Origin: a virus
Reading direction: 5' to 3' (one strand)
IMG/VR virus record: IMGVR_UViG_3300050132_000094
Coordinates: 1 to 37,144 of that record
Length of the DNA: 37,144 nt
Part shown: positions 1 through 37,144 of the stretch, piece by piece
How positions within the stretch are numbered: the stretch's first letter is position 1
How the letters are laid out: each line of letters opens with the position of its first letter
The notes under the pieces: model-generated
Databases searched by the model: none
What the model was told of the DNA's origin: nothing
Seen by the model: only the letters and a program-made list of their open reading frames with translations
Made by a program: the position numbers and the translations under genes

Positions 1-166
1 GGTTGGCGCCGCGCAGGTTGGCGCCGCGCAGGTTGGCGCCGCGCAGGTTGGCGTCGCTCAGGTTGGCGTCGCTCAAATCCGCACGCTCGCCGCCATCTTC
101 GCCAAGGCACCAGGCTTTATGTTTGCCGAGGATTTCGGCGAGTTGTTCGGTAGTGAAGGTTTTCAT
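1..166 (-). CDS. Pentapeptide-repeat protein, C-terminus off the window
   Basis: Leftward gene starting at ATG 166 and still open at base 1, so only the first 55 codons are present. The start follows a GGAG 6 nt upstream. After an N-terminal stretch beginning MKTFTTEQLAEILGKHKAWC, the chain becomes tandem five-residue units of the form A-N-L-R/S-G/D, the A(D/N)LXX pattern of pentapeptide-repeat proteins, which fold as right-handed quadrilateral beta helices. The DNA shows this as 15-bp repeats at 2-75. Members of this fold include gyrase-protecting DNA mimics such as Qnr and MfpA, but many have unknown roles; nothing seen here decides the function. It lies downstream of PL and so should be an early leftward gene. 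The fold is clear; the function is not assigned. Confidence 0.8.
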   Translation of the reverse strand, partial: MKTFTTEQLAEILGKHKAWCLGEDGGERADLSDANLSDANLRGANLRGANLRGAN

Positions 167-184
167 TTTTTGCTCCGTGCCCGG

Positions 185-406
185 TTAATTTCCGTCTGCA
201 CCCGTCACCAGGTACAGAGGTGAAATGTTCGGCCCGGTCCCGCAACTGGCGTCAGACCCGGTTTGTTGCGTAAGCAGATTCGTTGTCGCTAGGGGCGGCC
301 TGCCTTTCGGCTGATGCGCGGTCACATCGTCGGCACACTTTCCGCTGCCTGTGTAGGTGAAGGACGCAGTTCTCAGGCTCCGTGCGTCACACAGGTGAAT
401 CGCCAA
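185..406 (-). CDS. Doubtful leader ORF behind an in-frame amber codon
   Basis: A 73-codon frame ending in TAA 18 nt before the pentapeptide gene. The only plausible initiation site is an excellent AGGAGG at about 425-430 followed by ATG at 415, but that frame reads Met-Lys-TAG before running on as Leu-Ala-Ile-His-Leu-Cys. The long frame therefore needs either initiation at TTG 406, amber readthrough, or is not translated. The composition (many Thr, Gly, Ser; three Cys) matches no family I know. It could be a leader peptide or untranslated leader of the leftward operon. The coding call is low confidence. Confidence 0.3.
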   Translation of the reverse strand: MAIHLCDARSLRTASFTYTGSGKCADDVTAHQPKGRPPLATTNLLTQQTGSDASCGTGPNISPLYLVTGADGN

Positions 407-411
407 CTACT

Positions 412-573
412 TCATGACTTGGTTCCTCCTATTAGTGTTTGTTCCGCCCCACACAAATCTTCCGAGTCGTCTCTCACCGGCGTCGCACATTTCGTGTTCG
501 ATGCTGTTCCAGTTTGTTTGTGTGGTTTGGCGTACTCGCATGAGGGAGTACGGCAGGTATCCAGATCCTGCAT
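412..573 (-). CDS. Doubtful 53-residue leader ORF
   Basis: An open frame from ATG 573 to TGA 412-414 on the minus strand in the PL leader. Its stop overlaps the ATG at 415 (ATGA), and its last codons include the AGGAGG serving that ATG, so the two could be translationally coupled. The peptide starts MQDLDTCRTPSCEYAKP and has four Cys. I see no Shine-Dalgarno in front of its own ATG. It occupies the position of lambda N but lacks an obvious Arg-rich N-terminus. It may be chance. Confidence 0.2.
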   Translation of the reverse strand: MQDLDTCRTPSCEYAKPHKQTGTASNTKCATPVRDDSEDLCGAEQTLIGGTKS

Positions 574-597
574 GGGCGACGGTTTAGCTTTCTCACC

Positions 598-647
598 ACC
601 GGGTTAGCCGGTACGTCACTGGGTCACGTCAGATTGTGTAAAGAGCG
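598..647 (-). promoter_or_regulatory. Candidate nutL antitermination site (boxA plus boxB-like hairpin)
   Basis: On the minus strand, about 55 nt after the predicted PL start, the transcript contains CGCTCTTTACACA (647 downward), very close to lambda nutR boxA (CGCTCTTACACA). About 25 nt further on comes ACCGG-CTAAC-CCGGT (612-598), a 5-bp stem with a 5-nt loop, the size of a lambda boxB. The loop does not have the GNRNA form recognised by lambda N, and I find no N protein in the window. The boxA match is seen directly; its role is inferred. Confidence 0.45.
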
Positions 648-701
648 AAGACCTTAATAAGGCCCTATCGCTGCTTCGGTGGTTTGTCGCGGCGATGGGT
701 A

Positions 702-731
702 TAGTTAACCATCGGTATATTTCTACGTCAA
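702..731 (-). promoter_or_regulatory. PL-like leftward early promoter
   Basis: The minus strand has TTGACG at 731-726 and, 17-18 bp on, TTAACT/TAACTA (708-702). Both elements lie within the two repressor operator copies at 705-744, so bound repressor would cover the promoter. It points toward the boxA site and the pentapeptide gene. The -35 is good and the -10 only fair. Confidence 0.5.
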
Positions 732-744
732 TACCGATGGTTAA
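705..744. promoter_or_regulatory. OL: two inverted copies of the CI operator
   Basis: TTAACCATCGGTAT at 705-718 and its exact reverse complement ATACCGATGGTTAA at 731-744 form a perfect 14-bp inverted repeat with a 12-bp gap. Each 14-mer is itself a quasi-palindrome (ACC-N3-GGT core). The same element occurs at 3010-3071 between cI and cro, which identifies it as the repressor/Cro operator. The arrangement parallels lambda OL. Confidence 0.75.
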
Positions 745-782
745 TTTATTTTTGGTAGGCGTGAGGTATCATTTTGCCTTCA

Positions 783-798
783 CTGTGCGGATATACAG
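783..798 (+). promoter_or_regulatory. LexA (SOS) box
   Basis: CTGTGCGGATATACAG fits CTG-N10-CAG. The right half (ATATACAG) matches the LexA consensus perfectly and the left half keeps CTGT. It sits 14 nt before the ATG of the DUF1654 gene, just ahead of its ribosome site, and would block that transcript until SOS induction. Confidence 0.6.
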
Positions 799-812
799 CA
801 TGAGAGGTAGGC

Positions 813-1127
813 ATGAGCAGGGCGCAGAAAGCTAAGCCAGCAGTACGAGCTGAGATGTCCGGCGTAGAGCGCTTAGGGTTGCGCGTATCGTCGATGATCA
901 ACTCGCCGCGCGCGCAAGATAGGTGCTCGGCGGTAATTCATCGCCTGGATACGGACCGGGACGCTGAGTGGATCGAGGTTATGGAGCGGCTATCCGAAAC
1001 GGATGGAGTGAGCATGATTTTTCAAGATGATGGCGGGGTTTTGCTGGAATGGGAGACGCTTAGCGATGAGGATCGCGTGATAGAAGCGAGTGAGATCGAG
1101 TTGATAGAAGAGGCGACACCTTTCTAG
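813..1127 (+). CDS. DUF1654 family protein, SOS-boxed
   Basis: A 104-residue protein preceded by GAGAGGTAGGC. Residues of about 18-82 carry the DUF1654 pattern as I recall it: an ERLGLRV segment, 'INSPRAQDR', an 'RLDTDRDAEW' turn, then 'SETDGVSM...DDGGVLLEW'. I know this family from Pseudomonas genomes and their phages; its biochemical role is not established. The C-terminus is acidic (many Glu/Asp). The gene is monocistronic, pointing right. It is bounded upstream by OL and a LexA box and downstream by hairpins that serve the opposite strand. The promoter position suggests double control by phage repressor and LexA. Family assignment is fairly sure; function unknown. Confidence 0.75.
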   Translation: MSRAQKAKPAVRAEMSGVERLGLRVSSMINSPRAQDRCSAVIHRLDTDRDAEWIEVMERLSETDGVSMIFQDDGGVLLEWETLSDEDRVIEASEIELIEEATPF

Positions 1128-1138
1128 CTGCAAGGAAA

Positions 1139-1159
1139 AGCCCGCTCAATCGGCGGGCT
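1139..1159 (-). terminator. Second leftward terminator-like hairpin
   Basis: AGCCCGC (1139-1145) pairs with GCGGGCT (1153-1159) across a 7-nt loop. Read leftward, it is followed by TTTTCC. It lies behind the stronger hairpin at 1202-1226 and could back it up, separating the repressor operon from the DUF1654 gene. Confidence 0.6.
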
Positions 1160-1197
1160 CATCTATCGGTTAGGCGGGGGAGGTAGAATCGTAGGCA

Positions 1198-1228
1198 ATA
1201 AAAAGCCCGGTGGTTGGCCGGGCTTTGC
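1198..1228 (-). terminator. Terminator of the cI operon
   Basis: AAAGCCCGG (1202-1210) and CCGGGCTTT (1218-1226) form a 9-bp stem with a 7-nt loop. In the leftward direction the stem runs into TTTTTATT. It begins at the stop codon of the 1229-1705 gene, so it ends the cI-operon transcript. Confidence 0.85.
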
Positions 1229-1705
1229 TTATTTAGCTGGAGCTGGCGGCGGCGGTGCCGCTTCTGCCTTCCCTGCCTGATAAGCAGAAATAGTGGTGCC
1301 GATTGCGCTAAGCGTGTTGGCCTGGGTTGCAAAGTAGGCGCCAACAAGAATCGCTGCTACCGCAAGCAGCTGAACACCTACGGCTGCCCAGTAGTTTGAT
1401 TTGACAGTAGCTGCCGACTCTGCAGCTTTCGTGGCCCTTACTGCGATATCTTCAATCCGCTTGTCGCGCTCCACTTGATTATCCATGAAGGATCTAACTC
1501 GATCATCAAGGCCTTTCATGCGCTCGTCAGTCAGCTCTCTCTGCGCAGCCATATCCCGACGAAGCTGTTCGTCTCGAAGCTGGAGTTCGTGGCGGTAGTC
1601 GGTGATATCTGTCATAGGCTGAATATTAGGCTCATTGATCTGTGAGTCAACCTTGAGAAATTGACTAGTGTTTTCCTTGGTAATGACTACTGGCGCAAAA
1701 CTCAC
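1229..1705 (-). CDS. Coiled-coil single-pass membrane protein, rexB position
   Basis: A 158-residue protein in three parts. A polar N-terminus of about 35 residues comes first. A charged heptad-like coiled coil follows, about 38-100 (RDEQLRRDMAAQRELTDERM...). One hydrophobic segment, about 106-126 (WAAVGVQLLAVAAILVGAYF), precedes a short Ala/Pro-rich tail. It overlaps the upstream zinc-ribbon gene by 4 nt (ATGA), so translation is coupled; Met31 is a possible shorter start. It is the last gene of the cI operon. Lambda expresses its exclusion genes rexA/rexB from the same place and rexB is a membrane protein, but I see no sequence similarity to RexB. Superinfection exclusion is an inference from position and topology. 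Confidence 0.7.
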   Translation of the reverse strand: MSFAPVVITKENTSQFLKVDSQINEPNIQPMTDITDYRHELQLRDEQLRRDMAAQRELTDERMKGLDDRVRSFMDNQVERDKRIEDIAVRATKAAESAATVKSNYWAAVGVQLLAVAAILVGAYFATQANTLSAIGTTISAYQAGKAEAAPPPPAPAK

Positions 1706-1998
1706 TGGGAAGCCTCAGGGGTTTCGGGGTTGTGTTCAATCCAGTTTTTCACGACGCTCGCTTTGTGTGATCTAAGATAGCCACAGGCATTACAGTCAAG
1801 ATTTAATTTGTACCATGGTGCATCGCCAGAAAAGCTCGCGACCGGCTCAAGAAGGCAGTACGCTCCATCACCGCTATATATTTTGATATTCCACAGGTTC
1901 GTTTTGCACATTGGGCACTCGCCATCCTTGGTGAGCGCATTCAGAAATCGAATAGCATCCGCATAGGGAAGAATTCTCGCATCTTCAGGGTTAAACAT
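1702..1998 (-). CDS. Zinc-ribbon protein, rexA position
   Basis: A 98-residue protein starting at ATG 1998 behind TAAGGTG. Two CxxC pairs (Cys28/Cys31 in CPMC and Cys69/Cys72 in CNAC), about 38 residues apart, form a probable zinc ribbon, with an extra Cys48. The rest is short alpha/beta sequence with no motif I recognise. It is separated from the upstream repressor gene by about 118 bp without a promoter I can identify, so it is probably read from the repressor promoter in the lysogen. It is coupled to the downstream membrane-protein gene. The soluble-plus-membrane pair behind cI mirrors lambda rexA-rexB in layout only. Function unknown. Confidence 0.7.
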   Translation of the reverse strand: MFNPEDARILPYADAIRFLNALTKDGECPMCKTNLWNIKIYSGDGAYCLLEPVASFSGDAPWYKLNLDCNACGYLRSHKASVVKNWIEHNPETPEASQ

Positions 1999-2116
1999 TT
2001 CGCACCTTAAATTTGCGGGCCTTGTTCCAGCGCGCTGATTCAGTTTCGTTTTTCAATTAGCTAAACGGTTGCAGCTCGCACTCAACCCTACAAATCCCCG
2101 CCACGCCAGATAACGC

Positions 2117-2998
2117 TTAAGCCTTCCGGGCATTCCAAATCATCAAAACCTTGGCATGAATAGTCACGTCGTCCATTCTGGCTTCCTGGTCTTTATGGTT
2201 CACGTTGTCGGAAATCAACCAAAAACGCTCAGCATCCATCACCTGAACCCGCTTTATGTAAAGGCGCTCCAGCCAGGTCAGGACGTAAATACCATCGCCA
2301 GCAAATTCGCTAACTCCCCTATCTACGATAAGCGGGTCTTTGTCATTGATCGTGCCCTCCATGCTCTGACCCCAGCCGGTGATCATGGCGAGAGAGTGAG
2401 CAGAGGTGTACGAGATGCCTTTTTCGAGAAGTACATCTTCAGGGATGATGAGATTTCTTATCACCTCACTGTACTCGGCCGGGACTTGTCCGTGGCCCAT
2501 GGAGCCCCGAACATCGTATTGCCGAATAACAATCTCCCCAGGCCGAGCCTTCAGTCCTGAAAAGTCTGCCTGAATAACCTTGCCATGAACCTCTCCCGCT
2601 GCCGCGAGTGCAGCTGCCGCAATTTTCTCCTGAGCATCTAGGTCGAGATTCTTGCCCGCGTGCTTACGGATCATTTCCATAACCTTCTCAGCAGCACTTG
2701 ACCCGCTCGCAACCACGGCCTTAGCCGGAACACTGACCATGGCCGCTATTTCATCAGCTAGACGCTGACTAAATGCCGAGACGGGCTCGTCAAGCATTCG
2801 AGCAAGTACGGCGGCGAACTTGCTATTCAGCGGATTAATGCCCTTAAAGTAGAGATTGACGGCGGCAGGCGTCATTCCCGCCTCGTCGGCGATTTTCTTT
2901 TGACTGAGCTTCAGCTCGTTCTTCTTTGAGAGGAACAGCTCATGCGCGTCCGAGCACTCTTTGAGCAGTTCGGTAGGAAGGATTCGTTTCTTGGTCAT
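2117..2998 (-). CDS. cI: Lambda-type CI repressor with S24 peptidase domain
   Basis: A 293-residue repressor. An N-terminal basic arm (MTKKRILPTELL) precedes a helix-turn-helix domain at about 20-85. That domain follows lambda CI closely, including KKNEL-x-LSQ, ADEAGM, GIN-x-LN and a final E/A-FS-x-x-A-x-EI. The linker of about 90-150 contains an Ala-Gly pair (134-135) that could be the self-cleavage site. The C-terminal LexA/CI peptidase domain has Ser212 (GQSMEG) and Lys249 (LYIKR) as the likely catalytic dyad. I chose ATG 2998; an in-frame TTG at 3016 lies inside the promoter. It is divergent from cro with three operators between them. It maintains lysogeny and should be inactivated by RecA-stimulated self-cleavage. 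Confidence 0.92.
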   Translation of the reverse strand: MTKKRILPTELLKECSDAHELFLSKKNELKLSQKKIADEAGMTPAAVNLYFKGINPLNSKFAAVLARMLDEPVSAFSQRLADEIAAMVSVPAKAVVASGSSAAEKVMEMIRKHAGKNLDLDAQEKIAAAALAAAGEVHGKVIQADFSGLKARPGEIVIRQYDVRGSMGHGQVPAEYSEVIRNLIIPEDVLLEKGISYTSAHSLAMITGWGQSMEGTINDKDPLIVDRGVSEFAGDGIYVLTWLERLYIKRVQVMDAERFWLISDNVNHKDQEARMDDVTIHAKVLMIWNARKA

Positions 2999-2999
2999 C

Positions 3000-3012
3000 G
3001 CGGAAATGTATA
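3000..3012 (-). promoter_or_regulatory. PRM-like repressor promoter, apparently leaderless mRNA
   Basis: On the minus strand TATACA (3012-3007) is followed by 8 nt and then the repressor ATG at 2998, so transcription would start within about 2 nt of the start codon. The 17-bp-upstream position has no good -35 but overlaps the operator at 3033-3046. This is the arrangement of lambda PRM, a weak promoter activated by CI that makes a leaderless message. There is no Shine-Dalgarno before ATG 2998. Confidence 0.5.
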
Positions 3013-3071
3013 CCAATGGTTAAAAATAAGAAGAAACCATCGGTATTGATTAAAACTTAACAGATGGTTAA
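3010..3071. promoter_or_regulatory. OR: three CI/Cro operators
   Basis: Relative to ATACCGATGGTTAA, copies lie at 3010-3023 (1 mismatch), 3033-3046 (inverse orientation, two terminal mismatches) and 3058-3071 (3 mismatches). The first covers the PRM -10, the middle one lies between the promoters next to the PR -35, and the third covers the PR -10 region. Three unequal sites between divergent cI and cro follow the lambda OR plan. Confidence 0.75.
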
Positions 3072-3074
3072 TAT
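3046..3074 (+). promoter_or_regulatory. PR rightward early promoter
   Basis: TTGATT (3046-3051), a 17-bp spacer, then TAATAT (3069-3074), with the start near 3081. The operator at 3058-3071 overlaps the spacer and -10, so bound repressor would occlude it. It drives cro and the rightward early genes. Confidence 0.75.
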
Positions 3075-3102
3075 CGACCTCATCTACAGAAGAGGCATGA
3101 CC

Positions 3103-3297
3103 ATGAACGCGACTTCCCTCGACAAGTTCGTGGCTGACAAAGGGCAGTCCGAAGCCGCACGGCTTCTTCGGGTTACTGCTCCAGCCATTCACAAAGCCTT
3201 ATCGGCAAAACGGGACATTCAAGTGCTTGAGCTTCCAGATGGCAGCTTTCAAGCAAAAGAGCAGCGTCCATTTCCGTCGCAAAGATCAGCCGCTTAA
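3103..3297 (+). CDS. cro: Cro repressor
   Basis: A 64-residue protein, almost the size of lambda Cro (66). It shares the Cro outline: 'L-DKF...GQ-SEAARLL-V...AIHKAL' helix-turn-helix at about residues 12-38, a short beta hairpin with 'PDGSFQAKE', and the 'PFPS' tail before a basic end. ATG 3103 is preferred because AGAGG (3091-3095) is 7 nt away; ATG 3097 is only 1 nt from it. An earlier in-frame ATG at 3064 lies upstream of the predicted transcript start. As the first gene from PR it should bind the same operators as CI, turn down cI and commit to the lytic route. Confidence 0.9.
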   Translation: MNATSLDKFVADKGQSEAARLLRVTAPAIHKALSAKRDIQVLELPDGSFQAKEQRPFPSQRSAA

Positions 3298-3327
3298 ACC
3301 AATTCATCCCAGCAAGGAGCAATACCC

Positions 3328-3555
3328 ATGTTCGAGTGCCAGTCCCACAAACGCAGCGAGGTCAGCAAAGTGCGATATCGCCCAGATGAGATGTGTCAGC
3401 TGCGCCGCGAAGCGGCTTTGGCTGGCATGCAGTTAGCCACCTACATCAGAAAGCTTTCGATGCTTGGCCGAGAACTTGGCGCTGCCGACGTTATTCGCCA
3501 AATGAACGGCTTCGAAGATTCAGCACAGGAACAGGAACAGCATAAATCGGCCTGA
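3328..3555 (+). CDS. Small ribbon-helix-helix-like protein in the cII position
   Basis: A 75-residue protein with AAGGAG 10 nt before the ATG. Residues of about 13-42 (VSKVRYRPDEMCQLRREAAL plus AGMQLATYIRK) resemble a ribbon-helix-helix fold as in MobC/CopG-type proteins: a beta strand, then two helices with the turn at AGMQLATYI. The C-terminus is Gln/Glu-rich. Second gene of the PR transcript, where lambda has cII, so a regulatory DNA-binding role is likely but not shown. It is not a CII homologue by sequence. Confidence 0.65.
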   Translation: MFECQSHKRSEVSKVRYRPDEMCQLRREAALAGMQLATYIRKLSMLGRELGAADVIRQMNGFEDSAQEQEQHKSA

Positions 3556-3574
3556 AGGCCCTTTGGAGGGTCAA

Positions 3575-3796
3575 GTGTCCGAAAACTACTTCGACTGCCT
3601 GGTAGTAGGGGCTCAAGAAGAGGTGAGGCAACTCGCTTTAGATCTTGGATGGAGTCTTGATCAGGCAGCACGTCAGTACCTGCAAACGGCCAGCTCAATG
3701 GCAGCTATTCGCAGCGTTGAAAGAATGAGCCATAAGGCCCCTGTGCTAGCGATGGTGCAAGGGATGCCCCCTAAAAAGGGCCTCGATAGTGGCTAA
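3575..3796 (+). CDS. Hypothetical early protein
   Basis: I place the start at GTG 3575 because GGAGGG lies at 3565-3570; an in-frame TTG at 3563 would overlap that ribosome site. The 73-residue product starts MSENYFDCLVVGAQEEV and is mostly helical in composition, with a short basic C-terminus (PPKKGLDSG). No motif recognised. It is followed by a terminator at 3814-3843, so it ends the proximal PR segment unless antitermination occurs. Confidence 0.6.
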   Translation: MSENYFDCLVVGAQEEVRQLALDLGWSLDQAARQYLQTASSMAAIRSVERMSHKAPVLAMVQGMPPKKGLDSG

Positions 3797-3813
3797 GCCC
3801 GAATTTCAGACAT

Positions 3814-3843
3814 GAAAAAGCCGGGGTAAGAGCCCGGCCTTTT
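3814..3843 (+). terminator. Early rightward terminator (tR1-like)
   Basis: AAAAAGCCGGG, a short loop, then CCCGGCCTTTT (GCCGGG 3820-3825 pairs with CCCGGC 3833-3838). It separates cro and two small genes from the antirepressor and replication genes. Its place suits a site that early antitermination must pass. Confidence 0.75.
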
Positions 3844-3870
3844 GAACACAACTTAACTGAGGTCGATTAT

Positions 3871-4602
3871 ATGCAAACCGTAACCAGCGTCAATACCCCG
3901 CTCAATTTGCCGACACGTTTTGCGTTTCGGCAAAACGTGTCGCGCACGATGTCTTCCCGCGAAATTGCCGACCTGGTAGAGGCTCGGCACAATGATGTCA
4001 TCGCCACTATTGAGCGTCTTTTTGAGAAAGGCCTTTTACGATCTACCCGTAAAACCCGCAGAGAGGCTACAGGCGGGCGTCCGACCGACGTATATGACCT
4101 GAGCGAGCGAGATACCAATCTAGTCGTAGCCGGTTACAGCGATGAGCATCGCGCTCGGGTCATTGATCGCTGGCTTGAGCTTGAGTCACATCACCTTGTC
4201 ACGCTCCCTGATTTCTCAAATCCCGCCGCAGCAGCTCGTGCATGGGCTGAGCAGTTCGAGCTTCAACAGATTGCCAGCCAGGCCCTCATTGATGCCGCAC
4301 CAAAGATTGCGTTCGTTGACAGCTATGTCGAATCGACAGGCCTTAAAGGCTTCCGCCAGACCGCCAAATTGCTCAAGGCCAACGAATCACGCTTTCGTGA
4401 GTTCCTGATCGATAAACGAATCATGTATCGCCTTGGCGGTGAATGGCAGGCCTACCAGCCTCACATCGACGCAGGGCGCTTCGACAACAAGACCGGCACC
4501 TCTGATAGCGGTCACGCATTTAACCAAGCCAAATTCACTCCCAAGGGCGTCAACTGGGTTGCTGGGTTGTGGGCGCAACATAATCTTGAAGGTGAGCTTT
4601 GA
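3871..4602 (+). CDS. Rha-family regulator with KilAC (antirepressor) C-terminus
   Basis: A 243-residue protein. Residues of about 20-110 resemble the phage Rha regulatory domain (SSREIADLVEARHNDVIATI... then VYDLSERDTNLVVAGYSDE...). Residues of about 145-240 look like the KilAC/ANT domain common at the end of phage antirepressors (TGLKGFRQTAKLL, 'ESRFREFLIDKRIMYRLGGEWQAYQPH', GHAFNQAKFTPKGVNWV). Such proteins counter repressors or change host or phage gene expression. It follows the early terminator and overlaps the replication gene by a TGATG junction. Family assignment is firm; target unknown. Confidence 0.85.
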   Translation: MQTVTSVNTPLNLPTRFAFRQNVSRTMSSREIADLVEARHNDVIATIERLFEKGLLRSTRKTRREATGGRPTDVYDLSERDTNLVVAGYSDEHRARVIDRWLELESHHLVTLPDFSNPAAAARAWAEQFELQQIASQALIDAAPKIAFVDSYVESTGLKGFRQTAKLLKANESRFREFLIDKRIMYRLGGEWQAYQPHIDAGRFDNKTGTSDSGHAFNQAKFTPKGVNWVAGLWAQHNLEGEL

Positions 4603-5399
4603 TGGCCCGCGCACGCAACCTAAAACCAGCCTTGTTCAAGAATGAGATTCTCGGCGTAGCTGATCCAATGCTTACCCTGCTGTTTGAGGGGCTTTGGTTG
4701 CTAGCTGATCGGGAAGGCCGTCTTGAGGATCGAGTTCTACGCATCAAGGCAGAATTGTTCCCCTACCGCGAAGGGATCGACGTCAATTCAATGCTCAACT
4801 GGCTGAACAAAAACGGCTTCATTGTTCGGTATACAGCTGGCGATTCAAGCTTTATTCAGATAGAGAACTTCGTTAAACATCAGAACCCACACAAGAATGA
4901 GGTCGAATCAGAAATCCCTTGTGTATCAGATGGTTGCGTATCCTCGGTTTTAATCGCGAGTGATACCGATTTTATCGGAACCGCTCCGGCTGATTCCCTC
5001 TCTCTTGATTCCCTCTCTCTTGATTCCCTTACTCCATCGCTCGCTCCGGTGGACGATGACCTGTTCCCGAAGTTCTGGAATCTGTACCCAAACAAAAAGG
5101 GTAAGGAGGCTGCGCAGAAAGCCTGGAAGAAACTCAAGGTTACTGACGACCTGTTCAGCCTGATCACCAGCGGTCTCGCCAAGCAAGTCGTTTGCGCTGA
5201 CTGGATCAAGGACGCTGGCCAGTTCATCCCGCACCCATCGACCTGGCTCAACGGCAAGCGCTGGGAGGACGAGGTAAAGACTCCTAGCAACGTGCACCCA
5301 TTCCAAAAACCTGCCGCCGTCTCCCGCCACCTCCTGACCGACACTCGCGACTACCGCGAAGGCACCAAGGAGAACGCCAATGGCACATTCCGTCTCTGA
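4602..5399 (+). CDS. O-like replication initiator / primosomal protein
   Basis: A 265-residue protein. An N-terminal winged-helix-like domain is at about 1-100 (LFKNEILGVADPMLTLLFEG..., 'ADREGRLEDRVLRIKAELFPY', 'FIQIENFVKHQNPHKNE'). A Ser/Asp/Leu repeat linker spans about 125-150. A C-terminal segment (DDLFPKFWNLYPNKKGKEAAQKAWKKL) resembles the tail of phage replication proteins such as lambda O and DnaT/DnaD-type loaders. The start is ATG 4602, sharing bases with the upstream stop. It lies directly before a DnaC-like gene, the lambda O-P arrangement. The linker is encoded by 15-bp tandem repeats that may be the replication origin. Confidence 0.8.
   Translation: MARARNLKPALFKNEILGVADPMLTLLFEGLWLLADREGRLEDRVLRIKAELFPYREGIDVNSMLNWLNKNGFIVRYTAGDSSFIQIENFVKHQNPHKNEVESEIPCVSDGCVSSVLIASDTDFIGTAPADSLSLDSLSLDSLTPSLAPVDDDLFPKFWNLYPNKKGKEAAQKAWKKLKVTDDLFSLITSGLAKQVVCADWIKDAGQFIPHPSTWLNGKRWEDEVKTPSNVHPFQKPAAVSRHLLTDTRDYREGTKENANGTFRL
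4991..5030. repeat. 15-bp tandem repeats inside the O-like gene, candidate ori
   Basis: TGATTCCCTCTCTCT occurs twice end to end (4991-5005, 5006-5020), then TGATTCCCTT (5021-5030). In lambda, P22 and relatives the origin iterons lie within the middle of the O gene, so the placement fits an origin. The repeats are also in frame, giving DSLSL units, and could simply be a protein linker repeat. Confidence 0.5.
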
Positions 5400-6165
5400 C
5401 CTCGGCGATAAAATGGACCGCAAATTCGGTGTGATAGGGCGCCAGCCTGCGATGTGCGAAAAGCACGGCAAGTACTCGGCTGTCATCTTAAAATCGTCTG
5501 GAGAGCCTTCTGGGTGCCCTCGGTGCGCAAGCGATAAGCGCGAAATGGAAGAGCTTGAGCGCAAAAAATGGCAGTTCGCGATGGTTCAAAAGGGCAGTGC
5601 GCGCATCCCAAAACGGTTCGCAGAGAAGTCTTTTGCTGACTACCGGGCTGACACTCCTGAGCAGAAAATAGCTCTCGATGCCTGCGTTGATTACGTCGAT
5701 GACTTCTCAAAACACCGCCGCGAAGGCCGGTGCATGTTGCTGCTCGGAAAGGTCGGAACCGGCAAAACTCACCTGGCCATCGCAGCAGTCAATTTCCTGA
5801 TCGAAGAACGCTCGGTCAAGGCGATTTACCGCACTGTCGGTACCGTGATCAGCGACATCAGGGCGACGTTCAGCGACCGCTCTGGCTCGTCTGAGGCCTA
5901 CATCATGGCCGAAATCATCGGTGCTGATCTGCTGGTACTGGATGAGGTTGGGGCTACCAAACAAAGCGAGTTCGAGCTGGCCACCCTGTTCAGCATCATC
6001 AACGGTCGCTATGAGCAAGGCCGCCCCACGATCATCGTCAGCAACCTTTCCTCGTCCGAACTGAACGATGCCATTGGCGTGCGTTGCGTTGACCGTATCC
6101 GCGAGAACGGCTGCATCGGCGTGCGGTTTGAGTGGGAATCACAACGCGGCAAGGAGGGTTTCTGA
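5380..6165 (+). CDS. DnaC-like helicase-loader ATPase
   Basis: A 261-residue AAA+ protein. Residues 26-49 hold CxxH...CxxC, a possible zinc knuckle. Walker A is GKVGTGKTH (123-131) and Walker B is LLVLDEVG (184-191), followed by a sensor-1 style 'IVSNLSSSELN' and an arginine-finger region 'CVDRIREN'. These fit the DnaC/IstB-type loaders that place the replicative helicase at the origin. It has AAGGAG before its ATG and overlaps the end of the O-like gene by 20 nt. It plays the role of lambda P, though lambda P is unrelated in sequence. Confidence 0.88.
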   Translation: MAHSVSDLGDKMDRKFGVIGRQPAMCEKHGKYSAVILKSSGEPSGCPRCASDKREMEELERKKWQFAMVQKGSARIPKRFAEKSFADYRADTPEQKIALDACVDYVDDFSKHRREGRCMLLLGKVGTGKTHLAIAAVNFLIEERSVKAIYRTVGTVISDIRATFSDRSGSSEAYIMAEIIGADLLVLDEVGATKQSEFELATLFSIINGRYEQGRPTIIVSNLSSSELNDAIGVRCVDRIRENGCIGVRFEWESQRGKEGF

Positions 6166-6363
6166 ATGCTTAATTTTTTCGCAGGCTTAGTCTTTGGGGC
6201 TTTCTGGATTTTTATCATCGTTTGGGAACCAGCGCCCAAAACGCCAGAACTGGTCAAATACCACGACGCAGAGTCATCAGTAACGTGTTTCCGCGCAGCT
6301 TACAAAGACGGAATCAATTGCTTCCCTGACTACCAGCTCAAGGCTCAGGCGGTGAAGCCATGA
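6166..6363 (+). CDS. Small single-pass membrane protein
   Basis: 65 residues, ATG immediately after the upstream TGA, with AAGGAGGG as ribosome site. The N-terminus (LNFFAGLVFGAFWIFIIVW) is one transmembrane segment followed by a polar tail with two Cys. Function unknown. It begins the nin-like run of small coupled genes. Confidence 0.65.
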   Translation: MLNFFAGLVFGAFWIFIIVWEPAPKTPELVKYHDAESSVTCFRAAYKDGINCFPDYQLKAQAVKP

Positions 6364-6512
6364 CCGCCGCCCAAAAATCCAAAGTCTCCGAACTCCAGCT
6401 CCAAGGCTTCTCAATCATCAACACCTCTGGCGACCTTGTTCGCATGAAACGAGGACCAGACGAACGCTATGTACGAACAGACGGCAGCCAGAAGCGGGCG
6501 GTGAGGAAATGA
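6360..6512 (+). CDS. 50-residue hypothetical protein
   Basis: A short frame with ATGA overlaps at both ends (ATG 6360 with the upstream TGA; stop 6510-6512 with the next ATG). The product is MTAAQKSKVSELQLQGFSII followed by a basic C-terminus ending QKRAVRK. The paired overlaps and neighbours of the same style argue that it is real. No domain recognised. Confidence 0.6.
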   Translation: MTAAQKSKVSELQLQGFSIINTSGDLVRMKRGPDERYVRTDGSQKRAVRK

Positions 6513-6748
6513 GAAATCCTAAAACGCGTGAAGGCTATGACCTGTGGGACAAAGCTCACGAACTGCCTCGATTCAACTTCTGGCGCGGCGGAGAAGACGA
6601 GAAAGGATCTGTAATCCGTGTGCCTGAGAAGCACGGCCACTGGGTTCACTTCGATGATATTTCCAGACTGGCTGATCAGTACCAAGACGAAATTAACGAA
6701 TTGCGCGAGCGGCTTGCTCGCCTTGGGCTGAAGGCGGTGAAGTCATGA
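6509..6748 (+). CDS. Hypothetical nin-region protein
   Basis: 79 residues, coupled on both sides by ATGA overlaps. It is rich in aromatic and charged residues in the middle (PRFNFWRGGEDEKG, KHGHWVHFDD) and ends in a short helical, coiled-coil-like segment (DQYQDEINELRERLARLG). No known family recognised. Confidence 0.6.
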   Translation: MRNPKTREGYDLWDKAHELPRFNFWRGGEDEKGSVIRVPEKHGHWVHFDDISRLADQYQDEINELRERLARLGLKAVKS

Positions 6749-7017
6749 GCGAATCAAAAATGCAGGCCGATTTCGAAGCATGGCATCGCAGCGTCGTCGA
6801 AGGCGAACCACCCCATGAAAAATACGACTCTGGCGATTACCTGAATCAGCATGTACAGCGGTACTGGACTGGCTGGAAAGCATCCCGCGAATCTCTGGTG
6901 ATTGAGCTGTCTGATCTATCGAACTGCTTCAGTCCAGACGACTGCGGAGACTGGGCTATATGGCTAGATGACGTGAAGAAACTGATCGTAGCAGCCGGCC
7001 TGAAGGTGGCGCAATGA
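6745..7017 (+). CDS. Hypothetical nin-region protein
   Basis: 90 residues beginning MSESKMQADFEAWHRSVVEG and containing 'VQRYWTGWKASRE', a pattern (FExW...YW-x-GWxASR) common in small proteins of unknown function in phage early regions. ATGA overlaps with both neighbours. Function unknown. Confidence 0.65.
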   Translation: MSESKMQADFEAWHRSVVEGEPPHEKYDSGDYLNQHVQRYWTGWKASRESLVIELSDLSNCFSPDDCGDWAIWLDDVKKLIVAAGLKVAQ

Positions 7018-7796
7018 GCGATGTGAAGCTGATGCATGGAGACTGTCTTGATCGCATGAAAGAGATCGAAGACGGATCGATAGATATGATCTGCGCCGAT
7101 CTCCCATACGGAACAACTCAGTGCGCATGGGACGTTGTCATCCCTTTCGATCAGCTATGGCGTGAGTACCTTCGAATCGCCAAGCCAGAGGCAGCCATTG
7201 TGTTGTGCGCCGCCCAGCCATTCACCTCACTGATGGTTTCGAGCAATGTCCGTGACTACAAGTACGAATGGATCTGGGAAAAGGGCGCAGCAACGGGCTT
7301 TCTAAATGCCAAGAAGCAGCCTCTGCGCGCCCATGAAAGCGCTCAGGTGTTCTATCGGAAACAGCCGGTCTACAACCCTCGAATGACCACTGGTCACGAG
7401 CGCAAGACATCAAAGCGTAAATCAGTCGAGTCGGAATGCTACGGGAAGGCTCTGCAGCTCACCGAATACGACTCGACAGAGCGGTACCCGCGATCTGTGC
7501 AGTTCTTCTCGAGCGACAAGCAGACCGCCAGCTATCACCCCACGCAAAAGCCCGTCGCCTGGATGGAATTCCTGATCGGTACGTACACAAACCCTGGCCA
7601 GATCGTTCTAGACAACACGATGGGTAGCGGTACCACCGGGGTCGCCTGCGTTCAGCTAGGCCGGAAATTCATCGGCATCGAGCGGGACGAAACAATTTTC
7701 AGCACTGCCTCGGCGCGAATCAGTGAGGCAATTACCGTCCGCAACACTCCGGTACCGCAATTTGATCTGTTCAGGGAGGCTGCAAATGGCCGATGA
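7014..7796 (+). CDS. DNA N6-adenine/N4-cytosine methyltransferase, beta class
   Basis: A 260-residue SAM-dependent methyltransferase. Catalytic motif IV DLPYGTTQ (29-36) comes first, a DLPY form of the usual DPPY. The SAM-binding motif I (DNTMGSGTTGVA, from about residue 200) follows near the C-terminus after 'HPTQKPVAWMEFLI'. That order (catalytic motif before FxGxG) is the beta class. No restriction partner is next to it, so it is an orphan phage enzyme. It may protect phage DNA from host restriction or alter expression. The specificity cannot be read from the sequence. It is coupled to the gene before it. Confidence 0.9.
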   Translation: MSDVKLMHGDCLDRMKEIEDGSIDMICADLPYGTTQCAWDVVIPFDQLWREYLRIAKPEAAIVLCAAQPFTSLMVSSNVRDYKYEWIWEKGAATGFLNAKKQPLRAHESAQVFYRKQPVYNPRMTTGHERKTSKRKSVESECYGKALQLTEYDSTERYPRSVQFFSSDKQTASYHPTQKPVAWMEFLIGTYTNPGQIVLDNTMGSGTTGVACVQLGRKFIGIERDETIFSTASARISEAITVRNTPVPQFDLFREAANGR

Positions 7797-8001
7797 AATC
7801 GACTTCGCCCAAACCCGCATCGAAACCGAACTGGCATCAAAGCTCGCTGCTCGGGTGATTTATACCGGTCAGAGCGCCTATGAGTGCGAATGCGGCGACG
7901 ATATCCCCGAGGCTCGGCGTGTAGCTGTGCCGGGCGTTCAGGCTTGCGTGGCGTGCGCTGAAAGGGCTGCGCTGGCAAAGCAGGGAGTGCGGAGAGCATG
8001 A
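7786..8001 (+). CDS. DksA/TraR-type C4 zinc-finger protein
   Basis: 71 residues, ATG 7786 behind GGGAGG, overlapping the methyltransferase by 11 nt. The N-terminus is a helix (EIDFAQTRIETELASKL). The C-terminal half has the C4 finger YECECGDDIPEARR...GVQACVACAE, the signature of the DksA/TraR family. Small phage and plasmid members such as TraR bind in the RNA-polymerase secondary channel and mimic DksA plus ppGpp. A role in adjusting host transcription is plausible; only the family is seen. Confidence 0.85.
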   Translation: MADEIDFAQTRIETELASKLAARVIYTGQSAYECECGDDIPEARRVAVPGVQACVACAERAALAKQGVRRA

Positions 8002-8324
8002 GCGAATCCAAAGCGCCAACCATTGAGCGTTACGACGTGAGCGGCTGCGGTGATCGTAACTGCGATCCACTGATGGGAAGTCAAGAGGGCTGGCTTGTTG
8101 AGTTTGATGCTTACGAGGCTATGCGACTGGAGCGCGATCAACTGAAGGCTGAGTGCGAAGGGTTGCGGGTTGACGCTGAATTGGCAGCCAAGAAGTTGCG
8201 CAGCGCTGAAATTTGCCACCCGCGCGCAGTTGAAACCCTTGTGGATGAGGCTCGCGCGGCGCTGGAAAAGTATCTGCCGGAAGGCTGGCCTGAGTCGGCC
8301 ATGGGTCGGGGAGAGCGGTCATGA
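7998..8324 (+). CDS. Hypothetical protein with central coiled coil
   Basis: 108 residues with ATGA overlaps on both sides. After a Cys-containing N-terminus (DVSGCGDRNCDP) comes 'FDAYEAMRLERDQLKAECEGLR', a charged helix likely to form a coiled coil at about 38-70. The 'Y(D/E)...VxFDAYExxxxERDxLKAE' form is common among small phage early proteins of unknown role. No function assigned. Confidence 0.6.
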   Translation: MSESKAPTIERYDVSGCGDRNCDPLMGSQEGWLVEFDAYEAMRLERDQLKAECEGLRVDAELAAKKLRSAEICHPRAVETLVDEARAALEKYLPEGWPESAMGRGERS

Positions 8325-8791
8325 CCGATAAAATCTCCGTCAACTGCCAAGCCAAGCTCACCGAGGCAATCACCAGTCTGACTGCCATGTACCGGGACAA
8401 GAAGTACGTGGTTGTGTCCCTGCGCCCCGGCAAGGACCGCACCCTTGATCAAAACGCCCTGTGGTTCGCCCTGTACCAGCGCATCGCCCAGATGACGCAG
8501 ATCGGTGTTGTTGAGGACGCCCGTCGCTACTGCAAGTTGCACTTCGGCGTAGCCATCCTGAACGAAGACGACGAGAACTTTCGCAATAGCTGGTTCCGCA
8601 CGATGAAGCACATGGCCTACGGGGAAAAACTGGATTTGATGGGCGATTGCCCGTTGTTCGGTACGGATGGGTTTCCAGTGACTCGGCTATTCAACCGCGC
8701 CCAGGGCGTCACTTACACGGATCGCATCGTCGCTGACTTCGCAGGAAAGGGCGTGTTTTTCGGGGATTTGCTGGGAGAAAAAGCCGCATGA
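8321..8791 (+). CDS. ninB: NinB/Orf-like recombination mediator
   Basis: 156 residues. The segment KDRTLDQNALWFALYQRIAQ matches the conserved 'RSxDQNAxxxAML' start of NinB (lambda Orf), which helps load recombinase onto SSB-coated single strands. It continues with a helical 'ARRYCKLHFGVAIL...FRNSWFRTMKHM' and ends 'FFGDLLGEKAA'. The location in the nin region fits. Overlaps neighbours by ATGA. The family is likely but divergent. Confidence 0.6.
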   Translation: MTDKISVNCQAKLTEAITSLTAMYRDKKYVVVSLRPGKDRTLDQNALWFALYQRIAQMTQIGVVEDARRYCKLHFGVAILNEDDENFRNSWFRTMKHMAYGEKLDLMGDCPLFGTDGFPVTRLFNRAQGVTYTDRIVADFAGKGVFFGDLLGEKAA

Positions 8792-8901
8792 GTATTTTCG
8801 TAGAGGCCCTATTTCGTGTCCTGATCAGCCTGATCGTCCTCGCTGAGTGCGCTTATCAGATGCCAGTTACACCGAGTGAGTGCGGGATGGGGTGGTTATG
8901 A
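8788..8901 (+). CDS. 37-residue putative membrane peptide
   Basis: ATG 8788 overlaps the previous stop and its own TGA (8899-8901) overlaps the next ATG at 8898. The product MSIFVEALFRVLISLIVLAE continues with a Cys-containing polar tail. One short hydrophobic helix. Coupling on both sides supports translation. Function unknown. Confidence 0.5.
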   Translation: MSIFVEALFRVLISLIVLAECAYQMPVTPSECGMGWL

Positions 8902-9197
8902 GCAAGCAAACCAAAATCACCAAGGCCGCCCGCGACCGCGATTGCCAAGTCCGCTTACCCGGCTGCCCCAACGACACCAGCACGACCGTACTGGCGCATT
9001 ACCGGCTGGCTGGCACCTGCGGCATGGGTATCAAGCCAAACAACCTGCAAGGGGCCTGGTGCTGCGTTTGGTGCCATGACCGCATCGATGGTCGAGCCAA
9101 GTTCGATATGCCGCACGACGAAATGCGCCTGTACCACGCCGAGGGTGTTATGCGCACCAACGACACATTGATCAGTGAAGGGGTTTATGCAGCATGA
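8898..9197 (+). CDS. DUF1364 (YbcO-like) putative nuclease
   Basis: 99 residues from ATG 8898. The sequence KAARDRDCQVRLPGCPNDTS...TVLAHYRLAGTCGMGIKPNN...AWCCVWCHDRIDGR shows the conserved Cys, His and Gly pattern of DUF1364. This is a small lambdoid nin-region family with an HNH-like zinc-bound core (CxxxxPGC..., CxxCHDxIDGR). Its substrate is unknown. An earlier in-frame ATG at 8880 lies within the previous gene and has no better ribosome site. Confidence 0.8.
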   Translation: MSKQTKITKAARDRDCQVRLPGCPNDTSTTVLAHYRLAGTCGMGIKPNNLQGAWCCVWCHDRIDGRAKFDMPHDEMRLYHAEGVMRTNDTLISEGVYAA

Positions 9198-9511
9198 AAT
9201 CGAAAATCATCGCAATCTTGATTAGTGCGGCTATTAGCGCAGCACTTCTATCCGGCATTGATCAGCTGCATCTGTTCGCATTCTACGTATCCGCTGTGAT
9301 GAACGTGCTGGGCTGGCTCGTATTGGTGGCTGGCGGAGTAAAAAAGGCTGCCGAGAAGACTAAGAAATACTGGTGGATGGGAATCCCGACCACGGCGCTA
9401 TCGCTGTATGCGCTGATATTTACAAGTCATCCGATGCTAGCTGCATCCAGTTTCATTTTGTCCGTGATCGTCATTGCAGTAGTCCACGGTAATCAGAAGG
9501 TGGCCGCATGA
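9194..9511 (+). CDS. Small multi-pass membrane protein
   Basis: 105 residues with three to four hydrophobic stretches: about 4-20 (IIAILISAAISAALLSGI), 27-48 (LFAFYVSAVMNVLGWLVLVAGG), 65-80 and 82-100. A basic loop (KKAAEKTKKY) lies between the second and third. Coupled by ATGA to both neighbours. No family recognised. Confidence 0.65.
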   Translation: MKSKIIAILISAAISAALLSGIDQLHLFAFYVSAVMNVLGWLVLVAGGVKKAAEKTKKYWWMGIPTTALSLYALIFTSHPMLAASSFILSVIVIAVVHGNQKVAA

Positions 9512-9693
9512 ACTGGACACGCACATCACCTAACTGCCTCACCTCTGACCAAGGCTACCTCGTCAGCAAATACGCCATGGAGAAGACTACGGCGTACATC
9601 GCCAGATCCAAGGCTGGGATCCTGTATGCAGGCCCGGACGTGGAAAAGGCCAAGGCGGCATGTGAACGGGATTTGATGGGGGTGGCGGCATGA
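9508..9693 (+). CDS. 61-residue hypothetical protein
   Basis: Begins MNWTRTSPNCLTSDQGYLVS and contains 'YIARSKAGILYAGPDVEKAKAACE', an alpha/beta pattern found in small phage proteins of unknown role. ATGA overlaps on both sides. Function unknown. Confidence 0.6.
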   Translation: MNWTRTSPNCLTSDQGYLVSKYAMEKTTAYIARSKAGILYAGPDVEKAKAACERDLMGVAA

Positions 9694-10064
9694 GTGCGCC
9701 GGAAGAGTTGCTGGCGCTTCACCTGCGCGCCCACAAGCTCGAAGTAGAGCCAGAGTATCGGTTTGGCGCTATCGCCGCTGGCGGTCCGGGTAAGGGTCTT
9801 CGTGAGCGGCTTAAGTTGGCCGGTCTGCGGGACTGGAGATTCGATTTCGCAATGCCTGCTCACAGGCTGGCTGTAGAGGTCGAGGGTGGCGGCTGGACCG
9901 GTGGCCGACACACTCGCGGCACCGGGTTCGCCGAGGATATGGCGAAGTACGACGCGGCAATGCGGCTGGGATGGACGATTTATCGATGCGACCCGGCAAT
10001 GGTCAAGTCGGGCAGGGCGATTGAAACCATCAAATTGATTCTCGAAATGAGGGCGGCAGCATGA
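9690..10064 (+). CDS. PDDEXK/VSR-like endonuclease
   Basis: 124 residues. The core 'WRFDFAMPAHRLAVEVEGG' resembles the D...E-x-E centre of PDDEXK nucleases. It is followed by a Gly/Arg/His loop (GGRHTRGTGFAEDMAKYDAA) and 'GWTIYRCDP', as in the Vsr/DUF559 group where a late strand ends the core. It sits where lambdoid phages often carry a junction resolvase (RusA/NinG), so it may process branched replication or recombination intermediates. Fold reasonably supported; substrate inferred. Confidence 0.65.
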   Translation: MSAPEELLALHLRAHKLEVEPEYRFGAIAAGGPGKGLRERLKLAGLRDWRFDFAMPAHRLAVEVEGGGWTGGRHTRGTGFAEDMAKYDAAMRLGWTIYRCDPAMVKSGRAIETIKLILEMRAAA

Positions 10065-10642
10065 ATATCAACTCGGCGCGGCAAGCGTGGCATGACTGCA
10101 CCTACAACCCTGCACCAGGCCAAACCTCTGATGTCGTCCAGTTGGGAGTGGTAGTTCAGGCCACGGAGCGTGGACCTACCGCCAATCACGCAATGCATAG
10201 CGCGCTGGCCGGTCACATTCAGTCGGCAATCGCACGGCTACACCCTCAAGTTCGCCTGTTCGGCGAGTACATGTACGCAGCCAATAGGGATGACGACATT
10301 CGAGAAGCTGCGGAAGATTTGATCTTTGGCATGGTCATGTCGAAGTCAAAGAGAATGACCGCCGCTAAACGCGAGAAGCTTGAGTTCGTGGTTAAGGGTG
10401 TTATGCGCCGATACCGGTACATGAATCAAGGCGGCCAGTCGTCGAATGATGACCCCCTGATTAAGCCGGAGTCGTTCAGATCATGGCTACTGGCAGAGTA
10501 CGGGGTACGCCTCGAATCCTTCAACTGGGACCGTGACTGGGAAGTGGTTGTGCGACTGACATTCGATTGCTGCGAAGACCTTGATCGCATGGCCCTGAGC
10601 CCTGTTGGAGCGGCAATTTACAAGATGAAAGAAGCCGCTTGA
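10061..10642 (+). CDS. Late regulator candidate in the Q position
   Basis: 193 residues, last gene of the early rightward run, coupled by ATGA to the nuclease gene. It is directly followed by a candidate promoter and three stacked hairpins before the holin genes, which is the place of lambda Q. The C-terminal half is basic and helical ('SKSKRMTAAKREKLEFVVKG', MRRYRYMNQGG), then 'SFRSWLLAEYGVRLESFNWD' and a Cys pair near 'FDCCEDLD'. I do not recognise a named antiterminator family, so the function is inferred from position only. Confidence 0.5.
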   Translation: MNINSARQAWHDCTYNPAPGQTSDVVQLGVVVQATERGPTANHAMHSALAGHIQSAIARLHPQVRLFGEYMYAANRDDDIREAAEDLIFGMVMSKSKRMTAAKREKLEFVVKGVMRRYRYMNQGGQSSNDDPLIKPESFRSWLLAEYGVRLESFNWDRDWEVVVRLTFDCCEDLDRMALSPVGAAIYKMKEAA

Positions 10643-10667
10643 CTTCCCGTGCGGCTGGCGGCATCAT
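10639..10667 (+). promoter_or_regulatory. Candidate late promoter (PR'-like)
   Basis: TTGACT (10639-10644), a 17-bp spacer and CATCAT (10662-10667) lie across the stop codon of the Q-position gene. The transcript would meet the three hairpins within about 170 nt. The -10 is weak (4 of 6); a TATATT at 10673-10678 is an alternative -10 without a matching -35. Confidence 0.35.
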
Positions 10668-10712
10668 TTCTCTATATTAGGATTTTGCCTCTGGCAATTG
10701 TCCACATCCATA

Positions 10713-10735
10713 CCTCGCCATGTGCGGGGTTTTTT
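10713..10735 (+). terminator. Late-leader terminator 1
   Basis: CCTCGC (10713-10718), loop CATGT, GCGGGG (10724-10729), then six T. A standard intrinsic terminator behind the Q-position gene. Confidence 0.8.
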
Positions 10736-10756
10736 GCGTCCGTAATTTACAAAAGA

Positions 10757-10804
10757 CCCCCAAGCCTCTTACTTCGGTAATGCGCAAATCGGGGGCGCCT
10801 TTTT
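10757..10804 (+). terminator. Late-leader hairpin 2, with internal UUCG hairpin
   Basis: CCCCC (10757-10761) can pair with GGGGG (10791-10795); five T begin at 10800. Inside the loop TTAC-TTCG-GTAA (10769-10780) forms its own UUCG-capped hairpin. The T-run is 4 nt past the stem, so it is a weaker terminator than its neighbours. Confidence 0.5.
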
Positions 10805-10818
10805 AGCCTCGACAGGCT

Positions 10819-10845
10819 TTGCCCGCTCGTAACGGGCAACTTTTT
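10819..10845 (+). terminator. Late-leader terminator 3
   Basis: TTGCCCG (10819-10825) and CGGGCAA (10833-10839) with a 7-nt loop, then C and five T. Third terminator-like structure within 135 bp, just before the holin gene. Confidence 0.8.
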
Positions 10846-10897
10846 CGTGGGTGGCAGTCACCCTTTTTATTCCGTGAATCACTCAAGAGGTCCGAGC

Positions 10898-11224
10898 ATG
10901 GAGTTTCTAAATTTCTTGCGCGATAAATCCTCTTTGCTGATTGCGGGCCTCATTGGGGCCTTTATCGCAAGCTGGTGGCACAAGGATGATTTGACAAGCG
11001 TACAAGCCTGGGTCGTCTTCTTGCTGACGGGATGTGCCTGCTCGCTGTATTTGACAGGGATGGTTAGCACTCATCTCGGCATTACCGAGCCCAGCAACGT
11101 TGCCGGTGTCGGCTTCCTGTTAGGCACCTTTGGCGGCTCTCTCATGGCCGCCATCAACCGCGCCATTAAAGCCGCTGACCTCTGGGCGCTCATACGCTCC
11201 AAGTTCGGGGGAGGCACACCATGA
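10898..11224 (+). CDS. Holin-like membrane protein
   Basis: 108 residues from ATG 10898 (AGAGG upstream). Three hydrophobic segments at about 12-28 (SLLIAGLIGAFIASWW), 36-56 (VQAWVVFLLTGCACSLYLTG) and 66-84 (VAGVGFLLGTFGGSLMAAI), ending in a short amphipathic tail. Size, topology and position as first gene after the late leader fit a three-segment phage holin. The endolysin and spanins are 24 kb away at the right end, so the lysis genes are split. The role is inferred from topology and place. Confidence 0.65.
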   Translation: MEFLNFLRDKSSLLIAGLIGAFIASWWHKDDLTSVQAWVVFLLTGCACSLYLTGMVSTHLGITEPSNVAGVGFLLGTFGGSLMAAINRAIKAADLWALIRSKFGGGTP

Positions 11225-11550
11225 ACCTCGAATTCTTCAGCTCAGTCGTCATTGCGGTCATTTCTGCATGGGCTATCTGGTGTTGTTTAAGCCGCAAGGT
11301 GAATGACGGAATCGCTGGAAAGCTGATCTACGCCGTCATTGCGGTATCTGGCTACGCAATCGTCACTCGCACCGAAACCATGTTCTTTTCGCCGTCTGTT
11401 GCAGGCGTCACCTTTCATGCGGGGCTGGCCATGGCAGGGTTACGGCATTACTTCCTGGTGAATCACTGGGTGAAGGTCAAGGCTTGGATGTGCAGATATT
11501 TGCACTGTGAGAGCTGCGCCAATCAAGTGGGCGACAAGGAGTTGAAGTGA
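11221..11550 (+). CDS. Second small membrane protein, possible holin partner
   Basis: 109 residues overlapping the preceding gene by ATGA. Segments at about 4-23 (EFFSSVVIAVISAWAIWCCL), 33-50 (AGKLIYAVIAVSGYAIV) and 60-76 (SVAGVTFHAGLAMAGLRHY), then a Cys-rich cytosolic tail (WMCRYLHCESC). Two adjacent small membrane genes suggest a holin/antiholin or two-holin arrangement. No family named with certainty. Confidence 0.6.
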   Translation: MNLEFFSSVVIAVISAWAIWCCLSRKVNDGIAGKLIYAVIAVSGYAIVTRTETMFFSPSVAGVTFHAGLAMAGLRHYFLVNHWVKVKAWMCRYLHCESCANQVGDKELK

Positions 11551-11553
11551 CAA

Positions 11554-11832
11554 ATGAAATTCCTGAAATCCTTCATCGCACGGATTGCGAAATATCTTAC
11601 TGAGGTGTCTGCAATGTCTGATGAACTGATTCCTGCTGATAGCGCACTGACCGAGCTGACCGTTAACGACCTGACCGCATCTTTGGTTGCTGCGCCTGCT
11701 AACCCAGCACCACTGGATGGCGTTGTTTCTGAGACCATCTTCGGAAAGCTGAAAACCATTCTCGAAGCGCTAGGACATGAACTTCCTGTGTTCTTTGATG
11801 AGGCTGTGGCGTTGGCTAAGAAAGCATTGTGA
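11554..11832 (+). CDS. Hypothetical protein of the lysis region
   Basis: 92 residues from ATG 11554; an internal ATG at 11614 has a better ribosome site (GAGGTG, 7 nt) and would give 71 residues starting MSDELIPADS. The longer form adds a basic amphipathic helix (MKFLKSFIARIAKYLTEV). The body is Ala/Leu/Thr-rich and acidic with a helical C-terminus (FFDEAVALAKKAL). No family recognised. Possibly two start forms are made. Confidence 0.55.
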   Translation: MKFLKSFIARIAKYLTEVSAMSDELIPADSALTELTVNDLTASLVAAPANPAPLDGVVSETIFGKLKTILEALGHELPVFFDEAVALAKKAL

Positions 11833-11858
11833 GCCGAATGGGCCGACTGATCGGCTCA
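11830..11858 (+). repeat. 8-bp inverted repeat over the stop codon
   Basis: TGAGCCGA (11830-11837) and TCGGCTCA (11851-11858) with a 13-nt loop. It starts at the stop of the preceding gene and ends 2 nt before the GGAGA of the next. No T-run follows, so it is more likely a translation or mRNA-processing structure than a terminator. Confidence 0.5.
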
Positions 11859-11870
11859 ATGGAGACTTGA

Positions 11871-12155
11871 ATGAAGCTTATTCTTAAACGTGTAGGCGAC
11901 GATCCAAGGCTGCTGCGCAAGTATGGCGATGGCCAATCGTATCGGGATATCCCTGATACGCGTCCTCTAGCCCTGTTCGTTGAGGGTGGAGAGCAATTAC
12001 CCTGCCAGGTCAGCAGCAGTCTCATCAGTACGGCCGATGCGCCCTTGCGCGTAACGATCGTATTTGGTGTTGATGGTAATAACATCTCGATCCAGGGCGA
12101 CCGCAAAGGCGTGGTTTGGCTTGCCCAAGAGCTTGCCGATCGATCAACTGAATGA
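11871..12155 (+). CDS. Hypothetical protein before the terminase genes
   Basis: 94 residues, ribosome site GGAGA. It begins MKLILKRVGDDPRLLRKYGD and then shows mixed beta-strand sequence ('LALFVEGGEQLPCQVSSSLI', 'RVTIVFGVDGNNISIQGD'). No known domain. It stands just before the phased GAATG repeats and the small terminase gene. Confidence 0.6.
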   Translation: MKLILKRVGDDPRLLRKYGDGQSYRDIPDTRPLALFVEGGEQLPCQVSSSLISTADAPLRVTIVFGVDGNNISIQGDRKGVVWLAQELADRSTE

Positions 12156-12185
12156 TCATTGAATGACGTTCGAATGCATTCAATG
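12150..12185. repeat. Phased GAATG repeats: candidate terminase recognition site
   Basis: GAATG occurs at 12150, 12161 and 12172, spaced exactly 11 bp (one helical turn). CATTGAATG (12157-12165) and CATTCAATG (12177-12185) form a 9-bp inverted repeat. The element lies between the last lysis-region gene and the small terminase gene, where cos or pac binding sites are often found. The assignment is by position and pattern. Confidence 0.45.
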
Positions 12186-12225
12186 AATCGTTCTGCGAAA
12201 ACCAACCCCATGAATGAGGCTTCCA

Positions 12226-12786
12226 ATGGCCCAATGCGGCGCATCAAAGCGCGGCAACGGGGAACCATGTAAGCGTCACGCAATACCGGGTTCCTCTCGC
12301 TGCAAGTTGCACGGCGGCAAGAGTACTGGCCCGAAAGAGCAGCGCGGCAATAAGCACGCAGCTAATCCAGGATCGCTCTACAGCCAATTTCTCACAGATG
12401 AAGAGAACGACATTCTACCTAGTATTGAGCTTGGCTCGGTCGATGGCGAGTTGCGCCTTACTCGAATCAGATTGATGCGCGCACTGGTCAAGGAGAATGA
12501 GCTTGGCGACACAGCCGAGCTTTCCGAGCGCGTCGAAAGGGAAGGCGCTGAAAACGTCACTGCTCGAATGGAAGAGAAGTTCAAGGTTCGTGATTACGCG
12601 GCCCTCATTGATCGCTTAACAGGTCGCATCGAGTCACTGGAAGCCAAGCGCGCCTATCTACTGTCACAAGAGCAGGATCGCCAGTTGCGCGACCTTGAGC
12701 TATCGGACAAGCAGCGCGAACACGGCAAGTCTGGCGGCGGACCAATCACCGGCATCGCAGTGAGGGTCGTCGGTCATGGGTCGTGA
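12226..12786 (+). CDS. terS: Terminase small subunit (HGGxSTGP type)
   Basis: 186 residues from ATG 12226 (GAGG upstream). The N-terminus is CGASKRGNGEPCKRHAIPGS followed by RCKLHGGKSTGPKEQRGN, with the Cys/His HGG(K/R)STGPK motif of a small DNA-binding family often annotated as small terminase or adjacent HGGxSTG protein. A central charged helical region (about 75-160) suits oligomerisation. It overlaps the large terminase gene by 11 nt. It would recognise the packaging site, perhaps the repeats just upstream. Confidence 0.75.
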   Translation: MAQCGASKRGNGEPCKRHAIPGSSRCKLHGGKSTGPKEQRGNKHAANPGSLYSQFLTDEENDILPSIELGSVDGELRLTRIRLMRALVKENELGDTAELSERVEREGAENVTARMEEKFKVRDYAALIDRLTGRIESLEAKRAYLLSQEQDRQLRDLELSDKQREHGKSGGGPITGIAVRVVGHGS

Positions 12787-14059
12787 AGTCGAAATGATCA
12801 TGACCGCGCCTCAAGCTGAATTCTTTCTGAAAACGTGCAAATACCCGGCGTTTGTGGGTGGATTCGGTACGGGCAAGACTGAAACGCTCGCCAACTGCGC
12901 CATTCGTGATGCATTCGAAGCGCCGACCGGCATGATTGCGCTGTATGAGCCGACCTATGACCTGGTGCGCCTGATCCTGGCGCCGCGCATTGAAGAGAAA
13001 CTGAGCGACTACGGCGTTCGGTACAAATACAACAAGCAGGAAAACATCATTTATTGCAGTACGGGCGGCTGTGCTGACTTCGTGCTGAGAACGTTGGACA
13101 ACCCTGCTCGCATCGTCGGCTATGAGTCGTACTGTGCGCATGTAGATGAGCTGGACACACTCAAGCGCGATCATGCTGCCGATGCGTGGCGCAAGATAAT
13201 TGCCCGTAACAGGCAGCGACCCAGAGGTGTCGAGAAGGCGTTCAACCGCGTAAGCGTGTACACGACACCTGAAGGCTTTCGATTCGTCTACGAGACGTGG
13301 AAGCGCGACCCTAAAGCCGGTTACGAGATTGTTCAGGCGCCAACACGAACCAACCCGTTCCTACCGCCCGATTACATTGACAGCTTGCGTGCCAGCTATC
13401 CGCCGCAACTGATTGAAGCGTACCTCGAAGGCGAGTTCGTCAACCTGACATCGGGCGCCGTGTATCCAGATTTCTCGCGAATCCTGAATCACTGCGACAC
13501 CACTGTTCAGCCAAGCGAACCAATCCATATCGGAATGGACTTCAACGTCAACAACATGGCCGCAATCATCTACGTGATGCGCGACGGCGCTTTGCATGCT
13601 GCTGACGAGATGGTCAAGGTTCGCGATACGCCTGAACTGGCTCGCATGATCGGAGAGCGCTACCTGCTCAAAGGTCACCACGTCACTGTGTATCCCGATG
13701 CCAGCGGCCAGAACACCAGCAGCAAGGGCGCTTCAGTGTCCGATCTGTCGATTCTGCAACAGGCAGGCTTCACGATCCGCGCCAACAGCGTCAACCCTCG
13801 GGTCAAGGATCGGGTAAACGCGGTCAACGCACAGATCCTCAGCGGTACTGGCGTTCGTCGCCTCATGATCAACACGACCAAATGCCCGGCTCTTACCGAG
13901 TGCCTGGAGCAACAACCCTACAACGATCACGGCGAGCCAGACAAAGCGACCGGACACGACCACGCTTGCGATGCCGCTGGCTATCCGATTGCGTTCCTGT
14001 TCCCGGTCTGCAAGCCGGTCACCACTCACGGCGCCTATGTGCCTCATATGAGCCGATAG
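12776..14059 (+). CDS. terL: Terminase large subunit
   Basis: A 427-residue packaging motor. Walker A is GGFGTGKT (28-35), with Walker B and catalytic Glu in AHVDELD at about 121-127. After about residue 245 the RNase H-like nuclease domain starts with GMDFNVNN and continues to the C-terminal 'GHDHACDAAGYPIAFL', where late acidic residues lie. It pumps DNA into the prohead and cuts concatemers. The length is typical of terminases of this type. Partner genes, small terminase and portal, are adjacent. Confidence 0.92.
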   Translation: MGREVEMIMTAPQAEFFLKTCKYPAFVGGFGTGKTETLANCAIRDAFEAPTGMIALYEPTYDLVRLILAPRIEEKLSDYGVRYKYNKQENIIYCSTGGCADFVLRTLDNPARIVGYESYCAHVDELDTLKRDHAADAWRKIIARNRQRPRGVEKAFNRVSVYTTPEGFRFVYETWKRDPKAGYEIVQAPTRTNPFLPPDYIDSLRASYPPQLIEAYLEGEFVNLTSGAVYPDFSRILNHCDTTVQPSEPIHIGMDFNVNNMAAIIYVMRDGALHAADEMVKVRDTPELARMIGERYLLKGHHVTVYPDASGQNTSSKGASVSDLSILQQAGFTIRANSVNPRVKDRVNAVNAQILSGTGVRRLMINTTKCPALTECLEQQPYNDHGEPDKATGHDHACDAAGYPIAFLFPVCKPVTTHGAYVPHMSR

Positions 14060-14060
14060 C

Positions 14061-15521
14061 ATGGACTTCAAGACACTCAAGGCCACATACGCGCAAGACC
14101 CCGACTATCCTCTGCGCTCGGCAAATATCTGCGCACTAACGCGGGTGCTTGACGGCACGATGTATGACGAGATCGAGCATCCATTTTCGATGGAGAAGAA
14201 CGATTCGGGCGAATACATCCCGCTTGGGAAGCGTAGGCCGTCGGCTAGAACCCGGCTGTGTGCCACCGTAGTCAATGACTCAGTGTCGCTACTGTTCTCC
14301 GAAGGTCACTTCCCCGCAGTTGACTGCAAAGATGAGAAAACACGCGACACGCTGACTAGCATCGTTCGTGAATCACGCTTGAACCAGGTGATGATCGATG
14401 CTGCAACGCGCGGGTCAGTCGGTTCGGTGGCGATCCTGCTGCGCGTCCTAGGTAACAGAGTATTCTTCTCGGTCATGGGCTCTGCCTACCTCACACCTGC
14501 GTGGCAAGCGGAGGCGCCAGACACATTGGAAAGCGTCACCGAGCGTTTCAAGGTGAAAGGCGATGTATTGAAAGGCATGGGCTACGCGGTCGAAGAGAAG
14601 GAAACCTACTGGTTCCAGCGCATCTGGAGCGCTACTGCCGAGACATGGTATCTGCCGCAGAAACTGAGCGATGCCAAGGAGGGCAAGTCGCCGATCGAGG
14701 ACAAGGCCCGTACAACCGAGCACAAACTTGGCTTCGTGCCGATGGTCTGGGTGCGCAACCTGCCGGGCGGTGACGATACCGACGGCAAGTCAACGTTCCC
14801 GCCCGAGGCGATTGACGTACAGATCGAGTCGGACTATCTGCTTTCGCAGGGCGGTCGCGGCCTGCGCTACTCGGCCGACCCTACTCTGCACATCAAGAAT
14901 CCAGCATTCGGCGATGGAGCAATGATCAAAGGTGCCGCTAACGCTATCGTCACGGCTGCTGATGGTGACGCAAAGCTGCTGGAGATCAGCGGGGATGCTG
15001 CAACGGCCGTCATGGACTGGATCAAGGGTCTGCGCGAGATCGCCCTGGAAGGTGCGGGCGGCAACCGATCCAACGCCGACAAGCTCAGCGCCGCACAGTC
15101 TGGTCGAGCTATGGAGCTAATGAATCAGTCCCTGATCTGGCTGGCCGACAAGCTGCGCATCAGCTACGGCGAAGGTGCGCTGCTAGAAATACTGAACATG
15201 ATCGTCAAGGCCTCGCAAGTATTCGCCCTCGTCAACAAGAAGGGCGCAGTGCTAGGCAGGCTTTCGCAAACGGAAGATGTATCGCTGCGCTGGCCGCAGT
15301 GGTACGCGCCCACTTATGCAGACAAGCAGACTCAAGCCACAACGCTCGACGTGTTGAGACTGGCCGGGCTTCTGTCGCAAGAAACCGCTGTCAAGTCGCT
15401 GGCTGATTCCTACGACGTGGCAGACCCGGCTGATGAGATCACCCGCATCGTCGCGGACGGACCGCCACCGAACCTGCCGGTACCGAAAGAGCCGACACCG
15501 TCTACAGAAACAAACGACTAA
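14061..15521 (+). CDS. Portal protein (SPP1 gp6-like)
   Basis: 486 residues directly after the terminase (1-nt gap). The features fit the SPP1-gp6-like portal family: an N-terminal section with 'RTRLCATVVNDSVSLLFSEG', a central region 'SDYLLSQGGRGLRYSADPTLHI', a helical 'SGRAMELMNQSLIWLADKLR' clip/stem region and a Pro-rich C-terminus. It forms the dodecameric vertex through which DNA enters and to which connectors attach. No MuF-type minor head protein follows it, which is unusual for this portal group. It ends at a terminator. Confidence 0.85.
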   Translation: MDFKTLKATYAQDPDYPLRSANICALTRVLDGTMYDEIEHPFSMEKNDSGEYIPLGKRRPSARTRLCATVVNDSVSLLFSEGHFPAVDCKDEKTRDTLTSIVRESRLNQVMIDAATRGSVGSVAILLRVLGNRVFFSVMGSAYLTPAWQAEAPDTLESVTERFKVKGDVLKGMGYAVEEKETYWFQRIWSATAETWYLPQKLSDAKEGKSPIEDKARTTEHKLGFVPMVWVRNLPGGDDTDGKSTFPPEAIDVQIESDYLLSQGGRGLRYSADPTLHIKNPAFGDGAMIKGAANAIVTAADGDAKLLEISGDAATAVMDWIKGLREIALEGAGGNRSNADKLSAAQSGRAMELMNQSLIWLADKLRISYGEGALLEILNMIVKASQVFALVNKKGAVLGRLSQTEDVSLRWPQWYAPTYADKQTQATTLDVLRLAGLLSQETAVKSLADSYDVADPADEITRIVADGPPPNLPVPKEPTPSTETND

Positions 15522-15527
15522 CCCAAC

Positions 15528-15552
15528 AGCCTCGACGAATCGGGGCTTTTTT
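15528..15552 (+). terminator. Terminator after the portal gene
   Basis: AGCCTCGA-CGAA-TCGGGGCT (8-bp stem with one G-U pair, tetraloop) then six T. The following ribosome site begins within 10 nt. Confidence 0.8.
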
Positions 15553-15570
15553 ATGACCGGAGAAGACTAG

Positions 15571-16095
15571 ATGTCTGACCAATTGCCAACGCCAGAACCA
15601 GCCTCAACGAACTTTTCAGCCGATTACGTGCGCGAACTACGTGCGGAAAATAAAGGTTTGCGCCTGAAGAATCAGGAGCTTTCCACAAAGGTTGATACGT
15701 TCGCCGCCACTCAGGCCGATGCCGTCAAGGTGGCTGTCGAGGAAGCTGTCGTTAAAGCCAAGGACGATGCGAAATCAGAAGTCCAGGCCGATGCCGACCA
15801 TCGCGTAATGCTTGCGGAGCTCAAAGGCGAAGCAGTGAAGGCGGGCATGGTTGACGTGGACGGCCTGAAGTTGGCCGATTTGTCTTCGGTAAGCCTCAAA
15901 GACGGCAAGCTTGAAGGCGCCGAAGCGCTATTCACTGGCCTGAAAGAGCTAAAGCCCTATCTGTTTGGGCAGCCAGCTACGAACAGCAGCAACACGCAAA
16001 AGCCGCCATCCGTAGTGCCTCCACAAGCCAAGAAGGTTTCGGAGATGTCGCCGGAAGAGTATGCAGCCGCCAAGGCGTCTGCGCTCAAGGCGTAA
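15571..16095 (+). CDS. Capsid scaffold protein (gp20/GPO-like)
   Basis: 174 residues, ribosome site GGAGAAG. An N-terminal coiled coil at about 18-100 (VRELRAENKGLRLKNQELST..., many Lys/Asp/Ala) is followed by a compact 'GMVDVDGLKLADLSSVSLKD' segment and a basic helical C-terminus 'MSPEEYAAAKASALKA'. These are the features of phage scaffolds, and it lies between portal and major capsid. It shapes the prohead and leaves before or during packaging. Confidence 0.82.
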   Translation: MSDQLPTPEPASTNFSADYVRELRAENKGLRLKNQELSTKVDTFAATQADAVKVAVEEAVVKAKDDAKSEVQADADHRVMLAELKGEAVKAGMVDVDGLKLADLSSVSLKDGKLEGAEALFTGLKELKPYLFGQPATNSSNTQKPPSVVPPQAKKVSEMSPEEYAAAKASALKA

Positions 16096-16169
16096 CCGCT
16101 TGATTCACCCACCGGGGCCAGACGCCCAAGGGGTTCGACCACTATCAAACCTCTCGGAGTTTCGCCACC

Positions 16170-17477
16170 ATGGCAGTTAACAATTTCCCGGCCGCCCTGC
16201 AGCCAATCATTCAACAAGGCTTTCTGGAGCGAGAATTCCAGTCTGGCATTCATTCGCGTCTCGGCTTTCGCGCTATCGCTGACCGCGAAGAAATCCCGAA
16301 CAAAGTTGGTGAAACCGTCACCAAGACCCGTACCGGCCTGAAAGCTCCCGTTACAACCCCGCTGAACCCATCGACCAACACCAACTTGGATAACGGCCTG
16401 ACGCCGTCCGGCTGGACCGTTGAACAGTACAGCCTGTCCATGAACATGTTCGGTGACACCATTGACCTGAACATGGTCACTCAGGGCGTCGGTATCGCTA
16501 AGCAATTCATGAAGAACGCCGAAGTGAACGGCGTGCAAGCGGCTCAGTCACTTGATCGTCTGGCGCGCAACGCACTGTTCAGCTCGTACCTGGGCGGCAA
16601 CACCCGCGTTCGCACCACCCTGGGTGCTCCGGCGCTGACCCTGGCGGTCGATGACATTCGCGGCTTCCAATACGTGCTGGCCAACGGCGTCATGGTTCCT
16701 GTCTCGGTGGCGACTCCGATGACCGTTACCGTCGGCGCAGGCGTTTACACCCTCGGCGGTGTCGTGGCTGACGGCTCTAACGTGTCGACTGCGCCAATTG
16801 GTGTGTCCGGCGTTCTGACCTTCACTGCGAACGTCAGCGTCTCCGACGGCACTGCCGGTAACGGCGTGGTTTCCAGTGTTGGCCCAAGCGTTCTGCGCCC
16901 ATCAAACCGCGCAAGCACTTCCAGCCTGATCGCTACCGATCTGCTGACTATGCAGACTGTCCTGGCCTCCGTGGCTCGCCTGCGCACAAACAACGTGCCG
17001 ACCATCAACGGCGCTTACAACGTCTATCTGGACGACAACCACCTGCTGGAACTGTTCCAGGACGCTGACTTCAAGCTGCTGTATCGCGGCGCTTACGGCT
17101 CCGAGACCTACCGCAGCGGCCAGATCATTGAGTTGCTGGGCGCACGCTTCATTACCACCACCGAGGCTTACCAGCAGACATTGGGTGCCGTGCCAATCCG
17201 TCGCGCCATCGTGTGCGGCCAAGGCGCTCTCGTCGAAGGAAACTTCGCCAGCATCGGCTACAGCGATGTGGGTGACGGTGATGCGCTGAAAGTCATGGTT
17301 GATGACATTTGCATGGTCACCCGTGAGCCGCTCGACCGCCTGCAACAAATTATCGCCCAGTCCTGGTACTGGATCGGTGGTTTCGCAGTGCCAACCGATG
17401 CGACCGCTAACCCGACCATCATCCCGACCGCGAGCAACAGCTACTTCAAGCGCGCTGTCGTGATCGAATCGGCATAA
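16170..17477 (+). CDS. Major capsid protein
   Basis: 435 residues, GGAG upstream. The N-terminal arm and helices (NNFPAALQPIIQQGFLEREF, GFRAIADREEIPNKVGETVT) and 'LDRLARNALFSSYLGGNTRV' are of the coat-protein kind. An apparently inserted Thr/Val/Gly-rich beta domain is at about 170-245 (TVGAGVYTLGGVVADGSNVS...). The core resumes at 'LLTMQTVLASVARLRTNNVP', then 'YNVYLDDNHLLELFQDADFK' and 'YGSETYRSGQIIELLGARFI'. It builds the icosahedral shell. The HK97-like fold is assumed from family context; position after scaffold supports it. Confidence 0.87.
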   Translation: MAVNNFPAALQPIIQQGFLEREFQSGIHSRLGFRAIADREEIPNKVGETVTKTRTGLKAPVTTPLNPSTNTNLDNGLTPSGWTVEQYSLSMNMFGDTIDLNMVTQGVGIAKQFMKNAEVNGVQAAQSLDRLARNALFSSYLGGNTRVRTTLGAPALTLAVDDIRGFQYVLANGVMVPVSVATPMTVTVGAGVYTLGGVVADGSNVSTAPIGVSGVLTFTANVSVSDGTAGNGVVSSVGPSVLRPSNRASTSSLIATDLLTMQTVLASVARLRTNNVPTINGAYNVYLDDNHLLELFQDADFKLLYRGAYGSETYRSGQIIELLGARFITTTEAYQQTLGAVPIRRAIVCGQGALVEGNFASIGYSDVGDGDALKVMVDDICMVTREPLDRLQQIIAQSWYWIGGFAVPTDATANPTIIPTASNSYFKRAVVIESA

Positions 17478-17484
17478 ACCCTGC

Positions 17485-17504
17485 GCCGGAGCTTCGGCTC
17501 CGGC
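17485..17504 (+). repeat. UUCG-capped hairpin after the capsid gene
   Basis: GCCGGAGC (17485-17492), loop TTCG, GCTCCGGC (17497-17504): a perfect 8-bp GC-rich stem with a UUCG tetraloop. No T-run follows, so it is probably an mRNA 3'-end stabiliser or processing signal for the abundant capsid message rather than a terminator. Confidence 0.65.
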
Positions 17505-17518
17505 CACTGGAGGCAATC

Positions 17519-17701
17519 ATGGGTCGCAAGAAAACAGACGCTCCACCTGAGTCAGTATCGTTCTCGGCTCCGTATGGTTTTATCGATGACAGTGGCGCAA
17601 CTCGTTACTGGCAGGGCGGCGTCACCGTGACCGATCCGGCAGATATTGTTCTGCTGATTGATCGTAAGGCACCGCTGGACGGCATTGAATACGAGGACTG
17701 A
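17519..17701 (+). CDS. 60-residue hypothetical head-region protein
   Basis: ATG 17519 behind GGAGG. Begins MGRKKTDAPPESVSFSAPYG and contains a beta-rich core (FIDDSGATRYWQGGVTVTDP, IVLLIDRKAPLDGIEYED). Small proteins of this form are common after capsid genes in Pseudomonas phages; the role is unknown. Confidence 0.65.
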   Translation: MGRKKTDAPPESVSFSAPYGFIDDSGATRYWQGGVTVTDPADIVLLIDRKAPLDGIEYED

Positions 17702-17705
17702 TCAA

Positions 17706-18086
17706 ATGGCCTTCACCGACGCGGAAAAGACTGATATCCGGCGTTTCTGCGGATTCCCGGTATTCGGTGGCCAGCCGGTGCAGGCATTCGGTCATCGCTT
17801 CTATCAGCACTACGGCACTCTTGAGTTCCGACTGAATAACATGCAGCTCTCGGAAGAGGCTGTGATTCGCACCACGTACCTGGCGAATCTGGCATTGCTG
17901 GAGACAGACGTAGTCGGCACAAGAGCAAACCTCGATACCGACCAAGCTGCAGTTTGGTATCACAACAAAAATGAGCAGCGTGACCGCGACCGCCTTCTTG
18001 ATTCCTGGCGTCGTAGGCTCTGCGGCTTCCTCGGCATTCCGCCCGGCCCAGCGCTCAGCGAATCCGGCTTGACCTTGGTGGTGTGA
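17706..18086 (+). CDS. Probable head-tail connector
   Basis: 126 residues from ATG 17706. Begins MAFTDAEKTDIRRFCGFPVF, with a helical body (EAVIRTTYLANLALLETDVV, NKNEQRDRDRLLDSWRRRLC) and a short C-terminal strand. Helical proteins opening with 'FTxxEKxDIRRFCGYP' are found among phage connector proteins. Located between capsid and tail genes. The specific neck role is inferred. Confidence 0.6.
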   Translation: MAFTDAEKTDIRRFCGFPVFGGQPVQAFGHRFYQHYGTLEFRLNNMQLSEEAVIRTTYLANLALLETDVVGTRANLDTDQAAVWYHNKNEQRDRDRLLDSWRRRLCGFLGIPPGPALSESGLTLVV

Positions 18087-18087
18087 C

Positions 18088-18726
18088 ATGGACGGCGCAA
18101 CCCTTCAGCAAAAGATTTACAAAGGTTACGGGCAGGCAGCCAAGCGTATCGGTTTCGACTACCAGCAATTTCGCGCTACTAGCGCCAACAATCCGCTGCT
18201 GACAACCGCTATTCAAACGCTGTCTGCTTCGTTTACCACCAATTTTACTTACAGCGCCCCGAACAAATACGGTCAAGCCACATGGCTGGCTCTTTTTGAT
18301 GCAACGCGGTGCGCGCCGGGCGACATTCTGACCGGGCAGGGCGGGACATTCTTCATTGCCGCCATGCAGTCAACGCTGCCGATCTACTGCGTGCAGACGA
18401 ACCGGACTATCTCGGTCTTGCGCGTCAGCATGGATTCCGGTGTTGGCCTTGGCGGCTACGGCGGTGATACGCCAGCCACGGAAGTTCCATTGATGACGGG
18501 ATGGCCTGCCAGCGTGCTCCAGGGCACGAAAGGCGAGGCAAACCCGACCAATCTACCGGGCGATGTGCGCACGCCATGGTGGGCGATCCTGATGCCTGCC
18601 TGGCCGGGCATCGTCTTGCGCACCAGTGACATCATTCTTGATGAAATTGGCCGCAAGTACGTTATTTCGAGCGCCGAGCTTACGGATATGGGATGGCGGT
18701 GCACGGCTATGCAGGCACAGGTGTGA
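18088..18726 (+). CDS. Neck/tail completion protein candidate
   Basis: 212 residues starting 1 nt after the connector gene's stop. The sequence has 'MDGATLQQKIYKGYGQAAKR', an extended beta-rich middle ('YGQATWLALFDATRCAPGDI', 'QGGTFFIAAMQSTLPIYCVQ') and 'WPGIVLRTSDIILDEIGRKY'. The initial 'LQ-x-KIYKGYGxAA' is typical of hypothetical structural proteins in Pseudomonas myovirus prophages. A neck or head-completion role is suggested only by location. Confidence 0.6.
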   Translation: MDGATLQQKIYKGYGQAAKRIGFDYQQFRATSANNPLLTTAIQTLSASFTTNFTYSAPNKYGQATWLALFDATRCAPGDILTGQGGTFFIAAMQSTLPIYCVQTNRTISVLRVSMDSGVGLGGYGGDTPATEVPLMTGWPASVLQGTKGEANPTNLPGDVRTPWWAILMPAWPGIVLRTSDIILDEIGRKYVISSAELTDMGWRCTAMQAQV

Positions 18727-18727
18727 T

Positions 18728-19549
18728 ATGGCCGACCTATCAGATGTACTGAATCAGCTCGCCGCCCGGGTAGCAACAATCGTTTACCCGAACGGCATTG
18801 GGCAGCCAAGCGTCAGCAGCATCCCGACCAAGATTTACCCTGGATGGCCCGTGGCGAACGAGCTTGAAGCCGATCTGAAAGCAGGGAAGGTTCACGTCAG
18901 CGTTTACCCAAGAGGCCCAGACCGGAAATCCACGCGCCACCTCGGTCGGTCATGGGTTCCGATCATAGCGCCCATGCACACTGTCACGCTGACAGTCGTC
19001 GGCGCGGTCGTGACGCTCTCGGGCACCGTCAGCGCGCAGAACCTGCTGATCAACCTGAACGGCATCAGCTACATCTACACCATGCTGCTCACGGACACGC
19101 TCACGACTGCCGCTACCGGACTTGCCTCTCTGATCCCTGGCGCTTCCAGCTCTGGACCTGTCGTCACACTTACTGGTGCGCACAGCGTCTTTGCGCGAGT
19201 CGGCGGAATAGGCACCTCGATCAAGGAAACCAAGCGGCAGGAGCAGCAGTTCCAGATCACGGTCTGGGCGCCGACTCCGTCTACTCGGGACGCCACGGCC
19301 AAGCAGATCGATTCAATCCTGTCCGACGCCACCAACATGGCATTGCCCGACGGATCTGCCGGGATCATCCGCTACGCACAGACGCTTCAGACGGATCAGC
19401 TTGAAAAGGCCGGGCTCTACCGTCGCGACCTGATTTACAGCGTCGACTACGCCACAACCCAAACACAGCAATTCGCCGAGGCTATCGCTTTGGCGCTGAA
19501 CATCGTCAACGCCCAGACCGGGCTTCCTGCATCAACCAGCAACCCTTGA
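18728..19549 (+). CDS. Structural protein, possible tail terminator
   Basis: 273 residues from ATG 18728. Begins MADLSDVLNQLAARVATIVY; the part around 'SIPTKIYPGWPVANELEADL' and 'VHVSVYPRG' resembles the start of tail-completion/terminator proteins, followed by a Thr/Leu-rich beta section and 'QEQQFQITVWAPTPSTRDAT'. It lies just before the sheath gene, where tail terminators are usual. Assignment tentative. In-frame starts before ATG 18728 lie inside the previous gene. Confidence 0.55.
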   Translation: MADLSDVLNQLAARVATIVYPNGIGQPSVSSIPTKIYPGWPVANELEADLKAGKVHVSVYPRGPDRKSTRHLGRSWVPIIAPMHTVTLTVVGAVVTLSGTVSAQNLLINLNGISYIYTMLLTDTLTTAATGLASLIPGASSSGPVVTLTGAHSVFARVGGIGTSIKETKRQEQQFQITVWAPTPSTRDATAKQIDSILSDATNMALPDGSAGIIRYAQTLQTDQLEKAGLYRRDLIYSVDYATTQTQQFAEAIALALNIVNAQTGLPASTSNP

Positions 19550-19557
19550 GGCCCGAT

Positions 19558-19764
19558 ATGGACAACGACGTTACCGATACTCCGCTCGCGCCAGCCGCAA
19601 CGGTTGCAGCGGCGAAAGCCACTCCTTCTGCTCCATCGCTCGCGCTGACCGTCAAATTTGCCTTTGCTGACTACCAGCAAGGCCAGCGAATCACCGATGC
19701 GACTGAAGTTGCTGCGGTGCTTGCCGGTGAAAACGCTGCAAACGTACTGAAAACCTCCGCGTAA
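19558..19764 (+). CDS. 68-residue hypothetical protein
   Basis: ATG 19558 (GAGG upstream). An Ala/Thr/Pro-rich N-terminus precedes 'LALTVKFAFADYQQGQRITD' and 'EVAAVLAGENAANVLKTSA'. It may be a small beta/alpha structural or regulatory protein of the tail operon. It is followed immediately by a terminator. Function unknown. Confidence 0.6.
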   Translation: MDNDVTDTPLAPAATVAAAKATPSAPSLALTVKFAFADYQQGQRITDATEVAAVLAGENAANVLKTSA

Positions 19765-19785
19765 AAGCGAAAACACACACAAAGA

Positions 19786-19810
19786 AGCCGCCCACTTGAG
19801 GCGGCTTTTT
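19786..19810 (+). terminator. Terminator before the sheath gene
   Basis: AGCCGCC (19786-19792), loop CACTTGA, GGCGGCT (19800-19806), then a T-run. The sheath ribosome site GGAG begins 5 nt after the T-run. Confidence 0.82.
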
Positions 19811-19824
19811 CATTGGAGATAGCC

Positions 19825-21375
19825 ATGCCCATTTATCAGGCCGGCGCTTTGAATACGGCGGCGTTAACCGCCCCCGATCTGTACATCCAGGTCGTTCAGC
19901 CAAAGACCCGCTACATCAACGGCGTGGCGACTGACATTCTCGGCATCGTCGGCGTCGCATCGTGGGGCGCAGTCAACAGCCCTATGTTGATCGGTTCGCC
20001 CGGTGACGCGGCGCTTAAGATCGGTGCGCAACAGGTCCGCAAGTACGACCTTGCCACCGCCGTCGCAGTATCGATCGGTCTAGGCGCATCGAACATCCGT
20101 GCCGTGCGCGTGACTGATGGCACCGATACCGCCGCAACATCTACGCTGAAGGACACGGCAGCCGCCATCGGTGCAACCCTGACCGCCTTCTACACCGGCA
20201 CGCTGGGCAACTCGCTTAGCGCGGTCTTATCTACGGGCACAGCTAACTCAAGCTGGAAGCTGGTCATTTCACTGCCAGGCGTATCGCCGGAAGTGTTCGA
20301 TAACATCACCGGCACCGGCCTTGCGCTCTGGTCTGCAATCGTCAGCGCCGTGAACAACGGCCAGTCAGGCATTCGCGGCGCATCGCAGCTGGTGGTCGCC
20401 ACCGTTGGCGCGTCCGTATTGGCGCCGGTTGCACTGACCCAGACCGTCGCATTCACTGCCGGTACTGATGGCACTACCACGCTAACGGATGCTGTTCTTG
20501 TCGGCGTTGATGGTTCCGGCGCTACTCGTAAGGGCATGTACTCGCTGCGTGGTACCGGCGCCCAGGTTGCGAACCTCGTTGACGTGACTGATTCGACGCA
20601 ATGGCCCGCAATGCTGACTTATGGTCTGTCGGAAGGGTGCTACGTGATTACCCAAGGCGCGGCCGGCGCCTCATACGCTACGGTGTCGGCAAGTCTGAAC
20701 GCTGCTGGCTGCGACAGTTACGCGCTCAAAGTCATGGTCGGCGACTGGGTCTACTGGTACGACCAAGTGAACGGTCAAAACCGCATGCTTTGCCCGTCCA
20801 CGTTCTCGGCAGCCAAAATCGCCGCACTGGCGCCCCAGCAGTCACCGCTTAACAAACCGCTAAGCACCGCAGTGACCACGCAACGAAATCTCGCTCAGCA
20901 GCCGTATAGCTTGGCCGAGATTGGCGCGATCAATACTGATCGATTGGACGTGATCACAAACCCATGTCCGGGCGGCAGCTACTTCGGGCATCGCTCAGGC
21001 CTGAACTGCGCAAGCAACCCAACGGTAAACGGTGACAACTACACGCGAATGACGAACTTCCTGTCGCTGACTCTAGCGGCATCGTTCGGCTACGTAGTGG
21101 GTCAGTTGCAAACGCTTGATCTGCGCCGATCCACCAAGTCAACCATTGCCAGCTTCCTCCAAACGCTGGTTGATCAAGGAATGATCGGCGACCCGAACGG
21201 CGGCCCCGCGTTCTCTGTCCAGATCGACGCCACCAACAACCCAGACTCCCGCGTTGCCCTCGGCTACATGCAGGCAGACGTGCAGGTTAAGTACCTCTCC
21301 GTAGTCCGCTACTTCCTGATTAATTTGGAAGCCGGGCAGTCAGTCACCGTTGTCGTATCTGCCGCCCCCCGATAA
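19825..21375 (+). CDS. Tail sheath protein
   Basis: 516 residues from ATG 19825 (GGAG upstream). N-terminal 'MPIYQAGALNTAALTAPDLY' followed by 'TDILGIVGVASWGAVNSPML' and 'IGLGASNIRAVRVTDGTDTA' is typical of sheath proteins. The C-terminal third ('NCASNPTVNGDNYTRMTNFL', RRSTKSTIASFLQTLVDQGMIG, 'VKYLSVVRYFLINLEAGQSV') matches the conserved core and terminal strand used for inter-subunit meshing. Together with the tube protein next door it shows a contractile tail. A role in contraction and DNA injection follows from the family. Confidence 0.88.
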   Translation: MPIYQAGALNTAALTAPDLYIQVVQPKTRYINGVATDILGIVGVASWGAVNSPMLIGSPGDAALKIGAQQVRKYDLATAVAVSIGLGASNIRAVRVTDGTDTAATSTLKDTAAAIGATLTAFYTGTLGNSLSAVLSTGTANSSWKLVISLPGVSPEVFDNITGTGLALWSAIVSAVNNGQSGIRGASQLVVATVGASVLAPVALTQTVAFTAGTDGTTTLTDAVLVGVDGSGATRKGMYSLRGTGAQVANLVDVTDSTQWPAMLTYGLSEGCYVITQGAAGASYATVSASLNAAGCDSYALKVMVGDWVYWYDQVNGQNRMLCPSTFSAAKIAALAPQQSPLNKPLSTAVTTQRNLAQQPYSLAEIGAINTDRLDVITNPCPGGSYFGHRSGLNCASNPTVNGDNYTRMTNFLSLTLAASFGYVVGQLQTLDLRRSTKSTIASFLQTLVDQGMIGDPNGGPAFSVQIDATNNPDSRVALGYMQADVQVKYLSVVRYFLINLEAGQSVTVVVSAAPR

Positions 21376-21394
21376 GGCGCTGAACCCGACACCC

Positions 21395-21418
21395 AGCCCG
21401 GCCTAGTGCCGGGCTTTT
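21395..21418 (+). terminator. Terminator between sheath and tube genes
   Basis: AGCCCGGC (21395-21402), loop CTAGT, GCCGGGCT (21408-21415), then TTT and further T. The tube gene's GGAG follows within 6 nt. Confidence 0.8.
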
Positions 21419-21433
21419 CATTTGGAGAGCGCC

Positions 21434-21862
21434 ATGCAAGGTGGATACAACACGGGTAAGGATGTCTCGATTGACATCAACGGTCCTTCCGGCCCAATCC
21501 GCATCCCGAAACTGATGGACTTCGACAGCAAGCCGAAAATCACCAGCACTGAAATCACGCCGCTCAACGGCCTGACGGACGAGCTGAACATTCCAAAGGG
21601 ATGGACCGGCACGTTTACCGTCGAGCGTACTGACGCAACGCTGGATAACTATTGGGCGCAGTGGGAAGCCGACTATTACGCAGGCGTTAATCAGCCCGCC
21701 TCAAGCATTACCGAAACCATCTCTGAGCCTGACGGTAGCACCAGTACCTTCCGATACACCCAGGTCAACTTAAAGCTAGACGACGCAGGCAAAAAGGAGG
21801 GCGACAAGACGATCAAGCAAACCATGTCGTTCACCGCTCGCCGCCGCCTGAAAGTCTCGTAA
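21434..21862 (+). CDS. Tail tube protein
   Basis: 142 residues from ATG 21434 (GGAGAG upstream). A short beta-rich protein with 'GPSGPIRIPKLMDFDSKPKI', 'WTGTFTVERTDATLDNYWAQ', 'STFRYTQVNLKLDDAGKKEG' and 'KQTMSFTARRRLKVS'. Length, position after the sheath and the strand pattern fit the inner tail tube of Mu/P2-like phages. Confidence 0.82.
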   Translation: MQGGYNTGKDVSIDINGPSGPIRIPKLMDFDSKPKITSTEITPLNGLTDELNIPKGWTGTFTVERTDATLDNYWAQWEADYYAGVNQPASSITETISEPDGSTSTFRYTQVNLKLDDAGKKEGDKTIKQTMSFTARRRLKVS

Positions 21863-21869
21863 CCCTTTT

Positions 21870-21920
21870 GCATGGCAGCCCGGCAGGGTGCGGGGAATTC
21901 GTCAGCCCCGCGCGCCATGC
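21870..21920 (+). repeat. Nested inverted repeats between tube and chaperone genes
   Basis: GCATGGC (21870-21876) pairs with GCCATGC (21914-21920), and inside it GCGGGG (21890-21895) pairs with CCCCGC (21906-21911). No clear T-run follows. It could lower readthrough from the abundant tube message or protect its 3' end. Confidence 0.5.
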
Positions 21921-21953
21921 TCTTTGACGACTCAATGACCAGAGGTATTACCC

Positions 21954-22349
21954 ATGTCCCGCGTAACCGTGAAAGAAAACGTAGAACAGATCGACGCACC
22001 CAAGAAGCCAAAGTTTGAAACCGTCACTGACAGCCTGGGTCGCACGATCCAGTTGCGCCAGCTCGACCCAATGCAGCAATCGCGCCTGGTGATGGGCGTA
22101 GGCGGCGACGTTTCGCAGAACAGCACCTGGATGAATGGTTTCGCGCTGCCCGCCGCTATGGTCGCGCACATTGATGATGACTTCTTTGGCTTCCCGTCGA
22201 GCATCAAGCAGGTCGAGGTGATGCTAGCCCAGCTTGGCAATGAGGGTATGGCCGCTATCAATGAACACCTGATGGCCAAGTACGAGACCGCAAAGGCTGA
22301 GCACGAAAAGGCTGCGCTCAGCGCAGAGCAGGCCGCAGCAAAAAACTAG
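21954..22349 (+). CDS. Tail assembly chaperone, short form
   Basis: 131 residues, start after 'CCAGAGGTATTACCC'. N-terminus 'VTVKENVEQIDAPKKPKFET'; the body 'GRTIQLRQLDPMQQSRLVMG' and 'WMNGFALPAAMVAHIDDDFF' has the pattern of tail assembly chaperones (lambda gpG, Mu gp41 position). A helical Lys/Glu/Ala tail ends at the slippery site AAAAAAC and a TAG. It lies between tube and tape measure genes, as in nearly all long-tailed phages. Confidence 0.78.
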   Translation: MSRVTVKENVEQIDAPKKPKFETVTDSLGRTIQLRQLDPMQQSRLVMGVGGDVSQNSTWMNGFALPAAMVAHIDDDFFGFPSSIKQVEVMLAQLGNEGMAAINEHLMAKYETAKAEHEKAALSAEQAAAKN

Positions 22350-22531
22350 GAACGAACCCCGATTTTCGACAGCGTTGTTGGGCGTTGAAAAACGGGGTTC
22401 CTTTCAGCGTGGTTTTTGATGAGTGCTACAGCTTGTACCCCCACGAACTCATGGCTATGTCGGTCGTTTTCTCAGAATTTGAGGGCGGCGAGTTCGATTG
22501 GGCTTCAATGACGTTCAAGGAGCAAAAGTGA
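21954..22531 (+). CDS. Tail assembly chaperone, -1 frameshift extended form
   Basis: The short-form frame to 22346 joined, by slipping back one base at AAAAAAC (22340-22346), to the -1 frame (CTA at 22346-22348) that stays open to TGA 22529-22531. The extension adds 61 codons with credible protein sequence (NPDFRQRCWALKNG..., 'FDECYSLYPHELMAMSVVFS', 'EFDWASMTFKEQK') and has no start codon of its own near the beginning. This equals the lambda gpG/gpGT logic, giving a small amount of longer chaperone that binds the tape measure. Coordinates span both frames; the join is at 22346. Confidence 0.8.
22340..22399 (+). promoter_or_regulatory. Programmed -1 frameshift signal (slippery heptamer plus stem-loop)
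   Basis: A AAA AAC at 22340-22346, with codons GCA-AAA-AAC in frame 0, is followed by TAG. Eight nucleotides on begins a stem: AACCCCG (22355-22361) pairs with CGGGGTT (22393-22399), extended by TTTTC (22363-22367) with GAAAA (22387-22391). Heptamer type, spacing and structure are those of known stimulated -1 sites. Confidence 0.8.
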
Positions 22532-23016
22532 TGGAGTTCAACAGTCTTGGCGGCCTAGCGCTGCATTTCTTGGCGCTTGAAGCTGCCGAACTGAAACACC
22601 TTCACGACGGCCTTGAGAAGTGCGCTGTACGCATCGAGAAGACAGCAAAGGAAGAGATCGGCCATTACCAGTCAGGCATTGGGCCCTTCGCCGCGTGGGC
22701 TGATCTGGCCGAATCTACCGAGTCAGAAAAGGCGCGCAAGGGCTACCCTGCTGATGCGCCGCTCCTGGCTACCGGAGAGATGCGTGACAGCATTTCCCAT
22801 GAGATGCACGGGCTTGAGGCGATTATCGGCTCGAAAGATCCGAAGATGGTCTATCACGAATTCGGCACGCCAAAAATGCCAGCACGGCCAGTGATGGGGC
22901 CGGCAGTATTCAGCAACAAAGAGTACATCAAAAAGACTATTGGTCATGCCGCCGTATCTGGACTGATCGGCGGGCAGGCCATTCACGCTTCGCTGGGGTA
23001 TGACGGGGAGATTTGA
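22531..23016 (+). CDS. HK97 gp10-like virion morphogenesis protein
   Basis: 161 residues from ATG 22531, sharing bases with the chaperone stop (TGATG). N-terminal helices (LALHFLALEAAELKHLHDGL, 'AVRIEKTAKEEIGHYQSGIG'), 'PLLATGEMRDSISHEMHG' and 'MVYHEFGTPKMPARPVMGPA' form the HK97-gp10-like pattern (typically a neck/tail-completion protein). Its place after the chaperones rather than before the sheath is unusual. The adjacent cassette at 23031-25937 separates it from the tape measure gene. Confidence 0.75.
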   Translation: MEFNSLGGLALHFLALEAAELKHLHDGLEKCAVRIEKTAKEEIGHYQSGIGPFAAWADLAESTESEKARKGYPADAPLLATGEMRDSISHEMHGLEAIIGSKDPKMVYHEFGTPKMPARPVMGPAVFSNKEYIKKTIGHAAVSGLIGGQAIHASLGYDGEI

Positions 23017-23030
23017 GGGGGAGAGCTCGA

Positions 23031-23480
23031 CTATTCGGTCGGATCTTCTCCATCTCTAGCCATGTGGTTTAGTCGCGCCTGATTAAGTATCTCTTGAACT
23101 TCCTTGAGCGCATTTCTTGACTGGTCTCTCAGCTCCTCAACCTCGGCAAAAGCTGCCTTAATGGCAGCATTTAGCGCCTCTCGCTCGCCATCGCTGACTG
23201 CATTCCTAGCAGCCACTGTTAGGGAGTGGATGCTAGCCATTTTGCTGGACTTGAGGGCGTTAATCATGCTGTCGCGATGGAAAAGCTCATTCATCTGATC
23301 CGAGGCGCTCTCAGCAGACATCGTCACCGACCGAGGGATATGGATGTAGCTCGCCTGCAGCCTCCCAATTATCTCTGCATGCAGTGACCTGGATCCGTCC
23401 CTGGCGCTCTGCTCAAGGCGATCGCGAAGCTCTTGCGGCATTCGAATTGGGTACGGAGAGATGACGTGTCGATCGTTCAT
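23031..23480 (-). CDS. Arc-family DNA-binding protein with long C-terminal helix
   Basis: 149 residues on the opposite strand to all tail genes. Residues of about 8-50 (SPYPIRMPQELRDRLEQSAR, 'GSRSLHAEIIGRLQAS') form an Arc-type ribbon-helix-helix domain: beta strand, two helices with the SRSLHAEI turn. About 100 further residues, mainly helical and charged, could mediate oligomerisation or effector binding. It is divergent from a second Arc-like gene across a region with several ACTCA/TGAGT half-sites. It probably represses the antirepressor genes, as Mnt and Arc do in P22. Its ribosome site is weak. Confidence 0.78.
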   Translation of the reverse strand: MNDRHVISPYPIRMPQELRDRLEQSARDGSRSLHAEIIGRLQASYIHIPRSVTMSAESASDQMNELFHRDSMINALKSSKMASIHSLTVAARNAVSDGEREALNAAIKAAFAEVEELRDQSRNALKEVQEILNQARLNHMARDGEDPTE

Positions 23481-23530
23481 AGCGGGCTCGTGCTTTGTAT
23501 TGTGGCCAGTATGCGAAACGAATCAAAAAG

Positions 23531-23578
23531 ACTCAATGAGTTAACTTGACTCATGTGGTGAATGAGTTACTATGACTC
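23531..23578. promoter_or_regulatory. Operators and promoter of the divergent Arc-like pair
   Basis: ACTCAATGAGT (23531-23541) is an inverted repeat; ACTCAT (23549-23554) and ATGAGT (23562-23567) form another, and a further GACTC lies at 23574. TTGACT (23546-23551) with TACTAT 16 bp on (23568-23573) makes a rightward promoter whose elements overlap these half-sites. This is what a site for ribbon-helix-helix dimers should look like. Confidence 0.6.
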
Positions 23579-23600
23579 CACACCCAGCAAGGAGCTGAAA

Positions 23601-23777
23601 ATGAAAGACGCACACAAGGTATCTCCATACAGCCTTCGCATAGCGGAGCAGCTGAAGGGGCGGGCAGAAGATGAGGCGTTTGCACATAGACGCAGCCTAA
23701 ACAAAGAGCTTGAGCTTTTAATTGAGGAGGGCTTCAAGTGGCGAGAAGCGCAGAGCAGCAAACAGGCGGCAGCCTAA
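23601..23777 (+). CDS. Small Arc/Mnt-like repressor
   Basis: 58 residues from ATG 23601 (AAGGAG 6 nt upstream). KVSPYSLRIAEQLKGRAEDE, 'AFAHRRSLNKELELLIEEGF' is a complete Arc/Mnt ribbon-helix-helix domain (strand VSPYSLRI, helices, turn RRSLNKEL), the size of Arc (53 residues). First gene of the rightward cassette and directly before the antirepressor genes, so it may limit their expression as Arc does with ant in P22. Confidence 0.82.
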   Translation: MKDAHKVSPYSLRIAEQLKGRAEDEAFAHRRSLNKELELLIEEGFKWREAQSSKQAAA

Positions 23778-23783
23778 AACGAA

Positions 23784-23811
23784 GAAACCCCGGCTTGCAG
23801 GCCAGGGTTTC
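23784..23811 (+). terminator. Attenuator-like hairpin before the antirepressor
   Basis: GAAACCC (23784-23790) pairs with GGGTTTC (23805-23811); inside, GGC and GCC can extend the stem. It lies between the small Arc-like gene and the Rha-type gene. It lacks a T-run beyond TTT, so any termination would be partial. Confidence 0.4.
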
Positions 23812-23842
23812 AGGTAACGAGATCAGTCTGGAGAAAGATCAC

Positions 23843-24760
23843 ATGACGAATAATACCACAGTAGTTGACATGCGCAAATTCGTAGAAGCTCGCGACGGCA
23901 AGGCATTTACCACAAGCCAGCAGGTTGCGCAGGCGTTCGGCAAGCAGCATCACCACGTCATGCAAAAGCTTGGCGCGCTTGACTGTTCCGATCAATTTTT
24001 AACCAGCAACTTTTCGCGGGTTAAATTTGAGCATCGCGGCAACGCCTACGAGGCCTACGAAATGACCAAAGACGGCTTCATGTTCCTGGTCATGGGCTTC
24101 ACGGGGAAAAGTGCCGCTGCAATCAAAGAAGGCTACATCGCAGCCTTTAACGAAATGGCCGCACGCCTGAATCTCGCCCCGGAAGTTCTCGTCAGCGACT
24201 TGGTCGGATCTGTAATCGGCAGCACGGGTGAAGTCGTTCTTAGTCGGGTGATCGAGCAGAAAGGTTATCGAATCCTCCCGGCCATGCAGCGCAGCTTTAC
24301 GACCACCATGAAAAGCCGGCTGCGTTCACGCTTTAACGTGCAAAAGACCTCGCTTATCCCAGCCGATCAGATGGAGGCGGCCTGCAACTTTATTGCAGCC
24401 TACGTCATTGAGGGTGATTACATAGCTCGCGAAGATTCGAAAGCAGCAACCCTCCCAGGCATTCATTTGCCGGTAGAGGTCCTTGCCAGTCGCCGCGAAG
24501 GGATGATCACAATCCGTAACGGCGAGCAGGCTTGGCTGGATGTGACGCTGCACGACTTGCGCGATATCCATGGCACTGAAACGCCGTGCGAAAAACTTCT
24601 CGGCGACCTAGATAATGCTGGCTTCAACATCGAAGCGGCTTGGTGGGAGTTGCGCACCTATCGCAACAAGCTGCAGGAGCTCAATTCGTTCGTAACCGGC
24701 ATGGGCCGCGTGATCGAAGATCCTCACCGCTACGCGATCAAGCCGAGGAGTGCGGCATGA
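23843..24760 (+). CDS. Rha-type antirepressor with unassigned C-terminal domain
   Basis: 305 residues from ATG 23843 (GGAGAAA upstream). Residues of about 10-100 are a good Rha domain: 'FTTSQQVAQAFGKQHHHVMQ', 'QFLTSNFSRVKFEHRGNAYE', 'YEMTKDGFMFLVMGFTGKSA', AAIKEGYIAAFNEMAARL. The C-terminal two thirds do not match KilAC in my reading and include a basic stretch (FTTTMKSRLRSRFNVQKT) and a helical end. It is the second Rha-family gene in the phage. Its place behind Arc/Mnt-like repressors suggests an Ant-like protein that frees phages from repression. Coupled by ATGA to the KilA-N gene. Confidence 0.8.
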   Translation: MTNNTTVVDMRKFVEARDGKAFTTSQQVAQAFGKQHHHVMQKLGALDCSDQFLTSNFSRVKFEHRGNAYEAYEMTKDGFMFLVMGFTGKSAAAIKEGYIAAFNEMAARLNLAPEVLVSDLVGSVIGSTGEVVLSRVIEQKGYRILPAMQRSFTTTMKSRLRSRFNVQKTSLIPADQMEAACNFIAAYVIEGDYIAREDSKAATLPGIHLPVEVLASRREGMITIRNGEQAWLDVTLHDLRDIHGTETPCEKLLGDLDNAGFNIEAAWWELRTYRNKLQELNSFVTGMGRVIEDPHRYAIKPRSAA

Positions 24761-25257
24761 AATCAACGATCATCCCGTTCGAGTACGAAGGTCAGCCGGT
24801 AAAGTTCGATGCCGATGGGTGGCTTGACGCTACCAGCATATCCAAGCGTTTTAGTAAGAGGCCGAATGACTGGCTTGAACTGCCAAGCACTGGCGAATAT
24901 CTGGATTCATTAGCCAAAAGGCTAAATACCGGATTATCCGGTAATTTAATCAGGAAAATTCGCGGGCGAAACGGCGGAACATGGCTTCACCCAAAACTAG
25001 CCGTGGCGTTTGCCCGCTGGCTTTCTGCTGATTTTTCTGTTTGGTGCGATCTTCAGATTGACTCGCTACTGCATGGAGATGTGAGCATCAGGCAGAGATT
25101 CGATGTGGCATGCAAGGCGCTCGAGGATGGTCAGGGTTTCGCAAGTGAAAAAGGAAAAGGGCTCGCTCATTGGCGATGGATCAAGCCAGAGCTCGAAAAT
25201 AGCGTCGAGTACTGGCGAGAGCAGATGCAGCTAACCCTGGCGCTCGACGCCGCGTAG
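24757..25257 (+). CDS. KilA-N domain protein
   Basis: 166 residues, GAGGAG 6 nt before the ATG. 'YEGQPVKFDADGWLDATSIS', KRFSKRPNDWLELPSTGEYL, 'RGRNGGTWLHPKLAVAFARW', LSADFSVWCDLQIDSLL is a full KilA-N domain (about 8-110), a DNA-binding fold in phage and virus antirepressor-type proteins. The C-terminal part is short and helical. Translation is coupled to the preceding Rha-type gene; a terminator follows. Probably acts with the Rha-type protein. Target unknown. Confidence 0.85.
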   Translation: MKSTIIPFEYEGQPVKFDADGWLDATSISKRFSKRPNDWLELPSTGEYLDSLAKRLNTGLSGNLIRKIRGRNGGTWLHPKLAVAFARWLSADFSVWCDLQIDSLLHGDVSIRQRFDVACKALEDGQGFASEKGKGLAHWRWIKPELENSVEYWREQMQLTLALDAA

Positions 25258-25271
25258 AAACCACAAAACAG

Positions 25272-25294
25272 ACCCCGCCTCGGCGGGGTTTTTT
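25272..25294 (+). terminator. Terminator of the antirepressor operon
   Basis: ACCCCGC (25272-25278), loop CTCG, GCGGGGT (25283-25289), then six T. It lies between converging genes and ends the rightward cassette transcript. Confidence 0.85.
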
Positions 25295-25676
25295 ATGGGG
25301 CGGAGCATAGCCCCTTGACTATCCAGTTGGCGGTTCTTGATTCGAGTATGTACTTCCCATTGCGCTTGGTTATGTCTGCTGTTCCGAGAACGTCGCACCC
25401 CCGCTCTGACTTGTTCGCGTCGGTATTGATGCTGTAGGAAATGTCTCCAGCCCTTGAAAAAGGATCTCCGGCAGCTTCGCCAGCATCAACGTGCTGGGTA
25501 GTTATGGAGATGACTGTTATTCCAAGGCTTCTTGCGCGATCCGCGAAGCTTCCTCCTTTTGCAGGAATAGAATTGGTTATTTCCTCTATTGCGGCGCGGT
25601 CCTTTGTCAGCGTGATTTCGCCCGCTTGAGAGGTTTCGACATAAAAATAAATCATAGCAGCTATGTATTTTTTCAT
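25293..25676 (-). CDS. Putative exported protein, moron-like
   Basis: 127 residues with an N-terminus of signal-peptide type (MKKYIAAMIYFYVETSQA), although the hydrophobic core is short and contains Glu. The rest is soluble: 'KDRAAIEEITNSIPAKGGSF', 'VISITTQHVDAGEAAGDPFS' and two Cys (in RGCDVLG and KGLCSAP) that could form a disulphide after export. Opposite in strand to the tail genes around it, AT-richer, and a typical place for lysogenic-conversion genes. No family recognised. Confidence 0.55.
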   Translation of the reverse strand: MKKYIAAMIYFYVETSQAGEITLTKDRAAIEEITNSIPAKGGSFADRARSLGITVISITTQHVDAGEAAGDPFSRAGDISYSINTDANKSERGCDVLGTADITKRNGKYILESRTANWIVKGLCSAP

Positions 25677-25679
25677 TAT

Positions 25680-25937
25680 TCAGCCAATTAAAACTTCGAA
25701 AACCAGATAAAGAAAAGCTCCGAGCACAAGAACTCCAAACAGCGTTAGCGCGCCCAAGACGACAAAAAGTATTACTGCGTTGAAAATTCCAAGTTTCTTG
25801 ATGATGGCCCGGTCATCTGCGGCATCTGCTTTTTTTTTGGGCCGAGGCACTTCCGTCTGGCGCGCCGTTTTCTTGGCTTGTGTAACACTCCGAATCTCGC
25901 CACCGATCCATCCATACGTTTGCCTCTTCCTTGCCAT
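25680..25937 (-). CDS. Small C-terminally anchored membrane protein
   Basis: 85 residues from ATG 25937 (GGAG 8 nt upstream). A basic N-terminus (MARKRQTYGWIGGEIRSVTQ, many Lys/Arg to about residue 45) is followed by one long hydrophobic segment at about 54-83 (NAVILFVVLGALTLFGVLVL...). It is 3 nt upstream of the putative exported protein and transcribed with it, divergent from the tape measure gene. A superinfection-exclusion or conversion role is possible for this two-gene unit; no homologue recognised. Confidence 0.6.
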   Translation of the reverse strand: MARKRQTYGWIGGEIRSVTQAKKTARQTEVPRPKKKADAADDRAIIKKLGIFNAVILFVVLGALTLFGVLVLGAFLYLVFEVLIG

Positions 25938-25966
25938 TACTGAACTCCAAATAGGACTTGCATAGC

Positions 25967-27940
25967 ATGACAGCCGAAGCATATTCCGTCGCAGTGAAGG
26001 TGTCACTGCTCAACCATGTGACTCCTGGACTGCTACTGATCAGCAAAGGCCTAAACCATGCAGGCATGGACGCGGATAAGCTAAATTCGAAGCTTGCATC
26101 AATTGGCAAGCAAGCAGCTATCGGAGCTGGAATGCTTGTCGGGGGCCTGGCTATCGCGAGCCTGTTCAAGGCCCCGCTTGAAGAAGCGAAGAAATTTCAG
26201 ACCGAGACCGCTCGCTTCAACTCGCTCGGGTTTGGTGACTCGGTAAACCAGCAGGCAGTTGTCTTTGCTCGCGGCATGAAGACTATAGGTACCAGTGCAA
26301 ACGAGAATTTGACACTTGTTTCTGATGCGATGGCCGTCTTCAAGGATCTTCATCACGCTGAGTTCGCAGCGCCGCTAATGGCGAAGATGAAGTTCGCCAA
26401 CGAAGCGGTATTTGGTTCGGAGGCTGGCGGCGCCAATGAGCGCAAGTTCATGGACATGCTTAAGGTCGTAGAGTTTCGTGGTGGACTATCAAGTGATAAG
26501 GAGTTCGCTACCCAGGCCGACTTTGTTCAGAAAGTAATTTCGGGCAGTCGTAACCGTGTCGATGCCACGCAGCTGTTGACAGCCCTAAAAACTGGCGGCG
26601 TTGCGCTATCTCGCCGAAACAACGAACAGTTCTACCTCGGTTCAGAGCCGCTAATCCAAGAGTTCGGCGGCTCCAGGTACGGCACCGGAGCAATGTCGAT
26701 CTATCAGAACTTGGTGCAGTCCCGTGGCACCATCACGGCGCAGCAGGAATTGTACCGTCTCGGCCTCCTCAATCCTTCCATGGTCGAATTCAACAAGGCG
26801 GGCAGGCTGAAAAAGTCATTGCCTGGCGCGTTCAAAGGCTCAGCGACTCTCGAGAATGAAGGCGAGCTGGCGTTACTTGAAAAGGTACTGCTGCCTGCCT
26901 TCCAGAAGAAAGGGATAGTTGGTGAAGAGGCAATCATGCGGGAGCTTGGCATGATCCTCGGCAACCGCACAGGCTCAGGCTTGATGTCTCGGATATACCA
27001 GCAGCGCGAAACCCTGCATAAGCAGATCGAGGCAAACAAGAGTGCAATGGGTATAGACCCATTAAATGACGCAGCCCAAAAGACGCTAGCCGGCAAAGAG
27101 CTCGACTTTACCGCTAAGTGGCACAACCTGATGCTTAACCTCGGAAATGTAGTTCTTCCTCTGGCAATCAAGGCGCTCGACAAGCTGAACCCAGCCTTGG
27201 AGAAGCTTGGTGTCTGGATGCAGGAGCATCCCGAAAAGGTGAAAAGCCTCACCTATGCATTTATTGGTCTGTCAGCTGTATTGGCTGTAGGCGGAATCGC
27301 GACGATGCTTATCGCAATAACTCGTAGTTTTCTTCTAATAGGGAGCTTGCTTTTAATGAATCCGATAGGCTTGGCCATAGTCGGTATTACTTTGGCAGCC
27401 CTTGCGCTCTGGAACAACTGGAAGGAAATAAGCACAGCCCTGTCTATCATGTGGTTCGATATGAAGTCTGGATTCATACAGCTATTTCATGGCGACTTTT
27501 TAGGGGCATTTAAGTCGTTCTCTCATGTTTGGCTACTTGGCTGGCAAACAATCTTCAACACGATGATCGCTGGAGCGAACGCGATCCTTCCTGCCTTTAT
27601 GCATATAGAAAAGCTTAGCTTTGCTAATGCTCCAGAGGCCAATCGAGAACTTCCAGGAATACTGCCGAAGTACCACTTTCCTGCGCCAGTGGCGTCGCTC
27701 CTTCCCGGGCTCGCAAAGCAGCCTGCGCCCAGCCCTCTCGTTGCTCCGGTGCCCTCAAGGCAGTCGCTGCTTGTACAGCTAACGCAGCCGATTCACTTGG
27801 ACGGAAAGAAGATTGCAGAGTCGGTAACCAAGCACCAGGCACAGGCAGCCTCACGCCCCAACACAGGCACCAACAGCTTCGACCCGAGCCGCAGCATGCT
27901 GATGCCCGGAACGCCGAGTGCCGTTTATCCAAGGGGTTAA
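25967..27940 (+). CDS. Tail tape measure protein
   Basis: 657 residues from ATG 25967. N-terminal helical part (HVTPGLLLISKGLNHAGMDA) and 'IGKQAAIGAGMLVGGLAIAS'; hydrophobic stretches of about 425-480 (LTYAFIGLSAVLAVGGIATM, FLLIGSLLLMNPIGLAIVGI) as in tape measures, which span the membrane during DNA entry. Pro-rich C-terminal 100 residues. Its length would set a short contractile tail. It starts right after the inserted cassette; the ribosome site (AGGA, 10 nt) is weak and may have been changed by the insertion. Confidence 0.87.
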   Translation: MTAEAYSVAVKVSLLNHVTPGLLLISKGLNHAGMDADKLNSKLASIGKQAAIGAGMLVGGLAIASLFKAPLEEAKKFQTETARFNSLGFGDSVNQQAVVFARGMKTIGTSANENLTLVSDAMAVFKDLHHAEFAAPLMAKMKFANEAVFGSEAGGANERKFMDMLKVVEFRGGLSSDKEFATQADFVQKVISGSRNRVDATQLLTALKTGGVALSRRNNEQFYLGSEPLIQEFGGSRYGTGAMSIYQNLVQSRGTITAQQELYRLGLLNPSMVEFNKAGRLKKSLPGAFKGSATLENEGELALLEKVLLPAFQKKGIVGEEAIMRELGMILGNRTGSGLMSRIYQQRETLHKQIEANKSAMGIDPLNDAAQKTLAGKELDFTAKWHNLMLNLGNVVLPLAIKALDKLNPALEKLGVWMQEHPEKVKSLTYAFIGLSAVLAVGGIATMLIAITRSFLLIGSLLLMNPIGLAIVGITLAALALWNNWKEISTALSIMWFDMKSGFIQLFHGDFLGAFKSFSHVWLLGWQTIFNTMIAGANAILPAFMHIEKLSFANAPEANRELPGILPKYHFPAPVASLLPGLAKQPAPSPLVAPVPSRQSLLVQLTQPIHLDGKKIAESVTKHQAQAASRPNTGTNSFDPSRSMLMPGTPSAVYPRG

Positions 27941-27943
27941 CTG

Positions 27944-28927
27944 ATGGGCATCATGAGCTTTCTGGACAATTTCGCGCCAGGCGGCGATCCGTACGCAACG
28001 CGGGTCGTGCTCGGCAATATAGAGCTTGTCGGGCTCGAGGTTCCAGAGTCGGCAACGCCAGGCGCAGGCAAGCAGCAGACGGTGGTTCACAGGCTGGTCG
28101 GCGGGAAGCGGACTATCGACGTGCTGGGCGTCGACTATGACGATCTGTCGTGGTCTGGCTGGATTCTAGGCGCGGCGGCGGGGGCTAGAGTCAAAGAACT
28201 GGAAACCATGCGCGACACCGGCAATGCGGTGGACTTCAATCTCGGCGAGTACTACTTCAGCGTTGTCGTTACCAGATTCGTGCCGCGCTTCGAGCATCAA
28301 TATCGGCGCGCTTACAGTATCGAGCTGGCGGTAGTGGAGCGCCTTGACGCTCCAGTCAAGAAAAACGCCATGTCTGGCTCGTTGGATGGCCTGATTAATA
28401 GCGACATCGGTCAGTCCCTGGGGCTAGCCAAGATCATCAACGTCTCGGCCATTACCGACACCATCAACTCGGTGAAAGCTGCCGTAGCGCAGGTGCAGGA
28501 CTTCGCGAATCAGACGGTCGATACGATTCAGTCAATCATTCGGCCCATCGTCGCGGCGCAGCAGATGGTTCAGTCGGTGATCGCGCAAGTGGGGGCGGCG
28601 GTGAGCGACATCACCACGCTGGGCGGCCTCGTTCCCGGCAATCCGGTTGCGCTCGCTGCGAACAACCTGCTACGCCAGGCAAATGCCATGACGCAACTGG
28701 CCCCGCTGTACCAGATGCAAAGCGTCCTCGGGCGACTACAGAAAAACGTCCTGGCTGGCCCTCTGGCCAACGGCACAGTGAGCGTAACCACCAGCAACAC
28801 CAGTCTGCAGCGCCTGTCAGCCGATCAGTATGGCGACCAGTCGCAATGGACCAAGGTAGCCGCGGCGAACAGCATCACCGACCCGCAAGTTACCGGCATC
28901 CAAACCATTAAATTCCCGCAAGGATAA
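27944..28927 (+). CDS. Baseplate/tail protein with C-terminal LysM-like domain
   Basis: 327 residues, 3 nt after the tape measure. N-terminal beta region (ATRVVLGNIELVGLEVPESA, 'TVVHRLVGGKRTIDVLGVDY'), a long helical middle (residues about 150-260) and at the end 'TSLQRLSADQYGDQSQWTKV' plus 'AAANSITDPQVTGIQTIKFP', a LysM-like fold. Such proteins lie between tape measure and hub genes in Mu/P2-like tails (Mu gp43 position, sometimes annotated DNA circularisation protein). LysM-like ends are used as adaptors within the baseplate. Confidence 0.75.
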   Translation: MGIMSFLDNFAPGGDPYATRVVLGNIELVGLEVPESATPGAGKQQTVVHRLVGGKRTIDVLGVDYDDLSWSGWILGAAAGARVKELETMRDTGNAVDFNLGEYYFSVVVTRFVPRFEHQYRRAYSIELAVVERLDAPVKKNAMSGSLDGLINSDIGQSLGLAKIINVSAITDTINSVKAAVAQVQDFANQTVDTIQSIIRPIVAAQQMVQSVIAQVGAAVSDITTLGGLVPGNPVALAANNLLRQANAMTQLAPLYQMQSVLGRLQKNVLAGPLANGTVSVTTSNTSLQRLSADQYGDQSQWTKVAAANSITDPQVTGIQTIKFPQG

Positions 28928-28931
28928 GCGC

Positions 28932-30035
28932 ATGGACGTAAACGATGCCTTTGCGCCTTCCGAGGCTAGGCAGGTCTCCGGCTACGTGTTGCTTGCCGGA
29001 ATTGAGGTGCCGTTCGTGTCGTGGGACGTCGATGAGAACTCGTTCTACTCGGCTGACACGTTCTCTATCGTGTTCGCGGTGTCGGCCATGCCGGTCGATA
29101 CGGGCACCCTGAACTGGTGGAGCTCGCAGACCGAGATCGAGGTGTCTATCTCCGCATCGATCATGGGCAAGAACTCCTGCAACACGAAAAACCTGATCAT
29201 TGGCGGTGTAGACAAGTGGCATTTCGACCCTGCAAAGTTCGAAGTGACCGCCGAGGGCCGCGACTACACCAGCAAGTTCATCGACACAAAGACCAGCGAG
29301 AAGTTTTCCAACTACACCACCAGCCAGGTTGCAACGTTGCTGGCTCAGCGGCACGGTCTGATACCTGTCGTCACACCGACCACGAACAACGTCGGCGCAA
29401 TCACCAAATACGACCATACGCACGTCACGGACGAGCGCACCGAGTGGGACTTGCTGTCCTACTTCGCGGGGATCGATGGCTTTCAGGTCTACGTGACCGG
29501 CAATGAGCTGCATTACGAGCCGGCGCTTGATCCGGCTGAAACCGATCAGTACGTCATCCACTGGCGCGCGGCCAACCTAACTGCCTTCCCGCAATCGAAC
29601 GTAGAAACCCTGCAGTTCGAGCGCGACCTGACCCTGGCCAAGGGCGTGACCGTCGAGGTTCGTTCGTGGAAGAACGGCAAGGCCTACACCGAAACCTACC
29701 CGAACAGCGGAGCCAAGGGCATTGCGCCTGGACAGGCAGTCGCCAAGCGCCAGGTGTACAGCATCGTGCGCAGCGGACTGGATCGGCAGGGCGCGCAGGC
29801 ATTGGCCCAGGCCACCCATAAGCAAATCACCGCCCATGAAATGCGCATGAGCGCCACGATGCCGGGTGACAACCTGCTGGCACCGAACACGATCGTACGC
29901 ATCGAAGGCACCGACTCGACTTTCGACCAGCTGTATTACGCCGATTCGGTTCGGCGCTCGATGAGCTTCGACAGCGGCTACACGATGTCCTTGACGGCAA
30001 AAAACCATAACCCTAACTCGATGGTGCTGCCGTGA
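28932..30035 (+). CDS. Baseplate hub protein (gpD / Mu gp44-like)
   Basis: 367 residues. The sequence 'LAGIEVPFVSWDVDENSFYS', 'TEIEVSISASIMGKNSCNTK', EVTAEGRDYTSKFIDTKTSE, 'LAQRHGLIPVV', 'EWDLLSYFAGIDGFQVYVTG' follows the gp27/gpD hub fold. It continues with 'ALAQATHKQITAHEMRMSAT' and ends in strands. It forms the hub trimer joining tube, spike and wedge. Overlaps the spike gene by 4 nt. Confidence 0.85.
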   Translation: MDVNDAFAPSEARQVSGYVLLAGIEVPFVSWDVDENSFYSADTFSIVFAVSAMPVDTGTLNWWSSQTEIEVSISASIMGKNSCNTKNLIIGGVDKWHFDPAKFEVTAEGRDYTSKFIDTKTSEKFSNYTTSQVATLLAQRHGLIPVVTPTTNNVGAITKYDHTHVTDERTEWDLLSYFAGIDGFQVYVTGNELHYEPALDPAETDQYVIHWRAANLTAFPQSNVETLQFERDLTLAKGVTVEVRSWKNGKAYTETYPNSGAKGIAPGQAVAKRQVYSIVRSGLDRQGAQALAQATHKQITAHEMRMSATMPGDNLLAPNTIVRIEGTDSTFDQLYYADSVRRSMSFDSGYTMSLTAKNHNPNSMVLP

Positions 30036-30577
30036 TCGGACAATTGACCAATGCGCTCAGGCTGCACCAGGGCGACGGAAGCTCTGCGCCGAGAAAGGGC
30101 ACGATCTCCGGCTACGACCCGTCCAGCCATAGCGTGAAAGTGACGGTCCAGCCTGAAGGGTTCGATACCGGCTGGATTCAGCTCTCGGCGCTGGGCGTGG
30201 GCAATGGCTGGGGCGTACTGACTGGGCCACAACTGGGCGACGAGGTAGGCGTCTCGTTCGACGGTGGCGATCTGAACCTTGGGCACGTCACCGGGCGCTA
30301 CTTCAGTGACACCAATCCACCACCGGCCGTGCCATCCGGTGAAACGTGGATCATTCATCGGTCCGGGTCGCTGCTCAAATTCCACAACGACGGCTCTATC
30401 GAGATCGAGGCCTCGAGCGGGATAACCGCGCTGTCGCCGAGCAATATCACGCTTACGGCTCCGGTCATTTCGCTCGTCGGTAACGTCTCGGTATCGACCG
30501 GCTCAACCGGTTCTTACACCACGCCTACGGGCGAAACGGTCTATGTCCAAGACGGCATCACTACCAACATATATTGA
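30032..30577 (+). CDS. Baseplate spike (gpV / Mu gp45-like)
   Basis: 181 residues. An N-terminal OB-like part (APRKGTISGYDPSSHSVKVT, 'QPEGFDTGWIQLSALGVGNG', GPQLGDEVGVSFDGGDLNLG) is followed by a repetitive beta helix ('IHRSGSLLKFHNDGSIEIEA', 'NITLTAPVISLVGNVSVSTG') and the end GETVYVQDGITTNIY. Matches gpV-type membrane-piercing spikes. Coupled by ATGA to the hub gene. Confidence 0.88.
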   Translation: MIGQLTNALRLHQGDGSSAPRKGTISGYDPSSHSVKVTVQPEGFDTGWIQLSALGVGNGWGVLTGPQLGDEVGVSFDGGDLNLGHVTGRYFSDTNPPPAVPSGETWIIHRSGSLLKFHNDGSIEIEASSGITALSPSNITLTAPVISLVGNVSVSTGSTGSYTTPTGETVYVQDGITTNIY

Positions 30578-30585
30578 GGTGCTAC

Positions 30586-30972
30586 ATGGTCCCGCAAGGC
30601 TCGACACTGATAAACACCGATCACTTCGTCAACATGACCGCCTCGATCAACGCCTGCGATACCTGCGCGCAACTGCAGAGCGTGGTTAACGACTCCTTCG
30701 CGTCGCTGAATTCTGCAAAGGCAGCCATCCAAGCCGAGCTGGCGAAGCTGATGCCGGCCCTGTCGCTGCTCACGCTACCTTCGGCAGATCCGGGCGCGAT
30801 CCTTAGCTGGCTGACGAACTTCGTGAGTTTCACCCTTACGCCGATGCTTAAGCCGACGATCACATACGGCGCGCAACTCACCGCGATGCTCGCTCAGATC
30901 GCCCAGGTTACAGCGGCCATCGAGGCGGCGGCGGCAAGACTTACAAGCTGCTCCATCACCATTCCATCCTAA
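30586..30972 (+). CDS. Tail-associated hypothetical protein
   Basis: 128 residues from ATG 30586 (TGAGGT 5 nt upstream). Helical Ala/Leu-rich sequence with three Cys, two in ACDTCAQL. The hydrophobic stretches (PALSLLTLPSADPGAILSWL, 'FVSFTLTPMLKPTITYGAQL') are moderate. It lies between spike and gp25-like genes, an unusual extra gene in the Mu-like order. No family recognised. Confidence 0.6.
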   Translation: MVPQGSTLINTDHFVNMTASINACDTCAQLQSVVNDSFASLNSAKAAIQAELAKLMPALSLLTLPSADPGAILSWLTNFVSFTLTPMLKPTITYGAQLTAMLAQIAQVTAAIEAAAARLTSCSITIPS

Positions 30973-31038
30973 TTTCTGGATTTCGGCTCGTACGCCAGGC
31001 TGCCTGCGCGCACCACCAAAGACATCGGCGCCCATCCC

Positions 31039-31404
31039 ATGAATGACCTGAACCACTACGTCGGTGGCGATCTTTCGCTATCGCCGACCGGCGATCTGTC
31101 GACCGTCTCCGGCATGGAGCGCGGCAAGCAGCGGATTCTGCGCCGGCTGATCACCAATCCAGGCGATTACCTGTTTCACCCCGAGTACGGCGCCGGGCTG
31201 GGCCGATACGTCGGTGCCCTGGTCAACATTCCCGAGGTTATCGCGCTGATTCGCGGACAGATCCTGCAAGAGGATTGCGTGGCGAGAACGCTGGCACCAG
31301 TGATTCGGGTGTCAGCGCAAAACGACACCTTGGCCGTGACCATCAGCTACACCGACGCGCCCTCGGGCGAGCCGGTAACGCTCTCATTTGAGGTAAATCG
31401 CTGA
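31039..31404 (+). CDS. Baseplate wedge protein (GPW/gp25, Mu gp46-like)
   Basis: 121 residues: 'GGDLSLSPTGDLSTVSGMER', GKQRILRRLITNPGDYLFHP, 'EYGAGLGRYVGALVNIPEVI' and a beta end. The 'GxxRxxRRLxTxPGxYxFHPEYG' pattern is the GPW/gp25 signature. Joins sheath and wedge and is essential for baseplate and sheath initiation in relatives. Directly upstream of gpJ. Confidence 0.88.
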   Translation: MNDLNHYVGGDLSLSPTGDLSTVSGMERGKQRILRRLITNPGDYLFHPEYGAGLGRYVGALVNIPEVIALIRGQILQEDCVARTLAPVIRVSAQNDTLAVTISYTDAPSGEPVTLSFEVNR

Positions 31405-31405
31405 T

Positions 31406-32533
31406 ATGGCATCGCTCAACATCAAGAGCTTCACCGATCTGGTGCGTGATCAGGTGTCTGCTATACAGGGCAGGGCGGCTGGTCTTGTCGACTTCACCAT
31501 CGGCTCGTTGTTGCGGGCAATCATGGAAAGCAACGCTAGCGTTCTCCAGTGGTTGCAGCAGTTAATTGTCACATTGCTGATCACGACGCGCGCCGCGACC
31601 TCGGCCGGGACTGACCTTGATAGCTGGTTTGCTGACTTCGGATTCGCTCGTCTTTCCGCTTTCTTTGCGACCGGTAGCGTCACTTACTCGCGCTTCACGC
31701 CGACCAACTCGGCGCTGATCCAGATTGGCTCGCTGGTTGGTTCGGCGGATGGATCGCAGCAGTTCGCCGTGACCACCGACACCACCAATGCGCTGTACAG
31801 CGCCGCGCTGGTCGGCTACCTGATTCCGGCGGGTACTGCGTCAGCAACCGTTCCGGTCATGGCTAGTACGGCGGGATCGGCCGGTAACGCGATGATCGGC
31901 GCCGTCACTGTAATTGTTGGCAGCATCAGCGGTGTCGATACCGTGTCCAATACCGCGGTATTTGCTAATGGCGCCGACCCCGAGAGTGATCCTGCATCGC
32001 GTGCGCGCTTTGTTTTGTGGGTGCAATCGCTCTCCAAGGGCACGAAAGCTGCCATTGGTTACGCGCTGGCATCCATGCAGCAGGGCGTCACGTACACGCT
32101 GACCGAGAATCAGGACTACAGCGGAAATCTGCTCTATGGCTACTCTTACGCGGTAGTGGATGATGGCAGCGGAGCGCCTTCCAGTACGTTTTTGGCAAAC
32201 TCAGCAGCAGCCATCGAGGCGTCGAGGCCGTTCACTATTCGCTACGGGGTATTCGCCCCCGCGCTGGTGACGGCTGGGGTCGGGATGGTCATCACCACCA
32301 ACTCATCGGTGACGCACAGCGTCGTGGTGGCGCTGGTCATTACTGCACTCAAGACCTACATCGCCAGTCTGAGCCTCGGACAGATCCTGCCTTATACCCA
32401 GTTGGCGGCCATTGCCTATGCGGTCAGCCCTGCCATCACCAACGTGTCGGCTGTCCTGCTCAACGGCTCTACGGCAGACATCGCCGCAACCCCCAAGCAG
32501 GTCATTCGGCCTGGCACGATCTCGGTGGCCTAA
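31406..32533 (+). CDS. Baseplate J-like protein (Mu gp47)
   Basis: 375 residues. 'SFTDLVRDQVSAIQGRAAGL', DFTIGSLLRAIMESNASVLQ, 'ATSAGTDLDSWFADFGFARL' is the start of the gpJ family. A central beta domain, 'GADPESDPASRARFVLWVQS' and a C-terminal 'LSLGQILPYTQLAAIAYAVS' follow. Forms the baseplate wedge with the gp25- and gpI-like proteins. Next gene starts without a gap. Confidence 0.9.
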   Translation: MASLNIKSFTDLVRDQVSAIQGRAAGLVDFTIGSLLRAIMESNASVLQWLQQLIVTLLITTRAATSAGTDLDSWFADFGFARLSAFFATGSVTYSRFTPTNSALIQIGSLVGSADGSQQFAVTTDTTNALYSAALVGYLIPAGTASATVPVMASTAGSAGNAMIGAVTVIVGSISGVDTVSNTAVFANGADPESDPASRARFVLWVQSLSKGTKAAIGYALASMQQGVTYTLTENQDYSGNLLYGYSYAVVDDGSGAPSSTFLANSAAAIEASRPFTIRYGVFAPALVTAGVGMVITTNSSVTHSVVVALVITALKTYIASLSLGQILPYTQLAAIAYAVSPAITNVSAVLLNGSTADIAATPKQVIRPGTISVA

Positions 32534-33196
32534 ATGAGTGTCGGCGATCAAACAGATATGTTCGGCCGGCTGAAGAGCCTGCTGCCCGTCGGCTGGTTCA
32601 GCGACAGCAACCCGGTGCGTGATGCGCTTCTGTGGGGGTACGCCCAGTCAATTGCTTGGGGCTATTCCCTCTATCTATATGCGAAGGCCCAGACGCGGAT
32701 CAAAACCGCCTCGGATAGCTGGCTCGACCTGATCGCGCTGGATTTCTTCGGTAACAACCTGATTCGCTACTCGTCGCAGCCCGATGCCAGCTACCTGAAT
32801 CGCATCTTGGTCAACATTTTCAGAGAGCGGACCACGCGCCACGGAATGGATCAGGTGCTGTTCGATCTGACCGGGCGCCGCGCCGTGATCATCGAGCCGG
32901 CTCGCCCGCAAGACGTAGGCGGTCTTGGTACTAACTTCTACCTTGGCGCATCCGGCCCCGGCCTGCTGGGTTCGGTGGTATCGCCCTATCAGGCGTTCGT
33001 CACGGTCTATCGCCCGCCAGGCATTGGCGCGAGCAACTGGCCCGGCATCCGCACCAATGTGTTCGGCCTTGGGCAGACAAGCGGCCTAACACCATCGACA
33101 CAGCTTTCTCCGCAAGTGACCGACTCGGACATTGTTGCCGCCATTGAGGCGACCAAGCCCATCGCGACGACGATCTGGTATCGCATCGCCAGCTAA
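32534..33196 (+). CDS. Baseplate wedge protein (gpI / Mu gp48-like)
   Basis: 220 residues abutting the gpJ gene. 'MFGRLKSLLPVGWFSDSNPV', 'RDALLWGYAQSIAWGYSLYL', 'TRIKTASDSWLDLIALDFFG' and 'LNRILVNIFRERTTRHGMDQ' resemble the third wedge protein of Mu-like tails, which links the wedge to the fibre. The Gly-rich C-terminal part differs from standard members. Followed by a terminator and the fibre gene. Confidence 0.8.
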   Translation: MSVGDQTDMFGRLKSLLPVGWFSDSNPVRDALLWGYAQSIAWGYSLYLYAKAQTRIKTASDSWLDLIALDFFGNNLIRYSSQPDASYLNRILVNIFRERTTRHGMDQVLFDLTGRRAVIIEPARPQDVGGLGTNFYLGASGPGLLGSVVSPYQAFVTVYRPPGIGASNWPGIRTNVFGLGQTSGLTPSTQLSPQVTDSDIVAAIEATKPIATTIWYRIAS

Positions 33197-33216
33197 CTCA
33201 AACCAAATCATATTTC

Positions 33217-33239
33217 AGCCCGCCTTGAGCGGGCTTTTT
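33217..33239 (+). terminator. Terminator before the tail-fibre gene
   Basis: AGCCCGC (33217-33223), loop CTTGA, GCGGGCT (33229-33235), T-run to 33239. The fibre gene's GGGGA begins 4 nt later. Confidence 0.82.
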
Positions 33240-33251
33240 ATTGGGGATTTC

Positions 33252-34976
33252 ATGGACAGACAAACGGAATATCCAGGCCAAATTCTGCCAGAGACAGTTC
33301 TTTTGCAGATGGCGAAGGATTCTATGGTTGGCCTGGCCAAGCTATCGGCGGCCGTGCTCGGCACCAGCGCTATCGCCAATGGCTTCGCGGTTACGCCGAC
33401 AGGCCCGGCATCACTGCAGGTGCTTGTAGCGCCCGGCGAGATTTACAGCCCGACCGCAATTGATGCGACGGCCTACTCCAGCCTTGGCGCCGATACCACG
33501 CACTCAATTATGAAACAGGGGATTCTGCTGGATGGCTTGACGCTGAACTGTGCGGCGCCGGGCACCACCGGCCAGTCAATCAACTACCTGATCGAGGCTA
33601 CGTATCAGGACCTCGACGCCAACCCGGTGCTGCTGCCGTATTACAACAGCGCAAACCCCGCACTCCCGTTCAGTGGCATGGGCAACAACGGCCTGACGCA
33701 GAACACCTCGCGTAAAGGCGCAGCGGTTGTGCAGGTCAAAGCTGGCGCATCGGCGACAACTGGCAGCCAGGTAACTCCGGCTCCCGATGCTGGATTCTCC
33801 GGCCTGTACGTCGTCACGGTCGCTTATGGCCAGACGACGATTACTTCGGCAAGCATCAGTCAGTACGTCGGCGCTCCGCTTCTGCCAGCGGGACTTATAC
33901 CTGCCGTGCAATCCAGCGCTATGACGTCTGCCATGGATTTCGGAACGGCGGGCGTATACAAGGCGAGTTATTTCCCGGCAATCACTGCTCTCGCGAATAA
34001 CGAAACACTCGTCTTCGAAGTCAAAACGGCGAATCCGGGAGCTTCCACATTTAGCCCTAACGGGCTAGGCCCTTATCCCGTCGTCGGAAGCGCTCACTCA
34101 CCACTTCAAGGCGGTGAGTTTGTGGTCGGCGGCAAGGCAGAGGTGATCTGGAGCGCCGCGTTAAGTTCGTGGATTTTGCTGGGCTGCACTGGCGGCGCAA
34201 TGCAAATTGCTCCGGCATCCCAAAGCCAGCACGCCGTCCAGTTCGGCCAAGTTTCTGGAGTGGTTGGCCAGGCGCGCAACCTAGCGATGAACATCGCAGC
34301 CTTGTCAGCAACAGCAACTTTGACGGCAGATGAAATTGTCGTAGAAACGGCATTGGGCGGCCTTCGTTATTGCCTGCCCAGCTTCGGCAAGACCATCAAC
34401 TTAGCTACCGCTGGTGCTGGCGGTATGGATACCGGTGCATCCCCCGTAAGTGGCTGGGTTGCCTTGTACGCCATCTATAACCCGACTACAGGCGCAAGCG
34501 CTCTTCTTGCCAAAAATGCAACGTCTGCCGGGCAGCCCAATATTTACGGTGGTGCAAACATGCCGTCCGGGTATACGGCATCGGCGCTGGTAAGTGTGTG
34601 GGCGACGAATGCATCAGGGCAGTTTGTTGCAGGGTCTCAAACCGACAGAACCGTCATCAGCACCAATATCAATGTGCTGAATACGACTACGCAGCAAGCA
34701 TCGTTCACCGCGCTGGGAATCTCCGCTGCTGTTCCGCCCAATGCGAAGGCGGTTGGCGGTTACATGAGAGTTACCTCAAATAGCATCGGTGACTATATCG
34801 GGCAAATCTCGGGGGGTTTGCAGGGTTGGGGGCAATCCTTGATTGAGGCTGGCTACACCGGAGCTGCAGGTAGTTTCAGAGCGTTAATTACTGTCGCGCA
34901 AATGCTGTACTACGCCGCGACGGCAAGCGCCGGGACTATGAGTGCGACTATCTATATAACTTCCTACGAATTCTGA
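33252..34976 (+). CDS. Tail fibre protein
   Basis: 574 residues from ATG 33252. N-terminus 'TEYPGQILPETVLLQMAKDS' then 'MVGLAKLSAAVLGTSAIANG' is of the kind that docks to baseplate wedge proteins. The middle is Gly/Ala/Thr/Ser-rich beta repeat with 'LVAPGEIYSPTAIDATAYSS', and the C-terminus is a beta domain for receptor binding. With the assembly protein next to it, it determines host range. Confidence 0.85.
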   Translation: MDRQTEYPGQILPETVLLQMAKDSMVGLAKLSAAVLGTSAIANGFAVTPTGPASLQVLVAPGEIYSPTAIDATAYSSLGADTTHSIMKQGILLDGLTLNCAAPGTTGQSINYLIEATYQDLDANPVLLPYYNSANPALPFSGMGNNGLTQNTSRKGAAVVQVKAGASATTGSQVTPAPDAGFSGLYVVTVAYGQTTITSASISQYVGAPLLPAGLIPAVQSSAMTSAMDFGTAGVYKASYFPAITALANNETLVFEVKTANPGASTFSPNGLGPYPVVGSAHSPLQGGEFVVGGKAEVIWSAALSSWILLGCTGGAMQIAPASQSQHAVQFGQVSGVVGQARNLAMNIAALSATATLTADEIVVETALGGLRYCLPSFGKTINLATAGAGGMDTGASPVSGWVALYAIYNPTTGASALLAKNATSAGQPNIYGGANMPSGYTASALVSVWATNASGQFVAGSQTDRTVISTNINVLNTTTQQASFTALGISAAVPPNAKAVGGYMRVTSNSIGDYIGQISGGLQGWGQSLIEAGYTGAAGSFRALITVAQMLYYAATASAGTMSATIYITSYEF

Positions 34977-34984
34977 GGTGGCTC

Positions 34985-35344
34985 ATGACCTATGTCCAAT
35001 TCACTGATAACACCGATACTGTAATTTGCTCGGTGTTTGCTAGCCCGCAAGACCCTAATGCATGGGCCAACTTAGGCGAGGTCGAAGACAATGACCCACG
35101 CCTTGTCTTGTTTCTCAACCCAGGCGCATCGCCTGAGGCCATCTTGAAAGCGAAGCAGGACCAGAAGGATGCTCTGCTCGCCGCAGCCTCTCAATCCATG
35201 GCACCGATTCTGGTCTCACTGCAACTCGGCGATGCAACTGACGCAGAGACGGTAACGGCGAAGGCGTGGCAGGCCTATTACCGCGCACTCAAGTCGGTTG
35301 ATGTGACTGTTGAAAGTCCTGCGTGGCCAGTCGCGCCCGTTTAA
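34985..35344 (+). CDS. Tail fibre assembly protein
   Basis: 119 residues, GAGGTGG upstream. N-terminal beta segment with 'MTYVQFTDNTDTVICSVFAS' and 'PNAWANLGEVEDNDPRLVLF', then a helical 'LKAKQDQKDALLAAASQSMA' and the end 'AWQAYYRALKSVDVT...PAWPVAP', the 'W-x-x-YR-x-L...P-x-WP' tail of tail fibre assembly proteins. Follows the fibre gene and would fold or trimerise it. Confidence 0.85.
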   Translation: MTYVQFTDNTDTVICSVFASPQDPNAWANLGEVEDNDPRLVLFLNPGASPEAILKAKQDQKDALLAAASQSMAPILVSLQLGDATDAETVTAKAWQAYYRALKSVDVTVESPAWPVAPV

Positions 35345-35368
35345 AGCCAACAACAAAGCACAGAACTG

Positions 35369-35388
35369 CCGCCTTGAGCGGTTTTTTT
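35369..35388 (+). terminator. Terminator before the endolysin gene
   Basis: CCGC (35369-35372), loop CTTGA, GCGG (35378-35381), then seven T. Short stem but strong T-run; the endolysin GGAG follows 7 nt later. Confidence 0.6.
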
Positions 35389-35406
35389 GTGCCCGGAGAA
35401 AAATCC

Positions 35407-36018
35407 ATGCCGATCACCCAGCAGCAGTTGCTGCAAATCCTCCCGAACGCCGGCCCAGTTGCCGGCGTTTTTGTATCTGCGCTAAACACAGCGATGGGTA
35501 AGTACCAGATCATCACGCCGCTGCGGATCGCGGCGTTTCTGGCTCAGGCCGGTCATGAGTCTGGACAGCTTCTCCATTTAGTGGAAAACCTGAACTACGG
35601 GGCGCCGGGGCTGCTGGCGACGTGGCCAAGTCGGTTTACGCCTTCAATGGCCGCTCAAGTCGAGCGTCAGCCGGAGCAGATCGCGAACATCGTGTATGCG
35701 TCGCGCATGGGTAATGGCCCGACCGCGAGCGGTGATGGTTGGCGATTTAAGGGTCGAGGGCTGTTCCAAGTAACCGGCTGGACGAATTACCAATCGTGCG
35801 GCTCGGCGCTGGCGCTGGACCTGCTTACTCACCCCGAGTTGCTTGAACAGCCAATCTATGCGGCGCTGTCGGCGGCCTGGTACTGGGCGAGCAACGGCAT
35901 GAACACGCTGGCGGACGCGGGGCAGTTCACGCAGATTACGCAAAAAATCAACGGTGGCCAAGTCGGCGCCGCTGACCGGACTGCTCTCTATAACACTGCG
36001 ATGGGGGTTCTGGCATGA
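35407..36018 (+). CDS. Endolysin, glycoside hydrolase family 19
   Basis: 203 residues from ATG 35407 (GGAG upstream). 'RIAAFLAQAGHESGQLLHLV' with Glu51 (HES) and Glu60 (LVENLNY) supplies the two catalytic acids of GH19; 'WRFKGRGLFQVTGWTNYQSC' and 'PIYAALSAAWYWASNGMNTL' are further conserved parts. Cuts peptidoglycan glycan strands. I see no signal peptide, so it needs the holin for access. Overlaps the Rz gene by ATGA. Confidence 0.92.
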   Translation: MPITQQQLLQILPNAGPVAGVFVSALNTAMGKYQIITPLRIAAFLAQAGHESGQLLHLVENLNYGAPGLLATWPSRFTPSMAAQVERQPEQIANIVYASRMGNGPTASGDGWRFKGRGLFQVTGWTNYQSCGSALALDLLTHPELLEQPIYAALSAAWYWASNGMNTLADAGQFTQITQKINGGQVGAADRTALYNTAMGVLA

Positions 36019-36545
36019 CATCAATCTACGCAAAGGTTGGCGGCTACGTGCTGGCCATCCTTTTGGTGTTCGGCGCGCTGTACGGCGCCTATCACCACGG
36101 CGAAACCCTCGCAAATGCTGAATGGCAGGCCAAGTGGGATGCCGAGGTCGCCACGCAGGCACTGGCCAAGGCTCAAGCAGAAGAGTCAGCGCGCACCGAA
36201 GAACTCCGACGAATCAACTCCAATCAACAGGCTCAAGCCCATGCGATCCAATCTACCGCTGTCGCTCAAACTGATGCTGCTGCCGTTACTGTTTCTTCTG
36301 GCAGCGTGCAGCTCGCAGCCGCAAAACTGGCAGCCGACCCAAGTAGCTGCACCGGCCATCCCGCCGCTGCCGCTGGAAGCCCGACAACCAATCATGCCGC
36401 AATGGTGTTATCCGACTTGCTCACGCGCGCTGATAAACGAGCAGCGGACTTGGCTTCCTTTGCTGACCGTTCCCGAATAGCGGGACTGGCTTGCGAAGCG
36501 TCTTATGATGGGCTGACCAAATTATCATCCGATCCCAGTCATTAA
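36015..36545 (+). CDS. Rz: Rz-like inner-membrane spanin
   Basis: 176 residues. One N-terminal anchor at about 9-25 (GYVLAILLVFGALYGAYHH), then a periplasmic coiled coil at about 32-85 (AEWQAKWDAEVATQALAKAQ...) and a Ser/Ala/Thr-rich stretch; 'AAMVLSDLLTRADKRAADLA' continues as helix. Class II spanin i-subunit that fuses membranes at the end of lysis with the Rz1 lipoprotein encoded within it in another frame. Its stop overlaps the convergent gene at 36542. Confidence 0.85.
   Translation: MTSIYAKVGGYVLAILLVFGALYGAYHHGETLANAEWQAKWDAEVATQALAKAQAEESARTEELRRINSNQQAQAHAIQSTAVAQTDAAAVTVSSGSVQLAAAKLAADPSSCTGHPAAAAGSPTTNHAAMVLSDLLTRADKRAADLASFADRSRIAGLACEASYDGLTKLSSDPSH
36241..36480 (+). CDS. Rz1: Rz1-like outer-membrane spanin lipoprotein, inside Rz
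   Basis: 79 residues in the +1 frame wholly within Rz. The signal is MRSNLPLSLKLMLLPLLFLL with lipobox LAAC, so Cys23 is lipidated. The mature part is Pro-rich (QPTQVAAPAIPPLPLEARQP), as in all Rz1 proteins. ATG 36241 is the first that gives a correct signal peptide; the frame is open further upstream but without such a feature. Confidence 0.88.
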   Translation: MRSNLPLSLKLMLLPLLFLLAACSSQPQNWQPTQVAAPAIPPLPLEARQPIMPQWCYPTCSRALINEQRTWLPLLTVPE

Positions 36546-36886
36546 ATATTTTGTCCGGCTTGCTTTCGCAGTTCGAACAGCGCCTTTTCAGCCGCGCACT
36601 TCTGCTGAAAGTAAAGGCTGGCTTGGTTGCTCGACACGATCAGGCCATTGATCTGATTGCCGAGATTCGAGCATTGCAGATTGCACTCCGACAAGCGCTT
36701 CATTGCCAGCGCTAATTCCGCCGTCGCCTGGCCGTGCATTTCCACAAGCTTGGCAATGTTCTGCCGGGCCTTCCGATTCTCCAGCGTCATTTCCTCAAGC
36801 TCGGCCGCGAGCAGAGTTGCGTGCTGTTTCCACATTTCAACAGGCGTAGGAATGCCGAGGCATCCGAATTCGTCTTCGGCGTCCAT
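36542..36886 (-). CDS. Coiled-coil hypothetical protein behind a LexA-like box
   Basis: 114 residues from ATG 36886, leftward, its stop overlapping the end of Rz by 4 nt. After MDAEDEFGCLGIPTPVEMWK it is almost wholly helical (ELEEMTLENRKARQNIAKLV, 'ELALAMKRLSECNLQCSNLG') with Cys near 67-71 and a basic end. No family recognised. A CTG-N10-CAG element lies 20 nt before the ATG, so SOS control is likely. An in-frame extension upstream to 37126 is rejected because it reads through that element and has unprotein-like composition. Confidence 0.6.
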   Translation of the reverse strand: MDAEDEFGCLGIPTPVEMWKQHATLLAAELEEMTLENRKARQNIAKLVEMHGQATAELALAMKRLSECNLQCSNLGNQINGLIVSSNQASLYFQQKCAAEKALFELRKQAGQNI

Positions 36887-36906
36887 GATGCTGCTCTTTC
36901 GTGATA

Positions 36907-36922
36907 CTGGTTGGATGTACAG
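36907..36922 (-). promoter_or_regulatory. LexA-like box before the right-end gene
   Basis: Minus strand CTGTACATCCAACCAG: CTG-N10-CAG with a good CTGTACAT half and a poorer second half. Position 20 nt before the ATG matches the arrangement at 783-798. Confidence 0.45.
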
Positions 36923-37144
36923 TAATGCAGGTAGGAGATTTGCGCTATTCGGGGTGACGAGCTGTAGCAGGGGAGGGATTGTATTTGTTCGGCAGGACGC
37001 CGGGGGAGGGGCGAAATAGGTCAGTGACTTTCCGAGTATCGTCGTAAAACACAGTTCAACACAGTGAGGCATCGTTGCAGCGAGCGCCAAGCTGGAGACC
37101 TTGTGTTTACTGGGCTGTAGCCCCATCTGCTTGCATGGGGTGCT
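36923..37144. other. Right-end interval without a recognised gene
   Basis: I see no convincing gene. There is AACACAGT twice at a 9-bp period (around 37049-37065) and an inverted repeat CCCCAT (37121-37126) / ATGGGG (37135-37140). No T-run or recognisable attachment core; whether this is phage end or host DNA cannot be told. Confidence 0.3.

Follow-up and report, generated by a model that had tools for sequence, protein, structure and literature searches.

The stretch of DNA analysed here, hereafter called the window, is a viral IMG/VR record of 37,144 nucleotides (IMGVR_UViG_3300050132_000094) whose tail sheath, tape measure and baseplate genes mark it as a contractile-tailed phage or prophage. 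It contains a lambda-like switch with a cI-type repressor gene on the minus strand (2117-2998; HTH_3 and Peptidase_S24 domains with Pfam E-values of 1.1e-5 and 1.3e-17, respectively, and a PHROG transcriptional repressor match at 2.6e-32) and a divergent Cro gene on the plus strand (3109-3297; PF09048). The cI gene is presumed to be the first of a lysogenic operon. Behind it, and on the same strand, follow gene A (1702-1998), which encodes a zinc-ribbon protein of 98 aa, and gene B (1229-1705), whose long form of 158 aa starts with GTG. This start codon overlaps the stop codon of A by 4 nt (GTGA, 1702-1705) and is preceded by a TGAGG Shine-Dalgarno sequence about 8 nt upstream, while B ends at an intrinsic terminator hairpin on the minus strand (1202-1226; folding energy -15.7 kcal/mol, z -3.3) that runs into a U-tract. 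Further on, a convergent DUF1654 gene on the plus strand (813-1127; Pfam PF07867, 3.1e-24) forms the far edge of what the slot analysis presented below identifies as a cargo slot. All gene calls are mechanical.

Two further observations concern the surroundings of this operon. The lambda cI mRNA made from pRM is reported to be (near-)leaderless, and the cI gene of the window, with a TATACAT sequence about 7 nt before its ATG (2999-3030), may be near-leaderless too. At the left edge of the window (1-77), a short tandem DNA repeat, ggttggcgccgcgca, looks like a pentapeptide-repeat gene cut off by the end of the window.

The product of gene A carries two cysteine pairs, C28-x2-C31 (CPMC) and C69-x2-C72 (CNAC), and all four cysteines are invariant across 15 aligned partners, i.e. 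the small proteins encoded in front of B. Its AF2 model (pLDDT 83) has a beta core with helices at the N- and C-terminal ends, such that A combines the two conserved CxxC knuckles with the beta strands of a zinc ribbon. Relatives of A give weak zinc-ribbon matches in Pfam, and A itself has a weak match, at its C-terminal part, to a PHROG without assigned function. Matches of A to FmdB, YnfU and TFIIB-like ribbons were weak and judged to be generic ribbon matches. Foldseek searches with the model returned one weak viral match and no fold match in the PDB at an E-value of 0.001 or better. Since an IMG/VR pattern scan with A alone confirmed nothing and the alignment of the A family is too divergent for such scans, relatives were collected via the B loci and by a whole-genome HMM search, the latter of which placed them in 28 of 399 Pseudomonas genomes.

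Gene B consists of two parts of different character. The N-terminal tail of 30 aa (1616-1705, minus strand) is variable and predicted to be disordered (AF2 pLDDT about 40 for residues 1-30), while the remaining 128 aa (1229-1615, minus strand) constitute a core, delimited by alignments, that is composed of a coiled coil and one transmembrane (TM) helix and corresponds to a predicted short form of the protein. The TM helix (about residues 106-126, positions 1328-1390; mean Kyte-Doolittle value of 2.14 over 19 aa; TM class T1) is the only hydrophobic segment of B. In the AF2 model, one long helix extends from residue 33; with an overall pLDDT of 62 (low confidence), this model was relied upon only for the disorder of the tail and for the helix. 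Among aligned B proteins, unrelated tails of about 30-130 aa are followed by the conserved core, which opens at a methionine; of the 61 HMM matches, 60 have this residue where the variable part meets the conserved one. In the window, this conserved methionine is the second predicted start (ATG 1613-1615). The tails themselves are under purifying selection, with omega values of 0.09-0.23 in the four pairs permitting an estimate, which argues that the long form is translated. Judging from these sequences, both a long and a short product of B are probably made.

Several database matches of B were set aside. Those to WXG100_2, synaptobrevin, SLATT_1 and DrmD (Pfam, NCBIfam and PADLOC) were weak and judged to be generic coiled-coil matches, and those to VAMP/SNARE entries of the PDB reflect only the combination of a coil and a TM helix. 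A separate observation concerns two relatives (L018:5767-6408, within the B tail, and L006:4725-5408), whose variable tails contain DLDYLDVPKFLRRQ and DAEYLEIPAFLRRQ. Both sequences are near the C-terminal peptide of Pseudomonas FtsZ; using the native sequences as queries, the best PDB match was 2vaw, with E-values of 0.011 and 0.03. Mimicry of a division-protein docking peptide is possible in these cases. The motif is absent from the B protein of the window and from most other tails.

Neither A nor B matches a curated family in Pfam, PHROGs, NCBIfam or PADLOC beyond generic coiled-coil and zinc-ribbon noise. PADLOC 2.0 gave no match for either protein of the window, and its few matches among their relatives, all with E-values above 0.005, were weak and spurious. 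Similarly, tblastn searches with A and B of the window against INPHARED phages, as well as with the B core of a relative (L010) against INPHARED and PLSDB plasmids, found nothing. Relatives of B were found in IMG/VR and in named Pseudomonas genomes, and every relative with a named host belongs to Pseudomonas. An HMM search of 399 Pseudomonas species genomes detected B-type proteins in 45, a count that pools prophage copies with chromosomal orthologues. The collections contain related sequences, with deduplication by sequence identity only. Taken together, these data confirm the description given by the initial annotation, which had noted two coupled genes on the cI strand ending at a strong terminator, one encoding a small soluble protein of zinc-binding type (binding being predicted) and the other a coiled-coil single-pass membrane protein, and had recognised neither family.

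Not all copies of B share the same genomic context. The chromosomal orthologues (L041-L066, L069-L091; e.g. L071:5911-6396) occur without a partner in fluorescens-type genomes, recurrently with a LysR-type regulator on one side and a pirin-type gene on the other (names read from the sequences), and display a weaker version of the promoter described in the next paragraph; their existence without partner or prophage suggests a housekeeping origin. Other copies reside in late or tail operons (L009:4713-5672 / L033:5638-6597; L006/L007/L025/L026), with the L009/L033 copy located directly before a 1547-aa tape-measure gene.

Inside gene B lies a feature that, along with the second predicted start at ATG 1615, was overlooked by the initial annotation. 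On the minus strand at 1622-1650, a consensus scan and family conservation point to an embedded sigma-70 promoter, composed of TTGACT (1650-1645), a 17-nt spacer and AATATT (1627-1622), in a register that places the predicted +1 on the A of this ATG. The majority of family copies have such a promoter within the gene. In 26 repressor-linked copies, which were picked without the promoter as a criterion, the consensus TTGACA-N17-TATAAT is matched at a mean of 8.81 out of 12 positions in one exact register, the -10 element occupying positions -12 to -7 relative to the ATG, compared with 1.8-3.8 matches of 12 in 30 other registers. The information content amounts to about 0.8-1.9 bits at 10 of the 12 hexamer positions and to 0.07 bits in the surrounding coding DNA; as the 17-nt spacer and the flanks are near background as well, conservation is restricted to the -35 and -10 hexamers. 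Amino acid constraint alone as the cause of this pattern is ruled out by wobble usage: given the encoded residues, the wobble bases at four hexamer positions deviate from the usage of those genes (P-values of 2.5e-7 to 1.3e-13). The pattern also extends to held-out loci found via A, whose B-like proteins carry other TM domains. There, seven of eight copies with an M-D-I-T type core score at least 8, a value reached by 21 of 3206 in-frame ATGs overall (held-out copies included).

With a -10 element 6 nt upstream of the AUG and no Shine-Dalgarno sequence, the arrangement has the sequence features of a leaderless gene, and this promoter geometry suggests that the short form of B is translated from a leaderless mRNA. 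The tail-operon copies in L006 and L009 lack the promoter, yet they carry AAAGGAG-N6-ATG at the same methionine, which points to a second way of preserving the internal start. The promoter pattern was additionally encountered in front of a different short gene (MNEEFEEILKDIQ...) in IMG/VR contigs (L150-L262), with the same 6-nt gap to the ATG, suggesting that this gene, too, is leaderless and that it is common among other phages.

In prophage copies, the repressor is usually followed, in some cases after one or two small genes, by the small partner and then by B. In the 23 loci examined, a B start codon overlaps the stop codon of the partner, abuts it or is at most 15 nt away from it. This cI-partner-B layout is present in 22 other loci of a first collection and in 40 other loci of a second one, which was gathered by another method and overlaps the first. 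It is not a product of chance, and similar pairs behind other cI genes, for which the initial annotation had proposed a search, do exist. Scanning the loci for an embedded promoter together with a single-TM product yielded 50 distinct genes; partners could be identified for 41 of these, 32 being zinc-ribbon proteins and nine being other proteins that look helical by sequence.

Comparison of these 41 loci revealed that tail similarity follows partner similarity (Mantel r 0.605, p 0.0002), as is also the case in the first set of 23 loci (Mantel r 0.67, p 0.0002), the two sets being overlapping. Tail similarity does not track the core, and the similarity of TM modules is uncorrelated with that of both partners (-0.04) and tails (0.035). 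Single linkage separates 15 partner classes and seven TM classes, with zinc class P1 being paired with all seven TM classes and P2 with four. The window itself combines P1 with T1, and its most similar-looking tail and partner are found in L158, the TM module of which belongs to class T4. The covariation of partner and tail, combined with the independence of the TM module, argues that the partner and the tail form a single cassette that recombination exchanges relative to the TM core. The border of this exchange sits at the embedded promoter. Because linkage alone would couple neighbouring sequences, the covariation is no proof of contact, and binding between A and the tail is something that we infer. 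As a side observation, zinc-ribbon partners also precede another type of TM protein (PPGxDPMEARVAKLE...; L136:3432-3752 region, L265, L273, L316), which is encoded without an embedded promoter.

In Pseudomonas prophages, the interval between cI and DUF1654 (1128-2116 in the window; loci L264-L343) serves as a slot for variable cargo. Using the convergent DUF1654 gene to fetch 80 loci, a repressor was found within 4.5 kb in 76 of them, and the cargo of the slot comprises 69 clusters of proteins of at least 100 aa. A PADLOC scan of 68 cargo clusters at an E-value of 1e-6 matched 86 models, although several models can match one protein and the scan covered slot proteins alone, meaning that these are match counts rather than a measure of enrichment. 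The matches include strong ones to known or candidate defence families, among them HEC-04 (7.6e-220), 'beta' (1.1e-161), PDC-M32A/B (to 9.4e-159), NsnB (1.2e-19), AriA/AbiLi, PDC-M07A, PDC-M24B and a type IV restriction enzyme, and HSDR_N, GHKL ATPase, HipA-like and IrrE-like domains are among those of ten hand-picked cargo proteins. B genes with an embedded promoter are a minority occupant, being present in four of 56 distinct repressor-bearing intervals; another four of the 56 contain A with a different TM protein. With regard to the candidate exclusion module proposed by the initial annotation, the slot, the pairing, the lack of a described family and the defence-like neighbourhood all hold up. 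Not supported in its original form is the idea of one particular, fixed pair of zinc-ribbon and coiled-coil proteins: zinc ribbons are one partner family among several, and the TM module is exchangeable.

Several known systems bear a partial resemblance to A-B. In lambda, the pLIT promoter drives rexB separately. RexABpp (PP_5643-5644) of the Pseudomonas putida prophage P1 occupies the matching slot, likewise behind a CI-like repressor, and its RexB is a growth-suppressing membrane effector triggered by RexA (PMC12894663). Like lambda RexA/RexB and RexABpp, A-B comprises two genes behind a CI-type repressor, one for a soluble and one for an inner-membrane protein, consistent with the initial comparison to the rexAB position and to its soluble/membrane pairing with unlike sequences. 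However, RexBpp is predicted to span the membrane with four TM helices and RexApp is a DNA-binding protein of the RexA kind, whereas A is a zinc ribbon of 98 aa and B a coiled coil with a single TM helix; moreover, an embedded leaderless-type promoter and cassette exchange are traits of A-B that do not appear for RexABpp in the available part of that account (PMC12894663). Membership in, or homology to, RexAB is ruled out by TM number and fold, and no RexA chain was returned when solved structures were searched by profile with A and B.

A long membrane protein with an in-frame short product is also made from the prophage exclusion gene sieB of P22 and lambda, the short product, Esc, having an opposing role and arising by translation control rather than from a leaderless promoter. 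We know of no soluble partner of SieB. B would resemble this system in its predicted shorter in-frame product, for which the conserved internal methionine is combined with either the embedded promoter or, in tail-operon copies, a Shine-Dalgarno sequence, and differs from it in the putative leaderless promoter of the short form and in having a soluble partner. In superinfected cells, P22 SieB stops macromolecular synthesis (PMC10883804). No match to the SieB family was present among the Pfam matches up to an E-value of 1 for any B protein scanned. A further dual-start gene is that of the lambda holin and antiholin, S105/S107. It shares with B the principle of one membrane gene with two starts, the longer form being possibly regulatory, and B is distinguished by its location in the cI operon, by its soluble partner and by a 90-nt distance between the starts, within which a promoter lies. 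In the Csp231I restriction-modification operon, which is controlled by a C protein, the regulator transcript is leaderless and extra promoters uncouple the effector from the regulator (PMC4824078). Such operons are two-component conflict operons with a leaderless transcript for one gene, both being features proposed for A-B, but their proteins are unrelated and the leaderless gene is that of the regulator. Finally, the Fc02 exclusion genes olg1/olg2 were set apart on the basis of their described, different arrangement (PMC9936078).

The cassette structure, the embedded promoter and the location among defence cargo make exclusion or defence the best reading of A-B, for which the pair is a good candidate on sequence grounds. 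Covariation of partner and tail alongside an independent TM module is a design typical of conflict systems. In the model that we favour, while rating its probability as slightly below even, A and B would form an exclusion module of the abortive-infection type that is carried as cargo of a prophage cI operon: A and the tail of B would gate a membrane effector, with the tail-less short form setting the stoichiometry. The zinc ribbon and the disordered tail would serve as a swappable cassette for recognition or gating, and the coiled-coil, single-TM core as an inner-membrane effector that can likewise be swapped. Lysogens would produce A and the long form of B from the cI-operon transcript, their translation being coupled; the short form, an anchor devoid of the docking tail, would come from a leaderless mRNA initiated at the promoter inside B. 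The proportion of subunits with and without the tail in a membrane oligomer would then determine a threshold. If a superinfecting phage disturbs A or its contact with the tail, the membrane effector would be released and would stop growth or DNA entry. Against this exclusion reading speak that A and B lack a curated family match and PADLOC is empty for both, that B has one TM helix as opposed to the four of RexBpp, and that chromosomal orthologues of B exist without partner or prophage.

Other explanations fit parts of these data. The long and short forms with their exchangeable partner, the dedicated promoter of the short form and the occurrence of toxin-antitoxin-like genes (IrrE-like peptidase, HipA-like kinase) among the cargo of the same interval would all agree with an addiction system, in which a toxic short form, made constitutively from the embedded promoter, is restrained by A and the long form until loss of the cI operon unleashes B. 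We consider such a system unlikely, albeit not far-fetched; the short form would be lost along with the prophage unless it were very stable, and both the tail-operon copies (L006, L009) and the chromosomal copies do without the partner. Rather unlikely, too, is that B serves lysogeny or host physiology as a membrane-tethered regulator of repressor stability, the envelope or cell division and has no role in defence. The two family members with tails resembling the FtsZ C-terminal peptide, the orthologues outside prophages and the location in the cI operon speak for such an accessory role, yet the FtsZ-like motif is missing from most tails, including that of the window, and combinatorial diversity within a defence-cargo slot would be unusual for housekeeping regulation.

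Superinfection exclusion at the stage of entry, as exerted by SieA or HK97 gp15-like proteins, would require only that B in the inner membrane blocks DNA injection, with A tuning this activity. B being a single inner-membrane protein, the SieA precedent (PMC10883804) and the copies in tail operons, one of them before the tape-measure gene of L009/L033 in the usual position of a moron, are in line with this scenario; nevertheless, seven unrelated, interchangeable TM classes fit poorly with a specific block at the injection channel, and the coupling to a soluble partner is conserved, leaving an entry block by B alone quite improbable. The hexamers might also be no promoter at all, but a recombination border that promotes cassette exchange. 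Exchange does take place at this very border, but the confinement of conservation to the -35 and -10 hexamers, with a near-background spacer and flanks, and the Shine-Dalgarno sequence at the same methionine of promoterless copies render this explanation highly improbable.

Returning to the exclusion reading, a broader proposal, which we put forward tentatively and with less confidence than the model for the window itself, is that A-B exemplifies a combinatorial class of exclusion systems in Pseudomonas prophages. Here, many recognition cassettes, each consisting of a partner and its matching disordered tail, would be joined by recombination to a number of unrelated cassettes for membrane effectors, and the border between them would at the same time be the promoter from which a leaderless mRNA for the tail-less effector is made. 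Every lysogen would then possess a partner-gated long form and a short form of the same membrane protein, resulting in strain-specific phage exclusion.

A-B is a concrete candidate for an unnamed exclusion system, and the slot between cI and DUF1654 in which it resides can be mined for further systems in Pseudomonas prophages. If true, the placement of an embedded promoter of the leaderless type at the border of a cassette would represent an unusual route to two forms of one protein encoded by a swappable gene, and it would explain how prophages may exchange recognition parts while a working effector is kept.
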